This document shows positions 1-64,000 of a DNA stretch of 64,000 nucleotides, piece by piece (within the stretch, counting starts at the first letter, position 1; every line of letters begins with the position of its first letter). Origin of the DNA: Phormidium tenue FACHB-1052. Lineage in GTDB: Bacteria; Cyanobacteriota; Cyanobacteriia; Phormidesmidales; Phormidesmidaceae. The notes under the pieces were generated by a model. That model did no database searches and had not been told where the DNA came from. It was given only the letters and a program-made list of their open reading frames with translations. Made by a program: the position numbers and the translations under genes. The DNA lies in NCBI RefSeq assembly GCF_014696675.1, contig NZ_JACJQN010000002.1, forward strand, positions 124,001 through 188,000. The letters run 5' to 3'.

Positions 1-1053
1 TTCATAGACTCCTCGGTCTAGCTTCCACACCCGCTTCCAAGCACTGGTCTTGCCCCCCGCAAAAACCGCCGCTGGGGCGCAACTGCCTGGGTCAGAAATG
101 CTCCCAATAATTCGCTCCACCCTCTCAGCGTCAATCCCTAACGCAGCCCCTGCCGCTCGTGCCAGCTCTTCCACATTGCCGCTAATCGGTATCCGATTCT
201 GGGCAGCCCAGTTCTCCCAGCCATAGAACTCCCGCAGGGCATAGGTCAAAGAGTGCGATCGCGATGCCAACGGACTATCCCCATGCAGCACCGCCTGAGC
301 CTTCGCTGTGGCTAGATCTTCTAGCCGTAAGACTCCCAGTTGAGGAGGCTGAGACTGGATTCGAGGTCGAGACTGGCGGGATTGGCCTTGCTCCCTGCGA
401 CCACTCACCGGGTATAGCCCGATCGCATCCAACCGCGCTACCCAAACCGGCGGCACCCGCTGCACATTGACATAGGCGTTCCCACTTGGGCCAACTGTCG
501 GCGAGAGCACGGTGAAGCGTCCTTGCCCCAGAGCCTCCCCCATGTGCTGGCCACCTACCTCATTCAGCGAGAAATTGGTAAAGCTCTTTTCGTGGACTCG
601 CACTGCTAGCCGCCAGCCGCCGCTGTGGGTGCGTTCAGTAAAGGTTTGCTGTAAGAGTGGGTATTTGCCCAGCCAATCGGCGATCCGCTGGTCGCAGGTC
701 AGCTGCGACTCAAACTGCTTCACATCCACATCGACCCAAACGATATTGTGCCAGCCGCCCAGAGTGCCAATACCGTTGATAGGGTTGGCAAACCAGGTCT
801 GAAGCTCAGCCTGAGTTGGCATCCGATTTTGATACTGGGTATGCCGGATCAGATGGGGAATCCCACGGCTGTCCACATAGCTGGGGTTCTTGCCGGTGAA
901 GGCGGGCACCAGAACCCCGTCTTTGTCGCGCTTCAGGCTGCCATCCCGGTTGCGGGCTGGGTAGCGCGTTGGGTCTTGGGCTGGGGCGACGGGAAGCGGC
1001 GGCAGGCCCTGAACCTGGAGCCAATCAAACGTGGCGCAAAGGGCTGGGTTCAT
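1..1053 (-). CDS. Bifunctional DNA primase/polymerase (prim-pol), 3' part off window
   Basis: Open reading frame running off the left edge; only the N-terminal ~351 residues are visible, starting MNPALCATFDWLQ at 1053. Residues ~95-150 hold NIVWVDVDVK, fitting the metal-binding D-x-D of the prim-pol (AEP) fold, and THSGGWRLAV, fitting the SGG-type nucleotide-binding motif of this family. Such proteins prime and extend DNA in plasmids, phages and mobile elements, often with a C-terminal helicase, which could lie outside the window. The start overlaps the upstream gene by 29 bp, so it is the distal visible member of the conjugation operon. The family call rests on these two motifs; the helicase part is unknown. 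Confidence 0.72.
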   Translation of the reverse strand, partial: MNPALCATFDWLQVQGLPPLPVAPAQDPTRYPARNRDGSLKRDKDGVLVPAFTGKNPSYVDSRGIPHLIRHTQYQNRMPTQAELQTWFANPINGIGTLGGWHNIVWVDVDVKQFESQLTCDQRIADWLGKYPLLQQTFTERTHSGGWRLAVRVHEKSFTNFSLNEVGGQHMGEALGQGRFTVLSPTVGPSGNAYVNVQRVPPVWVARLDAIGLYPVSGRREQGQSRQSRPRIQSQPPQLGVLRLEDLATAKAQAVLHGDSPLASRSHSLTYALREFYGWENWAAQNRIPISGNVEELARAAGAALGIDAERVERIIGSISDPGSCAPAAVFAGGKTSAWKRVWKLDRGVYE

Positions 1054-1327
1054 CGGCTTGACCCGCTGGGGTTTGAAAGATCCATTCCATGGGGTGGACA
1101 GCGCCCGTGACCAACTCCAGCCGGTTGACCGTGAGCTGCTGGTTCACCAGCGCATAGACCAACACCCCATCCCAAAACATCTCCAGGCGATCGGGTTCGC
1201 GCTCCGCCGTCCATTCCACATCGAGCTGCATTTCGTTGCCCTCCACATGCACGGCCTTTTGCCCATCGCACAAAATCACGATGGACTGGGGGCGGTAGTC
1301 GGCGGGTAAGGGGGCCAGGGTCATCAT
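1025..1327 (-). CDS. Small ICE protein, paralogue of the 132-residue protein at 9653-10051
   Basis: A 100-residue protein of unknown function, overlapping the helicase stop by 4 bp and the primase start by 29 bp, so almost certainly translationally coupled. It aligns over most of its length with the 132-residue protein at 9653-10051: shared ADYxP near the start, then I-x-VL-x-D, a central DG, and a C-terminal V(x)NR(L/I) segment. The two therefore look like a duplicated family within one operon, on either side of the methyltransferase/helicase genes. No signal peptide or membrane segment is seen, so it is probably cytoplasmic. No function can be assigned. Confidence 0.75.
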   Translation of the reverse strand: MMTLAPLPADYRPQSIVILCDGQKAVHVEGNEMQLDVEWTAEREPDRLEMFWDGVLVYALVNQQLTVNRLELVTGAVHPMEWIFQTPAGQADEPSPLRHV

Positions 1328-4300
1328 CGTTCAAGTCCTGCTGAGGTCGGGGTGGGAACACGGTCTGATTCTAGGCGCTGCACAAATCGCTGAAACCGCT
1401 GGCAGTCTTCAGCCGTCACCACCGTGCGCTGAATTTTTCCCTGGGCCATTTCCAGAATGGTCTGGGGCTGAGGCGTCACCCGGCGGACGGTCAGCCGGTC
1501 AGCGGTCTGTTTCAGTTCATAGACTTTGCCGCGAAACTGGGTATGGGGGCCTCGGGTCTGCCCGATCGCCGACAAGATTTTTTGAGAGGCTTGAGCCACA
1601 TATTCTCCCCGCTGCTGCAACGCCTGATATTGGGCTAGATCTTGTGCCATCGCCTGCTGTAGGTTTGGCGCGAGGCCCAAGCTGTTGCCGTTGGCTTGTT
1701 TGGCTGAGAGGCCTAACTGCTTAATCTGTTCCAGGTGCAGCGGGTCGTGGCCCAAATCGCGGGCAGCGCGGTACCAGTCGCGCAAGGTGTCTAATGCAGT
1801 ACGCGGCAACGGTTCTAGCGACTTTGGCGCTGCATCATTTGCCTGTTGCTCCTGGTCAGCTACCTCTGGAACAGTGGGGCTAGACAAATGGTGGATAGGC
1901 GGATCTACGGTCGCCTTTGACAATGGCGCGGTTGGTTTTGGCTCTTCTGCCAAGCTAGTCCAGGCTGGATCGGCAGTCTGGCGTTCCCTATGTCCATTTT
2001 GTTGTGCCCCATTGAACTGGTCGAGGTCAAATAGATTTTGTATCTGAAATTCAGGCTCCTCAACCGCTGGTGCTGAAGCCTGGGGTTGGGGAATGGGTTC
2101 AACAGGATTCTGGGCCGGTGCTTCTAGGGGTGTCTCGGGGGGCTGATGGGGATGTACCGAGATCGTCCCCTCCCCCTCCGCAATCACCACCTCCCCCTGC
2201 TGGGTCAGCCTATCCAAATACTTGTGCAAACTCCCCACCGGAAACCCCGCCACCGGCACCCGCCCCAGTTCCTTCACCCCAGACTCCATGCTGGTGCCAA
2301 TCATCTCCAGATGCTCAATCAAGGGCCGAGCGCCTTCAAAAAACGCCTCATAGAACCGTTGATCCGGCGACTGCACCAGTGCGATCGCATCGGGATACTG
2401 CTCTTTTACCGCCAAATACAGCCGCATATCACTGGGCATCTGCGATCGCTCATCCTCAGGTTCTTGCTTCACTTCAGGTACCGCCTGGGCCTGGATTTGA
2501 GCCTGAGCCGCCTCTGCAAACCCCTGCTGCACAATATTCTTGGAGAAGATTTGAGCAAAAGCGCGATCGGGCAATCGCGACTCCCCACCCTGCAGACTCT
2601 GCACCGCTGTCTCCTTAAACTCGATGTGCCCCTCGGCCCGCACCCGAAACACCATCTCCGAGTCGATGAACATATCGCCGTTCTGGGTCAGGTAGTGGGT
2701 CAGATATAGCTCATCCCCCTGCCGCTCCACCACCAGCGGAATAAAAGGCTCATTCTCAATCCGCAGGTGAAACTCCTGGGATGTCATTACGTCCTGCTCA
2801 ATCCCCGCATTCCTCAAAAACCGTAGAATCCGTTTCTCCAGTTGCCCCATCGGGGGCTGATTGGGTACGGCTGGGGACACTGGATTTTCTGCTGTCTCAA
2901 CCGCAGGTTTTTCCATGGCTGGTTCTGGGCGTGGCTGACTTACAGCAGCAGACACAACCGGCTGAGAAACAACTGGAGGCTTAACGGCTTCCACCTCCAC
3001 CTTCTCCAAGGTCGGCAACGACACCCCCATCAACTGCCGCGCCACCTCCTTAAACTCAAACGCTGCCAGGGTGTAGTTTCGCTGGTGCATTACCACTCCC
3101 AACACTCGCTCTAGCCGCTCTGGCGGAATGACGACTTCCATGCGATCGGCCACGGAGTAAAAATCTGACCCCGCCGCCGCAATTAGTTCCTCATCCAAGT
3201 AGTACCGCCCGCCAGACTCCTTTGATTTGGGCGCTTGTAGAATAAACCCATTCCCCGCCTGCTGCGGCTTCAGCAGCAACAGCTCATCGAGGGTCTTCAC
3301 TGTCCCCTGCCGGTTCGTCAGATCTGTGAGGAACCTAAACACCTGCTGCGGCTCCTTTAAGGCCACCGGCTCCTTAGTTAGCTCCGACTCAATATCAAAC
3401 CCCTTGGGCATGATCAGCCCCTGGCAGACCTCACCCCGGTAGTCCGTATAGTTCACCAACTTGCCGTTGGAATACTTCTCAAAGGCCTTGATCAGGTTCC
3501 CAGTGAAGATCTGTCGGTTAACTCGCCCAGCCTCCTGTTGCTTGTCGAACAGGGAATAGACGCTATTGCCAAACCAGTCGTCGGTTTGAACCGTGGCATC
3601 GATCGCCCCAGATCTACCCGTGTTGAACTTCGACAAGGGCACCGTAATTTGCCGCGCTGAATCGGCCACCAGAATCCTTAGCTTCCAGCGGTTCGGTGCT
3701 GCCGGACTCCCGGATCGCTTCTTGGCATCCGCCCCAGCCACTACGCCATAGAGAATCGTCTTACTGGCCGGAGTCACCAACCGCAGCGGTGTGCCGGGCA
3801 CGAACTGTTCCAGCACGCCAGAGACATGTAGGAACTGCTGCTCAATGCGGTCGCTCAGTTTTTCAATGGCTTTACTGTCCTGCTTTTGGGCCACTGCCGC
3901 CTGCCGATACTGGTTCGTCTGCGTTTCCAACTCGGTAATTGTCGCCGCCACCTGCTGCATCGCCTGCGCGGCTACAGCATCCGAGTCATGGGTCTCCACC
4001 GATGCCACTTCCGCCAACCCCACCGACTCCCTCACCACATTGATCGCCTGAAGCTGGGTCAGCGGTTTGCTCTCACTCTTGGCCTCCACCAGCTCCAGGT
4101 ACACTGGCCCCGTGAACTCGCTAGCGGTCTCGCTGTCATCCGCCATTACCTCCATCCGCGCCAGGGGCCTGGCCTCCAAATCCAGCTGATCCGCTTCCAG
4201 AATGTTCTCCCCCATCGCCCGCGCCTGATCCACCAGGTCGCGGTACTCCGATTCGATCAGGCTGTAGACGGCTTCTTGTTCTGCAATGGGTAGCAAGGGA

Positions 4301-7300
4301 ATCCGCCCGGTCATCTTTTTAATCAGGGCAATATCCGAGGCACCACTATCCCCCTGGGCAGACGGGAAGTCTAGCTTGGCATTCAGTTCGGGGTCATCGG
4401 CCAGCAACTCCGTCACCACCTGCTCGCCGTAGGGATTCATAAAATCCACCACGGTGTTGAGCGAGATATCGGTCTCCCGTGCCGCTGTCGTGTTGGCATT
4501 GAGATTGGCCATCTTGCGACAGAGGATTGCTCCCGGTCGTTTTTCCGCTGGAAGGTCGCCCATCAACAGCGTGTAGTTGGGCAGCGCTACCTGCCCAGTA
4601 CGATGCACCCGTCCCAGCATCTGCATGAACACGTTGATGTCCCGCTCCGCCTGGGCCACAATCATGTGGCGAGGCCGCTGGTCGGCAAACTTCTCCGACG
4701 CATGGAGTGAAATCCCGGTCGAGCCCGAGCAGTTCAGCAGAATGACATCGGCATCTCCGGCGTTGAACTTGGCCACGGCATCGATCTTGCCCTTAGCGGT
4801 GGTCTCCTCCCCCAACCGCACTTTGTAGGCCATGGATCCACCGACCCCGTATTCAATGCCCGCCTTGCGCCCGGTGACTTCGGTAACCCGGTAGCCAGAT
4901 CGCTCTAACTGCTGCTCGATGTAGTCAATCGGGCTAATGGGAATGCCACTGAAGTCGGACTCGCGAATACAGTCCAGCGCTTCTTCATAGACCAAAACTG
5001 CCTCGGCTCCGAGTTGATCATCGCTGAGGCGCAGCCGGGTGGAGTGGCCCTGGTAGTCTGTCACCATCACGTCTCTGGATCGCTCCAGATACCGTTCCAG
5101 CAGATCCCCAAAGGACAAGTTCATCCCATCCCCAGGACTCAAATTTTGGGACTCCGCATAGGCCTCAATGAAGCTGCCCATGGTGTTGGCCACTGTGATC
5201 ACGGGCTTTTCACCTCGGTTCAGGGCCGCAATGGCTTCTTCCACTGTCGCATCCGCCTTTTGGGCCAACAGACTCTGCTCAATGCAGTTGTGCATCAACG
5301 AGGTGAAGTTGGTACTCCTGGCTCCCAGATCGCCAATCGCTCCATCCTGCCCCAGGGCCTTCGCTTCTGCCTTGGCCTGATCACTAATCGCTTTCACCGC
5401 CTTCTGCTTAGCCCGGTCAAAGTCCTTAATGGCTCGCATTGCCGCCGAGAAGTCGTCCGCTACCTCCCGATCCACTGGCACCGTCTTGGCCTGAAAGGAA
5501 ATGCCCTCATAGGAGCGCTCGCGGCGCAGCATCTGCCCGGAGGCGACAAACTTGCTGGCCACAATTTGCTGAAGCGGTACCCCACCCCGCGTCAAGATAT
5601 TCTCCAACGCCGTCATGCTGCTCACGCCCAGCCGCAGGTCAGTGCGCCGAGCATAGAGATCCATCACATCGGCCCGTTTGGCGTAGGTCGCCGACGAGTA
5701 AAACACTCCCGAAGACAGGTCGATCAACTCCCGCACAAAATCCGCCCGATCCGGTGGCCCCGCTTCTTTCCACCCACCCTTGCTGCCCCCGGCCTGGTGG
5801 GCCTCATCCAGGATCAAGATGGCGTTGGGAGCCATTTTGCGCAGAAAGTTTCGCCGTAGCGGTTCCTTCTTCCCTACGGTCTGAAGCTGGCTGTAGGTCG
5901 TAAATACAGCGCTGTAGCGACCCAGATTGCCCTGCTGAATCATCGCCTGCATTTCCGCCTGCTGCTTCGCCGCCCCAGCGGTCTTCAATGCCGCGCCATT
6001 GGCCAGCGGAATCTCGGTACCGCTATCGGTGATGAAGGGCGAAAACCGCCGCATCCCGATATCCCCCACATCCCGCATCATGTCGGCATAGAGGGGTTTG
6101 TCCTTAGTGATGAATAGGGCGATCTTCCCCTGCTGCTGGGCATAGCGCATGATGCTGGCACAGATGCGGCCCTTGCCAATGCCGGTCTGGTCGCCCGTGA
6201 TGAACCCGGCTCCCCGCTCGATATTGCTGATCGCTAGAGCTGAAGCATCGACCTGCTCAGCGCTAAAGTACTGGTGCAGTTCAGAAACAGAACCATAGCC
6301 CAGGCGAGTGGACAGGTACTCATCAATGTCGCCGTGCTGCTGCTCGAATCGCTCCAGCGCCTGCTGCGCGGCACTGGCCATGTTGAAGGGAATCAGGGTC
6401 TGGGTTGAAAAGCCCTTGCTTTTGGGCACATAGGCCACTTGCCGGGGCTGGACATCGTAAGTGTCTGCCGACGAAGTCACAGCCTCGTCGGTTGAAAGGG
6501 AAGTATTCATGGTGAGTTCTGGGTGAAGGGCTACAGACTCAGTTCGTTCAGCCACGCCTCTAGCGTGGTCTCGTCGTGCAGACTCAGCCAGTCCAGATAG
6601 TCCGGATAGCTGGGGGTTACGGGCGTTACCGGAAAGCTCCCCCCGTAGTGGCGCAATCGTTCCTGAAACCGCCAGTTGCTCCGAATCAAGGTCTCTGCCC
6701 ACTGCTGCCGCCAATACTCCAGGTCGTCGTCCGGCTCCAGTATCGGCGTGTGCTGGACCGGGTCCAATTCGCTGAGGATGGTGGCCAGCCCTTGTTGCGT
6801 CTCGATTTGGGAGGTTTCCGAGACGGAGTCCTGAATCATCCTGTCCAGCCGAGTTTGCATCAGCTGCAAGTAAGTTGCTTCGCTCAGCTGATCTAATGTT
6901 GGTGGCACCTTGACGATGAATAGCGTTCCCATGCCCTCCAGCGTCCAGAGGTTGGGAAAGCTGGGGTACTGGCTGGTCATGAACGGGCATGTCCAGGGGG
7001 ATACGGGCGTGGTGGATAGGTTCATGGGGAATCAACTCCTTAAGTTCAGCAAACGACTTGTAGATAACCGGGACATCAGCGGCAGGTAACGGGCGTTCCG
7101 ACCGGCCTCGACCCTTAATCACAATCAAATCAATCGGAAAACCCGCGCCCTGTTTGCGGTACAGGTCACCCCAAATGGAAATATGTTGGGTAACGGCGTA
7201 CTGCTGATACAGGGCATAAAAGAAGCCTCGACTTTCCAGGGTGTTGTAGCGCTCAGACCGTAGCTCTTCATCCACTCCCAGCTTGCCGCCCAGGATCAGC

Positions 7301-7992
7301 ACGGCGCGACCATCGTCCTTCATCGCTCCTAGAGCTTGAAACGAGATCGCCTGATCAATCTGGGTTGTCCCCCGCAGATTGCACGGCAACCTGAACCGTT
7401 TACGCTGCCCCTGCGCGTCTCGCACGGCACCAAAGGGTGGGTTGGCGATCACTACATCGTGCAGGCGTTCTGGCTGATACTCTGCTGCATCCCACTCCGT
7501 GACGGTGTAGCCTTGAGCCCGTAGGTCAGCGGCGCGATCTGGATTGAGTTCATTGACGGTCACCTGGGTAGGGTCAGTTCCCACCAGCAATGCGCCGTGC
7601 CCAGCAGAGGGCTCGTAAACGGTGGTGTCTGGGGTAATGCCCGCCAGGGTAGAGGCCAGATACGCGATGGGGATCGGCGTACTGTAAGCCTGCTGCAACA
7701 CGCTGGTAGAGGAACGAACATTCAGGGCGGGCTGGCGATCGCACAACTCGACCAGCCGATCATAGGTGTCGTGAGTTGTCGCCGAGGTTTGAAGGATCCC
7801 CTGGGCCGCTCGCACCACCGCCCCCTCGACCGCTTCATCCACCTGCTTCGCCAGCGCCGTACCGGGGTTGACGGGCGTGCCCAACACTAACGCCGCCTGT
7901 TGCCGGGCGGCAGTAATCGTCGTAAACCCTTCACCCCCCAGGAAATGGGAAGTGAAGTGGTTCACCAGCTGCTGTTGAGCGTCTTCTACCAT
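1324..7992 (-). CDS. DarB-like DNA methyltransferase / strawberry-notch helicase; probably a composite reading frame
   Basis: One uninterrupted 2222-codon frame. Residues ~70-300 are an N6-adenine methyltransferase: SAM motif EPSAGHGALLV (127-137) and catalytic NPPF (184-187). Residues ~500-1200 are a strawberry-notch-type SF2 helicase: GDQTGIGKGR near 597, DEAH near 725, and motif VI-like GRVHRTGQ near 1124. The rest is a Pro/Gln-rich linker and a small C-terminal module also found in the neighbouring 556-residue protein. Phage P1 DarB has the same methylase+helicase layout at similar length and protects incoming DNA from restriction; a like role during conjugation is inference. Residues ~340-490 look out of frame: codon third positions there are GC-poor and the composition is Arg/Gly/Ala-rich, while the overlapping frame 7025-6531 is GC-rich at third positions. 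The helicase could start separately at ATG 6510 (1728 residues), 20 bp after that frame's stop. Confidence 0.8.
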   Translation of the reverse strand: MVEDAQQQLVNHFTSHFLGGEGFTTITAARQQAALVLGTPVNPGTALAKQVDEAVEGAVVRAAQGILQTSATTHDTYDRLVELCDRQPALNVRSSTSVLQQAYSTPIPIAYLASTLAGITPDTTVYEPSAGHGALLVGTDPTQVTVNELNPDRAADLRAQGYTVTEWDAAEYQPERLHDVVIANPPFGAVRDAQGQRKRFRLPCNLRGTTQIDQAISFQALGAMKDDGRAVLILGGKLGVDEELRSERYNTLESRGFFYALYQQYAVTQHISIWGDLYRKQGAGFPIDLIVIKGRGRSERPLPAADVPVIYKSFAELKELIPHEPIHHARIPLDMPVHDQPVPQLSQPLDAGGHGNAIHRQGATNIRSAERSNLLAADANSAGQDDSGLRLGNLPNRDATRAGHHPQRIGPGPAHADTGAGRRPGVLAAAVGRDLDSEQLAVSGTIAPLRGELSGNARNPQLSGLSGLAESARRDHARGVAERTESVALHPELTMNTSLSTDEAVTSSADTYDVQPRQVAYVPKSKGFSTQTLIPFNMASAAQQALERFEQQHGDIDEYLSTRLGYGSVSELHQYFSAEQVDASALAISNIERGAGFITGDQTGIGKGRICASIMRYAQQQGKIALFITKDKPLYADMMRDVGDIGMRRFSPFITDSGTEIPLANGAALKTAGAAKQQAEMQAMIQQGNLGRYSAVFTTYSQLQTVGKKEPLRRNFLRKMAPNAILILDEAHQAGGSKGGWKEAGPPDRADFVRELIDLSSGVFYSSATYAKRADVMDLYARRTDLRLGVSSMTALENILTRGGVPLQQIVASKFVASGQMLRRERSYEGISFQAKTVPVDREVADDFSAAMRAIKDFDRAKQKAVKAISDQAKAEAKALGQDGAIGDLGARSTNFTSLMHNCIEQSLLAQKADATVEEAIAALNRGEKPVITVANTMGSFIEAYAESQNLSPGDGMNLSFGDLLERYLERSRDVMVTDYQGHSTRLRLSDDQLGAEAVLVYEEALDCIRESDFSGIPISPIDYIEQQLERSGYRVTEVTGRKAGIEYGVGGSMAYKVRLGEETTAKGKIDAVAKFNAGDADVILLNCSGSTGISLHASEKFADQRPRHMIVAQAERDINVFMQMLGRVHRTGQVALPNYTLLMGDLPAEKRPGAILCRKMANLNANTTAARETDISLNTVVDFMNPYGEQVVTELLADDPELNAKLDFPSAQGDSGASDIALIKKMTGRIPLLPIAEQEAVYSLIESEYRDLVDQARAMGENILEADQLDLEARPLARMEVMADDSETASEFTGPVYLELVEAKSESKPLTQLQAINVVRESVGLAEVASVETHDSDAVAAQAMQQVAATITELETQTNQYRQAAVAQKQDSKAIEKLSDRIEQQFLHVSGVLEQFVPGTPLRLVTPASKTILYGVVAGADAKKRSGSPAAPNRWKLRILVADSARQITVPLSKFNTGRSGAIDATVQTDDWFGNSVYSLFDKQQEAGRVNRQIFTGNLIKAFEKYSNGKLVNYTDYRGEVCQGLIMPKGFDIESELTKEPVALKEPQQVFRFLTDLTNRQGTVKTLDELLLLKPQQAGNGFILQAPKSKESGGRYYLDEELIAAAGSDFYSVADRMEVVIPPERLERVLGVVMHQRNYTLAAFEFKEVARQLMGVSLPTLEKVEVEAVKPPVVSQPVVSAAVSQPRPEPAMEKPAVETAENPVSPAVPNQPPMGQLEKRILRFLRNAGIEQDVMTSQEFHLRIENEPFIPLVVERQGDELYLTHYLTQNGDMFIDSEMVFRVRAEGHIEFKETAVQSLQGGESRLPDRAFAQIFSKNIVQQGFAEAAQAQIQAQAVPEVKQEPEDERSQMPSDMRLYLAVKEQYPDAIALVQSPDQRFYEAFFEGARPLIEHLEMIGTSMESGVKELGRVPVAGFPVGSLHKYLDRLTQQGEVVIAEGEGTISVHPHQPPETPLEAPAQNPVEPIPQPQASAPAVEEPEFQIQNLFDLDQFNGAQQNGHRERQTADPAWTSLAEEPKPTAPLSKATVDPPIHHLSSPTVPEVADQEQQANDAAPKSLEPLPRTALDTLRDWYRAARDLGHDPLHLEQIKQLGLSAKQANGNSLGLAPNLQQAMAQDLAQYQALQQRGEYVAQASQKILSAIGQTRGPHTQFRGKVYELKQTADRLTVRRVTPQPQTILEMAQGKIQRTVVTAEDCQRFQRFVQRLESDRVPTPTSAGLER
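6531..7025 (-). CDS. Embedded reading frame: small protein, or frameshifted C-terminus of the methyltransferase
   Basis: A 164-codon frame, +1 relative to the long frame covering the same DNA. By hand count from 6901-6960 and 6541-6600, its codon third positions are about 75-78% G/C, against about 33-35% in the long frame, so this is the frame under coding selection. The product is acidic and Trp/Leu-rich (LEYWRQQWAE, YPDYLDWLSL). It ends in TAG at 6531, 20 bp before ATG 6510 of the helicase. Two readings: a separate gene starting at 7025 or at an internal Met, or the true end of the methyltransferase reached through a +1 shift near the five-G run at 6996-7000 (assembly indel, mutation or programmed frameshift). 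The second best explains why the methyltransferase frame lacks its own stop. Confidence 0.6.
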   Translation of the reverse strand: MNLSTTPVSPWTCPFMTSQYPSFPNLWTLEGMGTLFIVKVPPTLDQLSEATYLQLMQTRLDRMIQDSVSETSQIETQQGLATILSELDPVQHTPILEPDDDLEYWRQQWAETLIRSNWRFQERLRHYGGSFPVTPVTPSYPDYLDWLSLHDETTLEAWLNELSL

Positions 7993-7994
7993 TC

Positions 7995-9665
7995 CTACTC
8001 ACCCATGGCCATGCCCACGGCGCGGCTGCGTTGTCGGCTGTTCAGAGGTGTCACTGTCGCCGGTTGGTGCCGCTGCAGATCCTGGCTAAGTTCCCGGTCG
8101 ATGAACCGGAAATAGGCCACATCCTTAGACGTGAGATCAGACTTGATTTTGCCGTTGTCAATGCTGAGAATCTGACCCCGCTCACCCGCCTGAATTTTCA
8201 GGCTGTTGGGGGTCTCCTCAATCCGGTACTGACTGCCCCCTTGGAAGACTCGCTTGCCCTGCACGTTGGGACGGCTGCCGGTGACATCAAGCAGTTTGCG
8301 AGCGGTTTTCGCCAGGGTCAGGGCCGTGAGATCTCGGGTGATGCCCATGTCCCCGGCTGGTGCAAGGTTGCCCAACTGTCGTACCCGCATGGGGGGCTCT
8401 GGGGACAGACCATCAATCCCCTGAATCTGAATTTGCTGGCGGGCTTTCATGAAGTCAGCCTCTTGGGAGGCCACCATGTCGTTTTTGAGGATGTCCAACC
8501 CCCAGCGAGTTTTTCGAGCCGTCATTAATTCGATGCCTTCGCGGTCTGAGACGGTGACCATGCGGCCCTTAGAGCTGACCACGTAGTTCTCCGCCACGTA
8601 GAAGCCTCGACCAGGGCTATAGGCAGTACCGTACTTCTGAAGCAAATCCACCGCCGTAGAGGCGACCTGCCGACTGCGGATATTCGCCGCCAGGGCCACC
8701 ACCCGTTCAGTCAACTGCTGGGACGAGCGCCGCATCACCCGTGTGGTCTGCTGCATCCATTTCTGGGTAGCTTTTTCAACCACCTGCTGATTCTGACGTT
8801 CCATCACGTCGAGGATGGAGACTACCCTGGGTGAAGCCATGGCCAGGGGCTGAGCTGCGACTCGGGTGGGCGCAGGCTGACTTGCAGATGGTTGCTGCTC
8901 AGGTTCCGTGGCTGCTTTGACGGAAGCCAAAGGGACATCAGGCACAGGCTTATCTGCCAGTCGGGACTCTTCACCTGCCCCAGGGGCCAAGGTCTCCTTT
9001 GTCTCAGGTTCTGTGGCGGCTTCTGCTGAGGACACAGGCGGCACAGTCTCACCCGCCAGCTTGGGATCGCCAGCGGATAATGCCTTCGGGGAAGACACCT
9101 CTGTCGGACTGGATTGGGGCATCTCTGGCGGCGGCTCCTCCTGAGAAACCTCCGGGAAAGCCGTTCCCGCCTGATTAACCAGATCCGGCTTTAGCCGGTT
9201 GGTCTCAACCGCCCCCTTGCTCATCCGATAAACCAGCTCATCTCCAGCCTTGATGTTGATTGTCCCTTTGGCCCCGGTAGTCGCCTCAGCGCCCGCCTGC
9301 GGAGTCGCATCTACTGCGGCCTGGAGCAGCTTCAGCGTATTGGCATTGAGCTTGTTGACGGGGTCTTTATCGACATAGCCTTCGCGGTAGACAATCTCGC
9401 GACCCATCTTGATCTCGATAGGCTCAGCAACAGCTTGGGGCAAATCTACAGCATCCCCAGGCTGAGCATCCTGTGCTTCAGTTTCCGAGTCTTGCTCCTT
9501 TTGTCGAGCCGCCTGGAGCCGCTCGCGCAACATCTGAATAAAGGCCTGTACAGCCTCGGCGGTTGATTGAGCCGTGGCCGCTGCCATTTCGCTAGAGGCC
9601 AGGGTGGTGTGAGCATAATCCTGCTCAATTTGTTTCGCTTCTCCGGGATTCACTACGGCTTGCAT
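7995..9665 (-). CDS. 556-residue ICE protein with Pro/Glu-rich middle and helicase-shared C-terminal module
   Basis: Not recognised. An N-terminal Ala/Gln-rich helix (1-75) is followed by two similar short segments, IEIKMGREIVYR and INIKAGDELVYR, then a long low-complexity Pro/Glu/Ser/Ala linker (~170-290), then a helical and beta-containing C-terminal half. The last ~90 residues (ARKLLDVTG ... GKI ... T-x-x-D ... RF) resemble the C-terminus of the DarB-like helicase encoded immediately downstream (KILSAIG ... GKIQRTV ... RF). This suggests a common docking or DNA-handling module and a joint role. It overlaps the upstream gene by 13 bp and ends 2 bp before the methyltransferase start. P1 Dar systems use several internal head proteins, but no homology to them is visible. 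Confidence 0.75.
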   Translation of the reverse strand: MQAVVNPGEAKQIEQDYAHTTLASSEMAAATAQSTAEAVQAFIQMLRERLQAARQKEQDSETEAQDAQPGDAVDLPQAVAEPIEIKMGREIVYREGYVDKDPVNKLNANTLKLLQAAVDATPQAGAEATTGAKGTINIKAGDELVYRMSKGAVETNRLKPDLVNQAGTAFPEVSQEEPPPEMPQSSPTEVSSPKALSAGDPKLAGETVPPVSSAEAATEPETKETLAPGAGEESRLADKPVPDVPLASVKAATEPEQQPSASQPAPTRVAAQPLAMASPRVVSILDVMERQNQQVVEKATQKWMQQTTRVMRRSSQQLTERVVALAANIRSRQVASTAVDLLQKYGTAYSPGRGFYVAENYVVSSKGRMVTVSDREGIELMTARKTRWGLDILKNDMVASQEADFMKARQQIQIQGIDGLSPEPPMRVRQLGNLAPAGDMGITRDLTALTLAKTARKLLDVTGSRPNVQGKRVFQGGSQYRIEETPNSLKIQAGERGQILSIDNGKIKSDLTSKDVAYFRFIDRELSQDLQRHQPATVTPLNSRQRSRAVGMAMGE

Positions 9666-10051
9666 GGTTCCTCCTTTAAGGGGTCTAGGCTTTCTAAATC
9701 CATCAGGGGCATGATTTTGATCCGGTTAATCACCTCCAGCCCTTGGACCGAAAAGTAGGCAGTGTCGCCATCGATCAACCACTCCACCAGGGTTGGCATG
9801 TAGTCGATCTCCACATCGGCGCACTGGGCCTGAATCCGGCCATCCCGCCAGTGAAATATCGTCACATCGTCGTACAGCACCTCAATTTCGCGGGGCACGT
9901 AGTCAGCGCCCAAGGGCGGCTGATCTAACACCAATGCCAGATCAGCGGCGATATTGGGGTAGGCCAGTAGGGCGGTGACCGTATCCACAGGCAGCTTCGC
10001 TCGCAAGGTCTGCGCCAGCATGAGATCAGGGGATTGAATCGTTGCCGTCAT
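9653..10051 (-). CDS. Small ICE protein, paralogue of the 100-residue protein at 1025-1327
   Basis: 132 residues, no signal peptide or membrane segment, function unknown. From about residue 48 on (PPLGADYVPREIEVLYDD) it is alignable with the 100-residue protein at 1025-1327; the N-terminal ~45 residues are extra. It follows the VirD4 gene by 10 bp and overlaps the next gene by 13 bp, fitting translation from one mRNA. Presence of two copies beside the methylase/helicase unit suggests a role in that unit or in DNA transfer rather than in the membrane channel; this is inference. Confidence 0.75.
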   Translation of the reverse strand: MTATIQSPDLMLAQTLRAKLPVDTVTALLAYPNIAADLALVLDQPPLGADYVPREIEVLYDDVTIFHWRDGRIQAQCADVEIDYMPTLVEWLIDGDTAYFSVQGLEVINRIKIMPLMDLESLDPLKEEPCKP

Positions 10052-10061
10052 CGGGTTTCTC

Positions 10062-11792
10062 CTAAAGCAAACTGCTGTATTTGTCGATTAGGCCAGCGGG
10101 GTCGGGATAGGCCGAGTTGACCGGGGCTTGGGGTTCGGGCAGCATCGCTTCCACCATCTGTCGTCGTTTTTCTAAATCGGCGGCAGTAGGCATCTGCTGG
10201 GGGCTGCGACGCACTAGGCGAGCATGGATCTTGGCCCACAGGGCTTCGCTGCCCTCACTGGCTTGCACATCGGCTTTGGGAATCTTGATCGCTTGCTGAA
10301 TGGGAATCGCGGCTTCCCCTCGGGAGGTAAAGCCGGGATTGATCAAAATGCATTTACCCGGCGGCAGGCGCAGAAACTGGCTGGGTTCAAATAGCTTGCG
10401 GGTGCGCTCCTGGTCAGAGATGGTGGTGCTGGACTTACCGCCGCCCCGATTCCGCGATTTTTGCTTGTGCTGGATTTCTTCATCCCCCAGAAAGTCTGAG
10501 AACATGCGGGCCGCTTCGTATTCTTGGGGGTTGAAGACCGCTTTAGTGGCACAGGCTCCCAAGATGGCGCGGGCCAGCTCACGACCGTAGGTTTTCTCTA
10601 GCTGCACCAGGTTTTGAAAGCCGAGGATGACGGCTAGACCGTCCTCGCGGTTTTCGTTCAGCCACTGCACCAGGGTAGGCAGGTAAAGAGTGGGCAGCTC
10701 GTCAATGGCGACAATCAGCGGATCTTGCCGCCGCTGGGCCACATTGCGGGTGACCAGCATGTGCAACACCGTAGCGACCAGCGGCCCCACCACATCCCGC
10801 CGTTCCCGATCCATCCCTAGAATCAGCAGCTGCTTGCCGGTCAAATCGAGGGGGATAGACGTTTGACCACAGAAGGCCCCCAGTACCCCTTCTTTCATAA
10901 AGCGAGTAAAGGTTTCGCTGGCGCTGCCTACAATGCCGCTGGCGGTTTTCTCGGCATCCTTGACCCCAATCAACTGGTTGAAAGACACCCGAATCCAGCT
11001 GTTCATACCTTGAGCGGCAGCCACCCGGTTGCCCAGGTTGGTCAGCCCTAGCACCGCCTGGGCGGTCATGATGTCGGGGTACTGGGTGGATTTGGCCAGC
11101 ATCAGCAGTGCCTCTGTCAGCTGGTCGCCAGCGGCGGCAAAAAAGCCGTCTTCGGTACTCTGGGTCATCAGCCGAAAGTTTTTGTTCAGCACCGTAGCGA
11201 TTTGCCGCGCCATCTCGGCATCGGACTCGCTGCGAAGGAAGTCGATGGGGTTGCACACCTCGGATTCGGGAAAGCCGGGGGCCAGCACTCGCACGTCGTA
11301 GCCCAGCTTGGCGGCATAGGCGGCATGGCGAGCGCTTTGAGTGGGGTACTTGAAGTCGTACATTGCCACCGGTAGACCCTGGTCAAGGGCAGAGCGGATC
11401 AATGGGTCAATGATGCTAAAGGTTTTGCCGGAGCCTGGCCCACCACAAACGGCGATGCCCCGCTGAAGGTCGGGCAGGTATAGAGACCGAGCATCTTGCT
11501 TGCGGGTAGGTTTGCCGATGTAGAGGGAAACAGCGTTGCGTTTGCGCTCCTGAATCTGCCGTACCGCACGCTTGCGGGCGGCGGATTTCTCGGGGCTGCC
11601 ACCAAAGCGGCTAGTGGCGAGCTTACCTTTCTTGCCTTGACTCATCAGGGAGAAGGCGGCAATCAGCACGGCACAACCCAGCAGGGTGAGCCCCTGGCGA
11701 GACTGGAGTGAGGTCACCAGCTGAGAGATGGATTGAGTAGAGGTGGAATCCACCTGACCCAGAATGGGTGTGTGTTCGGTGTGGTAACGCAT
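10062..11792 (-). CDS. Type IV coupling protein (VirD4/TraD/TraG family ATPase)
   Basis: 576 residues. One N-terminal membrane segment (~35-50, LTLLGCAVLIAAFSLM) anchors it; Walker A GGPGSGKT lies at 117-124 and Walker B LIVAIDELPT at ~355-365, near the position expected in TraD/VirD4 proteins. Members of this family form an inner-membrane hexamer that docks the relaxase-DNA complex to the type IV secretion channel and pumps DNA. The short N-terminus (single visible hydrophobic segment) is shorter than in VirD4, which has two. The start codon overlaps the stop of the upstream membrane protein (TGATG), so the two are coupled. Confident family call. Confidence 0.92.
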   Translation of the reverse strand: MRYHTEHTPILGQVDSTSTQSISQLVTSLQSRQGLTLLGCAVLIAAFSLMSQGKKGKLATSRFGGSPEKSAARKRAVRQIQERKRNAVSLYIGKPTRKQDARSLYLPDLQRGIAVCGGPGSGKTFSIIDPLIRSALDQGLPVAMYDFKYPTQSARHAAYAAKLGYDVRVLAPGFPESEVCNPIDFLRSESDAEMARQIATVLNKNFRLMTQSTEDGFFAAAGDQLTEALLMLAKSTQYPDIMTAQAVLGLTNLGNRVAAAQGMNSWIRVSFNQLIGVKDAEKTASGIVGSASETFTRFMKEGVLGAFCGQTSIPLDLTGKQLLILGMDRERRDVVGPLVATVLHMLVTRNVAQRRQDPLIVAIDELPTLYLPTLVQWLNENREDGLAVILGFQNLVQLEKTYGRELARAILGACATKAVFNPQEYEAARMFSDFLGDEEIQHKQKSRNRGGGKSSTTISDQERTRKLFEPSQFLRLPPGKCILINPGFTSRGEAAIPIQQAIKIPKADVQASEGSEALWAKIHARLVRRSPQQMPTAADLEKRRQMVEAMLPEPQAPVNSAYPDPAGLIDKYSSLL

Positions 11793-12310
11793 CAGCGCAG
11801 CACCTCATAGCTGTTGGGGGGTAGCTCAATGCCCAGTTGCTCTAGCGCCCAGAGGTATTCCTCAGGAAACTGGCTGCGGGTGCCCTCAGGTGCCGCTGTC
11901 AGATACTCGGTCAACTGCTGCTGGTAGGCGTCGCGTCCGCCCTGTTCTTGCAGTACCTGGGTATAGCGCTGGAGAGCTAACTCGCGGGCCAAGTTCAGGG
12001 GGATGTAGTGGCTCAGCACCGGGTCATCTTCTGGCAGCAGCGATCGGCAGGCGGATTGGGCATCCAGGTAAATCAACACTTCTTGGTAGGTCTCGCCTTC
12101 ACCGGCCCCAATTAGGAGGTAGCTACCGGAGGCGGTCTCCACCAGGCCCCAGAGTTTGGTGGCCTGGGTCTGAGGGGGCAGGCAGTCGTAGACCGCTTCT
12201 GGAATGGGGTCTGACGCCCGAGCCAGATTGAGGCCCACGACAGAAATTAGACCCACAAGCAGGAGACAGAGTCCTGCTAAACCAGCAAAGACAGTACGGT
12301 TAAGTCTCAT
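11792..12310 (-). CDS. Predicted exported or membrane-anchored conjugation-cluster protein
   Basis: 172 residues with an N-terminal hydrophobic segment (residues ~8-30, ending near ARASD) that could be a signal peptide or anchor; the rest is soluble, with two cysteines (C43 and C88 approximately) that could form a disulfide in the periplasm. Sits between the M23 peptidase and the coupling protein, 11 bp after the former, overlapping the latter by one base. No family recognised; position suggests an accessory component of the secretion channel, possibly a lipoprotein-like VirB7 equivalent in role, although no lipobox is visible. Confidence 0.75.
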   Translation of the reverse strand: MRLNRTVFAGLAGLCLLLVGLISVVGLNLARASDPIPEAVYDCLPPQTQATKLWGLVETASGSYLLIGAGEGETYQEVLIYLDAQSACRSLLPEDDPVLSHYIPLNLARELALQRYTQVLQEQGGRDAYQQQLTEYLTAAPEGTRSQFPEEYLWALEQLGIELPPNSYEVLR

Positions 12311-12321
12311 CGCTACACTCC

Positions 12322-14046
12322 TTAACTGAGATAGTTCATGGGGTTCCGGGGCTGGCCGTTCTGGCGCACCTCAAAGTGCAAATGCGGCCCTGTTGACCAG
12401 CCGCTACTGTTGGCGCGACCGACCGGATCTCCCTGGGCGATGATGTCGCCCGCTTGCACAAAAAAGCCTTGTAGATGGGCGTAGTAGCTCTCTAAGCCAT
12501 TGCTGTGATTGACGATGACGAGCCTGCCGTAGCCGCTGGTGAGGGAACCGCTGATGCCCGCAAAGGTGACCTGCCCGCCGTCAGCCGCTCGAATGAGGGT
12601 GCCGGTGGGAGTACCAAAATCGGTACCACTGTGAAGACGGCGATCGCCATGGATTGGGTGAGTGCGATAGCCAAAACTACTGGTGACGTCATAGCCCGGT
12701 GCCGGGTGAATGAACCGTCCAGTAGCGGTACCAGGAGATCCTGAACCTCTGGGCGCTTGGACTGGAGCCGGGGTGGGTCTAGTTTCCCCGGTCTGTGGGT
12801 CAATCCCTTTCGCCCTAGCGGCGTCGGCTGAATCAGTGCTCGAAAGACCTTCCTTGATTTGCCCCAAGAAGACCATGCCTTCTTCCTGCACCGGTAGCCA
12901 GGGAATGGGGCCGATGAAGTAGGGGGTGCAGCCCAAGTCCACAAACAGGTTGCGGACACACATGCGGAAATACAGCCCGGTTTCAGCGGTGCCGGAGGCC
13001 TCATCGGTCTCTAACACCGCCACTTTGAACGCATTGCCAAAAGGATGGCGACCGGTAGGTTCAACCCCGCCATTGGCGGCAGCCAAGGCCCCACGTCCGC
13101 CGCGCACCTGTTGGTATTTACCGGAAACCCACTGGGTGCCTTCCACCAGGGTGGGTTGCCCGATTTCCAGGTGAGCGCAGTCAGCCTCACAGGGCACATT
13201 GAACCCCTCCACATAGCTACCGCTGATGGTGTTGGTTCGATCGCCTTCCGCTGGGCCGAACACCACATCCACCTGTCCCACCACCACGCCCTGCTCCACG
13301 ATGGGGTTGGGAAAATTGGCGAAGGGGACATCGGCTAGACCGGGCACCTGATCGATGACGGACTGTTGCCAGTCGCGGAAACTTTCTAATGGGGCCTCCA
13401 TCAATCCTGGAATATCCGCCAGTCCGTACTGCTCCAGGTTGAGGTTTCCCAGGCTGAGCGATGCCAGGGCCTCGTCTTGGAGCACCTCGGCGATCGCGGT
13501 TTGCGGATCGACTTCTCCCTTAAGTAGATCCGCGATCGGGGCCACGGACTCCACCGGGCGATTGGCTAAATCCGGCACCGCCTGCACCAAGTCCTCCAGG
13601 GTTTGCCAGGCCACCAGGGCAAAATCCGCCAGCCGGAGGGCAGGCCAATCCAGCCCTACCAGAGCGGCAATCTCATATAGCGAGAACTGCTGGAGCTGAA
13701 AGCTCTCCTGAAAATCGCCCAGCTGCATGTACTGGTCAGCGGTTTGCCCGGCCTGCCAGACCCGCGATGGGTCGTAGCCCAGCAGACGGATCAGATCCGC
13801 TGGAGCCTCGAAGGAGCCAGACTCTAGCACCGCTGGCAGGGTGCGCAGGGTGATCTGCACCCAGTCAGGCTTGGTGCCTCGAATTTGATCCTGAATTACG
13901 GGCACAGGTGTTCCCGGTTGGAGGCTGGAGTGGGCTGGTGGCACCCGCCAGCCATGGAGCGCGATCGCCAAAATGAGAACAAAAATCCCGATCACAGGCC
14001 GCCATGGCCGCCTGCGCCTGAAAAGATATAAGGTCATGGCTTTCAC
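12322..14046 (-). CDS. M23 (LytM-type) peptidoglycan endopeptidase of the conjugation cluster
   Basis: 574 residues. An N-terminal membrane/signal segment (~15-35) precedes a long helical region and a C-terminal M23 domain (~450-570) with the zinc ligands visible as HSGTDFG (~468) and HLHFE (~555). M23 enzymes cut peptide cross-links of peptidoglycan. In conjugation loci such an enzyme can open the wall for the channel, the job done by the VirB1 transglycosylase elsewhere; that role here is inferred from its place between VirB9-like and VirD4 genes. The large N-terminal part (~400 residues) has no recognised domain and may bind channel components. Confidence 0.88.
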   Translation of the reverse strand: MKAMTLYLFRRRRPWRPVIGIFVLILAIALHGWRVPPAHSSLQPGTPVPVIQDQIRGTKPDWVQITLRTLPAVLESGSFEAPADLIRLLGYDPSRVWQAGQTADQYMQLGDFQESFQLQQFSLYEIAALVGLDWPALRLADFALVAWQTLEDLVQAVPDLANRPVESVAPIADLLKGEVDPQTAIAEVLQDEALASLSLGNLNLEQYGLADIPGLMEAPLESFRDWQQSVIDQVPGLADVPFANFPNPIVEQGVVVGQVDVVFGPAEGDRTNTISGSYVEGFNVPCEADCAHLEIGQPTLVEGTQWVSGKYQQVRGGRGALAAANGGVEPTGRHPFGNAFKVAVLETDEASGTAETGLYFRMCVRNLFVDLGCTPYFIGPIPWLPVQEEGMVFLGQIKEGLSSTDSADAARAKGIDPQTGETRPTPAPVQAPRGSGSPGTATGRFIHPAPGYDVTSSFGYRTHPIHGDRRLHSGTDFGTPTGTLIRAADGGQVTFAGISGSLTSGYGRLVIVNHSNGLESYYAHLQGFFVQAGDIIAQGDPVGRANSSGWSTGPHLHFEVRQNGQPRNPMNYLS

Positions 14047-14059
14047 CTGAATGAAGAAC

Positions 14060-14788
14060 CTAGCGAGCGGTAGAGTTCAAAGGCGGGTCATCGCGGGCAT
14101 TGGCCCCCCACTGCGCCAGTTGGGTGATCACCTCAGAAGAAACCCCTGCTTGCTCGGCGGCAGCAGGCACGGGTAAACTACCCTGGGACAGCCGCAGAAA
14201 GGTTTGCAGCCGATTCCACAAATCCTGGTTTTGAGCGATCAGTCCTCTGGATTCAGCTACCTGAAGCCCTCGGCGCACATCCCCTGGCCCCAGCAGTGGG
14301 TGAATGGGAGAAGCAGGGTTCACGACGACGGTGTGATAGTCGGGCTCGCCGGTACCGAAGGCGATGCGGAATTCGTAGAGGCGGCGATCTCCTCCAGTCG
14401 TCTCGGTGATTACCGTCAGCAGGGTGCCACTGGCCCTGGGCAAATTCTCAAAGGCTAATCCTTGAATCCGTCTCAGATGAATCACCGAGGGCTGACCCGA
14501 GACACAGCCTGAATCCGCTGCGGTAGGGCAGAGCGGTTGATCAAAATCGAGGGCCACTCGGGACGGATCATCGATCCACACCCGCACGATGCTTTCGTTC
14601 GTGGGAATAAAGCTCAGGTTGGTGCCATAGCCAGGCCAAAGGTGAATGACAGGAGCCTGACTGCCGGTTAACCCTTGGGCATGGCTGGCAGAAACGGAAT
14701 AGGCTGACTGAGCTTGGGCGGGGTGGGAGGAGATACCCGCTAGAGAAAGCGCCCCAACCACAATCCAGGGAGTCCAAGGTGTTTTCAT
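14060..14788 (-). CDS. VirB9/TraK-like periplasmic core protein of the type IV secretion system
   Basis: 242 residues with a clear signal peptide (Trp/Ala/Leu-rich, likely cut after AQA near residue 27). The mature part is beta-rich: VIHLWPGYGTNLSF, WIDDPSRVAL and a later YEFRIAFGTG strand, a pattern like the N-terminal domain of VirB9/TraK secretin-like proteins (statement of a translation-blocking 'F.P' with Asp-rich turns). It overlaps the VirB10-like gene by 4 bp, and VirB9-VirB10 adjacency is nearly universal. Assignment depends on order and fold pattern more than on signature residues. Confidence 0.65.
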   Translation of the reverse strand: MKTPWTPWIVVGALSLAGISSHPAQAQSAYSVSASHAQGLTGSQAPVIHLWPGYGTNLSFIPTNESIVRVWIDDPSRVALDFDQPLCPTAADSGCVSGQPSVIHLRRIQGLAFENLPRASGTLLTVITETTGGDRRLYEFRIAFGTGEPDYHTVVVNPASPIHPLLGPGDVRRGLQVAESRGLIAQNQDLWNRLQTFLRLSQGSLPVPAAAEQAGVSSEVITQLAQWGANARDDPPLNSTAR

Positions 14789-16269
14789 AGCGCCACCGTT
14801 TGATTCACGTACACTTCGACCTCAGTGCCGGTTGGCAAATACCAGACGACAGGGCGATTCAAGATTTCGTCTAGGGCCGCCTGATTCCGCGCTTCCATCT
14901 GCCCCGAGAGCTGCTCAAATGCGCCTTCAAGAATTCCGGCCAGAAGGTTGGGCTCTCCGGTGTCCTGGGTGATCGCGCTGCTTCCAACAGAGGTAATGAC
15001 CGAGGAAGTCTTGGGCCGATTGACCAACCCCGCTGCCCGAGATAACCCAGCCATAGCCGCCATCGTGGCATCCATACGAGCGATGTCCATGCCTGGGTCG
15101 TCATACTTCTGGGCTATCAAGGGAGTGCCCTCCACCCCTCGCAGTTGAATGGCTCCAGCGGACAGCGGGATCTCTTGCCCGGCCTGAATGAATGAGACTA
15201 CCGTCAGTTGCACCAGGCCACTGTCCGCCACCGAGGTCACCTGTGCCACCAACGACGTGTCTGCTGGTATTCCGATCTCTCCAGCGGCGGTCAGTAGGGG
15301 GGCGGTCAGCTGCACTACGAACTGAGGGCTGTCTGTCTCCGCCGCCCAGACCAACGGCGTTTTCAGTGCGGCTGGGGCCTGGGTGCCAGTCAGCAGCAGG
15401 GGCGCTGTCGGGGGCAATGCCACTGGCTGGCCTTGGAGAATGGCCGCTTCTTCGACATGGTTAATGTCACGGGATGGGGGTGGTGTGCTGACTTGAGCCA
15501 CTGACGCGGGGACTGGCGTTGAAGCCGCCGTGACTAGCGGTGCAGAGGTTTCCTGCGGTAAGGGACTGCCCTGTCCGTAGCTCCCCAAATGGGACAGCGC
15601 TAGCCATCGTTCCGTTGGATCGACGGCGGATTGAGCCGCAGATTGGGACACCACAGGGCGAGCTGAAACAGCGGGGGAGACAGGAACTGGTCGAGGCGGT
15701 AGCGGTGCCGGGGTGGGTCGCGCCGCCACGGGTTGGGGCGGTCGTGACGGGGGTGGAGGAGCCGGAGAAAATTCAGGGGTTTCTCTGGCCGTTGGCGCTT
15801 CCGGTTGAGCCGCAGGCTCTTCATTGGCCAGGGCCTCCAGTTCGGCTTGCTGATGCCCCATTGCTAAATCGGTCAGCAGCTGTCCCCGGTCATCGGTGGC
15901 ACTCAGCTCCTCTCCCTCGACCATAGGTTCTGGAAAATCGGCTTGCACCTCCTCAGCCGGTGGAGAGTCATTTTTCATCACCCCGCTGGTGAAGACCGCT
16001 AAAACCCCTATCACTAGACCCGTTCCAGCGGCGACAACACCCAGCTTGGTGAAGGGGTTAGCCGCCAGGGATAGCTTGGGCTTGCGAGTGGTTAAGGCCT
16101 GCCCGTCAATATCTTCAGCATCCAGTAGGGGTTCTGGCTCCAGAGTGGTAGCGGGTGCAACTGGATAATCAGCAGCCTGTTCTCCGGTAGCGGCAGGTTC
16201 TGGTAGGTGTAGTCCCACCAAGTCAGCCATCTCTTGGTCATCCCACAGGTTGTTAGGTGTCGTCATCAC
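14785..16269 (-). CDS. VirB10/TraB/TrbI-like channel scaffold protein
   Basis: 494 residues. A cytoplasmic N-terminus (~1-85) leads into one membrane segment (~93-115, GVVAAGTGLVIGVLAVF), then a Pro-rich periplasmic linker (~165-215) and a beta-rich C-terminal domain ending PTGTEVEVYVNQTV, as in VirB10/TraB. This protein family spans inner membrane to outer membrane and gates the channel. An Ala/Gly/Met-rich helical stretch (IARMDATMAAMAGLSRAAG) fits the antenna region that crosses the outer membrane. Overlaps both neighbours by 4 bp. Confidence 0.85.
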   Translation of the reverse strand: MMTTPNNLWDDQEMADLVGLHLPEPAATGEQAADYPVAPATTLEPEPLLDAEDIDGQALTTRKPKLSLAANPFTKLGVVAAGTGLVIGVLAVFTSGVMKNDSPPAEEVQADFPEPMVEGEELSATDDRGQLLTDLAMGHQQAELEALANEEPAAQPEAPTARETPEFSPAPPPPSRPPQPVAARPTPAPLPPRPVPVSPAVSARPVVSQSAAQSAVDPTERWLALSHLGSYGQGSPLPQETSAPLVTAASTPVPASVAQVSTPPPSRDINHVEEAAILQGQPVALPPTAPLLLTGTQAPAALKTPLVWAAETDSPQFVVQLTAPLLTAAGEIGIPADTSLVAQVTSVADSGLVQLTVVSFIQAGQEIPLSAGAIQLRGVEGTPLIAQKYDDPGMDIARMDATMAAMAGLSRAAGLVNRPKTSSVITSVGSSAITQDTGEPNLLAGILEGAFEQLSGQMEARNQAALDEILNRPVVWYLPTGTEVEVYVNQTVAL

Positions 16270-17000
16270 AAGTCCTCCCGTTCAAGTTCGCGGATGGCAT
16301 AGATTTGCAGGCCGGTTTGGCGAATGCTGTAGATGGCCTGCTCCAACGGGGTATCACCATCGGGCACAGCTGGCGCGGTGACGGCCTCGACAAACACCTC
16401 CCGGTTAAAGGGAATGGCTTGGCCTAGGGCATTGGCGTCGTTAAAGACATAGAGATGGGCCACCACCGTCACCTTCCAGCGGCCCTCCCCAACCACCTCG
16501 GGGCTGCCAACGTGGTTGATCACCATCACCACCTGACTCGTGCCAGTGAAGACTCCCGGTGGCGTCAGTTCGGCTACCCGCTTCAAAAAGTCCTGGCGGA
16601 AGTCTTCGGAAAAGGCAAAGCTGGCCTGCCAACTGGCGGTGGCGATATTGCGCCGACCCCGTTCCACTTCAATCGGGAGGCCAGGGTCGGCCCTGGGCTG
16701 ACTGGCCTCCTCTGCCGTGGTCGCAGGCAGACTGCCGCTCCAGTTGAACATCAGCACCAGAGTGTCATTGACGAAGCGCCGGACTGTTTCTGGGGTGCGC
16801 TCCCGAGAGCCCATAGTGCCGACTCGAATCGCCTGTCCGTCCTGCATTTGCACCAGGGTGGGGGCATCTTGGCGGCTGAGACGACTCAAGGCACCAGCCT
16901 GAAGAAACAAGACCACCAGCATTACCAGCTGCAACCCCACGCTGCCCAAGACGAACAGGGGCAGGTAGTTTGTATTGCGTTTCTCAATCAACTGCACCAT
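16266..17000 (-). CDS. VirB8/TraE-like inner-membrane assembly protein
   Basis: 244 residues: short cytoplasmic N-terminus, a single membrane helix (~13-36, LPLFVLGSVGLQLVMLVVLF) and a ~200-residue periplasmic domain containing FVNDTLVLMFNWSG and a later RWKVTVVAHLYVFND strand. This topology and the position between VirB6-like and VirB10-like genes fit VirB8/TraE, the nucleation factor of type IV secretion channels. Overlaps the VirB10-like gene start by 4 bp. No signature motif exists for the family, so the call is topology plus context. Confidence 0.72.
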   Translation of the reverse strand: MVQLIEKRNTNYLPLFVLGSVGLQLVMLVVLFLQAGALSRLSRQDAPTLVQMQDGQAIRVGTMGSRERTPETVRRFVNDTLVLMFNWSGSLPATTAEEASQPRADPGLPIEVERGRRNIATASWQASFAFSEDFRQDFLKRVAELTPPGVFTGTSQVVMVINHVGSPEVVGEGRWKVTVVAHLYVFNDANALGQAIPFNREVFVEAVTAPAVPDGDTPLEQAIYSIRQTGLQIYAIRELEREDL

Positions 17001-17023
17001 GGAATATGTCCTTGTGAGTGAGG

Positions 17024-18124
17024 TCAGCGACGCACGCGATAGGCCCGACGTCGGCCCGAGTAGCCAGGGGCACGGGCGATGCCACCCATAGCACCTGTCC
17101 CGGCGATCACCCCAGCGGTACTGGTCAGGGCTCCAAAAACCGTCATGCCACCGCCCGAGGCCAGGGCCAGAGAGAGAATGGGAGCCAGCAGGCCGAGAAA
17201 GAATGGGGCAATCAGGGGATGGGAATCCCCGGCATTCAGCACCGCTAGGGAGACCAGACCCGAGAGGATGTTGAAGCTGAGTTTGGCGATCGCCAAGGAA
17301 AAGAACCCCGTCAGCCAGGCGAATAGCGGTTTAGCCCCCACCGGCAGTAATGAGCCGCCCACAGCAAGCGGCCCCAGGGTGGCGGTCAGCAACAACGAGG
17401 CCTCAATCAGCCACTGAAAGGCAATGTGCAGCGCCATCAACAGGCCTCGGGTCACGGTCTGAAAGCCCGAACCCATTAGCGCCCCGCCAAACCTCAGACC
17501 TGAATCGAGGGGATTATCCCCAGCCTGAGCCGCCTCCAACGCACGGGATAGGGCGTTAGGATTACCGGTTCTAGCGCGATAGTCTTCGATAAACTCGCGG
17601 GCTTCAATTGCTGCTAGCTCAATGCAATTCGCCCGCTCTTCGGGGTTTTGAAGTTCATAGCACTGGTTGCGACGCTGGATAATGGTCTGCTCCACCGACC
17701 CTTCCAAGACCGCCGCCTGATAGGCCTCTTGCAGCCGGATATCCGCAGCAGTGTAGGACAGGACATCTTGGTTGACCTGGTTGATGTAGTTGCGGATGTC
17801 CAGGGTAATGGCTGCCAGGCGATCGCCATTGTTAGACAGCAGCACAATCACCAGCAGCGGCCAGATGAAATCGGCGTAGGCGCGGCTGCTTTCCCCTTCC
17901 ACCATCTGCCGCGTCCACTGGGTCATGAACAGGAGTAGGGTCGCGACAGCGAACAAGACCCCCACCCGAGCCAGGGCAAAGTAAAGGCCACCCTGAAGCA
18001 CGCTCTCCCAGAGCTGGTTCCAGCTTTCAGCCACGGCTTCAGACGCGACAGCGCCGCCCTCAATGATGTCGGCAGTGTCGCGGGGTAACTGGGCAATGGG
18101 TGAAATGGGCCAATCCAGCAGCAT
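17024..18124 (-). CDS. VirB6/TrbL-like polytopic membrane protein
   Basis: 366 residues with about five to six membrane segments: ~50-70 (LYFALARVGVLFAVATLLLF), ~88-103, ~225-250, ~262-295 and ~305-345, and a soluble stretch between ~110 and ~210 with two cysteines. The C-terminus is Arg-rich. VirB6-type proteins form the inner-membrane part of the translocation channel. Gene order (after VirB5-like, before VirB8-like) supports this. The GTG/ATG choice was not an issue: ATG at 18124 follows a 40-bp gap holding a TTGACGTCA motif. Confidence 0.75.
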   Translation of the reverse strand: MLLDWPISPIAQLPRDTADIIEGGAVASEAVAESWNQLWESVLQGGLYFALARVGVLFAVATLLLFMTQWTRQMVEGESSRAYADFIWPLLVIVLLSNNGDRLAAITLDIRNYINQVNQDVLSYTAADIRLQEAYQAAVLEGSVEQTIIQRRNQCYELQNPEERANCIELAAIEAREFIEDYRARTGNPNALSRALEAAQAGDNPLDSGLRFGGALMGSGFQTVTRGLLMALHIAFQWLIEASLLLTATLGPLAVGGSLLPVGAKPLFAWLTGFFSLAIAKLSFNILSGLVSLAVLNAGDSHPLIAPFFLGLLAPILSLALASGGGMTVFGALTSTAGVIAGTGAMGGIARAPGYSGRRRAYRVRR

Positions 18125-18164
18125 GGGAATTCACATCCAAGTTGACGTCATGACTAACAGACGT

Positions 18165-18887
18165 CTAGAACAAGCGGGCCTGGGCGCTAATTTGCAGCGT
18201 GTCGAGGGCATTGCCCAGCTCTTGCAGGCGACGGGCACGGGCCTCTTGATCCAGGTTTTGAGACATGTTAGCCAGGTTGAGGTTGGTCAACTGAGCGTCT
18301 TGTCGAGATTGCAGCAGTTCTGACTGCACCGCCCCCAGAATTTCCGACTGACGCGCATTTTGCTGGGCCATTTGCTTGATTGCCGCCTGGGTGGACACAG
18401 CGGTCTGGGCCGAGTCGGCGTGCTGCTGCACCTGGCCGATGGTGTCTTCAATCCAGGTGATTTTGTCGCGGGTGGCGGCCTGCCCGGTCTGACCCAGCAC
18501 CGCATCAACCTGGGCGCGGGTGAGCTGCCGGTCAACTTCATTGGCGGTTTCAAGGCCTGCATAGATACTGTCGGACTGGGCTAGATCGCCCTCCAGGATG
18601 GTCGCCAGTTCCGTCGAGATTTCAGAACGTACCCGATTGGGGTCAACCAGGCCCAGATCCCCCAGGGCGTTTTGGATTACGCCCTCTAGATCACCGGGCA
18701 ATGGAGTGAGCAGGCCAGAGAGGGTTTGCTCGATGTAGGTTTTGCTGGTCTCAAAGGCCTGGCGGAAAATGCTGAAGATATCGGTGAAGGTGGTATCCAC
18801 CTGCGAGGCAGCGGCAGGTTTCATAGGTGCCACCAACAGGGTGGTGGCCAAGATGGGAATGAGGGCAACGCGAAGACGCGGGTTCAT
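18165..18887 (-). CDS. VirB5/TrbJ-like periplasmic helical protein
   Basis: 240 residues: signal peptide (~1-28, ending PAAAS), then almost entirely helical Gln/Ala-rich sequence with heptad character (~120-230). VirB5 and TrbJ proteins, the minor pilus-tip or periplasmic coiled-coil components, have this make-up and sit next to VirB4 and VirB6, as here. The start overlaps the VirB4-like stop by 4 bp. Assignment is by layout and composition; no diagnostic motif. Confidence 0.65.
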   Translation of the reverse strand: MNPRLRVALIPILATTLLVAPMKPAAASQVDTTFTDIFSIFRQAFETSKTYIEQTLSGLLTPLPGDLEGVIQNALGDLGLVDPNRVRSEISTELATILEGDLAQSDSIYAGLETANEVDRQLTRAQVDAVLGQTGQAATRDKITWIEDTIGQVQQHADSAQTAVSTQAAIKQMAQQNARQSEILGAVQSELLQSRQDAQLTNLNLANMSQNLDQEARARRLQELGNALDTLQISAQARLF

Positions 18888-21697
18888 GAATGACCTCCAG
18901 TGGGTAGGGAGTTGAAGGAAGACAAAGGAACTTCGGGATGGGGATTGCGCTCGGCAAACCAGCGCTCGGTGATCACCGAGAGGGGTTCCCCGGACTGAAT
19001 CGAGAGCACCAGCAGTCGGGCGAATTCCGCCAGACCTGTGAAGGTATCGGGGGCATGGCGCAGCACCAAGTCTCGGGTCGTCTGCTCGTCGGGGTTATTG
19101 GCCACGGCGGCGAGCTGGGCGAAGGCGGGATAGTAGCGGCAGTAGGTGTAGAGACCGTTGTTATCAAGCAGCCACTGGCTGTAAATGCCCTCCCGTTTGG
19201 GAAAGAAGCTTTCGCTGGCGTTACGGCTGATGACGGCCTTGGGATATTTGAGAATGCGCTCAAAGCTATCTACCGCCATGGGCTGAATGCGGCCAATCAG
19301 CCGGGTGGTGAGGTTCTGGAAAATCTTGGCGCTAGCGGGCGATTTATGGACGGTATCGGGATCTTGAGCCGAGATAATCACCCGAATCCCTGCCTTGGCT
19401 CCGTTGGCGCAGAGTCGGCCAATCAGGGCTCCAATTTCGTCAAACTCAAACAGGATGGGGGCTTCATCAATAAAGAAGATGGAGGCCGGAGCTTCCAGGG
19501 CACGCCTAAGAGCAGCGGCATAGGCGGAAAGCGCCAGCACGGCAGCATCTTCTTCGTTAGATAGATTGCGCAGGGCAAACACCAGTAGCTGGGCATCGGT
19601 CGGAAAGCTGGAGGGGGCAGAAATCGCCCGCCCCACCCGGCTGGAGAGCCAGAACCTGAGCCGTAGATCGATCATGTCTAGAGCCTTCGCGATATTGCCG
19701 CCCACCTGGTTCAGATCCAGTTGTTCAGGCGTGCAGAAGTCGAGAAAGTCAGCCAGGGTGGGCATTTGTGCCCAGGCCGCTGAACCTAAGCGCCCCTCCA
19801 TCGCCTCCAGGTAGCGTCGCTGAATGGGGGCGTCGGCAAAGAAGGCATTGAGCGCCAGCACCAAAATCGAGCGAATGGTCTGAGTCATCACCGAGCTATT
19901 GGCCCCTGAGCCCACAATCATGGTCAACAGGGCTGACTCTAGAAATGACTGAAAGTCGTCGAGGCGTTCTTTGCGCTCGTCACCGGGCAGATGGCGCAAG
20001 TCGGGCAGCTCGAACAGGTTGTTGGATTCGCGGGAGATGTCGAAGTAGGCCCCGCCCACCAGCTGGGTATAGTCGGTGAAGGTGGAGGAGCCATCGGGCT
20101 TGGGAAAATCAAGCGCCACCACCGGGAAGCGGTGGGCCAGCGCCTGGGTGAGGATGCCGGAGACCAGGACAGACTTCCCCGCTCGGGTGGTGGCAAACAG
20201 GCCCAGGTTCTGGTGCTGGTTGAACAAATCCAGGTGAATGGGTTGGCCCCCTTCCTCAGCAATCAGCTCAAAGCCACTCCTATCGCAGGGCTGGGTTATC
20301 ACCAATGGCATCAGCCCTGGTGCTTCGCCGGTCAGGTAAAGCTGTCGCCGTCCGAAGGGGGTCGCCATCAGCGCTTCCCACACAATCGGCAGCGTCTGAA
20401 GCCATACTTTCCAAGCGTAGTCCTGCTCGCGTTCTACCCAGGCCGGGCGGCGAAAGCAGCTCTGGATATAGCGGCAGGCTTCATCCAGCTGCTCTAGATC
20501 CGGTCGATGCACCAGAAATACAACGGCAGTGTGGATCGGTAGGGCACCCTCGAAGAGTTCTTCCTGGGCCTCAATCGAGCGCTTCATCTTTAGCTCAGCG
20601 GCCACATCTACCGAGTGACTGTCTTCAGCTAACGTAGCCGTCAGGTTTGACTGCTTCAGCATCCGCTGCACGGTGGTTTTTACCAGGGTTTCGTTGGCCC
20701 GAGTCAGCTGGCAGAAGATTTCGGTGTCGGCCACGGTCTCGCGGGAGAGGATCTCCCACAGGTAGCGCAACTGGGCTGATTCGCTGGCCCAGCCTCCTGG
20801 TTTTTCGAGGAACGTCAGCGGGGCCGCATACTGGCCTTTGACCTTGACCCAGGTTTTCCCAGCGGTGGGCACCCCGGCCCGAGTCAGCAGCGTGGTGCTG
20901 TGAATGTCGGAGTTGACCTGCTCGTGTAGGCCATCAGAATCCAGGATGATCAGCTGGGGAATGTCGATGGGGTCACTGGCGTTAAAGCGGTTCCAGAGCA
21001 GGCTCCACAGATCCCCTTCACCCAAGGGTTTGACTGAGAGACCCATCTTGGTTGAAAGCACCTGCTCCCAGAGCAGAAAGCCATCGGTAAAGGCCTTGGT
21101 GATCACCGTTTGTAATCGCTGATTTTTGGCCTGGCGCAGCTCACCCGTGAACGACTTCCACAGGTTTTCGCCCCTGCTGATCACCTTCTCGATGATGTCC
21201 TGGGCTCCTTCAGAGCCCGTTTGGACGGTGTAGGTGACGTACAGCCGCAGAAACTTGGGTTTGCGCAGGCCCTGCTGGGTGAGTTGTTGGACTCGAGCGC
21301 GTTCAGCGGTGAGCAGGAACTTGAGAGCCTGGTTAGGGGCAATTTGGGTGAGTTGGGCTAGAGCATGTTGGCGATCGCAGTCCGCCGAAAATGACCCCAG
21401 GTGAATCGTTAGCCGCTCACCGTTGGGTAAATCCTTCAGCCCTGATTCCAGCTGGTCAAAGACGATCTCTACCTGCTCATCGGTCAGGGTGTTGTGAATG
21501 CCCCGGCAGTCGAAGCCAAACACAAAGCAGAGGTGTTCACGGTTCTTGCCCTTCGTGAGGACGTAGGCTCCTACTTGTCGCCCCCGCAGCTCAATGCGTA
21601 GCATAGCGGCGAGGTTTAGGGCATCTTCAAAGGGCGTCAACGTGCTAACGAACTGGCTGCCGAGCTTGAGTCGATGTTTGCCGATGGTCTGTTTCAT
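18884..21697 (-). CDS. VirB4/TraC-family conjugation ATPase
   Basis: 937 residues. Walker A region FATTRAGKSVL at ~500 and Walker B SIFFIDEAP at ~739 within the typical TraC/VirB4 C-terminal ATPase domain; an N-terminal ~480-residue domain is also typical. VirB4 is the only ubiquitous ATPase of conjugative type IV systems and powers pilus and channel assembly at the inner membrane. The P-loop has Ala-Thr-Thr-Arg-Ala-Gly-Lys-Ser, so the first Gly of the usual GxxxxGKS is Ala. The start lies inside the VirB3-like gene (53-bp overlap), a common VirB3-VirB4 coupling that becomes a fusion in some systems. Confidence 0.9.
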   Translation of the reverse strand: MKQTIGKHRLKLGSQFVSTLTPFEDALNLAAMLRIELRGRQVGAYVLTKGKNREHLCFVFGFDCRGIHNTLTDEQVEIVFDQLESGLKDLPNGERLTIHLGSFSADCDRQHALAQLTQIAPNQALKFLLTAERARVQQLTQQGLRKPKFLRLYVTYTVQTGSEGAQDIIEKVISRGENLWKSFTGELRQAKNQRLQTVITKAFTDGFLLWEQVLSTKMGLSVKPLGEGDLWSLLWNRFNASDPIDIPQLIILDSDGLHEQVNSDIHSTTLLTRAGVPTAGKTWVKVKGQYAAPLTFLEKPGGWASESAQLRYLWEILSRETVADTEIFCQLTRANETLVKTTVQRMLKQSNLTATLAEDSHSVDVAAELKMKRSIEAQEELFEGALPIHTAVVFLVHRPDLEQLDEACRYIQSCFRRPAWVEREQDYAWKVWLQTLPIVWEALMATPFGRRQLYLTGEAPGLMPLVITQPCDRSGFELIAEEGGQPIHLDLFNQHQNLGLFATTRAGKSVLVSGILTQALAHRFPVVALDFPKPDGSSTFTDYTQLVGGAYFDISRESNNLFELPDLRHLPGDERKERLDDFQSFLESALLTMIVGSGANSSVMTQTIRSILVLALNAFFADAPIQRRYLEAMEGRLGSAAWAQMPTLADFLDFCTPEQLDLNQVGGNIAKALDMIDLRLRFWLSSRVGRAISAPSSFPTDAQLLVFALRNLSNEEDAAVLALSAYAAALRRALEAPASIFFIDEAPILFEFDEIGALIGRLCANGAKAGIRVIISAQDPDTVHKSPASAKIFQNLTTRLIGRIQPMAVDSFERILKYPKAVISRNASESFFPKREGIYSQWLLDNNGLYTYCRYYPAFAQLAAVANNPDEQTTRDLVLRHAPDTFTGLAEFARLLVLSIQSGEPLSVITERWFAERNPHPEVPLSSFNSLPTGGHS

Positions 21698-21980
21698 CGT
21701 GGGTAAACCTCAGATATCGGGCATAGCCGCGACTCCAGGTGGGAGTCGGCACAAATTTTGCGGTGAACTTCCAGCTCTGCCCTCCGGTGAGAATCCACCA
21801 GGTAGACATGCCCCAGGCGGCAATGAATCCAATCGAAATCCAGCTGAGGCTGAACCCTCGGCCCAGCAGGTAGGACACCCCCGTGATGCAAAACCAGGGA
21901 ATGATCTGGTCGGCTGGAATGGGGCCTAACCGGGGTTGCGCCCCCAGAATGGTGTTAACGGGACGAAATTTAGATGCCAT
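21645..21980 (-). CDS. VirB3-like inner-membrane protein
   Basis: 111 residues with two adjacent membrane segments (~25-45, DQIIPWFCITGVSYLLG; ~48-68, WISIGFIAAWGMSTWWILTG) and a basic C-terminal tail that overlaps the VirB4-like gene by 53 bp. VirB3 proteins are small, have one or two such helices, and are encoded directly before VirB4. Assignment is from topology and order. Confidence 0.72.
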   Translation of the reverse strand: MASKFRPVNTILGAQPRLGPIPADQIIPWFCITGVSYLLGRGFSLSWISIGFIAAWGMSTWWILTGGQSWKFTAKFVPTPTWSRGYARYLRFTHDETDHRQTSTQARQPVR

Positions 21981-22049
21981 AAGCCGCTACTGGTGCTGAA
22001 AGAACGGTGTAGAGCTGCACCCTCGATCTGAATAGCCGTATAGCGACAA

Positions 22050-22601
22050 CTAGCCGGTGATCAGTGTCGTCAACACATCGCCAGCAGTAACGGCAATGAT
22101 GATAATTAACGGTGTGCGGGCAATAGTTTGCCAATCCTCGTCATTGCGAGCACTGTTGATTACTCGCACTAGAGAGATGCCGACGTAGAGCAAAAACAGG
22201 CCCCGCAGTACGTTGAAGACCAGGGGAATGGCGTCGCCCGCAGCGGTACCAAAGTTGGTAGTCATCCAGGTCTCAGCTCCGCCAAAGAACTGGGCCTGGG
22301 CGGGATAGGCCAGTAGGGTGATTAGCCAGAGCAGCCCTAGACCTAGGTGTCGCCAAGCCTTTCGCCTAAAGCCCTGGGCCTTAGATGCCCGTATGGATAG
22401 GGAACGGGAGGGTACTATGTCCTGCCTCCAGGCAAGGCCTGTAAACCCTGCCACGGCTAGCACCGTGAGTAAGGTGGGGCCGTGGAAGAGGACATCTAGC
22501 GTAAGGCCCAGGAACGCTACGACCAATAGCGACGGGGTTGGAAGAGGCCTCATCCGACCTACCAGTCGTTCCATCAACGGAAAAACGTAGAGAGTTTTCA
22601 T
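22050..22601 (-). CDS. VirB2-like prepilin / first gene of the conjugation operon
   Basis: 183 residues. The C-terminal ~80 residues look like a VirB2/TrbC pilin: a hydrophobic stretch ending AYPAQAQ (a signal peptidase I site near residue 103), a short soluble segment, then two membrane helices separated by a charged loop (NSARNDEDW). The N-terminal ~100 residues carry two further hydrophobic segments and an Arg/Lys-rich loop, so the precursor is longer than usual. As the first gene of the leftward operon it is preceded by the 0.67-kb AT-rich divergent region. Alternative: a later start giving a standard-length prepilin. Confidence 0.65.
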   Translation of the reverse strand: MKTLYVFPLMERLVGRMRPLPTPSLLVVAFLGLTLDVLFHGPTLLTVLAVAGFTGLAWRQDIVPSRSLSIRASKAQGFRRKAWRHLGLGLLWLITLLAYPAQAQFFGGAETWMTTNFGTAAGDAIPLVFNVLRGLFLLYVGISLVRVINSARNDEDWQTIARTPLIIIIAVTAGDVLTTLITG

Positions 22602-23267
22602 GGCTCAAATGAATTGAGTCTGACTGATGATTGAAGTCTCCTGAAATCAGTCAGATGACATGACTCGCGTGCTCACCAATGAGTGAAGTATTCAACTCGA
22701 ATTGCGTAAAGATTTGATCAATATAGCAATATTTTTCAGCGGTGGGGAAATGAGAAACTAAATTGTGGATTCAGGCTCAGACAGCTCAAAGCTATGTCTA
22801 AAGCCTATACAAGACAGCTAATATCGGGTCTGATTCTGTAATCTTGCGTGATGTTAATCAAGCTATTGAGCAATCTATGTAGACTTTTAAAAATGGAGAT
22901 TCTTTTTATACTGAAGTCATGAATTGCCACTATCAATCGAAAATTTACTGTCAATTATAAATACGATTAGCTGCACGCAAGAACTCTATGGTTGCAATCG
23001 AAATTGATCTATAAAAAAACTTCCAAAAGCGACGTTTTGCCATGTTCATCGGTTCCCTTTTGTCGCAGATATTTTCAGTCCAATAGTCAAGCTTCAACCG
23101 ACAGAATGACATGACAACTTATTTGCAGACACAAAAACGAGTGTATTGACGTCAATACGTCTTGATGTCTCTAGAATCACAAGCTTAAAGGCGGCAGGGG
23201 TTTGGGTAAGGCGAGCCTTGTAGAGGTGATCAGGAGCTGGGCATTACACAAGGAGTGAAACACAGCT
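22602..23267. promoter_or_regulatory. AT-rich divergent control region between conjugation operon and parA
   Basis: About 0.67 kb with no convincing gene, notably AT-rich against its neighbours. It holds a perfect 10-bp inverted repeat TCTGACTGAT (22619-22628) / ATCAGTCAGA (22646-22655) just upstream of the VirB2-like start; a 10-bp direct repeat ATGACATGAC at 22655-22664 and 23106-23115, near each outward gene; and a perfect 16-bp palindrome at 23143-23158 upstream of parA. A Shine-Dalgarno AAGGAG precedes parA by ~12 bp. The arrangement suggests joint control of transfer and partition genes, and the region could also hold a partition site; origin or promoter positions cannot be fixed by eye. 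Confidence 0.6.
23143..23158. promoter_or_regulatory. 16-bp perfect palindrome, candidate operator upstream of parA
   Basis: GTATTGACGTCAATAC is self-complementary over 16 bp, followed directly by a related TACGTCTTGATGTCT. The core TTGACGTCA recurs at 18142-18150 (VirB5-VirB6 gap) and at 24197-24205 (inside the ParA partner gene), each followed by an (A/T)-(C/T)GTCT element. A DNA-binding protein of the element, most likely the ParA partner or the S24 repressor, may bind these sites. Confidence 0.55.
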
Positions 23268-24044
23268 ATGAAGACGGTGAGTTGTTTGTCGCTCTCTGGA
23301 GGGCAGGGGAAAACGTCGGTTTCGCTGCTGCTGGGGCGGCTCCTGGCAAACCAGGGTCAGAAGGTGCTGATGGTGGATGCCGATCCGCAGGCGAATCTCA
23401 CCTTTTATCTAGGCCATGACGTTCAGGCAAATGAACCCACCCTGCTGGAGGTGCTGAAGGGCCAGGTGGAAACAGCCGATGGCATCTATCCGCTGGCGAC
23501 AGCGAATCTGTTTTTGATTCCAGCCGATGAGGGGCTGCACAAGGCCCAGGAATACTTGGCCACCATCGGGATGGGAGCCTTGGCTTTGCACCATGCCCTG
23601 GAGGCCGTGAAGGAGTTGTTTGACGTTTGCATTATCGACTCGCCACCCCAGCGCACCCAGATTTGCCTGTCGGTGATGGGTGCCTCTAACTGGGTGCTAA
23701 TTCCAGCGGAGGCCTCCACCAAGGGGGTAAATTCACTACTGCGCAGCCTAGAACTGCTGGAGGAAATGGGGCGCATACGGGCATTTAGGGGCCAGGTGCT
23801 GGGGGTGCTGCCGTTTCGAGATAAGTGGTTTGGTCGGTCTCAGGCAACCGATAGCCGAGAGGCGATCGCCGCGATGCAGCAGGTGGCGGGCTCAATCCCG
23901 GTGCTGCCGTCAATTGTGGAGAGTGAGCGCTACAAGCAGGCGATTCGGCAAGGACAGCGGCTGTCGGAGATTGGGTACGCGGATCTAGAATTCCCTTTAC
24001 GTAGGGTGATTGAGGCGTTAGAGCAGGGGCAAGGAAATGGCTGA
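23268..24044 (+). CDS. parA: ParA/Soj-family partition ATPase
   Basis: 258 residues. Starts MKTVSCLSLSGGQGKTSVSL: a deviant Walker A, here SGGQGKTS where KGGVGKTT is standard; then VLMVDADPQAN (Walker A' region) and CIIDSPPQ (Walker B). ParA ATPases position DNA on the nucleoid with a centromere-binding partner; on ICEs they help keep the excised circle. The signature lysine of the usual KGG is replaced by Ser in this reading, so intermolecular-lysine function may be altered. Good RBS (AAGGAG) before ATG 23268. The next gene overlaps by 8 bp. Confidence 0.85.
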   Translation: MKTVSCLSLSGGQGKTSVSLLLGRLLANQGQKVLMVDADPQANLTFYLGHDVQANEPTLLEVLKGQVETADGIYPLATANLFLIPADEGLHKAQEYLATIGMGALALHHALEAVKELFDVCIIDSPPQRTQICLSVMGASNWVLIPAEASTKGVNSLLRSLELLEEMGRIRAFRGQVLGVLPFRDKWFGRSQATDSREAIAAMQQVAGSIPVLPSIVESERYKQAIRQGQRLSEIGYADLEFPLRRVIEALEQGQGNG

Positions 24045-24480
24045 GGATGCGCTGGAACGGTTGATGCAGCGGCAGCGCCCGAGTGTACCGCCCCGTGCCG
24101 ATGGGTTGGGGGCAGAGTTACCTGTGAAGTCTCCTCAACAGGTGGCAGTGGAGGGCAATGGGTCGGGATATAGTGACTTTAGCGAGTCTACGGGTGTTGA
24201 CGTCAGTATGTCTGTTAGCCAAGGTGATGAGGCGGAGTTACCGCAGCTGGTGCGGACGACGACCCGGTTGGAAGAAGAGATTGATAAGGCCCTGCGCCAC
24301 CTCTGTATGGATGAGAAGATCACCAAGGAGGTGTGGTTTGAGGCGGCGTACCTTTACCTGGCGGAGCATCCGAAGGCGATGCAGGCGGTGAATGGAGTGG
24401 CGAAGGAGCGCTACCAGCGGCGGAAGCGAGCAGCGGATTTGAGGAAGCTGGAGACGATGCAGAAGCGATTGAGGGGATAA
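24037..24480 (+). CDS. ParA partner, candidate centromere-binding protein
   Basis: 147 residues, overlapping parA by 8 bp. The N-terminal ~75 residues are low complexity; the C-terminal ~70 are helical and basic (RLEEEIDKALRHL, KERYQRRKRAADLRKL). No ParB-type HTH is recognised. Small non-ParB partners of ParA are common in type Ib partition loci and bind repeats near their own genes; this protein may do so. A TTGACGTCA element lies inside its own coding sequence (24197-24205). Confidence 0.7.
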   Translation: MAEDALERLMQRQRPSVPPRADGLGAELPVKSPQQVAVEGNGSGYSDFSESTGVDVSMSVSQGDEAELPQLVRTTTRLEEEIDKALRHLCMDEKITKEVWFEAAYLYLAEHPKAMQAVNGVAKERYQRRKRAADLRKLETMQKRLRG

Positions 24481-24507
24481 TTGTGAAAAGGCGAGAAGTC
24501 GTAAAAC

Positions 24508-27500
24508 TTACTCCAGAAGGAATTTCTCGCCAGGTGCAAGCCTCTGCCAAGCCTTAAGCGATCCATTTATTAAGATGCCATTTTGAAAAGAATGAACTGC
24601 TGACATCTCTACGTTTCCTGTCCATTCATATCTATTTGTAAGAAGACGCTCACCAAGAATTGTCCAAATTAGTACTAGCTGATGCTCTTCTAAAAAGCTA
24701 GCTAGCTTCTCTTTAGAAATTAGTAATGCACTTGGCCCTGCTTCCTCAACTGAAGGATCAAATGCAGTAAGCTCATCGCTCGAATCTACATATCGGAAAT
24801 TGCCCGCAGACCATCGCAATCCCATATTTTCTATCAGCCATGCAGATGGCATTAGAGCAGAAATAGTTTCATCAATTGAACAATCATGTGTACTGCTCTC
24901 ACAGAGATAGTTAACAGTTGTTACGATGACTGGCGCAGGTAAGCGCTCTCTCTGCCTTCCCCAGATATTTTCCTGGCTCCTAAACTGAGTGGAAGCAGTT
25001 GCCCAAGGAAACTCTCCGACATAGACTTCATCCATTTGAACTGATTCAGGCATCCACCTTCCCATAAAGTTTTGTTCTTTAAGCCATTCCAATAATTCTT
25101 CAGAATCGGCTTGACGGGCAATGTAGCTTCTAACCTGAAACCACATATTACGCCTTATTCCTTCATAGCGCTCTTCCTCAACTGGTCCTTGTTCCTTCCA
25201 ATTGTAATATCCTTCAAGGGCTAGCCAATTCCTGCCGCTTGCCGGATGTATAACTTCTAGAAGTTGAAACGGATCGAGAAAATCCTCTTTTTGAACGAGC
25301 CAACTGGTTTTATCTTCTGGAGTTGCTTCCGAAAACTCATATTGGATTGGCTTCCACCAAGTAAATGAGCTGTTAAAACGATCTTCATTAGGTGTTTTTC
25401 TTAAGAGCATTGAAGGATCAATGTCCCGAACAGAAATTTGCCAAGAACCATTATATTTAGCCTCAAAATCGTCAACCTCATCTCCAAGAAACTCGAAGTT
25501 ATCGGCAACATACGCAAGGAACTCATGATATGCAATCCATTGATACTTCTTGCCAATTCTTTCAGTTTTATTGGCGTGGCGCCCATAGCCATTCCGATTG
25601 AGATGCCGGTCAAACCAATCAAACTTCTCCTCTGTCCAACCTAATTCAAATACTCGCTGAAAAATCCATCGTTGAGCTATTGCTAGATCAAAATTAAGCT
25701 TATTGCCCTGCGGATCTAGCTTATGAGGTAGAATATAGTCTTTGAAGCATTGCTGCTTCTTCTTGCCTAGTGTTCTCAGAAATCTATTTTCTCCCCTAAC
25801 AGAAAACTCATCCCATTGCTCTATAGAAAGTGCCTGACCTAAGATTTCTATTTGTTTGGCTTCATCTTGCCGCTTCAATTGTTGAATGTTGTATTGAATC
25901 GTTTCATACTCTCCCCAAGCATGTCTTTGGCGCTCAGTTAGCGAATTAACAAACTCTTCAGTTTTTTGTTTTCTAATTACTAAAATTTCAGCCTTCTTTC
26001 TCTCACTTAATCGACAGGAAGACCAGGGGAAAAACCCGTAATTAGTACCAATGATGTATCTAGCAAAATCCCCAAATCCCATAACTGATGATTTTATAGC
26101 AGTAAGTCCCCCACCAGCAAAATCTCTGCCGCTAGTAGATAACTTCCCACTGGCTTTAAGTTCTTCTTCTGAAGGAATATTAGCCAGCCATTCAGATTGA
26201 TATGGTGGACGTGCTTTTTCAATATCTATATCTGGTGGCAAAGCTCCTCGATGATTGGCTGTTTCAATCACACCAAGCGCATAATCGCGAAGCAGAATGT
26301 GAACAGGAGGCTCACCTTTAGCAAATATCCATGTGTATACTCTACTCGCTAGTTCTCCAATAGCCTCAGAGTTATCACTCATCATGGAGACACTATAAGC
26401 AACTGCACAAAGCCGTTCTGCCACATAGAGATCATTGACTTCACCAAACTTTTCAAGCAAGTTGAGTAGAATCTGTGGCCTTGGATATAGTGTTGAAACC
26501 AATGCTTTTGTCGCACGATCGCGTACATAACGGTGAGAAGTCGTCAAAAACCAAGTCAGTGCGATCGTACAAAGCTCAATTGACTCGTCCAAGATATGGG
26601 ATTTTTCTGCATTCCAAGCCCATTCCAGAAGACGATCAATTGCTTCTTCCTGATCGTAGTTTTGAGCCAGATAGATGGACCAAACTTGATCGCGATCGGG
26701 CATATCTAGTCTCACCAAATGTTGATGTAGAAACTTTGCATTGAAGGGGTGATCTGGTTCAGCTGCGATAGTAAGCATTAAGTCATAAACTTCTTCAACG
26801 CGATCCCCTTCGATGTAAACCTCATTAAGGTAATCCTTGGTTGCTTCTGTTATCTTTGTCGGTTCTCGCCAGATGAGGCTCTGAAGGAAAGCACGTTGCA
26901 CAAGATCCCAGGATTTTATGGAAGGTATCAGTTCCACTAATTCTAATCCTGTTCGCTCTGGAATTTGTACACTCAATGCTTCAATCCAGCCACTATTACT
27001 CCACGCCTGAGATGCATCAGTTACTAAATTACCCAGTGATTGTGTTGGAGTGAAAGAAGTCGCAGGATTGCTTGTATTCAAATGAGTATCGAGCAGATGT
27101 CGGACAATCAAATGGTCACTGAACCGTTCATAGGGAAACTTGACAATATCAATCTGTTGAATATCGTTACCCTCGGATCTGGCAGGCCGGTACACCAAAT
27201 CTTCGTTCAGTAAGCCCTCACTCAAAAGATTGGCAAACAGAGACTGTTGATAGCTGCTTCCAGGAAGAAGATTATTCACAAGGGTACTGGCATCTGCTCG
27301 CTCAACCCAGGGCTGACCTGTTTCTGCCATACGTCGAGCAATCAGATTGACAGCTTGCTGAGCCAAGTTTGCTGAGGGGTCATAGTCAAGCCGACGCCAT
27401 AGAGTGTCATGAACCGCATCAATGAAGAAGTTGAAAATTGCTGTAACGCCTTTGAGTCCTTTAGGAACACGAGTGAGCTTTCGTTTTGCTAACCCCTGGC

Positions 27501-28734
27501 AGAAGATTTTCAGGAATAGAGGATTGGAAAACTCCGGTACTAATAGGGGAATGTTGGGGCGTTCAATCCCATAGTGGTTGAAGAAGGTTGCTGTAGCGAT
27601 GTATTCATGGTCTGCAAACCCTCGATGATTGACCTGCGTCATTGATTCAGGAACCAGACCTTCAGGAATAACAATTCGCTCATACGAGGTTCGGCAGCTA
27701 ACCGCTAGTCCAATCCGTGGATAGTTTTCTAAGATCCTGATTATTCCTGGCAGTTCATTGCACCAGAGATGTTTTCCGTCTCCTTCGTTGAGTGCATCAA
27801 TCAAGATCAGGGCTCGTTTTCCACGGACTTGAGCGGCTGTTTCTAAAGCGGTGAGAAACTCATCACGATCGCGAAAGGGCAGCTGCAATCGCTGCAAAAT
27901 CTGAGTCCAAGGTTCGCTCTGGTTAAAATGCTGGCCTAGCAAGATGATGGTGGGGAGTTCCTGCTCCAGACGGCGTTTGGCCACATCACAGAAGAGATGC
28001 GTTTTGCCTGTACCCGCTTCCCCCAATACTAAAAGCGCCTTTTTGTTAGCCGTTTCAGCACTTGCGCTAATGACAAGCTCAGCGATTTCTCGTACAGCAT
28101 CTAAAAGCTGAGAAACATTGTGGCGTACACCTCCAATGATTTCTTTGTCAGGCCGGGAAGTTGGTTCAGTCTGCTGAACTGCTTGTGAAGTATCAGTTTT
28201 TGAGGAAGATTCTGCATCCCAGGTTGTAGTGTAGAAGTTGTGTTCTTCAGTCTGTGCATGTGCAGCAAGTTCGGCAATGTGTTGGAAATCGATCTCTAAG
28301 AGACTATCCCTTTCAATCTGCTGCAAGGCAGTAATCAGGGCAGCAATTGGCTGCTGCAACGCTTCGAGGCTTTGAGCGATAGCTGGAAATCTTTGATGTA
28401 AGGTGTTATTGAGTTTTGCTTTGTTACTTCTGCGATATAGCTGACCGTATAGGCTTTGAATACGATCAAAGAAGGCATCGGTTTTACCCAGTCCCTCAAA
28501 AACCCATGCTTCGGGTAGGGCAACATGAATCTCTGGTGTGTAACGTGCCCCAGCATTCGCCTTCACTTCCTCAAAGTTCCGCTGCATCCACCGAAGGGTG
28601 ATTTCGGGCTTGTGAGACTGAACTTCTTGTACATTAATTGTTTGATGGATATCGCCCGTCGTGAGGTTCCCCTCGACTTTGACATTTTCGAAAACACGCT
28701 GTTGTGGATTTTGGGGGTCTGGGCGATTGCTCAT
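24508..28734 (-). CDS. Large STAND/NACHT-type NTPase, candidate NLR-like defence sensor
   Basis: 1408 residues. Order: a short N-terminal motif (~15-34, KVEGNLTTGDIHQ), a helical domain (~45-150), a P-loop NTPase with Walker A GEAGTGKTH (238-246) and Walker B LILIDALNEG (309-318) of STAND/NACHT style, a helical region (~400-560), and a ~850-residue C-terminal part with HEAT-like helices (RYVRDRATKALVS). Such multidomain ATPases are typical of Avs-like antiphage or NLR-like sensors: the C-terminus recognises a ligand and oligomerisation triggers an effector. No nuclease, TIR or protease effector domain is visible, so the effector may be encoded separately; the divergent gene at 28918 is the candidate. 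The gene, mainly 24.5-26.5 kb, is AT-richer than its neighbours, which suggests separate acquisition. Convergent with the ParA pair. Confidence 0.85.
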   Translation of the reverse strand: MSNRPDPQNPQQRVFENVKVEGNLTTGDIHQTINVQEVQSHKPEITLRWMQRNFEEVKANAGARYTPEIHVALPEAWVFEGLGKTDAFFDRIQSLYGQLYRRSNKAKLNNTLHQRFPAIAQSLEALQQPIAALITALQQIERDSLLEIDFQHIAELAAHAQTEEHNFYTTTWDAESSSKTDTSQAVQQTEPTSRPDKEIIGGVRHNVSQLLDAVREIAELVISASAETANKKALLVLGEAGTGKTHLFCDVAKRRLEQELPTIILLGQHFNQSEPWTQILQRLQLPFRDRDEFLTALETAAQVRGKRALILIDALNEGDGKHLWCNELPGIIRILENYPRIGLAVSCRTSYERIVIPEGLVPESMTQVNHRGFADHEYIATATFFNHYGIERPNIPLLVPEFSNPLFLKIFCQGLAKRKLTRVPKGLKGVTAIFNFFIDAVHDTLWRRLDYDPSANLAQQAVNLIARRMAETGQPWVERADASTLVNNLLPGSSYQQSLFANLLSEGLLNEDLVYRPARSEGNDIQQIDIVKFPYERFSDHLIVRHLLDTHLNTSNPATSFTPTQSLGNLVTDASQAWSNSGWIEALSVQIPERTGLELVELIPSIKSWDLVQRAFLQSLIWREPTKITEATKDYLNEVYIEGDRVEEVYDLMLTIAAEPDHPFNAKFLHQHLVRLDMPDRDQVWSIYLAQNYDQEEAIDRLLEWAWNAEKSHILDESIELCTIALTWFLTTSHRYVRDRATKALVSTLYPRPQILLNLLEKFGEVNDLYVAERLCAVAYSVSMMSDNSEAIGELASRVYTWIFAKGEPPVHILLRDYALGVIETANHRGALPPDIDIEKARPPYQSEWLANIPSEEELKASGKLSTSGRDFAGGGLTAIKSSVMGFGDFARYIIGTNYGFFPWSSCRLSERKKAEILVIRKQKTEEFVNSLTERQRHAWGEYETIQYNIQQLKRQDEAKQIEILGQALSIEQWDEFSVRGENRFLRTLGKKKQQCFKDYILPHKLDPQGNKLNFDLAIAQRWIFQRVFELGWTEEKFDWFDRHLNRNGYGRHANKTERIGKKYQWIAYHEFLAYVADNFEFLGDEVDDFEAKYNGSWQISVRDIDPSMLLRKTPNEDRFNSSFTWWKPIQYEFSEATPEDKTSWLVQKEDFLDPFQLLEVIHPASGRNWLALEGYYNWKEQGPVEEERYEGIRRNMWFQVRSYIARQADSEELLEWLKEQNFMGRWMPESVQMDEVYVGEFPWATASTQFRSQENIWGRQRERLPAPVIVTTVNYLCESSTHDCSIDETISALMPSAWLIENMGLRWSAGNFRYVDSSDELTAFDPSVEEAGPSALLISKEKLASFLEEHQLVLIWTILGERLLTNRYEWTGNVEMSAVHSFQNGILINGSLKAWQRLAPGEKFLLE

Positions 28735-28917
28735 GGCTTGAGTTCAATAGAAGCACGAAAAAGGAGGAGGGTAGCCGAACCTTTGTGGCAAATTATACCT
28801 GGCCCGAAAAAGGCCAGTGAGGTGATAATTCAATCCGCTCATAGAATGAAAGATAGCGCCCCTCTGAACGGACGGTCGTAGAGGCTGTATCTAAAGCTCA
28901 CCCATAAGGAGAAGTTT
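28735..28917. promoter_or_regulatory. Divergent promoter region of the STAND NTPase and its candidate effector
   Basis: The 183 bp between two start codons facing away from each other must hold both promoters. A small hairpin (CTGGCC 28799-28804, GGCCAG 28812-28817) lies in the middle. RBS AAGGAGAAG precedes the rightward gene. No unambiguous -10/-35 pair is seen. Confidence 0.5.
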
Positions 28918-29400
28918 ATGGAACCCTTTTCTGTGTTGGCTGGTGTCGTGACTACCATCGTTTTGCCCAAGGTGCTGGAGAAAGCTAGCGAAAAAATTGG
29001 TGAGAAGATTGGTGAGGCGGCCATTGAGAAAAGTGGCGAGACTGTTCAGTTGGTTCGCAAAACGGTACAGAACAAACTCCAATCGGCGGGAACATCTGGT
29101 CTGCTGAAGCGGGCTGAGGAAAAGCCTACGGAACAGAATATCCAGGTGCTGGAGGGAGAACTGGTCAGCCAGATGGAAGAAGATCAGAGGTTTGCGGCTC
29201 AGTTGCAAGAGCTGATTCAGCAAATCCAGGCTCAATCCCCGTCTATTCAAGTTGTGTTGGATACGGTGCGAATCAAGGGCAGTGCAGAAATCGGCAATAT
29301 TGAGCAAGTAAGCAGTCACGGATCCGCAGAGCAGGTGGTTGGTCGTAACCTAGGCGTTGAGGGAGACCTTAAAATGGGAGACATAACTCAGAAAAGTTGA
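28918..29400 (+). CDS. Candidate membrane-acting cell-death effector with amyloid-like C-terminal repeats
   Basis: 160 residues. Residues 1-55 form an amphipathic/hydrophobic helix set (EPFSVLAGVVTTIVLPKVLE then EKIGEKIGEA), in the style of the bacterial Bell domain or HeLo-like pore-forming domains. A helical linker (~75-115) follows. The C-terminus has two copies of a pattern [IV]-x-G-x4-G-[ND]-I-x-Q: KGSAEIGNIEQ (120-130) and VEGDLKMGDITQ (147-158). The NTPase encoded divergently has one copy at its N-terminus (VEGNLTTGDIHQ). One copy on the sensor and two on the effector is the layout of fungal NWD2/HET-S; bacterial NLR-associated amyloid motifs are also known. Function is inferred, not shown. 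Confidence 0.7.
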   Translation: MEPFSVLAGVVTTIVLPKVLEKASEKIGEKIGEAAIEKSGETVQLVRKTVQNKLQSAGTSGLLKRAEEKPTEQNIQVLEGELVSQMEEDQRFAAQLQELIQQIQAQSPSIQVVLDTVRIKGSAEIGNIEQVSSHGSAEQVVGRNLGVEGDLKMGDITQKS

Positions 29401-29416
29401 GGCTGGTGTCATCCCG

Positions 29417-29683
29417 ATGCAAATCGTCCTTACCCCTGAACTAGAGCAACTTATCCAGCGCCAGATTGCTGCTGGTAAATACCAATCTGCCTTAGATGTC
29501 ATCACAGCAGGTATACACCTGCTCGACCAGCAAGACGACATCTATCAAGGGCGACTCGCCGAACTCCAGCAAGATGCCCAGATCGGCTGGGAAGCAGCCC
29601 AACGCGGCGACTTAGTCGAAGGCCCCACCGCCATGGCCCAGATTCGAGAAAACCTGCGGTCTCGCCACGCATCCCCCGAATAA
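29417..29683 (+). CDS. ParD-like antitoxin
   Basis: 88 residues: MQIVLTPELEQLIQ then GKYQSALDVITAGI, the ribbon-helix-helix N-terminus of CopG/ParD antitoxins, with an acidic tail that would bind the toxin. Starts 17 bp after the effector stop on the same strand and overlaps the toxin start by one base (TAATG). It would neutralise the ParE-like product and repress its own promoter. The spacing leaves it open whether it shares a transcript with the candidate effector. Confidence 0.88.
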   Translation: MQIVLTPELEQLIQRQIAAGKYQSALDVITAGIHLLDQQDDIYQGRLAELQQDAQIGWEAAQRGDLVEGPTAMAQIRENLRSRHASPE

Positions 29684-29991
29684 TGCCCCCTCAGTTTTAC
29701 CTAACCCAGCCCGCCATTCAAGACATCGAGGCTATTGCAGACTACATCGCCGGTCAGACTGGGCTCCAGCAGGCCGAGCGCTTCCTCTCAAAGCTCGATG
29801 CCAAATTCGTCAGAATTACCCAATTCCCTAATCTGGGGCGGCCACGCGACGAAATCCTCCCAGAGCTGCGCAGCCTCTCAATGGAGAGCTACCTTATTCT
29901 CTACACCTCAACAGAGTCTAGAGTAGACATCTTGCGAGTCGTCAGTGGCTACCGCAATCTGACGAGCTTGTTCACAGACGACGAAGAGTAA
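29683..29991 (+). CDS. ParE/RelE-superfamily toxin
   Basis: 102 residues: FYLTQPAIQDIEAIADYI, LGRPRDEI and the C-terminal YRILRV-like strand (DILRVVSGYRN) are characteristic of ParE-type toxins, which inhibit DNA gyrase. Coupled to the antitoxin by TAATG overlap. On a mobile element it would act as an addiction module stabilising the ICE. Whether it acts on gyrase or mRNA (RelE) cannot be told from sequence. Confidence 0.88.
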   Translation: MPPQFYLTQPAIQDIEAIADYIAGQTGLQQAERFLSKLDAKFVRITQFPNLGRPRDEILPELRSLSMESYLILYTSTESRVDILRVVSGYRNLTSLFTDDEE

Positions 29992-29997
29992 TCGATT

Positions 29998-30225
29998 TTC
30001 GGTAGACACGGTAGACGCCCGGTAGACACTCTGTCTACCGGGCAAAAGCCTTTATCCACAAGCCCTTCAGCCATTTCGGTAGACGGTAGACACTTTCCTC
30101 GTAATTCCCCATTGGCAAACCCTGTCTACTTGTCTACCGTTTCGCTACAACCCTTATCCACCAATACTTTCAGCGGTAGACACCCCGTCTACCGTTTCCT
30201 CAAATCTGTCTACCGTGTCTACCGT
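29998..30225. repeat. Cluster of CGGTAGAC octamer repeats in both orientations (iteron-like)
   Basis: Eleven exact copies of CGGTAGAC or its complement GTCTACCG within ~225 bp. Direct: starts 30000, 30009, 30020, 30077, 30084, 30174; inverted: starts 30033, 30132, 30187, 30208, 30217, and a partial GTCTAC at 30123. Some touch or overlap head to tail. The block spans the gap after the toxin gene and continues into the 3' end of the TOPRIM/DUF3987 gene. Clusters like this serve as initiator-binding iterons, partition sites or replication origins. Next to a primase-like gene an origin is plausible but unproven. Confidence 0.85.
30018..30042. terminator. Perfect 11-bp hairpin inside the repeat cluster, between convergent genes
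   Basis: CCCGGTAGACA (30018-30028), 3-nt loop, TGTCTACCGGG (30032-30042). It lies between the stops of the toxin and the TOPRIM/DUF3987 gene, so it could end both transcripts; there is no T-run. It is also two octamers of the repeat cluster facing each other. Confidence 0.45.
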
Positions 30226-32550
30226 TGCCCGCCACCGCAGCCGATTCCCCATCCCCTGGGTTTCCCCATACCCCATCGCCTCCAGCTCCAAAAAATGAGC
30301 ACGAATCACCTCCACCCCCGCCTTCCGTAAGCTGCGCTCATAATTCCGCACATCCTTCGCCCGCAGCCAACCCCGCACCCGCGATAGCTGAATCAGCTTC
30401 GTATAGACCGGCTCCAGCGCCCCATCCACCGTATTCCCGTCCGCATAGAGCAGCTTCACCTGACCAATGAACCAGCGCCCCAGCTTAATCGCTGCCTGCA
30501 TCTGACTTGCATCTATTGCATGAGTCGGCAAACGCCCCTCCACCACCGCATTCAGGCAGTGCAAAATCAGCGCCAGTCGCCCCGTATAGCCCTGCATCTT
30601 GGAATACACCGCCTGCAACCCTGGGTGCGTCTCCGTCACCCGCAGCTGATCCAACTGGTCATACCAATCCGCAAACAATGCTTTGGCCTCAGGGCTCAGC
30701 CGATAGCACTGGGCCGTCAACCCCTCCAGCTGCTGGTAGACGCCATAGAGCCGCTCCGACACGTCATAGCGCACCGTCCGTCGGGGAAACGGCGCAGGCT
30801 TCAGCGGCAGCAGACACCACAAAAATCTGGCCCACTGGCCACTGGCATCTGAGCAATCCCCCATCATCTCCCGCAGAATATCGGGCTGAATCGTCCCCGT
30901 CAGGCTCAGGCTGGTGCGCGGCAGGCTGATGCGCAGGCCACTAGCTCGATCTACCTTCAGCCCCGAGCCATCAAAGGCCGTCAGCAGCGACTCCTTATCG
31001 TTACCCCGGCCATTGCGGTACTGGTTCTGCCCCTTGAACAAACCCGCCAGCTCATCCGGCGTCACCAAAATACCCCGCTCCGGCTGCTGGGACTGAATGC
31101 GGGCGATCGCCTCCCGTGTCGCATCCGAGGTGTGATACTCCCGTGGCATCGGCTTTCTGGGGCGAATGCCTCTATCCTCGACCTTAGTCTGCTCCCAATC
31201 CCGCAGGTCAACCTCATACTCCGAGGCAGCATACTCATACTCTTGATCCGCCTCCGCCTGGAGCAGTGAAAGCGGCCCCAAAATCTGCCGCTGAATCGGG
31301 CTCTTCTTACTGCCCGAGGGGGCCACTAACCCGGTGAACACAATCGGCGGCACCGAGAACCCCATCCCGGCATCAATCTCCAGCTCTGTGCCCACCCGCA
31401 GCAATGACGCCGCCACCGGCAGTAGCGTAACCAACATGGCCGCTGGCGTCGCCCCGATCCAATCAGCGATCTGCTCCAGGGGTTCCGCCAGGTCGGCGTG
31501 AAGATACTCTCCTAGACACAGCTGGTAGTCGCCAATTTTGAGCAGCTGGTGAATCTCAGCTCGGCGATCGTCCCGTTCCTCGGTTTGCTCCAGCTCCGCC
31601 TGCACCAAAGTGACCAGGTTACCGATATCCCTGGCCGATATCCCCGTCTCCTGGTGCCACTGCACCACCTGCGCCGCCAGGGCTAGTTCGGTGGGGCTGG
31701 AGCCCAGATAGGTGCGAATCTGGTTTTGCAAGGCCTGCACCGACAGTCGCTCGGGGCCTTGGGGAGGGTTGACCTCCATCTGCCGCCGGTCTTGCACCGC
31801 CGCCCGAATCTGCTCCGCTGTAGCCCCATCGTGAATCCAATCCACCACATCCAGCCCGCCATGCTTGGGCAGATTGTGCCAGCGCAGGCTGTCAGGGTAG
31901 GGGTAGCACCACTGGGCCGAGGGAAAGTCTTGGGCGACTTCTTCCATGTGAGCAATGCCAACCTGATCGCGATCCGGGCACAGCACCAAGCTGGCATCCT
32001 GCAAATCCTGGCGGTAATCCCCATAGCTGCGGTACTTCTTCGAGCCCCCCAGGGTAGTGGTCGCAGGAATACCAATCGCCCACAAAGCATCGGCGCAGCC
32101 TTCCCCCTCTACCATCCAGATGGATTGACCGATGGATAGGGTATTCTGGACATCCCGGTAGCGGTAGACCGGCACCTGGGCTCTAATCTCAGGGGTTAGC
32201 CCCTTGATCCACTGCTGCCCGTTCCAGTGGTACTGCACAAAAAACTTTGCACCGTTGCCCCGATCTACCCGCGTCACCTTCACCAGTGGTTGACCTGCCC
32301 GGCTGGGATAAAAGTAATCCTGTCGCTGCTGGGGGCGAACGGGCTTCTCGGGTGAGGTAGTGGCTGCAAAGTATTGCCCCCACATGCCATCGGCTGTCGC
32401 GCCTCGATAAACATAGCCATCTGCCGTTGCATCCTGGTCTACGTAGGTATGGCAGAACACCACATCCTCATTCCAGCGGCAGTCTTGGTCTTTAGTGCGT
32501 CCACAAATCGGACAGGGGCGCGATCGCCCTGAGTAAACATACTGTGCCAT
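30154..32550 (-). CDS. TOPRIM/DUF3987 primase-helicase-like replication protein
   Basis: 798 residues. N-terminal zinc-binding region with C13, C16, C24, C33/H34 (CPICG ... FCH), as in CHC2-type primases. A TOPRIM-like domain follows: WMVEGEGCADA (~143) and CPDRDQVG (~193). A DUF3987 domain begins around 350 with P-loop-like APSGSKKSP (~408) and extends to ~750; DUF3987 proteins are thought to be helicase/primase-like. Such proteins replicate plasmids and ICEs. Its last codons (TVDTVDR, TVDG) are built from the CGGTAGAC repeat cluster. Confidence 0.8.
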   Translation of the reverse strand: MAQYVYSGRSRPCPICGRTKDQDCRWNEDVVFCHTYVDQDATADGYVYRGATADGMWGQYFAATTSPEKPVRPQQRQDYFYPSRAGQPLVKVTRVDRGNGAKFFVQYHWNGQQWIKGLTPEIRAQVPVYRYRDVQNTLSIGQSIWMVEGEGCADALWAIGIPATTTLGGSKKYRSYGDYRQDLQDASLVLCPDRDQVGIAHMEEVAQDFPSAQWCYPYPDSLRWHNLPKHGGLDVVDWIHDGATAEQIRAAVQDRRQMEVNPPQGPERLSVQALQNQIRTYLGSSPTELALAAQVVQWHQETGISARDIGNLVTLVQAELEQTEERDDRRAEIHQLLKIGDYQLCLGEYLHADLAEPLEQIADWIGATPAAMLVTLLPVAASLLRVGTELEIDAGMGFSVPPIVFTGLVAPSGSKKSPIQRQILGPLSLLQAEADQEYEYAASEYEVDLRDWEQTKVEDRGIRPRKPMPREYHTSDATREAIARIQSQQPERGILVTPDELAGLFKGQNQYRNGRGNDKESLLTAFDGSGLKVDRASGLRISLPRTSLSLTGTIQPDILREMMGDCSDASGQWARFLWCLLPLKPAPFPRRTVRYDVSERLYGVYQQLEGLTAQCYRLSPEAKALFADWYDQLDQLRVTETHPGLQAVYSKMQGYTGRLALILHCLNAVVEGRLPTHAIDASQMQAAIKLGRWFIGQVKLLYADGNTVDGALEPVYTKLIQLSRVRGWLRAKDVRNYERSLRKAGVEVIRAHFLELEAMGYGETQGMGNRLRWRATVDTVDRFEETVDGVSTAESIGG

Positions 32551-32633
32551 GGTTAGCTCCTAAATTTAGGAGCCGGGCCACCACAATTAACCTGCCACTG
32601 GGCTCAGTAGATTGCCCAATCAGCCTCGTAGTC

Positions 32634-32662
32634 TTGGACATTGCCCATGACTTTGCTATAGT
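32634..32662 (+). promoter_or_regulatory. Strong sigma-70-type promoter, rightward
   Basis: TTGGAC (32634-32639), 17-bp spacer, TATAGT (32657-32662). Framed by an inverted repeat ATTAACCTGC (32586-32595) / GCAGGTTAAT (32683-32692). It points away from the TOPRIM/DUF3987 gene, into a short unit that ends at 32798. Confidence 0.6.
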
Positions 32663-32690
32663 TGAAAACACATGTTTCAGTAGCAGGTTA

Positions 32691-32777
32691 ATGAGCGAAG
32701 TGGTTCTGACAAACCGCTTCAAGACGTTGATTAACCCGGCTGTGAAAAATAAAAAAAGAACTCGGCACCCTAGCTAG
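32691..32777 (+). ncRNA. Short transcription unit: candidate small RNA or 28-residue basic peptide
   Basis: Promoter at 32634-32662 and terminator at 32766-32798 predict a transcript of about 130 nt from ~32669. It could encode a 28-residue, lysine/arginine-rich peptide (ATG 32691, MSEVVLTNRFKTLINP start), but the stop lies inside the terminator stem and the RBS is weak, so a regulatory RNA is as likely. Small RNAs beside replication genes often control copy number. Coordinates given are those of the possible peptide. Confidence 0.45.
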
Positions 32778-32798
32778 CAAGTAGTTGGGGTGTTTTTT
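32766..32798 (+). terminator. Rho-independent terminator of the short unit
   Basis: 11-bp stem with two G-T pairs: CACCCTAGCTA (32766-32776), 5-nt loop, TAGTTGGGGTG (32782-32792), followed by six T (32793-32798). A good intrinsic terminator on the + strand. Confidence 0.75.
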
Positions 32799-32865
32799 CA
32801 ATCAATCTTGAGCTTAAAGAATGAGGCTAGAAAGCTGTCAACAATTTGACTAAACTCTGAAAGCT

Positions 32866-33162
32866 CTATTTGCTGTTTTTCAGCTTGGTTGAGTCATTTC
32901 GAGTGGTGGAGTGAGATGGTTTTTTACGATTACTCAACAAGCTGGCCTGGTAAATTCTGATGGCTCGCTGGTGAGCAACCGGGTCATGACGATTGTGTAG
33001 CCAGTCTTGCATCAGCTCCAGGTTGTAGCGAATGCAGCGGCTGTTAATGCGAACCCAATGGATGCCCTCGATCAGCACCCCCTGCAACCGATAACGCTTC
33101 AGTGTCGTATCGCTGAGCTTGAGGTACTGAATAGCCTCCCGCTTGCTGATGAATTGGGCCAT
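32866..33162 (-). CDS. Excisionase-like winged-helix DNA-binding protein
   Basis: 98 residues. ISKREAIQYLKLSDTTLKRYR matches the helix-turn-helix of excisionase/MerR-like proteins, with a wing (IEGIHWVRINSRCIRYN) and a basic tail. In ICEs such a protein aids excision with the integrase or represses transcription. Its start lies inside the Ner/Nlp-like gene, 119 bp before that gene's end. A plausible Xis; the alternative is a transcription factor. Confidence 0.7.
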   Translation of the reverse strand: MAQFISKREAIQYLKLSDTTLKRYRLQGVLIEGIHWVRINSRCIRYNLELMQDWLHNRHDPVAHQRAIRIYQASLLSNRKKPSHSTTRNDSTKLKNSK

Positions 33163-33370
33163 GATTTACTCTTCCTCGCTTATACCGCTGGGGCCAAATC
33201 TCATGGGGAGGCAGGCCAAGTTTGCTCGCCACCACTTGCTCGATACGGCGCGATCGCTGTCGAGTCAAGGCATGGGAGACTGCCGAGGTGCCAATATTCA
33301 GTTCTTTCGCAATGCTGGTCAGAGTCCAGCCCTGCTTGCGTAGAGCTGCTTTAATGTCTTCTACATGCAT
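33044..33370 (-). CDS. Ner/Nlp-like small DNA-binding regulator
   Basis: 108 residues in this frame. The first ~63 (IKAALRKQGWTLTSIAKELN, VSHALTRQRSRR, LPPHEIWPQRY) match the Ner/Nlp winged HTH family of phage Mu Ner. Typical members end soon after the IWPxRY segment, but here the frame continues for ~45 residues over the start of the excisionase-like gene, with repetitive Gly/His/Gln sequence. Either a natural long overlap or a lost stop/frameshift. Divergent from the S24 repressor, with 96 bp between starts: an early-control switch like that of Mu-type or SXT-type elements. Confidence 0.72.
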   Translation of the reverse strand: MHVEDIKAALRKQGWTLTSIAKELNIGTSAVSHALTRQRSRRIEQVVASKLGLPPHEIWPQRYKRGRVNHGPIHQQAGGYSVPQAQRYDTEALSVAGGADRGHPLGSH

Positions 33371-33466
33371 AGAATTGTCTTAGCTCCATCAATATATCGA
33401 TGAAGTTAGCAACAAATAACTTGCATGTCAAGTGTTATAATTTGCATCTGCAATTAATGTAACCCT
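33371..33466. promoter_or_regulatory. Divergent operator region between Nlp-like and S24 repressor genes
   Basis: AT-rich 96 bp. Contains an imperfect palindrome CATCAATATATCGATG (33387-33402, one mismatch), a -10 like TATAAT (33436-33441), and a perfect palindrome TTGCATCTGCAA (33442-33453) with a half-copy TTGCATG (33421-33427). Likely sites for the S24 repressor and/or the Nlp-like protein. Confidence 0.55.
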
Positions 33467-34117
33467 ATGACTAATCCCTTACCTGATGAGGCGCAGGCGG
33501 ATGCCACGGCAGTTGATCAGTTTCCAGTCCGCCTGAAGCAAGCGGTCGGCGACAAGAGCATTCGGGGCTTTGCCAGGGACTGCGGCTTTTCTGACACCGT
33601 ACTCCGCCAATATCTCAATGGCCAAAGCGAGCCAACTCGACCGGCACTGCTCGCTATAGCCCGCACGGCTAATATCAGCGTAGAGTGGCTGGCAACGGGT
33701 CAGCCTGGGACAGCTCCTCACGACTCACCTCAAGCGTTAGCTGAGAAGTACATTCAAAAAAATCCGCTGGCCTTTGAGACGGAATGGCTACAGACAGAGT
33801 TCCCGGATTCGTTTGAGCACCTGATGCTGATCCAGGTGGTTGATGACAGTATGGAGCCGACCTTGCCAGTAGGAGCGCTGGTGTTGGTAGACACCACAGA
33901 TCGAGATCTGGGGGCGGTGACTCATGGCATCTATCTACTCAAGCTGGATGACCGAATTTTGGTTAAACGCCTGCAATATGTTGCTGAGAAGACAATTCGA
34001 GTTCTGAGTGATAATGTGGCTTACGAAGCTTTCTCCCTCGCCTTGTCGAGCCAAGCCAGTGGATTAAGCCTTATGGGTAGAGTTATTTGGGTTGGCCACA
34101 AATTACATCTCGTATGA
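33467..34117 (+). CDS. CI/LexA-like repressor with S24 peptidase domain
   Basis: 216 residues. N-terminal HTH (~21-78: VRLKQAVGDKSIRGFARDCG, then LRQYLNGQSEPTR, NISVEWLATG). C-terminal S24 domain with nucleophile Ser128 in DDSMEP and general base Lys167 in ILVKRLQ. Repressors of this kind (lambda CI, SetR of SXT) cleave themselves after RecA activation, releasing excision and transfer genes on DNA damage. Conserved Ser/Lys dyad suggests the same here; the target operons are inferred. Confidence 0.85.
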   Translation: MTNPLPDEAQADATAVDQFPVRLKQAVGDKSIRGFARDCGFSDTVLRQYLNGQSEPTRPALLAIARTANISVEWLATGQPGTAPHDSPQALAEKYIQKNPLAFETEWLQTEFPDSFEHLMLIQVVDDSMEPTLPVGALVLVDTTDRDLGAVTHGIYLLKLDDRILVKRLQYVAEKTIRVLSDNVAYEAFSLALSSQASGLSLMGRVIWVGHKLHLV

Positions 34118-34174
34118 CCTTTGTGATAGTTGGTATTTACTTGCTGAGGCCCGTCAGACTGGCTACTATTCCTT

Positions 34175-34852
34175 CTAATTCTGCCAATCTAAAATTTTCT
34201 GCAACGCAGCATCCGCTTCTGCCTGTGTCACCTTAGGCAGACGATTCTGGACATAGTCTTCCGAGATTCCCGTTTGATTGGCAAACTCTTCCTCAATGCC
34301 ATCTAGCAACTGAGGATGGTTGTAGGTTACCTGCCAGTCACGATCCCAAAAGATGCGATCGGCCAGCTCATCAATGCAGTTTTCCCATTCCAGCGAGTCC
34401 TCGCAGTCCACCTCAATAGGCAGAATGTCCTCCTCCTCCTCAAACTCGGCTTCTAAAACCTTAAGCATTCCCAGGGCGTTCAGAGTTTCCCAAATCAGTC
34501 TTCGCCAGTAAAACGGGTCGTCATCCTCCTCAATACAGTCAGCGAAGGCGATTTCATCCTCCACCCGTTGGGTCAACCAGGCAAAAGGGAAATAGGCAGC
34601 TGCTTCTAGCACATTGGTGAGGGGTGGCACCGGCACCTCGGGTTTGAGTAACGCCTCCAGGCACCGATGCCACAACACCACCCGTTGCTCAAAACGGGCG
34701 CTGTCGAAGATGCGGTCTCCAGTGATAACCTCTACATTGTCGAACTCAACCGCTTCCTGGCTGAACTCAACCGCCGCTTGGAGAATGTGGAGATAAAACT
34801 TAGCCTCTGCCCCCTCCAGCACGCGCTTGCCAAAATTGGTGTTCCAGGTCAT
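34175..34852 (-). CDS. Acidic protein of unknown function, downstream of the integrase
   Basis: 225 residues from ATG 34852, preceded by GAGGAG; a TTG at 34882 would add 10 residues. Very acidic (EFEEEEDILPIEVDCEDSLE region, CIEEDDD), Trp/Phe-rich, helical, no signal peptide or membrane segment. Encoded 33 bp after the integrase on the same strand, so probably co-transcribed. Acidic proteins on conjugative elements can mimic DNA and block restriction, but nothing specific supports this. Not recognised as a family. Confidence 0.7.
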   Translation of the reverse strand: MTWNTNFGKRVLEGAEAKFYLHILQAAVEFSQEAVEFDNVEVITGDRIFDSARFEQRVVLWHRCLEALLKPEVPVPPLTNVLEAAAYFPFAWLTQRVEDEIAFADCIEEDDDPFYWRRLIWETLNALGMLKVLEAEFEEEEDILPIEVDCEDSLEWENCIDELADRIFWDRDWQVTYNHPQLLDGIEEEFANQTGISEDYVQNRLPKVTQAEADAALQKILDWQN

Positions 34853-34885
34853 GACGGATAGCGCTCCTCGACAAAACCACAACCC

Positions 34886-36049
34886 CTAAAAGAACGTAGG
34901 CACCTCGATCTGACTAATGAGGCCAGCATAGTGCTCCAACAGAACTTTAGGATCATGGCCAGTCAGCTTGGCCACCTCAATCACCGACATCCCCTTCGCC
35001 AGCATGTGGCTAATGAACGTATGCCGGGTATTGTACTGGGTGCGATACAGCCCGTTTTCTTGAGTCATGCCGCACTTCTTCAAAATGCTCTGCCAGGCCC
35101 GATTTAAGAAGTTGGTCGCATCAATCGGTTTGCCCTTGGGGCTGGGAAAGACCAGCATATCGGGCTTGTAGTCTTCAGGGCGAACGGCTAACAACAGGTT
35201 CTGTAGGTCACCATTGCAGGGGAAGAACCGAGCCCGATTCGTTTTTGTGGCCTTGCGCAGGCGAGCCGTGCCGGTGCCCTTCCGCACCAGGGTTTCGTTA
35301 AACGTAATCCCAGTACAGTCGCGACGGATGTGCTTCCACTGGAGGCCGATGGCCTCACTGGTTCTACAGCCCGTCATAAACAAGAACCGAACATAGTCGG
35401 TGTAGTGGGCGTAGTAGCGATCGTCGCGAAAGGTACCGATAATTTGCTTAATTTCCGCCTCGCTGAAGGGAGGAACTTTGAGCGGTGGCACCGGGTGACA
35501 CATCTCCGTCAGCCCGGTAAAAGGGTTTTCCCAGCTTGCGTCCACCAATTTATTCTGCTGCACCCAGTTGCCAAAGTCATTCAGGATGATCACCTGTTTC
35601 TTAATGGTGGCAGCAGAAGCACTTTGCAGCATAAACGTGACGAACTCTTGGGCTTCACGGCGGCCAAGGATCTTGCGCCCAAAATTGCGCACCTTTTTGG
35701 GAATTGGGTTGTACATGCTCACGATGGTGAAGGGGCTCTCTAGCCGCTGCCCCTTATCGTCAACAAACTCATCCCAATGCTGCTTAAAGATGTCGGTATA
35801 GGTCTGAGACGTCTCAGACCCAGGTGCAACCATTGGCAGCGGATCCTCAGGCTTGTATTTTTGCAACGTGGGGTCAAAATTGCCGCTCAGCATGTCTAGC
35901 TCGATCTGCTGGGCCTTTTGCGTTGCGACCCTGCGGTTGATGATGCTATCTGGCAAGCCAACCGACAAGCAGTAGCGCTGGCTCCGGTAGCTCCACCGCA
36001 ACCGCAAGCGCTCGGAATAAACTTCGACTTTAACTTGTCCTTTAGCCAT
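34886..36049 (-). CDS. Tyrosine recombinase (ICE integrase)
   Basis: 387 residues with an N-terminal arm-binding (DUF3596-like) domain (~1-70), a core-binding domain (~80-180) and a catalytic domain (~190-387). Catalytic residues visible: Arg229 in TGCRTSEAIGL, Lys near 267-269, Arg342 in YNTRHTF (the usual His is Tyr), His365 in LTGHD and the nucleophile Tyr374 in LEHYAG. Adjacent to the 3' end of the tRNA-Gly gene, 233 bp away. It should integrate and excise the element at the tRNA. This and a phage-type integrase cannot be told apart, but the conjugation genes point to ICE. Confidence 0.92.
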   Translation of the reverse strand: MAKGQVKVEVYSERLRLRWSYRSQRYCLSVGLPDSIINRRVATQKAQQIELDMLSGNFDPTLQKYKPEDPLPMVAPGSETSQTYTDIFKQHWDEFVDDKGQRLESPFTIVSMYNPIPKKVRNFGRKILGRREAQEFVTFMLQSASAATIKKQVIILNDFGNWVQQNKLVDASWENPFTGLTEMCHPVPPLKVPPFSEAEIKQIIGTFRDDRYYAHYTDYVRFLFMTGCRTSEAIGLQWKHIRRDCTGITFNETLVRKGTGTARLRKATKTNRARFFPCNGDLQNLLLAVRPEDYKPDMLVFPSPKGKPIDATNFLNRAWQSILKKCGMTQENGLYRTQYNTRHTFISHMLAKGMSVIEVAKLTGHDPKVLLEHYAGLISQIEVPTFF

Positions 36050-36303
36050 AGTTCGGAGTGGGGGTAAAGTACATCGCCTGCACCCTTGCCGTTATCTACG
36101 GTTATTCCAGACCCCATCAATCCGCTTTTCGTGCCCGGAGGTTTATACCAATTTCGTACCAGTTTTTACCCCCAAACTGCCCCAAAGTGACCCAACATCA
36201 CGGCCACTTTGCCAAAAAGAAATCAACATCTTGATGGCTGAATCCCTTTCTGGAAAGGCGTTTGAGGCTGAAACATTTGAAAGCGGGTGATCGGACTCGA
36301 ACC
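36050..36303. other. Probable attachment region at the right end of the ICE
   Basis: Between the integrase start and the tRNA 3' end. It contains an inverted repeat CAAAGTG (36183-36189) / CACTTTG (36205-36211), a candidate arm-type site. The att core is expected to overlap the tRNA 3' end from 36283 (T-arm and acceptor). A copy of the tRNA 3' end should exist at the left ICE border outside the window. Inference from the standard tRNA-integration pattern. Confidence 0.5.
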
Positions 36304-36353
36304 GACGACATTCAGCTTGGGAAGCTGACGTTCTACCACTGAACTACACCCGC
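36283..36353 (-). tRNA. tRNA-Gly (anticodon CCC)
   Basis: 71 bases fold as a tRNA: acceptor GCGGGTG/CACCCGC, D stem GTTC/GAAC, anticodon arm TCAGC-TTCCCAA-GCTGA (anticodon CCC), T stem GTCGG/CCGAT with TTCGAGT loop. No CCA encoded. The 3' end faces the integrase. If the ICE integrates here, the tRNA is restored intact by the att sequence on this side. Confidence 0.92.
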
Positions 36354-36995
36354 AAGGATGTCGCTGAGCAAGCCAGGTTGCTAGCGCGACTTCATTATAC
36401 GATTATTTGCTCAAGGTATATTTCTTTGTCGAAGTTTTTGATCTGGCGGGCGGGCCGGAAATGGAGGGGCTGCTGCTAAAACGGCTCAAGAACCCTGCGA
36501 TCGCCCTGTTATCCAGGCGATCGAGGTAAACAACCCTGGCACCACTAGGATGAGAGCTGGTAAAGCCCCAACCCTGCGATCGCCGTGGAGCTGCGAGTTT
36601 CTCTCCCGGCTCCTAGTTTCAGGTCAGAGGTCATTAGAATGGGGCGCGATCGTTCATCTTGCTCAACCGATGAACCAGCTGTGGTCTCTAGAGGAGCAGA
36701 AGCATGGCAATTTTGCACAGTCACAACCTTTGACTAGCAGCTAGGTAGGTTACGAAATATTGATTTCCCCGCTATAGCCGAAAGCCTTACAGCCTTGGGA
36801 TCGCTTGATTTTCCAGGGAAATTGCCTTCTCAACCAGTTTTGAGGGGCCAAGCTCATGATTTTTACTGATTCGAATCACACACCCGAATGGGGAAGGTTT
36901 GGTCTAATAGCATAGATATGCGTGAGCTTGGTTCACCCCGTCGTCACTGCTCTCTCACGCCAACGGCTCGACTCTTAGAAAGGCAGGTCTTGGGA
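36354..36995. other. Gene-free stretch between tRNA-Gly and the HD phosphohydrolase
   Basis: About 640 bp with no convincing gene. Several GCGATCGC-type (HIP1) sites, as is usual in intergenic cyanobacterial DNA. A small open frame at 36550-36744 lacks signs of coding. Confidence 0.6.
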
Positions 36996-37844
36996 ATGTT
37001 TAACGCCACCGAAATCCTCATCAGTGACTTTGTCGACAAGCTGCGGGTGGGTTACCACCGCACCTACGGCGGCCAAAATCCCGACTACGAAGATATTATT
37101 GCTTGGGCGGGCAGCATGGCGCTTGAAAACATCGCCAACAGTGACGCGCTCTACCACAACGTTGAGCACACCGTTTTAGTCGCTCTAGTGGGCCAAGAGA
37201 TTCTGCGGGGCAAGCACATTCGCGAAGGCGGTGTCACCTGCAAAGACTGGATGCACTTCATCATTTCCCTGGTCTGCCATGACATTGGTTATGTGAAAGG
37301 AGTTTGCCGCAGCGACCAAGACCGCAACCATCTCTACGCCACCGGCCAGGGCGACGAAATGGTCATGCTCCAGCCCGGTGCCTCCGATGCCTCCCTCACC
37401 CCCTACCACGTCGATCGGGGCAAGCGATTCATTGAAGAACGCTTCGGCGGCAACCCGGTGATTGAAGCCGACGCGATCAAGCGCAATATTGAACTCACCC
37501 GCTTTCCGGTGCCCAAAGAAGAAGACCACCAAGACACCCAGCACTTCCCCGGCCTGGTGCGGGCGGCCGACCTGATTGGCCAGCTCAGCGACCCCCGCTA
37601 TCTGAAGAAGATTGGGGCGCTGTACTACGAGTTTGAGGAAACGGGGCAGAACAAGTACCTGAGCTACGATCATCCTGGCGATCTGCGGGCCAACTACCCC
37701 AAGTTTTACTGGAATGTGGTGCATCCCTACATCCAAGATGGGCTGCGTTATCTGTCGCTCACCCAAGAAGGTAAGCAAATAATTGCTAACCTCTATTCAA
37801 ATGTGTTTATGGTGGAGAACGAGCAAACCGTAATCCACACCTAG
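36996..37844 (+). CDS. HD-domain metal-dependent phosphohydrolase
   Basis: 282 residues from ATG 36996 (MFNATEIL). HNVEHTVLVAL and CHDIGYV form the HD metal-binding signature; LTRFPVP follows further on. HD enzymes hydrolyse phosphoester bonds of nucleotides; the substrate is unknown. A frame upstream (36888) would add 36 residues of poor coding character and is not preferred. The first chromosomal gene beyond the tRNA/ICE junction. Confidence 0.82.
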   Translation: MFNATEILISDFVDKLRVGYHRTYGGQNPDYEDIIAWAGSMALENIANSDALYHNVEHTVLVALVGQEILRGKHIREGGVTCKDWMHFIISLVCHDIGYVKGVCRSDQDRNHLYATGQGDEMVMLQPGASDASLTPYHVDRGKRFIEERFGGNPVIEADAIKRNIELTRFPVPKEEDHQDTQHFPGLVRAADLIGQLSDPRYLKKIGALYYEFEETGQNKYLSYDHPGDLRANYPKFYWNVVHPYIQDGLRYLSLTQEGKQIIANLYSNVFMVENEQTVIHT

Positions 37845-37852
37845 TACCGTCT

Positions 37853-38896
37853 ATGACCTGGTGGCGCAAGCTTAGAACGAATCGTCTGGCCCAGCTCGGG
37901 GCGATCTTGCTGATCGCCCTGTATGCCGTGGCCTTGGGGGCCGACTTTTTTGCCCCCTACAGTCCCTACGAGTCTCAGCTCAATGGGTCACTGCTGCCAC
38001 CCACGCATGTGTACTGGCGCGATGCCGCAACGGGGCGGTTCTTTCCCCACGTTTATCCCACCACCCAAGGGCCGGTAGACATCAACACTGGGGAACGCAA
38101 AATCGTCGTCGATCGCACCCAGCCCTCTGCCCTCCGCATCTTCCACCGCAATGATAAAGGGCGGCTGACCCTGTTTGATACCGCTGGCCCCGCCCGCATT
38201 AACGTGCTGGGCACCGATGAGCAGGCCCGTGACCAGTTCAGTCGGCTGATCCACGGCAGCCGAGTTAGTCTCAGCGTGGGGCTAATTGGTATCGCTATTT
38301 CTTTCCCGCTGGGCATGCTGGTGGGCGGTATGGCTGGGTACTTTGGCGGCGCGGTCGATGCCGTGCTGATGCGCCTGGTGGAAGTGTTAATGACTATCCC
38401 CAGTATTTATTTGCTGGTAGCCCTGGCGGCGGTGCTGCCTGCGGGCATCTCTAGCACCCAGCGCTTTTTGCTAATTGTACTGATCACGTCGCTGGTGGGC
38501 TGGGCTGGGCTGGCGCGGGTGATTCGCGGCCAGGTGCTGTCGATCAAAGAGCAGGAGTTTGTGCAGGCCAGCCGGGTGATGGGGGGGCGATCGCTCTACA
38601 TCATCACCCGACACATTCTGCCTCAAACCGCTACCTACGGTATTATTGCCGCCACCCTGGCGATTCCTGGCTTTATTTTGGCAGAGGCGGTATTGAGCTT
38701 CATTGGGTTGGGTATTCAGCAGCCCGACGCCTCTTGGGGCAACATGCTCACCCTGGCTACCAATGCTTCTATCCTCGTTCTCCAGCCCTGGCTGGTGTGG
38801 CCCCCTGCCATTTTGATTGTGGTGACATCTTTGGCCTTTAACCTGCTCGGTGATGGCCTCCGCGATGCTCTAGATCCGCGAACGTTGAAGCAGTAG
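37853..38896 (+). CDS. ABC transporter permease, OppC/DppC family
   Basis: 347 residues: first membrane helix (~14-33), then a long soluble loop (~35-125) before the remaining helices, and the EAA loop seen in the ASRVMGGRSLYIITRHILPQ region. Peptide or nickel importer permeases look like this. No cognate second permease, ATPase or substrate-binding protein is encoded nearby; such orphans are common in cyanobacteria. Starts 8 bp after the previous stop. The enlarged periplasmic loop is unusual. Confidence 0.85.
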   Translation: MTWWRKLRTNRLAQLGAILLIALYAVALGADFFAPYSPYESQLNGSLLPPTHVYWRDAATGRFFPHVYPTTQGPVDINTGERKIVVDRTQPSALRIFHRNDKGRLTLFDTAGPARINVLGTDEQARDQFSRLIHGSRVSLSVGLIGIAISFPLGMLVGGMAGYFGGAVDAVLMRLVEVLMTIPSIYLLVALAAVLPAGISSTQRFLLIVLITSLVGWAGLARVIRGQVLSIKEQEFVQASRVMGGRSLYIITRHILPQTATYGIIAATLAIPGFILAEAVLSFIGLGIQQPDASWGNMLTLATNASILVLQPWLVWPPAILIVVTSLAFNLLGDGLRDALDPRTLKQ

Positions 38897-39020
38897 TTAG
38901 GCTAAGGGGCAAGGTCGTTAGCGTGTCTGCCCCAGGATTTTCTAGAAGCTATGTCTTGTGCTAGGTGTCGTCTGGCTAGCTCACAACTAAGCTGCTGATT
39001 ATTGAGGCTGGAGGTGGCTT

Positions 39021-39311
39021 GTGGGACTTATTGAGCTGCTGGTCTTATTAGTTGTGGCGGCTATCTGTGGTGGCATTGGCCAATCGCTGGCAGGCTATAC
39101 AGCGGGGGGATGCCTAACCTCGATTGTGGTAGGTTTTGTCGGGTCATACTTGGGCGTGTTAATCGCTCGCAATCTGGGCTTGCCAGAGCTATTTGCTCTG
39201 CAAATTGGCGGGCAGTCTTTTCCAATCATTTGGTCGATCATCGGAGCCACCATTTTTACCCTCATTTTGGCGCTGCTGAATCGGCTTTTGGTGGGACGTC
39301 CTAGAATCTAG
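39021..39311 (+). CDS. GlsB/YeaQ/YmgE-family small membrane protein
   Basis: 96 residues, starting GTG 39021 with a GGAGGTGG ribosome site. Three membrane helices with Gly-rich turns (GGIGQSLAGYTAGG, VGFVGSYLGVLIAR), as in the YeaQ/YmgE (transglycosylase-associated) family. Function unknown, linked to stress. Confidence 0.8.
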   Translation: MGLIELLVLLVVAAICGGIGQSLAGYTAGGCLTSIVVGFVGSYLGVLIARNLGLPELFALQIGGQSFPIIWSIIGATIFTLILALLNRLLVGRPRI

Positions 39312-39346
39312 GGGCAAAGACAACACAGTGAACGGTTAGCCTCTGC

Positions 39347-40585
39347 ATGGTAGTTCTGTGGCAACTGGTCGATTGGGCGATCGCGGCTAGCGCTGCGATC
39401 GCCCTGTTTCTAAGTCTCTGGATTGTCGTTCCCGCACCAACCTTTTTTCTCTTGCCCTTAGGCGTGGGGGCTCCAGAGGTCAGCCCATTTTTGCTGCTGG
39501 GTCAGGGAATCGTGCTGGCGCTGGCGTTGGTGCTGCGGGGGGCAAAGATAGGAAATCGGGGGCGATCGCGCAGTTTTGTGTGGTTTCTAACCCTAGGATT
39601 CAGCGCTACCGGTCTGGTGCTGAGCAGCTTGCCCCTGCTGCAACTGCCTGCCACGGTGCGGCGGGCAGAAGCCCAAATGCAAAGGGCTTTGGGCGAAAAC
39701 TACAGCAGCCAAATTCCGGCTCAGGTGCGGCCCTTGCTGCGATCGCGCCCCTTCATCCTGAGGGATTTGATTCGGGGGCTGCCAGAGCCTGCAATCGAGC
39801 CACAGCGCCAGACCGTCTTAACCCCAGACGGTGCCACGCTGGCTTTGGATATCTACCAGCCGCCTGAATCTTCCACCCAACCCGATTTGCACCCTGCTAT
39901 CATCACCATCTATGGCGGCGCTTGGCAACGGGGAGAACCCGCCGCAACAGCCCGGTTTAGCGGTTATATGGCAGCCCAGGGCTATACAGTTGTGGCCATC
40001 GACTATCGCCACGCGCCTGAGTACCGCTTCCCCACCCAGCTTAAGGATGTGCAGACCGCTCTGGAATGGGTGGGCGATCGCGCCCCAGACTACCGCATCG
40101 ATCCCAGCCGCATAGCCCTAGTGGGATGGTCTGCCGGAGCCCATTTGGCCATGCTAGCCACCTATGAACCTGGGGCATTGCCTGTACAAGCGGTGGTCAA
40201 CTACTACGGCCCGATCAATCTGTCGGCAGGCTACTATGACCCACCAGTACCTGATCCCATTAATACCCGTGCTGTATTAGAAACCTTTTTGGGCGGTTCC
40301 CCAGAGCAGTTCCCCGCGCTTTACCAGCAGGCCTCACCAATTTTCTCGGTTAGGTCGGGGTTGCCGCCAACGCTGTTGATCTACGGGCAACGCGACCATG
40401 TGGTGAAACCCAGCTACGGTCAGCAGCTATACGAACAACTCCAAGCTAGCAGTAATGTGGCGGCGTGGATTGCCCTGCCCTGGGCCGAACATGCCTTTGA
40501 TGCGGTGTTTCGCGGCCCCAGCAATCAAATTTCCCTGTATTATACCGAGCGGTTTTTGGCTTGGGCGCTGCGTCCCAACCCGTAG
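39347..40585 (+). CDS. Alpha/beta hydrolase (esterase/lipase) with N-terminal membrane region
   Basis: 412 residues. Two or three N-terminal membrane helices (~10-95), then a hydrolase domain (~150-410) with an oxyanion motif YGGAW, nucleophile Ser in GWSAGAH, and candidate Asp in GQRDHV and His in WAEHAFD. HSL-type esterases have this set. Membrane-anchored orientation suggests action on a lipid or cell-surface ester; substrate unknown. Confidence 0.82.
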   Translation: MVVLWQLVDWAIAASAAIALFLSLWIVVPAPTFFLLPLGVGAPEVSPFLLLGQGIVLALALVLRGAKIGNRGRSRSFVWFLTLGFSATGLVLSSLPLLQLPATVRRAEAQMQRALGENYSSQIPAQVRPLLRSRPFILRDLIRGLPEPAIEPQRQTVLTPDGATLALDIYQPPESSTQPDLHPAIITIYGGAWQRGEPAATARFSGYMAAQGYTVVAIDYRHAPEYRFPTQLKDVQTALEWVGDRAPDYRIDPSRIALVGWSAGAHLAMLATYEPGALPVQAVVNYYGPINLSAGYYDPPVPDPINTRAVLETFLGGSPEQFPALYQQASPIFSVRSGLPPTLLIYGQRDHVVKPSYGQQLYEQLQASSNVAAWIALPWAEHAFDAVFRGPSNQISLYYTERFLAWALRPNP

Positions 40586-40663
40586 CCTTTCATGCCCAAC
40601 CCATTTCTTCCGGGCACGTAAGGCAGTAGCCTGAAGGTAGCGGCTTTAGAGGAGAGATACTCG

Positions 40664-41113
40664 ATGCGGCCAATCGGATGGCTTTTGATGTGTATGCTTT
40701 GCTTGTCGCTGCTAGGGTGCGGGCTAATTAACCCCAAACCCCCTAGGGCGGTGGTTGAGGGGGCGATCGCCCAAAAGCTCTCTCAAACCCAGGCCGTTCT
40801 TTACCGCCAGTTTGCCGCAGCCCCCACCGATCGAACTCAGGTGGGCCGCATTCGCATTACTGACCATCATTGGACTGAGCTTTCCGGGCAACCCACCGTA
40901 GAAGTTGTCGGCACTTACCACCTCAAGGGGGGCAGCCTAACCAATGCCCAACGAGGCCAGACCCGAGAGTTTGATGTTTATCTCCAGCGGGGCGCAACCA
41001 AAGACCAGTGGCTGCTGCTAGAGCCAGTTAATGTCCAGAGCGGAGATTCTCCTAAGTGGCAAGCCATTCCGCTCTTGACAGCAAGCGAGAATGGGCCAGA
41101 AAACCCAGGTTAG
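40664..41113 (+). CDS. Lipoprotein of unknown function
   Basis: 149 residues with signal peptide and lipobox LLGC (Cys ~19). The mature part is beta-rich (VGRIRITDHH, VEVVGTYHLKGG). No family recognised. Convergent with the glycosyltransferase gene, 3 bp apart. Confidence 0.75.
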   Translation: MRPIGWLLMCMLCLSLLGCGLINPKPPRAVVEGAIAQKLSQTQAVLYRQFAAAPTDRTQVGRIRITDHHWTELSGQPTVEVVGTYHLKGGSLTNAQRGQTREFDVYLQRGATKDQWLLLEPVNVQSGDSPKWQAIPLLTASENGPENPG

Positions 41114-41116
41114 CCC

Positions 41117-42379
41117 TTAGACAACGGCACTGGTGTCAGCTTTAACCGCCGCATCTGCCTGCCCATAGGCTTCTCCAGTAAAGAGTCGGTAGAGTTTCTC
41201 AACTTCTGTTAAAGCATTAAACTCTTGCTCAACCTTGGTTCTAGCCGCAGTACCCAAACGGTTGCGGGTGTCAGCGTCTTTCATTAGAAAACTAATACAA
41301 TCTGACAGAGCCTGGCGATCACCCGGCGGCACCACGTAGCCATTTACCCCTGACTGCACCAGTTCACTCACCCCAGCAACCTGAGTGGCGACCACCGCAA
41401 CGCCCGCCGCCATCGCTTCCATTAGCACAACGGGAATGCCCTCAGCAAAGCTGGGCAGCACGAATATGTCTGTATTCTTGAGATGTTCTCTCACTGCCGA
41501 CTGAGATTGATAGCCCAAAAATCGCACGTGGTTCTGTAACCCTAAGTCGCTCACCTGCTGTTCCAATAGTGCGCGATCGCCGCCATCCCCAACGACAGTT
41601 AAAATCACGTCAGGTTCAATGTCGATCAGCTCTGTCAACCCCTCTAGCAGCACCGGCAACCCTTTTTCGGCTGCTAATCTGCCCACGTAGAGCAGCCGTT
41701 TGCCAACGCCTTGATGGGTCACTGTCTCAAACAAACTTGGGTCAACCCCGCAATGTACAATTTGTAATTTTTCCCACTGATCGGGCCGCGAGAAAATCAT
41801 GCCTTGACTGCGGCAGAAGTGACTAATACAGGCCACAAACTTAGCGTGCTTAATCTTTTCATCCACCCGCCATCGGTAGGGTTCAAAAAAGATGTGGGGG
41901 CCATGCATTGTAAAGCTAAAGGTAAACCCACCTAATTCGGCGGCCAACATCGCTACGGTACAGCTAGAGCTGGCAATGTGGTTGTGCAAATGAGTAATAT
42001 CTTGGGTGGTAATGAGATGAGCTAAGATACCCGCTTCTAAAAAATAAATTAGCTGGTAGAGAAAGCCCTTTAGACCAGGCTGGCTCGTGGCCCAAGCCAG
42101 CTTGATGCTACTAAAGTAACGGCTCGGATTACCCAACAGCAATGCCAGATGAGCCTTGATCATCAGCCCCAGATTAAATGGCAGCAGGTAGTTGGTTTGC
42201 GATCGCTCCGCAGCCTGCTCAGGGCCTACAATGTTGTCGTCTCCGGGACGGCGTACTGCAAAGGTAAAAACCTCTAACCCCAGATCTCTCAGTCCCATAA
42301 CCTCACGCTGAATAAACGTGTCTGTGGCTCTAGGGTAGGTGCCGGTAAAGTAGGCAATGCGCATAGGGCTTCTCGCCAT
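41117..42379 (-). CDS. Glycosyltransferase family 4 (GT-B, colanic-acid type)
   Basis: 420 residues, with the C-terminal Rossmann motif LLYVGRLAAEKGLPVLLEG and the E-x7-E signature (FAEGIPVVLMEAMAAGV). Retaining enzymes of this class add sugars to exopolysaccharide or lipid-linked oligosaccharide. Encoded with the family 2 glycosyltransferase upstream (56 bp), probably one operon. Confidence 0.88.
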   Translation of the reverse strand: MARSPMRIAYFTGTYPRATDTFIQREVMGLRDLGLEVFTFAVRRPGDDNIVGPEQAAERSQTNYLLPFNLGLMIKAHLALLLGNPSRYFSSIKLAWATSQPGLKGFLYQLIYFLEAGILAHLITTQDITHLHNHIASSSCTVAMLAAELGGFTFSFTMHGPHIFFEPYRWRVDEKIKHAKFVACISHFCRSQGMIFSRPDQWEKLQIVHCGVDPSLFETVTHQGVGKRLLYVGRLAAEKGLPVLLEGLTELIDIEPDVILTVVGDGGDRALLEQQVSDLGLQNHVRFLGYQSQSAVREHLKNTDIFVLPSFAEGIPVVLMEAMAAGVAVVATQVAGVSELVQSGVNGYVVPPGDRQALSDCISFLMKDADTRNRLGTAARTKVEQEFNALTEVEKLYRLFTGEAYGQADAAVKADTSAVV

Positions 42380-42435
42380 TAGTAATAATATTAAAAATCA
42401 AAAAACTGGAGGAAATAACAACTCTAGGGCTGTGA

Positions 42436-43455
42436 CTAAGACTCTGGACTTGCCACTGGAACAGGCTTGTACTCAATCAGCGTAGCGGGCTTATTGCGCC
42501 AGCGGTTAAGCCAATATCGGCCTTGCCCAATCGCCTGAGGGAGCTTTGAAACCGTACAGAAAGAAGCATACAACCGAGCGTTTTTGGCCTCATCGCCCTG
42601 ACTCTGGCGATACTTATAAATCTTCCACCCTAAAACCGGGTAGCCCAGCAGCAGCAGCAGACTGAGCCCGTGGGTAGGCCAAGCTAAGCCAAGGGTCAGC
42701 GCTGGAATAATCGCCCCCCACAGCAAACCGCTCTTGTCCTCCTTCACCATATATGACTCGGGTGGTTGACCATACATAGCTTTTCCCTCTGCAACGGCCC
42801 AGCCCCCACGAATCGATCGCTTCCACCACTGACCAAAGCGAGTCATCGCTGCATCGTGCAGGGTCATATCGGCAGCAATACGCTCTATTCTCCAGCCTTT
42901 CTGCCTAAGGCGAATGCACATCTCCGGCTCTTCACCGCAGATCATCTTAGGGTTGTAGCCTCCCACCGCTTTAATGGCCTCTACACGGGCCAACATGTCG
43001 CCCCCGCAGGCTCGGGTTTCACCTATGGGAGTGTTCCACTCTATGTCGGCCAGGCGATTGTAGGGAGAGGCATCAGGAAATCGCTCTCGCCGTCGTCCAC
43101 AGACAATGGCGAGAGTGTTGTTGCTCTCTAGCGACCCCACAGCTGCCTCTACCCAGTTGGGCAGGAGTTCGCAATCGCCGTCGATAAATTGTACGTAGGT
43201 GAGCTGGGGGAAATTCTCAACTAAGTGCTGAAAGCCCGTGTTGCGCCCCCGTGCCATGGTAAACGGCACAGACATATCGAGCTCGACAACATGAATACCC
43301 ATTTCGTGAGCTTTAGCAACGCTTCCGTCAGTAGAGCCTGAGTCTACATAGACGATGGGACTGCCCGAGGGTACGTTGTCCTGCAAAGACCTGAGACAGC
43401 GAACTAGACGCTCACCTTCATTACGGCCAATAGTCACAACGCCAATCTGATGCAT
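42436..43455 (-). CDS. Glycosyltransferase family 2
   Basis: 339 residues starting MHQIGVVTIGRNEGERL. GT-A motif VYVDSGSTDGS and a DGDCE (DxD-like) motif around 94-98, plus CGEEPEMCIRLRQKGW. These inverting enzymes use nucleotide-sugars; a C-terminal membrane segment (~250-280) tethers it. First gene of a two-gene leftward operon. Confidence 0.88.
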   Translation of the reverse strand: MHQIGVVTIGRNEGERLVRCLRSLQDNVPSGSPIVYVDSGSTDGSVAKAHEMGIHVVELDMSVPFTMARGRNTGFQHLVENFPQLTYVQFIDGDCELLPNWVEAAVGSLESNNTLAIVCGRRRERFPDASPYNRLADIEWNTPIGETRACGGDMLARVEAIKAVGGYNPKMICGEEPEMCIRLRQKGWRIERIAADMTLHDAAMTRFGQWWKRSIRGGWAVAEGKAMYGQPPESYMVKEDKSGLLWGAIIPALTLGLAWPTHGLSLLLLLGYPVLGWKIYKYRQSQGDEAKNARLYASFCTVSKLPQAIGQGRYWLNRWRNKPATLIEYKPVPVASPES

Positions 43456-43975
43456 GTCTAAGAGAATTAACGACTAAAGCTCACATTAAAAATACAGGTT
43501 TATATATAAAATGCCGAGATCAAAACCAGGAAATTTACTAAGACTTCATAAGGCCACCCGCTAAAGACAAGGTTAAATTTACTTCAAAAGCGAATTTAGT
43601 GAACACCTTGGAATAACAATTTCTAGGAGAAAAATAAGCTTTAAAGCGGTACCCAATTGAACCAGGATAGCTCAAAAAAGATCTCATTCTTTCGAGGGAT
43701 ACTTTGCTTTTGACAACGTGTATTTTAAGGTCGACTTTTCACACAGACCTCCTTGAATTCAAGTGCCAAGTTAAAATTTATTTTGCTGTGAAGTCATTAT
43801 TGAAAAGAGTAAGCCTTGCATTAACAATGCAATCGCTTGCAGGGAATTTTATCCACGAGATAGACCTACCAAGCTTTTTCTCAAAAGTTTAGTGTTTTTA
43901 GAACGCTCAGATCAGCACTCACTGACCTCTAATAGGAAAACAGGGTTTGCCTATACGTAGTTTGCCCAAAAAAAG
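43456..43975. other. AT-rich gene-free stretch
   Basis: About 0.5 kb upstream of the glycosyltransferase operon and downstream of msrA. Holds no convincing gene (an open frame at 43704-43892 looks fortuitous). It must hold the promoter of the glycosyltransferase pair. Confidence 0.55.
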
Positions 43976-44025
43976 CCCTGATCATGTCAGTATCAGCACG
44001 TTTTCTCGGCCATACATGATCAGGG
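43976..44025 (-). terminator. Probable intrinsic terminator of msrA
   Basis: Perfect 12-bp stem CCCTGATCATGT (43976-43987) / ACATGATCAGGG (44014-44025), 26-nt loop, and on the minus strand a run of seven T (43968-43974). The loop is long, but position and T-run support it. Confidence 0.7.
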
Positions 44026-44056
44026 ATGATTTAAGAAATTAGCGGCTTAGACAGCT

Positions 44057-44722
44057 CTAGTGCTCTACGGCTAAGCCCACTGGGCAAGCTACACTGGTGC
44101 CCCCTAAGCCGCAATAGCCACCTGGGTTTTTAGCCAAATATTGTTGGTGGTAATCCTCAGCGTAGTAATACTCTGGAGCCTCCAAAATCTCCGTAGTAAT
44201 GGGGCCATAGCCAGCCGCATTGAGCGCGACTTGATAGGCTTGCTTGGAGGCTTCTGCTAGCTGACGCTGGGCCTCAGAGTACACGTATATACCTGAGCGG
44301 TACTGGGTACCGACGTCGTTGCCCTGGCGCATACCTTGGGTGGGGTTGTGATTTTCCCAAAATGTCTTGAGAACTTGCTCGTAGCTAACTCTTTTAGGGT
44401 CAAATACGACCTGCACCACTTCGTTGTGGCCAGTCAGCCCAGAGCACACTTCCTGGTAGGTGGGGTTGGGGGTATAGCCAGCGGCATAGCCAACCGAGGT
44501 AGAGTAAACACCCTCTAGCTGCCAAAACTTGCGCTCGGCTCCCCAAAAGCAGCCCATACCAAACAGAGCTAGCTCCATGCCAGGTGGGAAAGGAGGGGCC
44601 ATGCGGTTGCCGTTGACATAGTGCTTTTCAGGCACGGGCATGGTTGTGGCTCGACCCGGCAGGGCCTCGTTAGGAGCGGGCATCTCTGACTTTTTGCCTT
44701 TGCCTAAACCGAAGAAAACCAT
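44057..44722 (-). CDS. msrA: Peptide methionine sulfoxide reductase MsrA
   Basis: 221 residues; the nucleophile Cys is in GMGCFWGAE, and later VGYAAGYT and [10 protein letters not shown] blocks are typical of MsrA. Reduces the S epimer of methionine sulfoxide in proteins, repairing oxidative damage. N-terminal ~45 residues are extra. Monocistronic, followed by a hairpin terminator. Confidence 0.95.
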
Positions 44723-44942
44723 AGGAATGTTTGCAGTTTGTGTAGAAGAACTAACTCAACTATAACGTCAACACCTTGGTATTTCCTGAGAGAGGAAGTG
44801 TCTCCAGCCTTTGAGATCGGAGGGAATGGGCGATCGCAGTCCAACACAAAAATGCCCAAACCTTTGCGGTTCAGGCACTAGTGAATTTTGGAGGTTGATG
44901 AACCGCTAACCCTATCTCTAGCTGCGCCAACTCCTTAAGAGT

Positions 44943-46181
44943 TTAGCGATAGTGGCGATCGAGCCTCAACACCGTTTCTAGCAGCACGTTGGCCCCGTCA
45001 ACACATTCCTCAGGGGTAGTGTACTCTACCTCAGAGTGGCTGAAGCCACCTGCGCTGGGCACAAAGATCATACCCATATCGGTAAAGCGACCCATTTCAA
45101 GGGCATCGTGCCCAGCCCGACTGGGCATCGGCATGTGGCTCAGACCTAAGTTGTTGCTGACCTCAGCAATAACAGATTGGATATGATCGGCTGCCGGACT
45201 GGGGGCCACATTGAGCTGGGGCACGATCTCGATCTGGGCGCCGGTGTTTTGAGCAATCAGCCGCAGTTCTTCTCTCAAATCGTCGATTAGATCGTTAATC
45301 ACGTGCTGGTTGAGGTCGCGCACGTCAACGCTACACTGCACCTGCCCAGGCACGATGTTGTCAGCGTTGGGCCACACTTGCAACGCCCCCACCGTCGCTA
45401 CCTGCTGGGCCGGAGGGCGCTTGCCCAGGCGATTCACCACCAGTACCACCTGAGCTGCTGCCACCAAGGCATCCTGTCGCTGATCCATCGGGGTAGTGCC
45501 AGCGTGGTTGGGCCGCCCGGTAATGTGGATTTGGTAACGCTGCATGCCCACAATGCCCTGCACTACGCCAATTTGTTTTTGAGCCATTTCGAGCACGCCA
45601 CCCTGTTCGACGTGGAGTTCGACAAAGGCGCAGATGTCGTCGCGAGTGCGCTGAGAGAGAGAGAGCTGATCCCAATTGCCCCCGGCTGCGTTGACGCACT
45701 CGTCGATGGGGCGGCCATCTTTGCGGTGGTAGTCAGCAGCATTGAGTGAGGCAGTGCCGGCCATGGCACGGCCCCCAACCATGGTGTCTTCTTCATCAGC
45801 GAACACAATTACCTCAAAGGGGTGGTCGAGGGTAATGTTGTTTTCGTGAAGGGTACGGGCTACTTCAATCCCCGCTAGCACACCCAGGTTGCCGTCAAAC
45901 TTACCGCCACAGGGCACGGTATCGATATGGGAACCGGTGGCGATCGCTGGAGCGTTGGTGCGACCACTGCGGCGACCAATCAGGTTGCCAGCGGTGTCAA
46001 TACAGGTGCTCAAACCCGCTTCTACCATCCATCGTCGCACCAGCTCGCGTCCCTGAAAATCTTCTGAGCTAAAGGCCAATCGGCAAATGCCACCGTTGTT
46101 GAGCTGCCCAATTTGAGCCAGGTCGTCGATGCTTTGATTGAGTCGCTTGCCATTGATGCTAAGGGTCTGTAGACGAGCCAT
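44943..46181 (-). CDS. M20-family amidohydrolase (N-carbamoyl-amino-acid hydrolase / allantoate amidohydrolase type)
   Basis: 412 residues. Zinc-site motifs: GSHIDTVPCGGKFDG, FADEEDTMVGGRAMAG, ELHVEQGGVLE and SRAGHDALEM. These enzymes hydrolyse N-carbamoyl amino acids or ureides to release ammonia and CO2. Which substrate it uses cannot be told. Two TGTATACA boxes lie ~90-110 bp upstream (46270-46291), suggesting specific regulation. Confidence 0.88.
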   Translation of the reverse strand: MARLQTLSINGKRLNQSIDDLAQIGQLNNGGICRLAFSSEDFQGRELVRRWMVEAGLSTCIDTAGNLIGRRSGRTNAPAIATGSHIDTVPCGGKFDGNLGVLAGIEVARTLHENNITLDHPFEVIVFADEEDTMVGGRAMAGTASLNAADYHRKDGRPIDECVNAAGGNWDQLSLSQRTRDDICAFVELHVEQGGVLEMAQKQIGVVQGIVGMQRYQIHITGRPNHAGTTPMDQRQDALVAAAQVVLVVNRLGKRPPAQQVATVGALQVWPNADNIVPGQVQCSVDVRDLNQHVINDLIDDLREELRLIAQNTGAQIEIVPQLNVAPSPAADHIQSVIAEVSNNLGLSHMPMPSRAGHDALEMGRFTDMGMIFVPSAGGFSHSEVEYTTPEECVDGANVLLETVLRLDRHYR

Positions 46182-46269
46182 GGGTATTCAGTTAAGGGCG
46201 AGTTTAATGAAGAGATAAAACGTTTGACTCCACAAAACGTTACAGACCATCACATAACCGTGACGCTTC

Positions 46270-46291
46270 TGTATACAGTCCATTGTATACA
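46270..46291. promoter_or_regulatory. Two TGTATACA palindromes upstream of the M20 hydrolase
   Basis: TGTATACA at 46270-46277 and 46284-46291, 14 bp start to start, inside a 334-bp gene-free region (46182-46515). Looks like a dimeric-repressor (GntR-like) double operator; the regulator is not in view. Confidence 0.5.
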
Positions 46292-46471
46292 AAGACTTTC
46301 GGAGTTCTGTTTAGAGAGAACGTTCTGTGGAATGATGGCCAAAAGGGTTCCATAAAGCCGCAACAGTAACGCTGAGATCAGCTCGGCGACCTGTCATGTC
46401 GGAATGCATGAACTGTCAGACAATCGGATCTTTGAGCTAGGGGCACATCAGCTATTTAAGAACTTGGGTCA

Positions 46472-46509
46472 GCTACCCCTAGCTTGCCCCTAAACAGGCC
46501 AGGGGTAGC
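46472..46509 (-). terminator. Hairpin after pheS
   Basis: Perfect 9-bp stem GCTACCCCT (46472-46480) / AGGGGTAGC (46501-46509) with a 20-nt loop, 6 bp after the pheS stop. No T-run, so it may be a stabiliser or weak terminator. Confidence 0.45.
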
Positions 46510-46515
46510 GGGTAT

Positions 46516-47517
46516 TTAGAACTGCCGTAAAAACCGCAGATCGCTGGTGTAAAGGCGGCGAATGTCGTCGATTTGGTGCTGAACCATAGCTAAACGCTCG
46601 ACCCCTAGCCCTGCCGCGAAGCCGCTATAAATCTCAGGGTCGTAGCCGACGGATTTCAGCACGTTGGGGTCGATCATGCCGCAGCCCAGCACCTCTAGCC
46701 ATTTGCCCTGCCACTCTACATCGACCTCGGCGGAGGGCTCAGTGAACGGGAAGAAACTGGGCCGAAACCGTACGGGAATCTCGCCGTAGAGCGCCTCTAA
46801 AAACACCTTGATTGTGCCTCGCAGGTCAGTGAAGGTAATGTCGGTATCCACCGCGAAGAATTCGATCTGGTGAAACACAGCAGCGTGGGTGGCATCTACC
46901 GTGTCGCGGCGATAGCAGCGGCCAATAGCTACGGCCCGCAGCGGTGGCTCGTTGGCCTGCATGTAGCGGATTTGGGTATTAGAGGTGTGGGTGCGCATCA
47001 GATGGCCGTTGGGCAGGTACAGGGTGTCCTGCATGTCGCGGGCCGGGTGGTCGGGCAGAAAGTTGAGGGCTTCAAAGTTGTAGTAGTCGGTCTCAATTTC
47101 GGGGCCGTCGGCGACGGTGTAGCCCAAACCCACGAAAATATCGACAATGCGATCGATGATGCTGTTAATGGGGTGAATGCGGCCCTGGGGCTGGAAGATG
47201 CCGGGCATGGTGACATCCAGGGTTTCAGTAGCCAGTTGAGCTTTAATGCGAGCGGTCTCCAGGGCACTTTTACCCTGGTCGAGTTGAGTTTGAATGAGTT
47301 CTTTAACTTCGTTGGCCAACGCACCGATGCGGGGACGCTCTTCGGCGGAGAGTTTGCCCATGCCTCCCAAAACCTTAGAGAGCTGGCCTTTTTTGCCCAG
47401 GTAGCCTATGCGCAGCTGCTCTAGTTCGTCTAGGGTGGCGGCGGCGGCGATCGCGCTCCTAGCGGCCTCTTTCATGGCCATCAGGTCGGTTTCGAGCGAG
47501 GTGGGTGCGGCGGTCAT
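46516..47517 (-). CDS. pheS: Phenylalanyl-tRNA synthetase alpha subunit
   Basis: 333 residues from ATG 47517 ([12 protein letters not shown]); a start at 47541 would add 8. N-terminal coiled coil ([20 protein letters not shown]) and class II catalytic core with [24 protein letters not shown], and the C-terminal [14 protein letters not shown] motif 3. Forms the alpha2beta2 enzyme with PheT, not encoded here. Hydrophobic, standard length. Confidence 0.95.
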
Positions 47518-47635
47518 TCTGGGTGTAGGGTGCAACAACAATATAGGGAGGCTAACCCGGCTAGCTCTGGGCGATACCTTGGCGCTCTAGGCTAGCTTTG
47601 GGCTTTGACTATTTTAGTGTGGCAGGGGAACAGTC

Positions 47636-48472
47636 ATGAATATTCTGATCAGCAACGACGACGGCATTTTTGCCCTGGGCATGCGCACCCTGGCCTCTGC
47701 CCTAGCAGCGGCGGGGCACCGGGTCACGGTGGTGTGCCCCGATCGCGAGCGATCGGCCACGGGTCACGGGCTGACGATGCACAAGCCGATTCGCGCTGAG
47801 ATGATCGAGTCGGTGTTTAAAGATGACATTGAGGCCTGGAGTTGCTCTGGCACCCCCGCCGACTGCGTCAAGCTGGCCCTGGGGGCGCTGATGACAACGC
47901 CTCCAGATGTGGTGGTCTCCGGCATTAACCACGGCGCTAACCTGGGCACCGATGTGGTCTATTCCGGGACGGTGTCGGCGGCGATGGAGGGGGTAATGGA
48001 GGGCATTCCGGCAATCGCTGTCAGTCTGACCAGCTTTACCCAGGGCAGCTTTGCCCCCGCCGCCGACTTTATTTGTAGCCTGCTGGCCGATCGCGATCGC
48101 TTCCCCCTAGCGCGCCCCATGCTGCTCAATGTCAATGTACCGGCGGTAGCGGCAGCCGAGATCAAAGGGGCCAAAATTACCCGCCAGGGCATTCGCCGCT
48201 ATTTCGACCAGTTTGAAAAACGCCTCGACCCTCGGGGCAAAACCTACTACTGGCTGGCGGGAGAAGCCGTCGAAGACATCGAGGATCCTTTGCCTAACCA
48301 AGGCTGGCCGCCTGAGTTGACCCAGGCGATGGCGGCTATCCCGACCGATGTGCAGGCCATTCGCGATCGCTATATTTCGGTTACACCGCTGCAATACAAC
48401 CTGACGGCCATAGGCGATCTGTTAGATTTAGCTCAGGGTCAGCGGCTGCTACTGCCAGAGCGGTTAGAGTAA
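47636..48472 (+). CDS. surE: 5'/3'-nucleotidase SurE
   Basis: 278 residues. Starts [11 protein letters not shown] with the acidic metal-binding DD, then [12 protein letters not shown] and [10 protein letters not shown]. SurE dephosphorylates nucleoside monophosphates and short polyphosphates. Divergent from pheS with 118 bp between. Confidence 0.95.
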
Positions 48473-48685
48473 AATAGAGTTTACCGTAAATCTCATGGCG
48501 CTTCGGGGCACACTGAGCCCAAAGCATCTAGGAGCACGCTGAGATCTTCTAGGTAGGGGGCGCTCCACCCTGATCATTTTGATTAGAGTTCATTACTATT
48601 GAAGAAATCTCAGGTTGTGCTCTATCCCAAGGCGCATTCGTATTTCTAGCCTGATATTCCATGCTTTCCCATCCCCGAGAGATTC

Positions 48686-49594
48686 ATGGCTGAGCTTACT
48701 GAGCAGTTTTTAGTCCGCTTTTGGGGCGTGCGTGGGAGCATTGCCTGCCCAGGGCCGTCTACGGTGCGCTACGGCGGCAACACCTCCTGTGTCGAGATGT
48801 TGGTCGGGGGGCATCGCCTGATTTTTGACGGGGGGACTGGTTTGCGCGAGCTGGGGCTGTCATTGCTGGCCGAAATGCCCGTCGAGGCCAACATGTTCTT
48901 TACCCACTCCCACTGGGATCATATCCAGGGGTTTCCTTTTTTTGTCCCGGCCTTTGTGCGGGGCAATCGGTTTAATATCTACGGTGCGATCGCCCCTAAC
49001 GGCTCCACCATTGAGCAGCGCCTCAACGACCAGATGCTGCACCCCAACTTTCCGGTGCCGCTCCAGGTCATGGGGGCCGACCTCAAATTCTGCGACATCG
49101 AAGTGGGCGAAACCCTACACATAGGCGACATCAAAATTGAAAACGCCCTGCTCAACCACCCTGGCGAAGCGGTGGGCTATCGGGTCACCTGGCAAAATCA
49201 GGTGGCCGCCTACATTACCGATACCGAACACTACCCCGATCGCCTAGACGACAACGCGGTGTGGCTGGCCCGCGATGCTGATGTCATGATCTACGACGCC
49301 ACCTATACCGACGACGAGTACCACGACCCCAAATCGAGCAAGGTTAGCTGGGGCCACTCCACTTGGCAGGAAGCCGTGAAGGTCGCCAAGGCGGCTGGAG
49401 TCAAGACCTTAGTCATCTTCCACCACGACCCCGCCCACGACGATGACTTTATGGATCAGGTGGCGGTTCAAACTAAGGCAGTATTCCCCAATGCAGTGGT
49501 GGCCAAAGAAGGCATGGTGCTTGATCTGACTGCCGCCCGCACTACTCTGCCGTCGAAAGCTATTGGTACTAAGGCTCTAGGGAATTACTCCTGA
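48686..49594 (+). CDS. MBL-fold metallo-hydrolase
   Basis: 302 residues with the metal-binding THSHWDHIQG motif, FWGVRGSIACPGP at the N-terminus, RYGGNTSC, and YDATYTDDEY and VIFHHDPAH later. Members act on phosphodiester or thioester substrates; the exact one is unknown. Similar proteins are found fused to response regulators in cyanobacteria. RBS GAGAGA upstream of ATG 48686. Confidence 0.85.
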   Translation: MAELTEQFLVRFWGVRGSIACPGPSTVRYGGNTSCVEMLVGGHRLIFDGGTGLRELGLSLLAEMPVEANMFFTHSHWDHIQGFPFFVPAFVRGNRFNIYGAIAPNGSTIEQRLNDQMLHPNFPVPLQVMGADLKFCDIEVGETLHIGDIKIENALLNHPGEAVGYRVTWQNQVAAYITDTEHYPDRLDDNAVWLARDADVMIYDATYTDDEYHDPKSSKVSWGHSTWQEAVKVAKAAGVKTLVIFHHDPAHDDDFMDQVAVQTKAVFPNAVVAKEGMVLDLTAARTTLPSKAIGTKALGNYS

Positions 49595-49683
49595 TCCCTT
49601 GCCCTGATTCACTCCGAACCTGGCACTAGTTCAATTGCTTCTCCGCTAGGTTGAGCCTTACAGACTGTGTAAAAATGTAAAGC

Positions 49684-50721
49684 GTGTGGATTACATCTTC
49701 GCTTACAACAGCTATTACTCCAACGGCGATCGCCTTGGGGAATTTTGATGGCGTCCATCTAGGGCATCAGGCCGTCATTCGCTCGGTAGTGCCCTTAGGA
49801 AATCAGGGTCAAGGCGAGCCGCCTGTCAACTTGCCGCTGCCTGAAGCGTCACTGCGAGGGTTGAGCCATCGCCAGAGAACTCAACTCAGCTTGCCGACCG
49901 CCAACTCTCAGCCAGCGGCGACCCCAATTCCTACCGTGATGACATTTTTCCCGCATCCGCAGGAGTTCTTTGCCAGGAAAGCTCGGTCGCTCCTGACGCC
50001 TTTACCTGAGAAAGCGGCCCAGATCAGCCGCTTGGGCATTGGTCAACTGGTGCTCCTGCCCTTTGACCAAGCCTTGGCCAATCTGTCGCCCGAAGACTTT
50101 GTGGAAACCCTGCTGGTCAAGTATTTGCGGGTACAGCACATCAGCGTGGGCAAAGACTTTTGCTTTGGCAAGCAACGTCAGGGCACCGTAGATGACTTGA
50201 AAGCACTAGCTGCCTGTTATGGAGTTCAGGTGCACATTGCTCCCGTCGTTGATTTAGGTGCCGATCGCATTAGCAGCTCTCGCATTCGCCAGGCCTTGGC
50301 CAACACCGATCTCGATACGGTCAAAGCGCTGCTGGGGCGACCCTACAGCTTGGTTGGTCGGGTGGTTAAAGGGCAGCAATTGGGGCGAACGATTGGATTC
50401 CCCACGGCGAATTTACAATTGCCCACCGAGAAATTTCTGCCTCAGACTGGGGTCTACAGCGTTTGGGTGCATGGGGCAACCCAGACCCCTTATCCCCTCG
50501 TACCGGCGGTGATGAACCTGGGCACCCGCCCCACGGTGAAGGGAGCAGCACTCACCGCTGAAGTCCACCTGCTTAACTGGGAGGGCAATCTCTACGACAA
50601 AACGCTAGAGGTACATCTACATAGTTTTCTACGGCCCGAGCAAAAATTTGGCAGTCTTGACGATCTCAAGACCCAAATTCAACGCGATTGCCAACAGGCG
50701 CTAGGCGAACTGGCGCGATAG
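49684..50721 (+). CDS. ribF: Bifunctional riboflavin kinase / FAD synthetase RibF
   Basis: 345 residues, start GTG 49684. FAD synthetase domain with ALGNFDGVHLGHQAVI and later DRISSSRIRQAL; riboflavin kinase domain with GRVVKGQQLGRTIGFPTANL. Makes FMN and FAD from riboflavin. Between ~35 and ~80 there is a Pro/Gln-rich insertion (GNQGQGEPPVNLPLPE region) before the usual TFFPHPQE block. No FMN riboswitch is evident upstream. Confidence 0.93.
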   Translation: MWITSSLTTAITPTAIALGNFDGVHLGHQAVIRSVVPLGNQGQGEPPVNLPLPEASLRGLSHRQRTQLSLPTANSQPAATPIPTVMTFFPHPQEFFARKARSLLTPLPEKAAQISRLGIGQLVLLPFDQALANLSPEDFVETLLVKYLRVQHISVGKDFCFGKQRQGTVDDLKALAACYGVQVHIAPVVDLGADRISSSRIRQALANTDLDTVKALLGRPYSLVGRVVKGQQLGRTIGFPTANLQLPTEKFLPQTGVYSVWVHGATQTPYPLVPAVMNLGTRPTVKGAALTAEVHLLNWEGNLYDKTLEVHLHSFLRPEQKFGSLDDLKTQIQRDCQQALGELAR

Positions 50722-50851
50722 CCGGTAGGCAGTTGGGGCGCGATCGGGGCATCATAGGCCTAAACACACTTAAGTCACGTCCAGAGGTAACGGTTTTCCT
50801 ACAGGTAAACCGCAGTTGCCAGCCAGACTTGGTATAGCAGGGGTCACCAGC

Positions 50852-51760
50852 ATGCGCGAGCGGATCGAAACGCTAGTTCAGAATTTAGACAAAACCATCG
50901 TCGGCAAATCAGACTCCATTCGGTTGGTGCTAGTAGCGCTGTTTTCAGGCGGGCATGCTCTGCTGGAGGATGTGCCTGGGGTCGGCAAGACTCTGCTGGC
51001 CAAATCTCTGGCCCGTTGTATCGATGGTCGATTTCAGCGCATTCAGTGCACGCCTGACCTTTTGCCCACCGACGTGACCGGCACCAATATCTGGAATCCC
51101 AACAGCGGCGAGTTTCAGTTTATGCCGGGGCCGGTGTTTGCCAACATTCTGCTGGCTGACGAAATCAACCGAGCCACCCCCCGCACCCAGTCGGCACTCC
51201 TAGAGGTGATGGAAGAGCACCAGGTGACTCTAGACGGCCTGTCCCGCCCCGTGCCAGCCCCATTTTTTGTGATTGCAACCCAAAACCCGGTGGAATACCA
51301 GGGCACCTTTCCCCTCCCCGAGGCCCAGATGGATCGCTTTGCGCTCTCCTTTAGCCTCGGCTACCCGACTGAGAGCGAAGAGCTGAGCATGCTCCAGCGT
51401 CTTGGGGGTGGAACCTCTCCCCACGACATTCAGCCCTGTATCACCCTAGATGAGGTCATGGCGCTGCGGGCAGAATGTGCCCGAGTCACGGTAGAAGAGT
51501 CGCTGCAGCGCTATATCCTCGACCTCGTGCGGGCCACCCGCACCAACAGCGACATTACCCTCGGGGTCAGCCCTCGGGGCTCGGTGGCGTTTCACAAAGC
51601 GATTCAGGCTCTGGCCTATCTAGAAGGGCGTAGCTATGCCATCCCTGACGATGCCAAGCAGTTGGCCCCCCACGTGTTGGCCCATCGTCTGATTCCGGCG
51701 GGCCACCATCGGGCGCAGCGGCTAGTGGCTGACCTGCTTGAAACCACGCCAATTCCGTAA
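50852..51760 (+). CDS. MoxR-family AAA+ ATPase
   Basis: 302 residues from ATG 50852 (MRERIETLVQNLD). Walker A DVPGVGKTLLAKSL, Walker B LLADEINRATP, sensor ATQNPVEYQGT. MoxR ATPases act as chaperones inserting cofactors or maturing enzymes, usually with a VWA protein; no VWA partner is adjacent. A frame from 50816 would add 12 residues. Confidence 0.9.
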   Translation: MRERIETLVQNLDKTIVGKSDSIRLVLVALFSGGHALLEDVPGVGKTLLAKSLARCIDGRFQRIQCTPDLLPTDVTGTNIWNPNSGEFQFMPGPVFANILLADEINRATPRTQSALLEVMEEHQVTLDGLSRPVPAPFFVIATQNPVEYQGTFPLPEAQMDRFALSFSLGYPTESEELSMLQRLGGGTSPHDIQPCITLDEVMALRAECARVTVEESLQRYILDLVRATRTNSDITLGVSPRGSVAFHKAIQALAYLEGRSYAIPDDAKQLAPHVLAHRLIPAGHHRAQRLVADLLETTPIP

Positions 51761-51892
51761 AGCCGTGCTCATTGAAGATGCTGTGCCGCTTTTGCGAAAC
51801 CAGGTCAACCAAAATTCCCCTGGAGAGAATGGTAGTTTTTACGGCCAAACAGCCCATAATAAGGGCGGTGAACTGAAGGATCGCAATTTCCT

Positions 51893-52147
51893 ATGCCAAG
51901 AACGCCCAGTGAGTACATCATTCACATGCTGTTGGATGGCGGCCACCACGAAGAGGTACGCTTCTCTTCCATTCAGGATTTCCAAAAGTGGTATAGCGGC
52001 GAATTGATGCCCAAGGCCACCTCCGATGAGTTCATTACCGTGCCCCTGCCTAAGGTCAATCCTGGCGAATATATGGTCATCCGTCCGTCCCGAGTCAGTG
52101 CGATTCGGGTAGAGCCGGTATTTAGCTCTAGCGTTGAGCGGTATTAA
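51893..52147 (+). CDS. Conserved cyanobacterial small protein
   Basis: 84 residues (MPRTPSEYIIHMLLDGGHHE ... RVEPVFSSSVERY). I recall this as a strongly conserved cyanobacterial family of unknown function; that is memory, not checked. It ends in a TAATG overlap with mltA, so both are coupled. Confidence 0.8.
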   Translation: MPRTPSEYIIHMLLDGGHHEEVRFSSIQDFQKWYSGELMPKATSDEFITVPLPKVNPGEYMVIRPSRVSAIRVEPVFSSSVERY

Positions 52148-53388
52148 TGGCTGGTTGGGGTAAGGCAAGCACAAATACTCGGTTGCTCACAGCAGGTGTG
52201 GCGACGGTAGCCTTTCTGATGGTTCAGAGCGGCGGATCGCTCTCGCTGGCGGTTGAGCGGGGCGACGCTCAGGATCTACTCGTTGCCGATCTTTCTGCTG
52301 ATGCCCAGCCCTCAACGGCTCTGCCCCTGAGACCACTGATCGGGGATGGGGAAGATTCTCTCTGGGCTGAACTTGTGCTGCCCGATGACCGTCAAGCGTT
52401 GATCGAGGCGATTAACCATAGCCTGACCTACCTGGCAACGCCCAAGGCGGCAGCCGATTATCAGGCTTATCGGGTGCCGGGCATCACGCGCGATCGCGTG
52501 TGGCAAAGTCTGCAACGGCTGCGGCAGCTAGTCGCCACTAGCCCCAGCAATCAAGCTTTTCAAGCGGGCCTCAGGCAAGAATTTATCCTTTATGAATCGG
52601 TGGGCGCTGATGGCGAGGGCACCGTTGCCTACACGGGCTACTTTGAGCCGCAGTATCGAGCCAGCGCGGTTCCCACTGCCGAGTATCGCTACCCCCTCTA
52701 CCAGCGTCCTCCGACCCTGGATGCTTGGCCTCAACCCCACCCAACCCGTCTAGAGCTGGAGGGCGCAGATGGCTTGGCCGGTGGGCAGGGTGCCCTCGCT
52801 GGTTTAGAACTGGTGTGGTTGGCCAATCGATTAGAGGCGTTTCTAGTACAGGTGCAGGGTTCGGCCAAGCTGCAACTCACCGATGGTCGAGTTATGTCAG
52901 TGGGCTATGCGGGTCGTACTGAATATCCCTACACCAGCATTGGTCGTGCCCTGGTCGAAGACGGCAAAATCGCCCCAGATAGTCTTTCGTTGCCCAATCT
53001 GCTGGCCTACTTTGAAGAGCATCCCGCAGATTTGAATCACTATTTGCCACAAAATGAGCGGTTCATCTTTTTTCGCGAGGGCAGCGATGGGCCACCTTCA
53101 GGCAGCCTGAGTGTGCCGGTGACGGCTGGCTATTCGATCGCTACCGATAAGTTACTGATGCCACCAGGGGCGATCGCGGCCATTCAGCTGGCACTACCCC
53201 AGCAAACGCCCCAGGGCGAATGGACTAGCCAACCCACCACCCGACTGGTACTCGACCAAGATACCGGCGGGGCCATTCAAGGCCCTGGACGGGTCGATTT
53301 GTACGTGGGGTCGGGTAGCCAAGCTGGGGAGCTAGCTGGACGGATCAACACGACAGGGCGCTTATATTACCTGCTGTTACGGCCCTGA
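52147..53388 (+). CDS. mltA: Membrane-bound lytic murein transglycosylase A (MltA)
   Basis: 413 residues with an N-terminal signal/anchor (~12-30), a central MltA domain (YTGYFEPQYRAS, YPLYQRPP) and a 3D domain near the C-terminus (RLVLDQDTGGAIQGPGRVDL). The Asp in DTGG is the known active-site region. Cleaves peptidoglycan glycan strands making 1,6-anhydro ends. Confidence 0.9.
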   Translation: MAGWGKASTNTRLLTAGVATVAFLMVQSGGSLSLAVERGDAQDLLVADLSADAQPSTALPLRPLIGDGEDSLWAELVLPDDRQALIEAINHSLTYLATPKAAADYQAYRVPGITRDRVWQSLQRLRQLVATSPSNQAFQAGLRQEFILYESVGADGEGTVAYTGYFEPQYRASAVPTAEYRYPLYQRPPTLDAWPQPHPTRLELEGADGLAGGQGALAGLELVWLANRLEAFLVQVQGSAKLQLTDGRVMSVGYAGRTEYPYTSIGRALVEDGKIAPDSLSLPNLLAYFEEHPADLNHYLPQNERFIFFREGSDGPPSGSLSVPVTAGYSIATDKLLMPPGAIAAIQLALPQQTPQGEWTSQPTTRLVLDQDTGGAIQGPGRVDLYVGSGSQAGELAGRINTTGRLYYLLLRP

Positions 53389-53454
53389 GAGGTCAGTGCT
53401 ATTTAGCGCTGTTCCCTGAGGTTTGCTGCAATTGGAGTGTTACCCTATAGGCCT

Positions 53455-55413
53455 ATGGATACTTCCTTTGCCCTCACCCTACAGATTGTGCTCACGGTGC
53501 TGGCCGGAGTTACTGCGCAGGTCATTGGGGAAGTAGCCAGGGTTCCCAGCATTATTTTTTTGCTGCTGTTTGGCATTGGTTTGGGGCCAGATGGCATTGG
53601 GTTACTCCATCCTCAAGACTTAGGCATTGGGCTAGAGGTCATTGTGGCCCTTAGCGTGGCGCTAATTCTCTTTGAGGGCGGGTTAAGCCTAGAGTTGAGT
53701 GAACTCGGCCAGGTGTCGAACAGTCTGCGCAACCTGGTTACTATCGGTATCTTTGTCACCCTGATTGGCGGTGGTATGGCAGCCCACTGGCTGGGAGAGT
53801 TTCCCTGGTCGCTAGCATTTCTTTACGCTTCGCTGATAGTGGTGACTGGCCCTACCGTAATCGGGCCGCTGCTGCGTCAGGTAGCGGTCGATCGCAAGGT
53901 AGCCACCCTATTAGAGGGCGAAGGCGTGCTGATTGATCCGATTGGAGCCATCCTAGCGGTAGTGGTGCTCGACATTATTCTCAACGGGGACGCCGATCCC
54001 ACTACAGTGGTTGGCGGCTTGATTTTGCGATTGAGCATTGGCACGCTGATTGGCATAGTCGGCGGCGGCCTGATGGGTCTTTTGCTGAAGCAGGCCAGCT
54101 TTTTGGGAGAAGATCTGCGCAACCTCGTTGTGCTGGCAGGGCTATGGGGCCTATTTGGGCTGGCCCAGAGCATTCGTAGTGAGGCAGGGCTAATGACTGC
54201 CGTAGTAGCAGGCATGATGGTGCGCTGGCTGTCGGTGCCCGACGAGCGGCTGTTGCGTCGGTTTAAGGGACAGCTGACGGTGCTGGCGGTGTCGGTACTG
54301 TTTATTTTGCTAGCGGCAGACCTGTCAATTGCCAGCGTGTTTGCCCTGGGTCAAGGAGCGGTTTTGACGGTGCTAATGCTGATGGTGGTAGTACGCCCAG
54401 TGAATGTCTGGCTGTGCACCCGCTCCAGCGATTTGAACTGGCGTCAAAAGCTGTTTTTAGGCTGGGTTGCCCCCCGCGGCATTGTGTCGGCCTCGGTGGC
54501 CTCTCTGTTTGCTATTTTGCTGACTGAGCGGGGCATCAGTGGGGGAGAAGCCATCAAGGCTCTGGTGTTTCTCACCATCATTATGACGGTGATGGTGCAG
54601 GGGCTGACCGCTCGGTTCGTAGCGGGTTGGCTGGGCATTACCAAGGCGGCAGCGGTAGGAGCCGTAATTGTCGGGTGCAGCCCGCTCAGTTTGTTAATCG
54701 CTCGCCTGATCAAGGAATACGGCGACCCGGTAGTCATCATAGACACTAACGATGCCGCCTGTGATGCTGCCGAAAAGGAGGGCATTGAGCTTTTGATTAG
54801 CAGCGCCCTCGATCGCGATGTCTTAGAACGAGCGGGTCTGGATAAAGCCGGCACTTTTCTGGCCATGACCAAAAACGGCGAAGTCAATGCTGTAGTAGCG
54901 CAGCGGGCACTGGAGGAATTTCAACCGGCTCGAGTGGTGGCGGTGGTGCCTCAAGAAAAGAGCTTGGGCGATCTGCCGAATCAGGGACAGCTAAAGGGAG
55001 CGCAAACCCCTCGCCTAGCCCTTAGGCAGTGGAATGCTTACCTCAGCGATGGGGAGGTGCGCCTGGGCGAGACCTGGCTGCGGCAAGAGAATAGTCAGCT
55101 TCAACAGGCTCACCTAGCTACGCTGGTGGACAACGGTGCCCTGGTGCCCCTGCTGGTGGAGCGCGACGATGCGCTGCGAGTTGCCCTAGGGCAAGACCGG
55201 TGGGAGGTGGGCGATCGCCTCATTTACCTCTGGCATGACTCCAAACCCAAACTGCTCAGACAGCTTGCGGGCGGCATTCAGCCAACTCGGCTCACCCTAG
55301 AGACATTGCCCGTGGTCGAGGCCGTGCCCCCAGCGCCAAAGGAGTCTTTAGCAGAAACTGCCATAGCAGCAACACTCGTGTCTGAAGGGCCAGTTTCGTC
55401 AGATTCTAGATAA
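53455..55413 (+). CDS. CPA1-type cation:proton antiporter with TrkA-N domain
   Basis: 652 residues from ATG 53455 (a GTG at 53437 would add 6). About 12 membrane helices (~1-390), with the LFGIGLGPDG, EGGLSLELSEL and GEGVLIDPIGAIL motifs of NhaP/KefB-like exchangers, followed by a nucleotide-binding RCK (TrkA-N) domain (~405-520) and a C-terminal tail. Exchanges Na+ or K+ for H+; ion preference is not visible. Confidence 0.88.
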   Translation: MDTSFALTLQIVLTVLAGVTAQVIGEVARVPSIIFLLLFGIGLGPDGIGLLHPQDLGIGLEVIVALSVALILFEGGLSLELSELGQVSNSLRNLVTIGIFVTLIGGGMAAHWLGEFPWSLAFLYASLIVVTGPTVIGPLLRQVAVDRKVATLLEGEGVLIDPIGAILAVVVLDIILNGDADPTTVVGGLILRLSIGTLIGIVGGGLMGLLLKQASFLGEDLRNLVVLAGLWGLFGLAQSIRSEAGLMTAVVAGMMVRWLSVPDERLLRRFKGQLTVLAVSVLFILLAADLSIASVFALGQGAVLTVLMLMVVVRPVNVWLCTRSSDLNWRQKLFLGWVAPRGIVSASVASLFAILLTERGISGGEAIKALVFLTIIMTVMVQGLTARFVAGWLGITKAAAVGAVIVGCSPLSLLIARLIKEYGDPVVIIDTNDAACDAAEKEGIELLISSALDRDVLERAGLDKAGTFLAMTKNGEVNAVVAQRALEEFQPARVVAVVPQEKSLGDLPNQGQLKGAQTPRLALRQWNAYLSDGEVRLGETWLRQENSQLQQAHLATLVDNGALVPLLVERDDALRVALGQDRWEVGDRLIYLWHDSKPKLLRQLAGGIQPTRLTLETLPVVEAVPPAPKESLAETAIAATLVSEGPVSSDSR

Positions 55414-55464
55414 GCTGGATTCTTTTAACGCTATGACGCTCCAGTCTTCATCTGCATCGACCTT

Positions 55465-56208
55465 ATGGCTTCTAACTCACTTCACGGTTCAGCGCTCGGT
55501 ACGCTGACGGGCATCGGCGTTGGCCCTGGAGACCCTGACTTAATTACGCTCAAAGCGCTCAAGTGTCTTCAGGCGGCTGAGGTTGTGGCCTTTCCCCAGG
55601 GGCGCAGCGGTCGCCCCGGTTTGGCCCAGACTATCATCGCGCCCCATCTGGGGCAGCAACAGCTACTGCCGCTTGAGTTTCCCTACATCTTCGACCCCGA
55701 CCAGCTCACTAGCGCTTGGCAGCAGGCGGGCGATCGCGTCTGGCACTGTCTCAGCCAAGGTCAAAACGTAGTGTTTGCCTGTGAAGGCGATCTCAGCTTT
55801 TACGGCACCTTCAACTACCTGGCCTTGAGCCTTGAGCGTCGGTACCCAGCCGCACAAATCAACCGTATTCCTGGTATTTGCTCACCGATGGCAGCGGTCA
55901 GCGCCCTTGGGTTGCCGCTTACGGTGCAATCAGACAAGCTAGTCATACTGCCTGCTCTTTATACAGTGGATGAGCTAGACGCTATTTTGGCCTGGGCGGA
56001 TGTCGTGGTGCTGCTCAAGGTGGGGTCAGTCTATAACCAGGTTTGGCAGTTGCTACAGCAGCGTCATCTCTTGGCGCATAGCTGGGTCATTGTCAATGCC
56101 ACCCAGTCCACCCAGACGGTCTATCGCCCCCTCACACCATACCCCGATCTAGACCTACCGTACTTTTCGCTGATGGTCATAAGGTCGGGGGCAAATCCGC
56201 TACCCTAG
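55465..56208 (+). CDS. cobI: Precorrin-2 C20-methyltransferase (CobI/CbiL)
   Basis: 247 residues. LTGIGVGPGDPDLITLKALK is the SAM-binding motif of cobalamin methyltransferases, followed by FPQGRSGRPGLAQ and the FACEGDLSFYGTF block. Methylates C20 of precorrin-2 in vitamin B12 synthesis. No B12 riboswitch is evident upstream. Confidence 0.92.
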   Translation: MASNSLHGSALGTLTGIGVGPGDPDLITLKALKCLQAAEVVAFPQGRSGRPGLAQTIIAPHLGQQQLLPLEFPYIFDPDQLTSAWQQAGDRVWHCLSQGQNVVFACEGDLSFYGTFNYLALSLERRYPAAQINRIPGICSPMAAVSALGLPLTVQSDKLVILPALYTVDELDAILAWADVVVLLKVGSVYNQVWQLLQQRHLLAHSWVIVNATQSTQTVYRPLTPYPDLDLPYFSLMVIRSGANPLP

Positions 56209-56279
56209 AGAGGACTAGGAACCCAGATGTATAGGGTCAAGTCAATACATCTTAGCGATCGCAAACAGCACAGTACGGC

Positions 56280-57431
56280 ATGAATTCACCTAACGCGCCC
56301 AGGCTAAACCAACTGCTCAAAACCGCCCGTCAACCCCAGTGGATAGCAGCGCTATTGTCCTTAGGGTTTCACGTCGTGCTGTTTGCAGCTGGCCCCTCCT
56401 TTTCCAGCCTAAGCGCCACCGCCATGGGAGAAAGCGATTCAAACTCAGAAGAGCGTCGGGTTCCTTTAATTGAGCTTACCCCCGAGGAGCAAAATCGTCT
56501 GCCCGACTTTTCAACCCCCGCCTATTCTTTGGACGGCGGAGACGATTTGTTTAGTTTGCTTCCTCCCTCAGGCAGCAGTCTACCCCTTGAACCCGGCTCA
56601 GACTTCGGTGCGTCCTTGGCGATCCCTGCCCCTAGATTGCCCTCCAACCCTTTCCCTTCAGGTATCTCACCCTATACCTCCCCAGGCCGCTCCTCCATAA
56701 CGCTGTCCCCTCGCCGTACCCCTTTCCCCGCGTCACCTAACAGAGGCGCGATCCGTCGCCCGGCTGGGCCTCCCGCTGGAGATACTGCATCCCCAGCAGC
56801 TTCAACACCAACTGCCGGGCCGTCAGAAGAGACAACCGAAAATAGTGCCGCTGATTTGGAATCAACCCAAGGCGCTGAGCAGAGCACTGAGAGCAGCAGT
56901 ACTCCACTAAACCCGACAAACCCTGGCACCCCCCCAGACGGGCAAGAAACCGAGCCAGCGAATGAACTGCTAGCTCGGGTCGAGTTTAACGAAGCCCAAA
57001 CCAGCGCCAGTGAAGTCGAAATTGCCAAGGCAGCCTGGCTACAATCTGTTCAAGAAAAATTAGGAGATGGGGTCGCCGAAGTTGCTGAACCCATCGTTCT
57101 CAAAGTTCCCTACAGCGGTCGCCTCTGCCTATCTCCTGAGCCTGCCGATGGGCTACTGGGGGTAGTCGGCTTACCCGGTGAAACTAGCGACAGCCTTGAA
57201 CTATGGACGACAGTCCTAAAAAGTACAGGTTACCCGTTCTTAAACCAAGCCGCCGAACAGGCACTTCAAAACCTTCAGCAACAAAGTGATAACGACACGT
57301 TGGCAGCTAATACTTTGTATCAGGTCACGGTAGAAGTAGAATACGACGACCAAAACTGCATCAGTCGTGAGGCTCTCCTGCAATCGCGTACAGGTGCATC
57401 AGAAGAACCCAATAACTCAACCGCTGAGTAA
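56280..57431 (+). CDS. TonB-like envelope protein
   Basis: 383 residues: one N-terminal membrane helix (~21-40, WIAALLSLGFHVVLF), a ~200-residue Pro/Ser/Thr-rich linker typical of TonB-type proteins, and a C-terminal ~110-residue domain with a TonB-like VLKSTGYPFLNQAAEQAL segment. Possibly transduces energy to outer-membrane transporters; no TonB-dependent receptor, ExbB or ExbD genes are nearby. Assigned by architecture. Confidence 0.65.
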   Translation: MNSPNAPRLNQLLKTARQPQWIAALLSLGFHVVLFAAGPSFSSLSATAMGESDSNSEERRVPLIELTPEEQNRLPDFSTPAYSLDGGDDLFSLLPPSGSSLPLEPGSDFGASLAIPAPRLPSNPFPSGISPYTSPGRSSITLSPRRTPFPASPNRGAIRRPAGPPAGDTASPAASTPTAGPSEETTENSAADLESTQGAEQSTESSSTPLNPTNPGTPPDGQETEPANELLARVEFNEAQTSASEVEIAKAAWLQSVQEKLGDGVAEVAEPIVLKVPYSGRLCLSPEPADGLLGVVGLPGETSDSLELWTTVLKSTGYPFLNQAAEQALQNLQQQSDNDTLAANTLYQVTVEVEYDDQNCISREALLQSRTGASEEPNNSTAE

Positions 57432-57492
57432 GAGTTTTTAGATGGTCGAGCTGTTGAAACTGGTCTTCAGCGCCTAGCAATTTAATTAAACA

Positions 57493-57527
57493 AGTCCCAG
57501 CAAAATTGAGGAAATCTCACTGGGACT
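57493..57527 (-). terminator. Hairpin between convergent TonB-like and ABC exporter genes
   Basis: 8-bp stem AGTCCCAG (57493-57500) / CTGGGACT (57520-57527), 19-nt loop; on the minus strand followed by a T-rich tract. Weak candidate terminator. Confidence 0.4.
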
Positions 57528-57545
57528 CGTTCAATTAGGATTTAT

Positions 57546-59348
57546 CTATTTTTGAGGAGCGAGAACGACATCAGCGTAGGTTCCCGATCGCGCTACTGTG
57601 CCTTTATCGAGAACATAGATGCGATCGCAGTGCTCAATTGTTGATAACCGATGGGCAATGATTATCAGAGTCTTAGAGCCAGCTAAAGCCCTGATCGATT
57701 CGCTAATCAATCGCTCTGTTTCATTGTCTAAAGCAGAAGTCGCTTCGTCTAACACGAGAATTTCTCGCTGATGATAAAGGGCGCGGGCAATGCCAATGCG
57801 CTGGCGTTGTCCGCCGGAAAGACGTACTCCACGCTCACCCACTGCAGTATCAATGCCGTTTGGCAAGTCGTGAACCAACTCTTCTAGCTGAGCTGCTTTG
57901 ATTGCATACCACAAACGTTCACTATCGATCTCAGATTTAGGAACTCCAAAAGCAATATTTTTCTCAATAGTGTCGTCAGTCAAAAAGATAGACTGAGGTA
58001 TATAACCGACTAGCCTTCTCCAGTTTGATAGATCACTATAAATTGATTTTCCATCGAGAAAAATATCACCACTCTGAGGAACCAGAAGGCTTAAAATAAC
58101 ATCCACTAGAGTTGTTTTTCCTGCCCCTGACTGACCAATAAGCCCAATAGATTCTCCTCGCCTAATCTCCATAGAAACGCCCACCAGGGAAGGTTTAGGA
58201 GAACTAGGGTACTGATAAAATATGTCGGAAATTTGCAGATTGTTAGAAAAGTCAGAGGAATACTTTTTGTCAGGATGGGGGGAAGAGGTTGTGAGCGAAG
58301 AAGAATTATCGTACTTGCTCAACTCGTTATTCTCAATCTCCTTAAGGTCTAGGTACATCATATCTAAGCTATGAGCAGAGTTCCGCAACCTACCGATACA
58401 TTCTGCCAAGTTACTGGCGGCCGGAATCAATCTCAAGGAAGCAACGGCAAATACACCCATGCTTGCAATTGCTGACTGAAAATCTTGCCCTATAAGTAGT
58501 TGAGAGACGCAGACAAATCCGACGATAGCTGTTATCAACAGAGTCTCAATCATTGTGCGAGGGACAAATTGAGCGCTCTGAAAAAGAATCTCTACTCGAG
58601 CCTCCTCATGTACATGCTCTTCCAATTCCTTGCGAAAATAATTTTCGCACCCAAAGACTCGTGTCTCCTTAATGCCTCCCAACCCGTGATTGACAGCCTT
58701 AATGGTCTCTTCGCGAGCAATGGTCGATAGTTTACCCCATTGCTTCAGTCGCTTTACTAAGAAAGAGAAGACTACAAAAGCGGGTAGAAGAGCAGCCAAC
58801 GAAACCGTCAACAATAAAACATTCGTCTTTGCCATTAACACTAAAAGTGTGGCAACCACAATAATATGAGAAACTGACTCTACCATTGGCAAAGAAACCA
58901 TAAAGCAGAATCGGTGCGTCTCGTTGGTTATCTTATTAATGTAATCCGCAGTATTTCTGGTCAGATGAAAGTCGTAAGGAGCAAGCAGATAAGTATTGAA
59001 AAGACGCTCCTGAACAGCCGCCCTCTGATCAAAAAGAACCTTGTAAGAATAGCGCTTACTGAGAAAGTAAATAGCTCCTTTTATTAAAAATATTACAATG
59101 ATAAATATTCCAAACCACAGAACTAGCTTTTCTAAGCTGCCGAATCCAAAGGCTTGATAGATTCTGCTAAAGGTATTACTTTCTCGAACTACCTTTCCTG
59201 GATCACCAGCCAAATTCAAGAAAGGGCCAATCAAGCCTATACCAAAGGCCTCCAACAGAGATGTGACAAGAAAAATACCAACCAGCCAGATCAGTTGTCG
59301 CTGATGCCCGGAAAAAACATAAAGAAATTTCTGAAAGTAACCCACCAT
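57546..59348 (-). CDS. ABC-type exporter/flippase (half-transporter, PglK/MsbA-like)
   Basis: 600 residues from ATG 59348 (GAGGGAGAG upstream; a further start at 59408 is less likely). Six membrane helices (~1-330), then an ATPase domain: Walker A IGQSGAGKTTL, signature LSGGQRQRIGIARAL, Walker B ILVLDEATSALD. In an exopolysaccharide region it may flip lipid-linked oligosaccharide; this is inference. AT-rich compared with core genes. Confidence 0.85.
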   Translation of the reverse strand: MVGYFQKFLYVFSGHQRQLIWLVGIFLVTSLLEAFGIGLIGPFLNLAGDPGKVVRESNTFSRIYQAFGFGSLEKLVLWFGIFIIVIFLIKGAIYFLSKRYSYKVLFDQRAAVQERLFNTYLLAPYDFHLTRNTADYINKITNETHRFCFMVSLPMVESVSHIIVVATLLVLMAKTNVLLLTVSLAALLPAFVVFSFLVKRLKQWGKLSTIAREETIKAVNHGLGGIKETRVFGCENYFRKELEEHVHEEARVEILFQSAQFVPRTMIETLLITAIVGFVCVSQLLIGQDFQSAIASMGVFAVASLRLIPAASNLAECIGRLRNSAHSLDMMYLDLKEIENNELSKYDNSSSLTTSSPHPDKKYSSDFSNNLQISDIFYQYPSSPKPSLVGVSMEIRRGESIGLIGQSGAGKTTLVDVILSLLVPQSGDIFLDGKSIYSDLSNWRRLVGYIPQSIFLTDDTIEKNIAFGVPKSEIDSERLWYAIKAAQLEELVHDLPNGIDTAVGERGVRLSGGQRQRIGIARALYHQREILVLDEATSALDNETERLISESIRALAGSKTLIIIAHRLSTIEHCDRIYVLDKGTVARSGTYADVVLAPQK

Positions 59349-59408
59349 CTCTCCCTCAAAACAACTGCCAAACTCTGTAGTTAAATTAGTCGAGCAAAAG
59401 CGCCCCAC

Positions 59409-59980
59409 AAACCCTTTAGCCTAATTATTGGGTAACACCAATGCTCTACTGTTTAACTTAGTCACATTTTTTACCTAATTAGCGTCGACTGTTAGTAGCT
59501 TTCATTTTTCTAGCAATCAGTATTTTGATCTCTCTATGCCCACTACTATAGTACCCATAATGACGGAAGAATAGATTTAGCAAGCAAATTATTTATGATG
59601 TTAGAAAATACTTTAAGAAAGCTTCATCTCATCTTCCCACCTCTACAATTTTGTCGTCAGAGGATTTTTTCGCAGAGATTTTGCATTGTCAGAGAAAGTC
59701 AGTCCAGAATAATTCCTACACTCATCAATAGAATTTCACCCCAACAGGCTATTGCTAAAGGGAAAACTGTGGATTTTCATGCAGGCTAGGACTTGCAACC
59801 GTAAGATTTCATCAAATGTTTGTGCCTAGGCCTCACTATATAAAGCACATCCAGGAAAAGGGCAGGGCTTGCCTACATCTAATATAATTACATTTAGCAT
59901 AGCTCCCAAAAGCTTTGTGGTGGTATAGCGACGTAAAACGCTGATATTTGTTCCCGCTTCTTTGTTTAAGCACTGATGCC
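59409..59980. other. AT-rich divergent intergenic region
   Basis: About 570 bp between divergent exporter and polymerase genes; holds their promoters but no convincing gene. A small open frame at 59595-59789 looks fortuitous. Confidence 0.5.
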
Positions 59981-61249
59981 ATGCAAGCTCAAAGACTTAC
60001 CCTTAACGGCAACACCGTAGTCTCCGGAAAACAGATTGACTTTGCGGAGACATGCTTTGCAGTTTTCTATCTATTGTTTTTTGCCGGAGCTTTTGGGTTT
60101 GGAGTAGATCTCGCCAAATCTCCCGTTATTCCAGAATCAATTCTTACCTTGATTCGATACGCTGCTTATGCAGTTGTTTTGCTGTTATTGTCACTGCGCC
60201 CCACAGAAACGCTCAAGACAGCCCTTAGTAACAAATGGGCGCTGGGTTTGATTTTTATTACGTCTATTTCCTTTTTATGGTCTTACGACCCATCAGTCAC
60301 AATAGACTCCATATGGAAAGAATTTCTTCCTATGTTTTTGCTGAGTCTTTATATTGCCTCTAGATTTACGCTAGAACAGCAATTTAAGATCATTCTATGG
60401 GTTCTAGTCATAGTTTTCTTAGAGAGCGTGGCCTTAGCAATCGCGATGCCGGGAGTAGGGCGTCATACGGCGGGTCCTTTTATTGGAAGCTGGAAAGGCG
60501 TATTCGCACAAAAAAATCAGTTTGGTGCGCACTCAACAATGACGCTCATAGCTCTCTATATGTTAGCTAATTATGCTAGAGAGAAGCAGCGATGGGCATT
60601 AATACTTCTCGGAGGATGTTTTGCGGCGTTACTCGTCAGCAGTTCTGTTACAGCATTAACTCTTTCTTTTGTAGGGCTGATACTAACGATTTTTTATCGT
60701 CGTTTTGCTTGGCTGGGTAAACGCTCGGTTCTGCTAGGTGTCTTATTTGTGCTAGTTTCAGTTAGCTTCTTTTATACTTTATTTTCTAACTGGGTAGATA
60801 TCCTTGATTTCTTCGACAGAGATCCTACGCTATCTACACGAACGCTCATCTGGCATCTAGTTATTAATTCAAAAATTCCAGGCAGCCCATATCTTGGCTA
60901 TGGCAGGGGTATTTTTTGGGATTCACCAGCTTTAACAACTGGGTTTGAATCCTTTGCATATCACGTTCCACCACACGCGCACAACGGCTTTTTAGATCTT
61001 ATTCTAGATGTTGGCTTGATCGGCTTCTCTTTCTTTTGTGTTACCTGGTTTATAACCTATGTTAGAGCAGCAAGGCTTGCTTATGATAAGAAAGAAGCGG
61101 CTTATTTGTGGCCTCTTTTATTTTTGTCGATGCTTATTCTGTTCAATACCTTTGAAAGTTATCTCGCTCGTCTGACGACCCTGTATTGGATCATTTTAAT
61201 TATCTTAGCTTTTTCTCTAACTCCAAAGGTTCTTGCATCTAAAGACTAG
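59981..61249 (+). CDS. O-antigen ligase/polymerase (Wzy/WaaL-like) family membrane protein
   Basis: 422 residues from ATG 59981. Around 10-12 membrane helices and the FAQKNQFGAHSTM block with the later periplasmic loop YHVPPHAHNGFLDLILD, typical of O-antigen ligase/polymerase (PF04932) proteins: an HNxxL motif. Polymerises or ligates polysaccharide repeat units. Fits the neighbouring Wza/Wzc genes. Confidence 0.82.
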   Translation: MQAQRLTLNGNTVVSGKQIDFAETCFAVFYLLFFAGAFGFGVDLAKSPVIPESILTLIRYAAYAVVLLLLSLRPTETLKTALSNKWALGLIFITSISFLWSYDPSVTIDSIWKEFLPMFLLSLYIASRFTLEQQFKIILWVLVIVFLESVALAIAMPGVGRHTAGPFIGSWKGVFAQKNQFGAHSTMTLIALYMLANYAREKQRWALILLGGCFAALLVSSSVTALTLSFVGLILTIFYRRFAWLGKRSVLLGVLFVLVSVSFFYTLFSNWVDILDFFDRDPTLSTRTLIWHLVINSKIPGSPYLGYGRGIFWDSPALTTGFESFAYHVPPHAHNGFLDLILDVGLIGFSFFCVTWFITYVRAARLAYDKKEAAYLWPLLFLSMLILFNTFESYLARLTTLYWIILIILAFSLTPKVLASKD

Positions 61250-62089
61250 ATCATTCCTATTGAGCGCTGACAATGTTGTATTTTTAGCCTAGGAAACTTA
61301 AAGGTATTACACAGCAAACTACGTAATGCCTTTGCAGCAGTCTATTTTTTAAATTAAAAATAGGCTAACTTACAGATACTAAGTCTTATGACACATTCAG
61401 CCCAAAATGCTAATTCCATAACCGTTTGACGAATGACATTAAAAATGATTTGACTCGTATCTATCTTAAAAACTGCTCAACACTTTAACAGTGTATTTAT
61501 TAGTCAGACTAAGAGGGCAGTTCAAAGTAATGTGCTGTAGTTTTAGTCACTTACCGATTCCCCATAACCCTTAAAAAAGAGGGGTAAAAGTTCCCTTTTC
61601 ATAGACGTTTACGGCTTCTCAAAGGATACGGGATTCTCCACTCTTGCTATAAGAGACAAGACTTTTCAAACATTTCCCTAAAATGAGAATTGAGCAACAA
61701 CGTTCTTAATATTGGTATAGCAAATAAGGTTATGTATTAACTAAAGAGTCTATTTTTTTGACAGTTAAATTTTGAGTTTTCCACGTTAACTGTCTAATAA
61801 ATACAAAACTTGGACACTAACGCCGGAGAATAAGGTTTGCAGCTATCCTTCACTTCTTAAGAGAGGGATAGAGGATCTCTTACAAGTTTTTCCGTAAATA
61901 GCTGCATTTTAATGAACGGTAAAACATTGTCTTTATGAATAGCCATTATAAAAAACAACTCCTTGCTTATGAAACAAGGAGTTTAGGTTTAATAGAGTGA
62001 CTTTAATTGGAATGCCAACAGATGATCTACTAGCATCCCTAAATTAACAGAGTTTGCTGCTGCAATCAAACCTGGCTCAACATACTTAT
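61250..62089. other. AT-rich gene-free stretch of 0.84 kb
   Basis: No gene is convincing on either strand. It lies between the 3' ends of the O-antigen ligase/polymerase-like and Wza-like genes, and contains the terminator at 61957-61983. May hold remnants of lost genes. Confidence 0.55.
61957..61983 (-). terminator. Intrinsic terminator downstream of the Wza-like gene
   Basis: 9-bp stem AACTCCTTG (61957-61965) / CAAGGAGTT (61975-61983), 9-nt loop, followed on the minus strand by a T-rich tract (TTGTTTTTTATA). Confidence 0.7.
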
Positions 62090-63199
62090 CTAGTCATTAT
62101 TATCAAATATGTTGAAGACATCTAGAATATTAAGAATGCCACCCAAAGGAGCCAGAATTGGAGACAAGGCCCGATTAATGTTGTCAATACCGACTAGATA
62201 ACCTTTTTTCGGTACTAAAATAACATCTCCATCCTGGACTTGATAGTTATCTACCAAACTAGAAAGATCTACTCTTTGTTCTTCAACCTGACCTGTCTCT
62301 GAAAGGCGTACTAGGCGAACTTCTCCTAAAGCCGCATCAGAATTAGGGCCACCAGCAGCAGCGATCGCACCCGCTACCGAACTGTTTGGCTGTATCTGTA
62401 CTTCTCCTGGTTGGACTACGCCGTCGCCAATAACGCGTACTCGAACATTGTCTGGGGCAATACTTGAACTGGCTACCAAAGACTGATCAATCTCAGCACC
62501 GGGCTGTGCTTTAGGTACAAAGATAGAATCTCCATCTCTAAGCACCAAATTATTGCCTTGACCGCCACTGACGATTGCGTCCCATAGGTTGACAGAAATA
62601 TCCTGCACCTGACCATTTGGCAATTGTCGTCGGACAATAACCGACCGGATGTCTGCTGTACGGCGTATCCCACCAGCAGACACTAGGGCAGAGGATAAAG
62701 TTGGTGTTGTTGTAGATGCTGTAATTCGGGCGTTTACGTCCAGTTGGGTTTCAGCTGAGGTTAAACTACTTAGCTGTACAGGCCCAGGACGATAAACCTC
62801 ACCTGCCACATCTACAACTACTGGACGTAGCGCCGTTAAGCTAACATTGACGACTGGATTTACCAGATAGGCATTAAGACCTTGAGTAATTTCTTCGGAC
62901 AAGTTATCGACAGTTTTTCCGGCTGCTCGAATAGACCCTAGAAAGGGAAAAGGCATTGTACCATCAGGCAAAACTACCCGTGAACCAGTAAATTCCTCAT
63001 AGCCGAAGACTTCAATAGCAACTTGATCACCAGCTCCTAGAATGTAGTTTCCAGGAGCTTGCGAAGCTTGGAGATCGATGATCGGAGCATTAAATTCCGT
63101 CGATTGTTGAGCATGTACTACCCCAAAACTCCATAGACAGTTATGAGCTAATGCAGCTGAGAGCGAAATTAGCGCAATAGAACGTTTATCTAGTTTCAT
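62090..63199 (-). CDS. Wza-like polysaccharide export protein with SLBB repeats
   Basis: 369 residues. Signal peptide (~1-31, ending VHAQ). Poly-export domain (YILGAGDQVAIEVFGYEEFTG, VLPDGTMPFPFLG) and SLBB-like repeats (residues ~125-335). Wza proteins form the outer-membrane channel for capsule or exopolysaccharide. In an operon with the Wzc-like gene upstream (17-bp gap). Confidence 0.92.
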   Translation of the reverse strand: MKLDKRSIALISLSAALAHNCLWSFGVVHAQQSTEFNAPIIDLQASQAPGNYILGAGDQVAIEVFGYEEFTGSRVVLPDGTMPFPFLGSIRAAGKTVDNLSEEITQGLNAYLVNPVVNVSLTALRPVVVDVAGEVYRPGPVQLSSLTSAETQLDVNARITASTTTPTLSSALVSAGGIRRTADIRSVIVRRQLPNGQVQDISVNLWDAIVSGGQGNNLVLRDGDSIFVPKAQPGAEIDQSLVASSSIAPDNVRVRVIGDGVVQPGEVQIQPNSSVAGAIAAAGGPNSDAALGEVRLVRLSETGQVEEQRVDLSSLVDNYQVQDGDVILVPKKGYLVGIDNINRALSPILAPLGGILNILDVFNIFDNND

Positions 63200-63216
63200 A
63201 GTCTTAAGCGATAAAT

Positions 63217-64000
63217 CTAACGAACCGTTGTCTGCATTTCTGAGAGAGTTGTCTTGCCATACTCGCCTGCCTTAATGCGAGAAACATAGTCACCGTGCTC
63301 GTTATTGATATCTACGCCGTTAGCGACTACGCCTAGGACATTTGCCTGAGATCTTTCTAAGAAAGACTTCGCTGCTAGTGCGTTTGCAGAATCTACTTTT
63401 CTAGGTCTTAGTACTAACAAGACACCGTCAGCCATGCGCCCTAGCACCGCTGCATCCGCAGCCCCAAGCAGCGGTGGCGTGTCAATCAAAATATAGTCAT
63501 ACTGCCGTTTCATCTGTTGAAGTAGATCCGCCATACGCTCAGAATCGAGGATAGCTAGGGGGTTAGGGGGAAGAGCCCCAGCCGTCATAAGAGTTAGATT
63601 CTCAGAAATTTGGTGTATAACATCTTGTTGAGTTTCTTCTCTAATCAGCACTTGACTTAGGCCAGCCCGATTAATGACGTCCCAAATGTGATGTTGTGAT
63701 GGAGATCGCAGATCGGCATCAATAAGCAATACCTGTTTACCGGAATGGGCTAAAGTTGCAGCTAAGTTAGCCGAGACCGCAGATTTACCCTCTTCTGACA
63801 CTGAACTGGTTACAGCAATGATGCGGTGAGGGGTGTCAGAACTGGTGAACTTTAGATTCGCTTGAAGCATTTGAAAAGCTGCCGAGACCATGGGTTGGTC
63901 TCTATCCAAAGCTGGAACATAAGCAGAGCGGTCAAGTCTACCAGCAAGGTAAGCTGCGGAACCTTCACTTTCAGGTCTAGTGCGAAACTTAGGAACTAGA
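63217..64000 (-). CDS. Wzc/CpsD-like polysaccharide co-polymerase, C-terminal kinase domain, 5' end off window
   Basis: The frame is open to the right edge, so only the last ~260 residues are seen. BY-kinase motifs: degenerate Walker A TSSVSEEGKSAVSAN, Walker A' LLIDADLRSP, Walker B YILIDTPP. Before it MVSAAFQMLQANLKF is the usual link region of Wzc-type proteins. Ends without a Tyr cluster (KTTLSEMQTTVR), unusual for BY-kinases, which autophosphorylate C-terminal tyrosines; only one Tyr (in AGEYGKT) is near. Controls chain length of the exported polymer with Wza. Confidence 0.85.
   Translation of the reverse strand, partial: LVPKFRTRPESEGSAAYLAGRLDRSAYVPALDRDQPMVSAAFQMLQANLKFTSSDTPHRIIAVTSSVSEEGKSAVSANLAATLAHSGKQVLLIDADLRSPSQHHIWDVINRAGLSQVLIREETQQDVIHQISENLTLMTAGALPPNPLAILDSERMADLLQQMKRQYDYILIDTPPLLGAADAAVLGRMADGVLLVLRPRKVDSANALAAKSFLERSQANVLGVVANGVDINNEHGDYVSRIKAGEYGKTTLSEMQTTVR

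Follow-up and report, generated by a model that had tools for sequence, protein, structure and literature searches.

A putative +1-frame gene nested within the interdomain linker of a methyltransferase-helicase gene

The long methyltransferase-helicase ORF and the +1 frame within it

The window (the whole stretch of DNA that was analyzed, 64,000 nucleotides [nt] from Phormidium tenue FACHB-1052) carries a long open reading frame (ORF) on its minus strand, whose product consists, in this order, of an N6-adenine methyltransferase, a linker, a strawberry-notch-type SF2 helicase, DUF6908, and MutS_I, an arrangement of the polyvalent-protein type. A second, shorter ORF lies inside it on the same strand in the +1 frame. 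The features of the locus are as follows.

1324..7992, minus strand: long methyltransferase-helicase ORF, 2222 codons (2222 amino acids), open in all intact orthologues
7018..7710, minus strand: methyltransferase domain with an NPPF motif, residues ~95-325, folded (AlphaFold2 pLDDT mostly >90), with weak N6_Mtase and PHROG matches
7036..7041, minus strand: AAGGAG, the nested gene's Shine-Dalgarno sequence, 10 nt ahead of the ATG and within Lys-Glu codons of the long frame
6531..7025, minus strand: nested gene in the +1 frame, 164 amino acids (P0002), mostly helical, no family match (from conservation, selection, and AlphaFold2)
6454..7023, minus strand: long-frame linker, residues 324-513, disordered according to AlphaFold2 and nearly coextensive with the nested gene
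6508..6510, minus strand: in-frame ATG, 20 nt past the stop of the nested gene, a possible coupled second helicase start, in cyanobacterial members only
4207..6231, minus strand: helicase domains AAA_34 (strawberry notch P-loop; PF13872) and Helicase_C_4 (PF13871), from the domain search
2182..2835, minus strand: DUF6908 and MutS_I domains

The GC content of the long frame by codon position is about 0.6/0.46/0.72 outside the overlap and changes to 0.72-0.82/0.54-0.66/0.34-0.46 at ~6970-6520, where the normal pattern is recovered if the DNA is read in the +1 frame. A preliminary description of this DNA had pointed to such a switch in third-position composition, and the flip of the GC pattern bears it out.

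The nested ORF begins with an ATG at 7025, and a +1-frame TGA is located three codons upstream. Among 76 distinct copies, the start codon was ATG in 74 and was preceded by a Shine-Dalgarno-like motif in 71, counts that are biased upward because the starts were partly picked by these very signals. Less exposed to this objection is the codon choice of the long frame: where homologues encode Lys-Glu at the Shine-Dalgarno site, the codons are AAG GAG in 42 of 46, whereas helicase codon use would predict 31% (nominal p 3e-17; since related sequences are not independent, this and other p-values are too small). The ATG, the Shine-Dalgarno sequence, and the choice of AAG GAG codons together give the nested ORF a translation start of its own, as is required of an overlapping gene.

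In almost every record examined, automatic annotation overlooks the nested gene. The one exception is Gloeobacter (plasmid L023:5088-5534 and L036:1932-2381), for which PGAP calls a nested coding sequence (WP_230844304.1) and a separate helicase and drops the methyltransferase part, though the long frame is open throughout.

Within the window, genes for a type IV coupling protein (T4CP) and a TrbI-like protein are located upstream of the long gene, which makes the element look conjugative, and orthologues of the long gene are found on plasmids and viral contigs. Its nearest relatives point to a cyanobacterial host of the Nodosilinea/Leptolyngbya kind. The genes at 7995-9665, 9653-10051, and 16266-21697, which adjoin the conjugation genes, are without a convincing Pfam family.

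Conservation of the +1 ORF

A tblastn search with the 164-amino-acid nested protein matched two plasmids, each time within a gene annotated as a helicase. A +1 ORF of ~150-170 codons was found at the same place in 31 orthologues, from Nodosilinea to Picosynechococcus, Chroococcidiopsis, and Gloeobacter, and it is kept in several cyanobacterial orders, in Alphaproteobacteria, and in viral contigs. The pair is present, for example, on plasmid pAQ6 of the culturable Picosynechococcus sp. PCC 7002 (L035). The preliminary description, which had placed a hidden +1 coding frame within the 2222-codon frame, had its coordinates right.

For an unbiased set, we used the loci that were retrieved by helicase similarity alone (66 from genome_contigs and 36 from viral_contigs), so that the retrieval carried no bias toward the linker. 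An intact nested ORF at the same place and in the same phase was present in 54 of the 58 genome loci that had enough upstream DNA; the four remaining loci comprise one without the methyltransferase, two broken copies, and one doubtful case. Nearly all viral contigs (IMG/VR) bear the nested ORF, some of them as a shorter form of 93-99 amino acids. The +1 ORF is conserved far beyond chance.

The script figures depend on the automatic choice of ORFs, and several loci were left out of the counts: L062 (methyltransferase absent upstream), L064 and L104 (broken copies), L109 (doubtful ORF), L125, and L126, as well as L119, L124, and L151, for which a wrong +1 ORF or start was picked automatically while the nested ORF is visible by eye. 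In L064, the second copy in its genome, the frame is broken near the end of the nested ORF (around 4700-4900), and in L104 the disruption lies at the border between methyltransferase and linker. The shorter type occupies the same place and is devoid of the N-terminal W-x-P part (L099, L117, L120-L123, L128, L129, L139, and L144); its kinship to the long type was judged by eye and is weak by profile.

A profile built from cyanobacterial sequences only was run against 9124 six-frame ORFs and matched viral and alphaproteobacterial copies, with E values from 1.5e-11 down to noise; all matches that were traced lie in the +1 frame, a Leptolyngbya boryana gene excepted. Searches of whole genomes gave the same association: seven matches in 386 genomes of the phylum, each nested in such a methyltransferase-helicase gene, and, in 65 genomes of the family, matches that lie at the sites of the long gene wherever they could be placed. 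One alphaproteobacterial and one viral nested protein, used as tblastn queries against plasmids and phages, gave no match.

Selection on the two frames and alternative readings of the locus

Selection on the two frames was estimated from 16 close relatives with our own script modelled on OLGenie (PMC7531306). The dNN/dNS ratio of the nested frame was 0.257 (95% interval, 0.19-0.33), and the dNN/dSN ratio of the long frame across the overlap was 1.13 (0.79-1.66). In helicase control segments, the long frame gave 0.02-0.07 and a mock nested frame about 1.4-1.5. These ratios (0.26 versus 1.13) indicate constraint on the nested protein but none on the long-frame residues, and, together with the switch in composition, they agree with the preliminary description of the long frame as compositionally noncoding across the overlap. 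Codon use is closer to that of the helicase in the nested frame than in the long frame in 65 of 78 copies.

The long frame is nevertheless kept open. Frame 0 acquires a stop wherever a T-ending nested codon is followed by a codon that begins with AA, AG, or GA. In the 31 orthologues, such stop-making T's numbered 0 of 1170, compared to a T share of 14% ahead of other codons and of 19% within the helicase, and in the 76 distinct copies they numbered 0 of 2836, compared to 1172 of 8489 elsewhere. The same 76 copies contain 871 stops in the third frame and none in frame 0. When synonymous nested genes were drawn at random, frame 0 stayed open, per locus, in 0-6% of draws with helicase codon use and in 0-7% of draws with the nested gene's own codon use. 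The simplest reading of a frame 0 that is never stopped is that ribosomes must cross the overlap in this frame too and that the fusion is real. The alternate frame is thus under purifying selection and the reference frame is functional across the overlap; judged from the sequences, both frames are selected, the nested one for its protein sequence and the long one for openness.

Structure prediction separates the two frames in the same way. The AlphaFold2 model of the nested protein (60 homologues) has a mean pLDDT of 87.4 and a pTM of 0.83 and shows two short strands followed mainly by helices. The long-frame model is confident for the methyltransferase and for the beginning of the helicase, and residues 324-513 have a pLDDT of 30-40 and no secondary structure. 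The nested protein is therefore predicted to fold and the long-frame residues encoded by the same DNA to be disordered. Searches with the nested protein against Pfam, PHROGs, NCBIfam, PADLOC, and PDB sequences returned nothing convincing, and Foldseek found no match to the model with an E value below 0.3 in PDB and BFVD. Since the same DNA serves both frames, conservation in the +1 frame might be a mere by-product of conserved long-frame residues. We regard this as hardly credible, given that the constraint falls on the nested frame (0.26) and not on the long one (1.13), that the nested profile reaches viral copies through protein similarity, and that a fold is predicted for the nested protein only.

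The preliminary description had suspected that the apparent fusion is an artefact, with a methyltransferase that really ends in the +1 frame, reached by a frameshift or programmed recoding near a run of five G's, and a separate helicase starting from the ATG at 6510. The switch in composition, the in-frame ATG that most cyanobacterial members have close behind the nested stop, and the PGAP annotation of a nested coding sequence plus a separate helicase in Gloeobacter would all suit this reading, but the comparison of orthologues makes it very unlikely. No intact orthologue has frame 0 interrupted (0 of 2836 stop-making T's), and among the alphaproteobacterial and viral members that were counted, nearly all lack an ATG from which a separate helicase would start. 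The five-G run, which on the coding strand reads C5 (7000-6996), falls within the nested ORF and lacks conservation, with gtatctccctgg and gtttcaccctgg in its place in relatives. Recoding is also unneeded, because the +1 ORF, which is preceded by a +1 stop three codons upstream, has its own Shine-Dalgarno sequence and ATG. Programmed ribosomal frameshifting was accordingly rejected: it would call for a conserved slippery site at the frame change, and the C5 run is not such a site.

An arrangement with three products was also considered, in which, besides the fusion and the nested protein, a free helicase would be made in cyanobacteria by translational coupling from the ATG behind the nested stop. 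The in-frame ATG lies about 8-38 nt past this stop in most cyanobacterial members, so that a coupled free helicase is possible there, and in Gloeobacter the stop and start overlap. However, this ATG mostly has no Shine-Dalgarno sequence (an ATG with one was found in 18 of 76 loci) and is missing in the cyanobacterial loci L076, L083, L084, L088, and L108. Of the alphaproteobacterial and viral members counted, nearly all are likewise without it (the one exception has no Shine-Dalgarno sequence), and in these a coupled free helicase is hardly possible. All in all, we consider a third product unlikely.

The locus is thus very probably a nested gene pair on one strand, in which both the fusion and the gene within it, in the +1 frame, are real. 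One mRNA would be translated in frame 0 into a methyltransferase-linker-helicase fusion and, from an internal Shine-Dalgarno sequence and ATG, in the +1 frame into a separate, mainly helical protein of ~130-170 amino acids encoded wholly within the linker codons. The sequence constraint would rest on the nested protein, and the long frame would need only to stay open, yielding a disordered tether.

Origin, related systems, and possible function

A homologue that does not overlap was found on a Leptolyngbya boryana plasmid (L038). Here, helicase and methyltransferase are joined in the reversed order in one gene of 3500 codons, and the homologue of the nested protein (HMM E 2.7e-10; hhalign 95%, E 3e-8) is a standalone, annotated gene whose end lies 77 nt ahead of the helicase gene; upstream, the helicase frame is interrupted by stops. 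Both this standalone homologue and the codon use of the two frames fit the notion that the nested gene is the older user of the DNA and that the linker was overprinted on it. The nested gene might originally have stood on its own, between or next to the genes of the two enzymes, and these might have become fused when it was read through in the other frame.

In the helicase tree, the nested state is found throughout one clade. The nested gene is absent in the methyltransferase-helicases of Pseudomonas, Cupriavidus, and Vogesella (plasmids), of an Acinetobacter-phage form, and of Persicobacter, which shows that some enzymes of this type do without it; since the tree is unrooted, these states are compatible with gain as well as with loss. 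In Bacteroides phage BS-TP4 (L153), from a group that otherwise lacks the nested gene, a distantly related protein has a 120-amino-acid +1 ORF in its linker; this ORF has no profile match and is perhaps independent.

To our knowledge, few old and well-supported nested genes have so far been described in cellular or plasmid DNA. The pair described here is kept over distant hosts and viral contigs, and its two frames are demonstrably selected in different ways. It may also illustrate a simple route to fusion, whereby a neighbouring gene is read in the wrong frame and the resulting nonsense serves as a flexible linker.

The long protein belongs to the polyvalent methylase-helicase type, a DNA methylase-helicase dyad whose archetype is DarB of phage P1; the passages on this dyad in Iyer et al. 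(2017, PMC5512222) note strawberry-notch versions and propose methylation of transferred DNA. As in the DarB dyad (PMC5512222), an NPP(Y/F) N6-adenine methyltransferase, here with NPPF, is followed in one polypeptide by an SF2, SWI2/SNF2-like helicase, and the gene is carried by phages or conjugative elements (here, conjugation genes in the window and orthologues on plasmids and viral contigs). Unlike the present locus, the dyad as presented in those passages (PMC5512222) comes with no mention of a second-frame gene, and the word "overlapping" does not occur in the text of the paper. A simple listing of the ORFs of P1 DarB gave no such ORF between its domains. We rejected P1 iddB as a parallel: it lies antisense in ddrB, a different and unrelated arrangement. 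P1 Ulx, a small protein whose gene adjoins darB, would be no more than a candidate relative.

Another likeness is offered by the hepatitis B virus polymerase, in which the DNA of a disordered interdomain spacer encodes another protein, preS, in a +1-shifted frame, and in which the spacer is thought to have evolved later (PMC9093120). Both systems have a disordered stretch between enzyme domains that overlaps a +1-frame protein (PMC9093120). They share no sequence relation, however, and here the host gene is a bacterial or phage methyltransferase-helicase, with a nested gene that is confined to the linker over its full length and comes with a ribosome-binding site of its own. The long overlapping genes known from one strand in bacteria and phages likewise consist of a nested ORF with its own start signal and with purifying selection of the kind tested by OLGenie (PMC7531306); unlike those, the present pair is common to plasmids and viral contigs of distant hosts, and a standalone homologue exists. 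A literature search, with most subscription journals outside its reach, found no description of this nested pair.

As for function, the nested protein would be made near the methyltransferase-helicase from their shared mRNA and might act as its dedicated subunit or modulator, in a complex that would modify transferred DNA or escort it against host restriction, a role suggested for polyvalent proteins of the DarB type. In all searches the nested gene goes with the helicase, and even the nonoverlapping copy adjoins it, which favors a dedicated partner over an effector. To a partner of this kind, in a complex that protects transferred DNA, we give about an even chance. The nested protein might instead be an autonomous effector, such as an inhibitor of host defence, that does not bind the methyltransferase-helicase and is nested for coexpression or compactness. 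The conjugative look of the element (T4CP, TrbI-like), the antirestriction polyvalent type of the long protein, the fast evolution of the nested protein, and the existence of a second, shorter type of 93-99 amino acids are consistent with an effector; a free effector would be expected elsewhere too, and the tie to this one helicase, overlapping or not, makes such a role possible but rather unlikely. A dedicated partner of antirestriction enzymes would fill a gap in the account of how plasmids and phages survive on entering new hosts.

In the broadest form of our proposal, the nested genes would constitute an undescribed overlapping-gene family, namely, a new protein family, possibly with a new fold, that is encoded +1 in the linker throughout one clade of plasmid and phage methyltransferase-helicases, is their obligate partner, and by its presence created the linker at the fusion; we rate this as about as likely as not. 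The P. tenue genome contains a second methyltransferase-helicase (L156; G000:C7:88400-98000) that is 36% identical to the first and has a similar nested +1 ORF of its own, which matches the wider profile weakly (E 0.003).

Follow-up and report, generated by a model that had tools for sequence, protein, structure and literature searches.

A candidate defence cassette in Phormidium tenue pairing an Avs2-family sensor with a Bell-like protein that carries the same short motif

Bacterial NLR/Bell amyloid signalosomes with BASS motifs were reportedly described by Dyrka et al. in 2020. Pairs of this kind, including TIR and CHAT variants, are on record, and the Bell partner often carries BASS4 in repeated copies (PMC7889193, PMC8086366). 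For some bacterial amyloid signalling motifs, formation of amyloid or of prion-like foci has been observed (PMC8086366, PMC9815663), and a review of amyloid signalling calls the biological role of NLR cascades a major blind spot (PMC7889193). According to published work, the triggers recognised by Avs1-4 are terminase, portal or Ksap1, and killing is by nuclease (PMC12931631).

We analysed 64,000 nt of Phormidium tenue FACHB-1052 (contig NZ_JACJQN010000002.1, positions 124,001-188,000), called the window here; all coordinates are window positions. It holds a pair of genes that resembles the bacterial NLR/Bell signalosomes in having a motif at the N terminus of the NLR and at the C terminus of an adjacent small, probably helical protein, with TIR and CHAT proteins as alternative partners, but the sensor, unlike those described, is Avs2. 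The pair also recalls fungal NWD2/HET-S, where a single motif on the NLR faces two 21-residue repeats, joined by a short linker, on the effector of a neighbouring gene; it differs in its bacterial sensor, and profile searches matched neither HET-s nor HeLo. As in the Avs1 nuclease-protease systems, an Avs sensor stands beside an effector on a separate gene, but in those systems the link is proteolytic activation, whereas in the window pair it is a homotypic motif (PMC12799240). Bacterial NLR/Bell amyloid pairs being already known, the new part appears to be Avs2 as the sensor. A literature search, which did not extend to Dyrka et al. 2020 or Gao et al. 2022, found no paper linking such pairs to Avs2, and the coupling appears to be unreported. 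We consider it somewhat probable, at roughly 0.6, that avs2 and the Bell-like gene form a two-gene abortive-infection cassette in which amyloid-like signalling leads to a membrane-killing effector.

The Avs2-family NTPase and its small neighbour

Both open reading frames are real, and the locus is made up of the following parts.

24508..28734, minus strand: avs2, a STAND NTPase of the Avs2 family, 1408 aa, without an N-terminal effector domain (NCBIfam, PADLOC, PDB)
28642..28704, minus strand: motif copy R0, NTPase residues 11-31 QQRVFENVKVEGNLTTGDIHQ, occupying the position of the nuclease domain (26.2 bits)
28000..28023, minus strand: Walker A motif GEAGTGKT, NTPase residues 238-245 (sequence)
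28735..28917, no strand: divergent intergenic region, 183 bp
28918..29400, plus strand: gene for the putative Bell-like effector, 160 aa, with a helical hydrophobic/amphipathic N-terminal part and two C-terminal motif repeats
29245..29307, plus strand: motif copy R1, small-protein residues 110-130 IQVVLDTVRIKGSAEIGNIEQ (matrix and whole-genome motif search)
29329..29391, plus strand: motif copy R2, small-protein residues 138-158 EQVVGRNLGVEGDLKMGDITQ (29.1 bits)
24480..29416, no strand: the interval that holds the ICE's cargo, comprising exactly avs2 and the Bell-like gene (blastn of sister elements, cargo typing)

A simple scan of the 183-bp intergenic region found no sigma-70-like promoter. 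The first-pass annotation had read the large gene as a STAND/NACHT NTPase; STAND NTPase was correct, but its identity as an Avs2 phage-protein sensor was missed. The protein scored 1411.7 bits against the Avs2 equivalog NF041813 of NCBIfam, for which the curated cut-off is 1000, and 1573.5 bits against the Avs2 model of PADLOC. Its residues 48-1364 aligned to residues 168-1446 of Avs2 in PDB 9o4e_A (E 3.5e-210), and the Walker A motif of a STAND NTPase is present. By these sequence comparisons it is Avs2 (AVAST type 2) and not an anonymous NACHT protein. By analogy with the family, it would be activated by a phage protein such as the large terminase.

Compared with Avs2 (PDB 9o4e, NF041813), the STAND NTPase and sensor region are alike over nearly the whole length, whereas a 21-residue motif here takes the place of the N-terminal effector part, which in 9o4e is about 120 residues longer and in most relatives is nuclease-like. 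Such an N-terminal domain is frequent in the Avs2 family yet lies outside the NCBIfam model, which starts downstream of it. Only 47 residues precede the conserved core of the window protein, as against 165-216 in intact nuclease-type relatives, so that no cis nuclease-type effector domain is present, just as had been claimed. Most of these relatives show a restriction-endonuclease-like pattern (AFEELC...GGDxGVE...QxK) before the core; their N-terminal region had no Pfam match, and we use the label nuclease on the basis of the pattern and the family. The effector of the window Avs2 is probably supplied by the second gene. In a tree, the window protein and a second Avs2 (L138, 59% identical, from another family) nest among nuclease-bearing Avs2 with support 100/100. 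The motif is carried separately by a remote Avs2-like clade (L062, L140 and L141, plus fragmentary members in L072 and L102), and two label changes are forced by the tree. This pattern suggests that an immune receptor switched from a fused nuclease to an effector encoded apart.

It could be argued that this Avs2 has decayed, or has its effector elsewhere in the genome, with the adjacent motif gene a bystander, and one copy from the same genus (L139) is indeed split by a transposase gene. We regard this as very improbable. The window Avs2 is uninterrupted along its 1408 aa, there are exactly these two genes in the cargo interval, the rest of the genome lacks the motif, and among close relatives synonymous change exceeds nonsynonymous change per site.

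The small protein is Bell-like by its architecture and context. Homologues were found in 38 of 386 cyanobacterial genomes, the motif being absent from some of them, and the gene evolves under strong purifying selection (dN/dS about 0.02-0.1), which covers the N-terminal part and the repeats alike. A hydrophobic segment spans residues 1-19 (Kyte-Doolittle mean 1.4) and does not amount to a classical transmembrane helix. Helices are predicted, and the AlphaFold model of the protein alone is of low confidence (pLDDT 46), too low for its fold to be read. The HeLo-type likeness suggested earlier found no counterpart among HeLo-type structures in a PDB profile search, and neither the window protein nor a profile of the Bell family had a credible match in Pfam or the PDB; one of 34 Bell homologues matched HetE-N (E 9e-5). 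No relatives were found in the viral contigs searched. Many Bell homologues (L070-L096) end in different short, motif-free tails rich in Gly, Asn and Phe, which perhaps represent other motif families, and one Bell-like protein has three motif repeats (L202:5402-5962). At a same-genus locus (L139:8037-14331) in which a transposase-like gene splits avs2, the Bell gene is intact, with 159 of 160 residues identical.

The mobile element and its cargo slot

The locus had been placed on an ICE, and the setting bears this out: a tyrosine integrase (34886-36049) adjoins tRNA-Gly (36282-36353), and the conjugation genes include TraG/VirD4 (10062-11792) and TrbI (14785-16269). What that reading missed was an exchangeable two-gene defence cassette. 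Sister copies of the ICE within the genus align to the window by blastn until 24476-24482, and the alignment restarts at 29417, immediately past the Bell stop codon. In the slot, L249 has a type II restriction-modification pair, shared by L250 and L255; L251 has Lamassu LmuA/LmuB, and L254, like L257, has an Hma-like methylase/helicase set. Others among L249-L258 have a TPR protein or unclassified large proteins, one of 1165 aa. Since sister elements join exactly at both ends of the interval and carry other systems inside, the pair moves as one defence cassette.

In two elements (G609 and G512; L256:5921-6181 and L204:434-694), a relic of the Bell 3' end with both repeats lies beside ParDE, and the slot holds other cargo and no avs2. 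We also weighed ParDE, which adjoins the Bell gene, as a possible partner; it was discarded, being part of the ICE backbone and present in sister elements without avs2. The persistence of these relics, like the divergent orientation of the pair, would suit a small protein that is a regulator and not a killer, its repeats capping the Avs2 N terminus and keeping the sensor inactive in the manner of an antitoxin; contact through the motif would suffice for that. We think this improbable, because it leaves Avs2 effectorless, with merely 47 residues ahead of the conserved core, and because the motif is shared by proteins with TIR and CHAT, both of them effector domains. The persisting relic, moreover, lost its N-terminal part along with Avs2.

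The shared motif and the proteins that carry it

The motif had first been described as a 13-residue pattern at residues 19-31 of the NTPase and 118-130 and 146-158 of the small protein. These positions are correct and the pattern is present in all three copies, but it covers only the C-terminal two thirds of a longer unit. Tails from other genomes, in which the motif aligns, give a 21-residue repeat with the consensus xQxxLxNVxVxGDxTxGDITQ, located at residues 11-31 of the NTPase and 110-130 and 138-158 of the small protein, where a 7-residue linker separates the two. The count noted at the outset, one motif on the sensor (R0) and two on the effector (R1 and R2), holds for the full unit.

To guard against circularity, we scored open reading frames with a leave-group-out matrix that was trained on the Bell tails at other loci and excluded close relatives. 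Among 611 six-frame ORFs, the window small protein ranked first (29.1 bits) and the NTPase N terminus second (26.2 bits); the third-best scored 8.9 bits, and shuffled ORFs of the 14-kb region reached at most 12.9 bits. In a six-frame search of the whole 5.8-Mb genome with a model of 20 rows, the window's own three copies among them, only the three copies of the pair were significant (E 6.6e-11 for R0, then 1.2e-8 and 2.5e-7), the next hit having an E of 0.96. The NTPase and the small protein thus share the motif far beyond chance. The motifs within a pair, however, resembled each other only weakly more than those of different pairs (permutation P 0.013, kinship uncorrected).

The 798 residues of 38 Bell repeats contain no proline where 37 would be expected, and the motif has a strand-turn spacing, VxVxG[DN]hxhG[DN]IxQ. 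The absence of proline and the alternating hydrophobics broken by G-[DN] turns would suit a beta-arch. No sequence profile match to HET-s or RHIM and no Pfam match was found among the 20 motif members, and a PDB profile search with the motif matched no amyloid structure. By description alone (often repeated on the Bell side), BASS4 is the likeliest class for it. The G-[DN] turns and the alternating hydrophobics are also compatible with a folded solenoid, and this brings in the main rival to our reading: the sensor-effector logic is kept, but the repeats form a soluble beta-solenoid or an induced-proximity contact that recruits a fixed number of Bell proteins, with neither amyloid nor prion-like spreading. 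The recurrent homotypic motif, the linkage and the cargo data fit that reading equally well. It is set back by the resemblance of these short, proline-free terminal repeats on unrelated domains to described bacterial amyloid signalling motifs, and we consider it unlikely, if a serious contender.

We then looked at the neighbours of motif-bearing Bell genes in other genomes. At 16 of 19 such loci, the best non-Bell ORF by the matrix was a neighbouring gene that carries the motif, N-terminally or behind a TIR domain, and mostly encodes a STAND NTPase; 14 of these 16 ORFs scored above every shuffled score. The matrix did not recover a partner motif at three loci (L063, L138 and L152), one of which, L138, is the other Avs2 proper and lies 13 bp from its own Bell gene. 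The motif search found further loci with two repeats on a protein of mostly 150-200 aa, and several of these adjoin an NTPase with one N-terminal copy. Of the three refutations that the first-pass annotation had named, two were put to the test, namely motif copies that fail to align in homologues and homologues that are not linked, and its reading survived both. Its architecture of a sensor with a separately encoded trans-effector is supported.

Small proteins that are 77-83% identical adjoin either Avs2-like (L140, L141) or NACHT (L152) sensors, and others, 60-63% identical, adjoin HEAT-repeat (L201) or NB-ARC-TPR (L205) proteins. With close relatives of the effector lying beside different sensors, effector and sensor therefore recombine. 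On plasmid p057_J of Nostoc sp. C057 (L102:5530-13482), five adjacent proteins carry the motif: a Bell-like protein, VMAP, NB-ARC-TPR, CHAT and, weakly, a broken or split Avs2-like protein. A TIR-nSTAND3 protein has it between its domains (G368; L062:1-2202, residues 170-190) and adjoins an Avs2-like/Bell pair. The presence of the motif on TIR, CHAT, VMAP and NB-ARC proteins speaks for a homotypic adaptor and against a private docking site.

Two further kinds of gene were seen around such loci. A protein with an FGE-sulfatase domain carries the motif at residues 316-336, near its C terminus (L203:11354-12412), and is a possible further partner. A DUF29-type gene (Pfam match) lies between the Bell and STAND genes at L097:6832-7263, and a similar 143-aa ORF was found at L098:5612-6043.

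Proposed mechanism and meaning

Given that the nuclease is absent and that the adjacent partner has two repeats, the most economical reading is one in which oligomers of the sensor nucleate the motif and so template the partner, after the fashion of NWD2/HET-S. The C-terminal region of Avs2 would bind a conserved protein of the phage (the large terminase subunit, judging by homology, or some other Avs2 trigger), and the triggered Avs2 would then bind ATP and oligomerise. Oligomerisation would cluster the N-terminal 21-residue motifs, which may adopt a cross-beta (amyloid-like) fold and in turn template the two C-terminal repeats of the Bell-like protein. The latter would polymerise, its hydrophobic N-terminal helix would attack the membrane, and the cell would be killed or arrested ahead of phage release. 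In a broader scenario, which we put forward tentatively and at somewhat less than even odds, Avs2 gave up its fused nuclease and took on a prion-like adaptor, through which a separate membrane killer is driven; this adaptor is carried separately by a remote Avs2-like clade, and it also connects TIR, CHAT, VMAP and NB-ARC proteins in a single cyanobacterial cell-death network.

Closely related effectors, 77-83% identical, pair with different sensors. Because the family of the sensor has known phage-protein triggers, a putative bacterial amyloid signalosome gains a concrete and testable trigger candidate.
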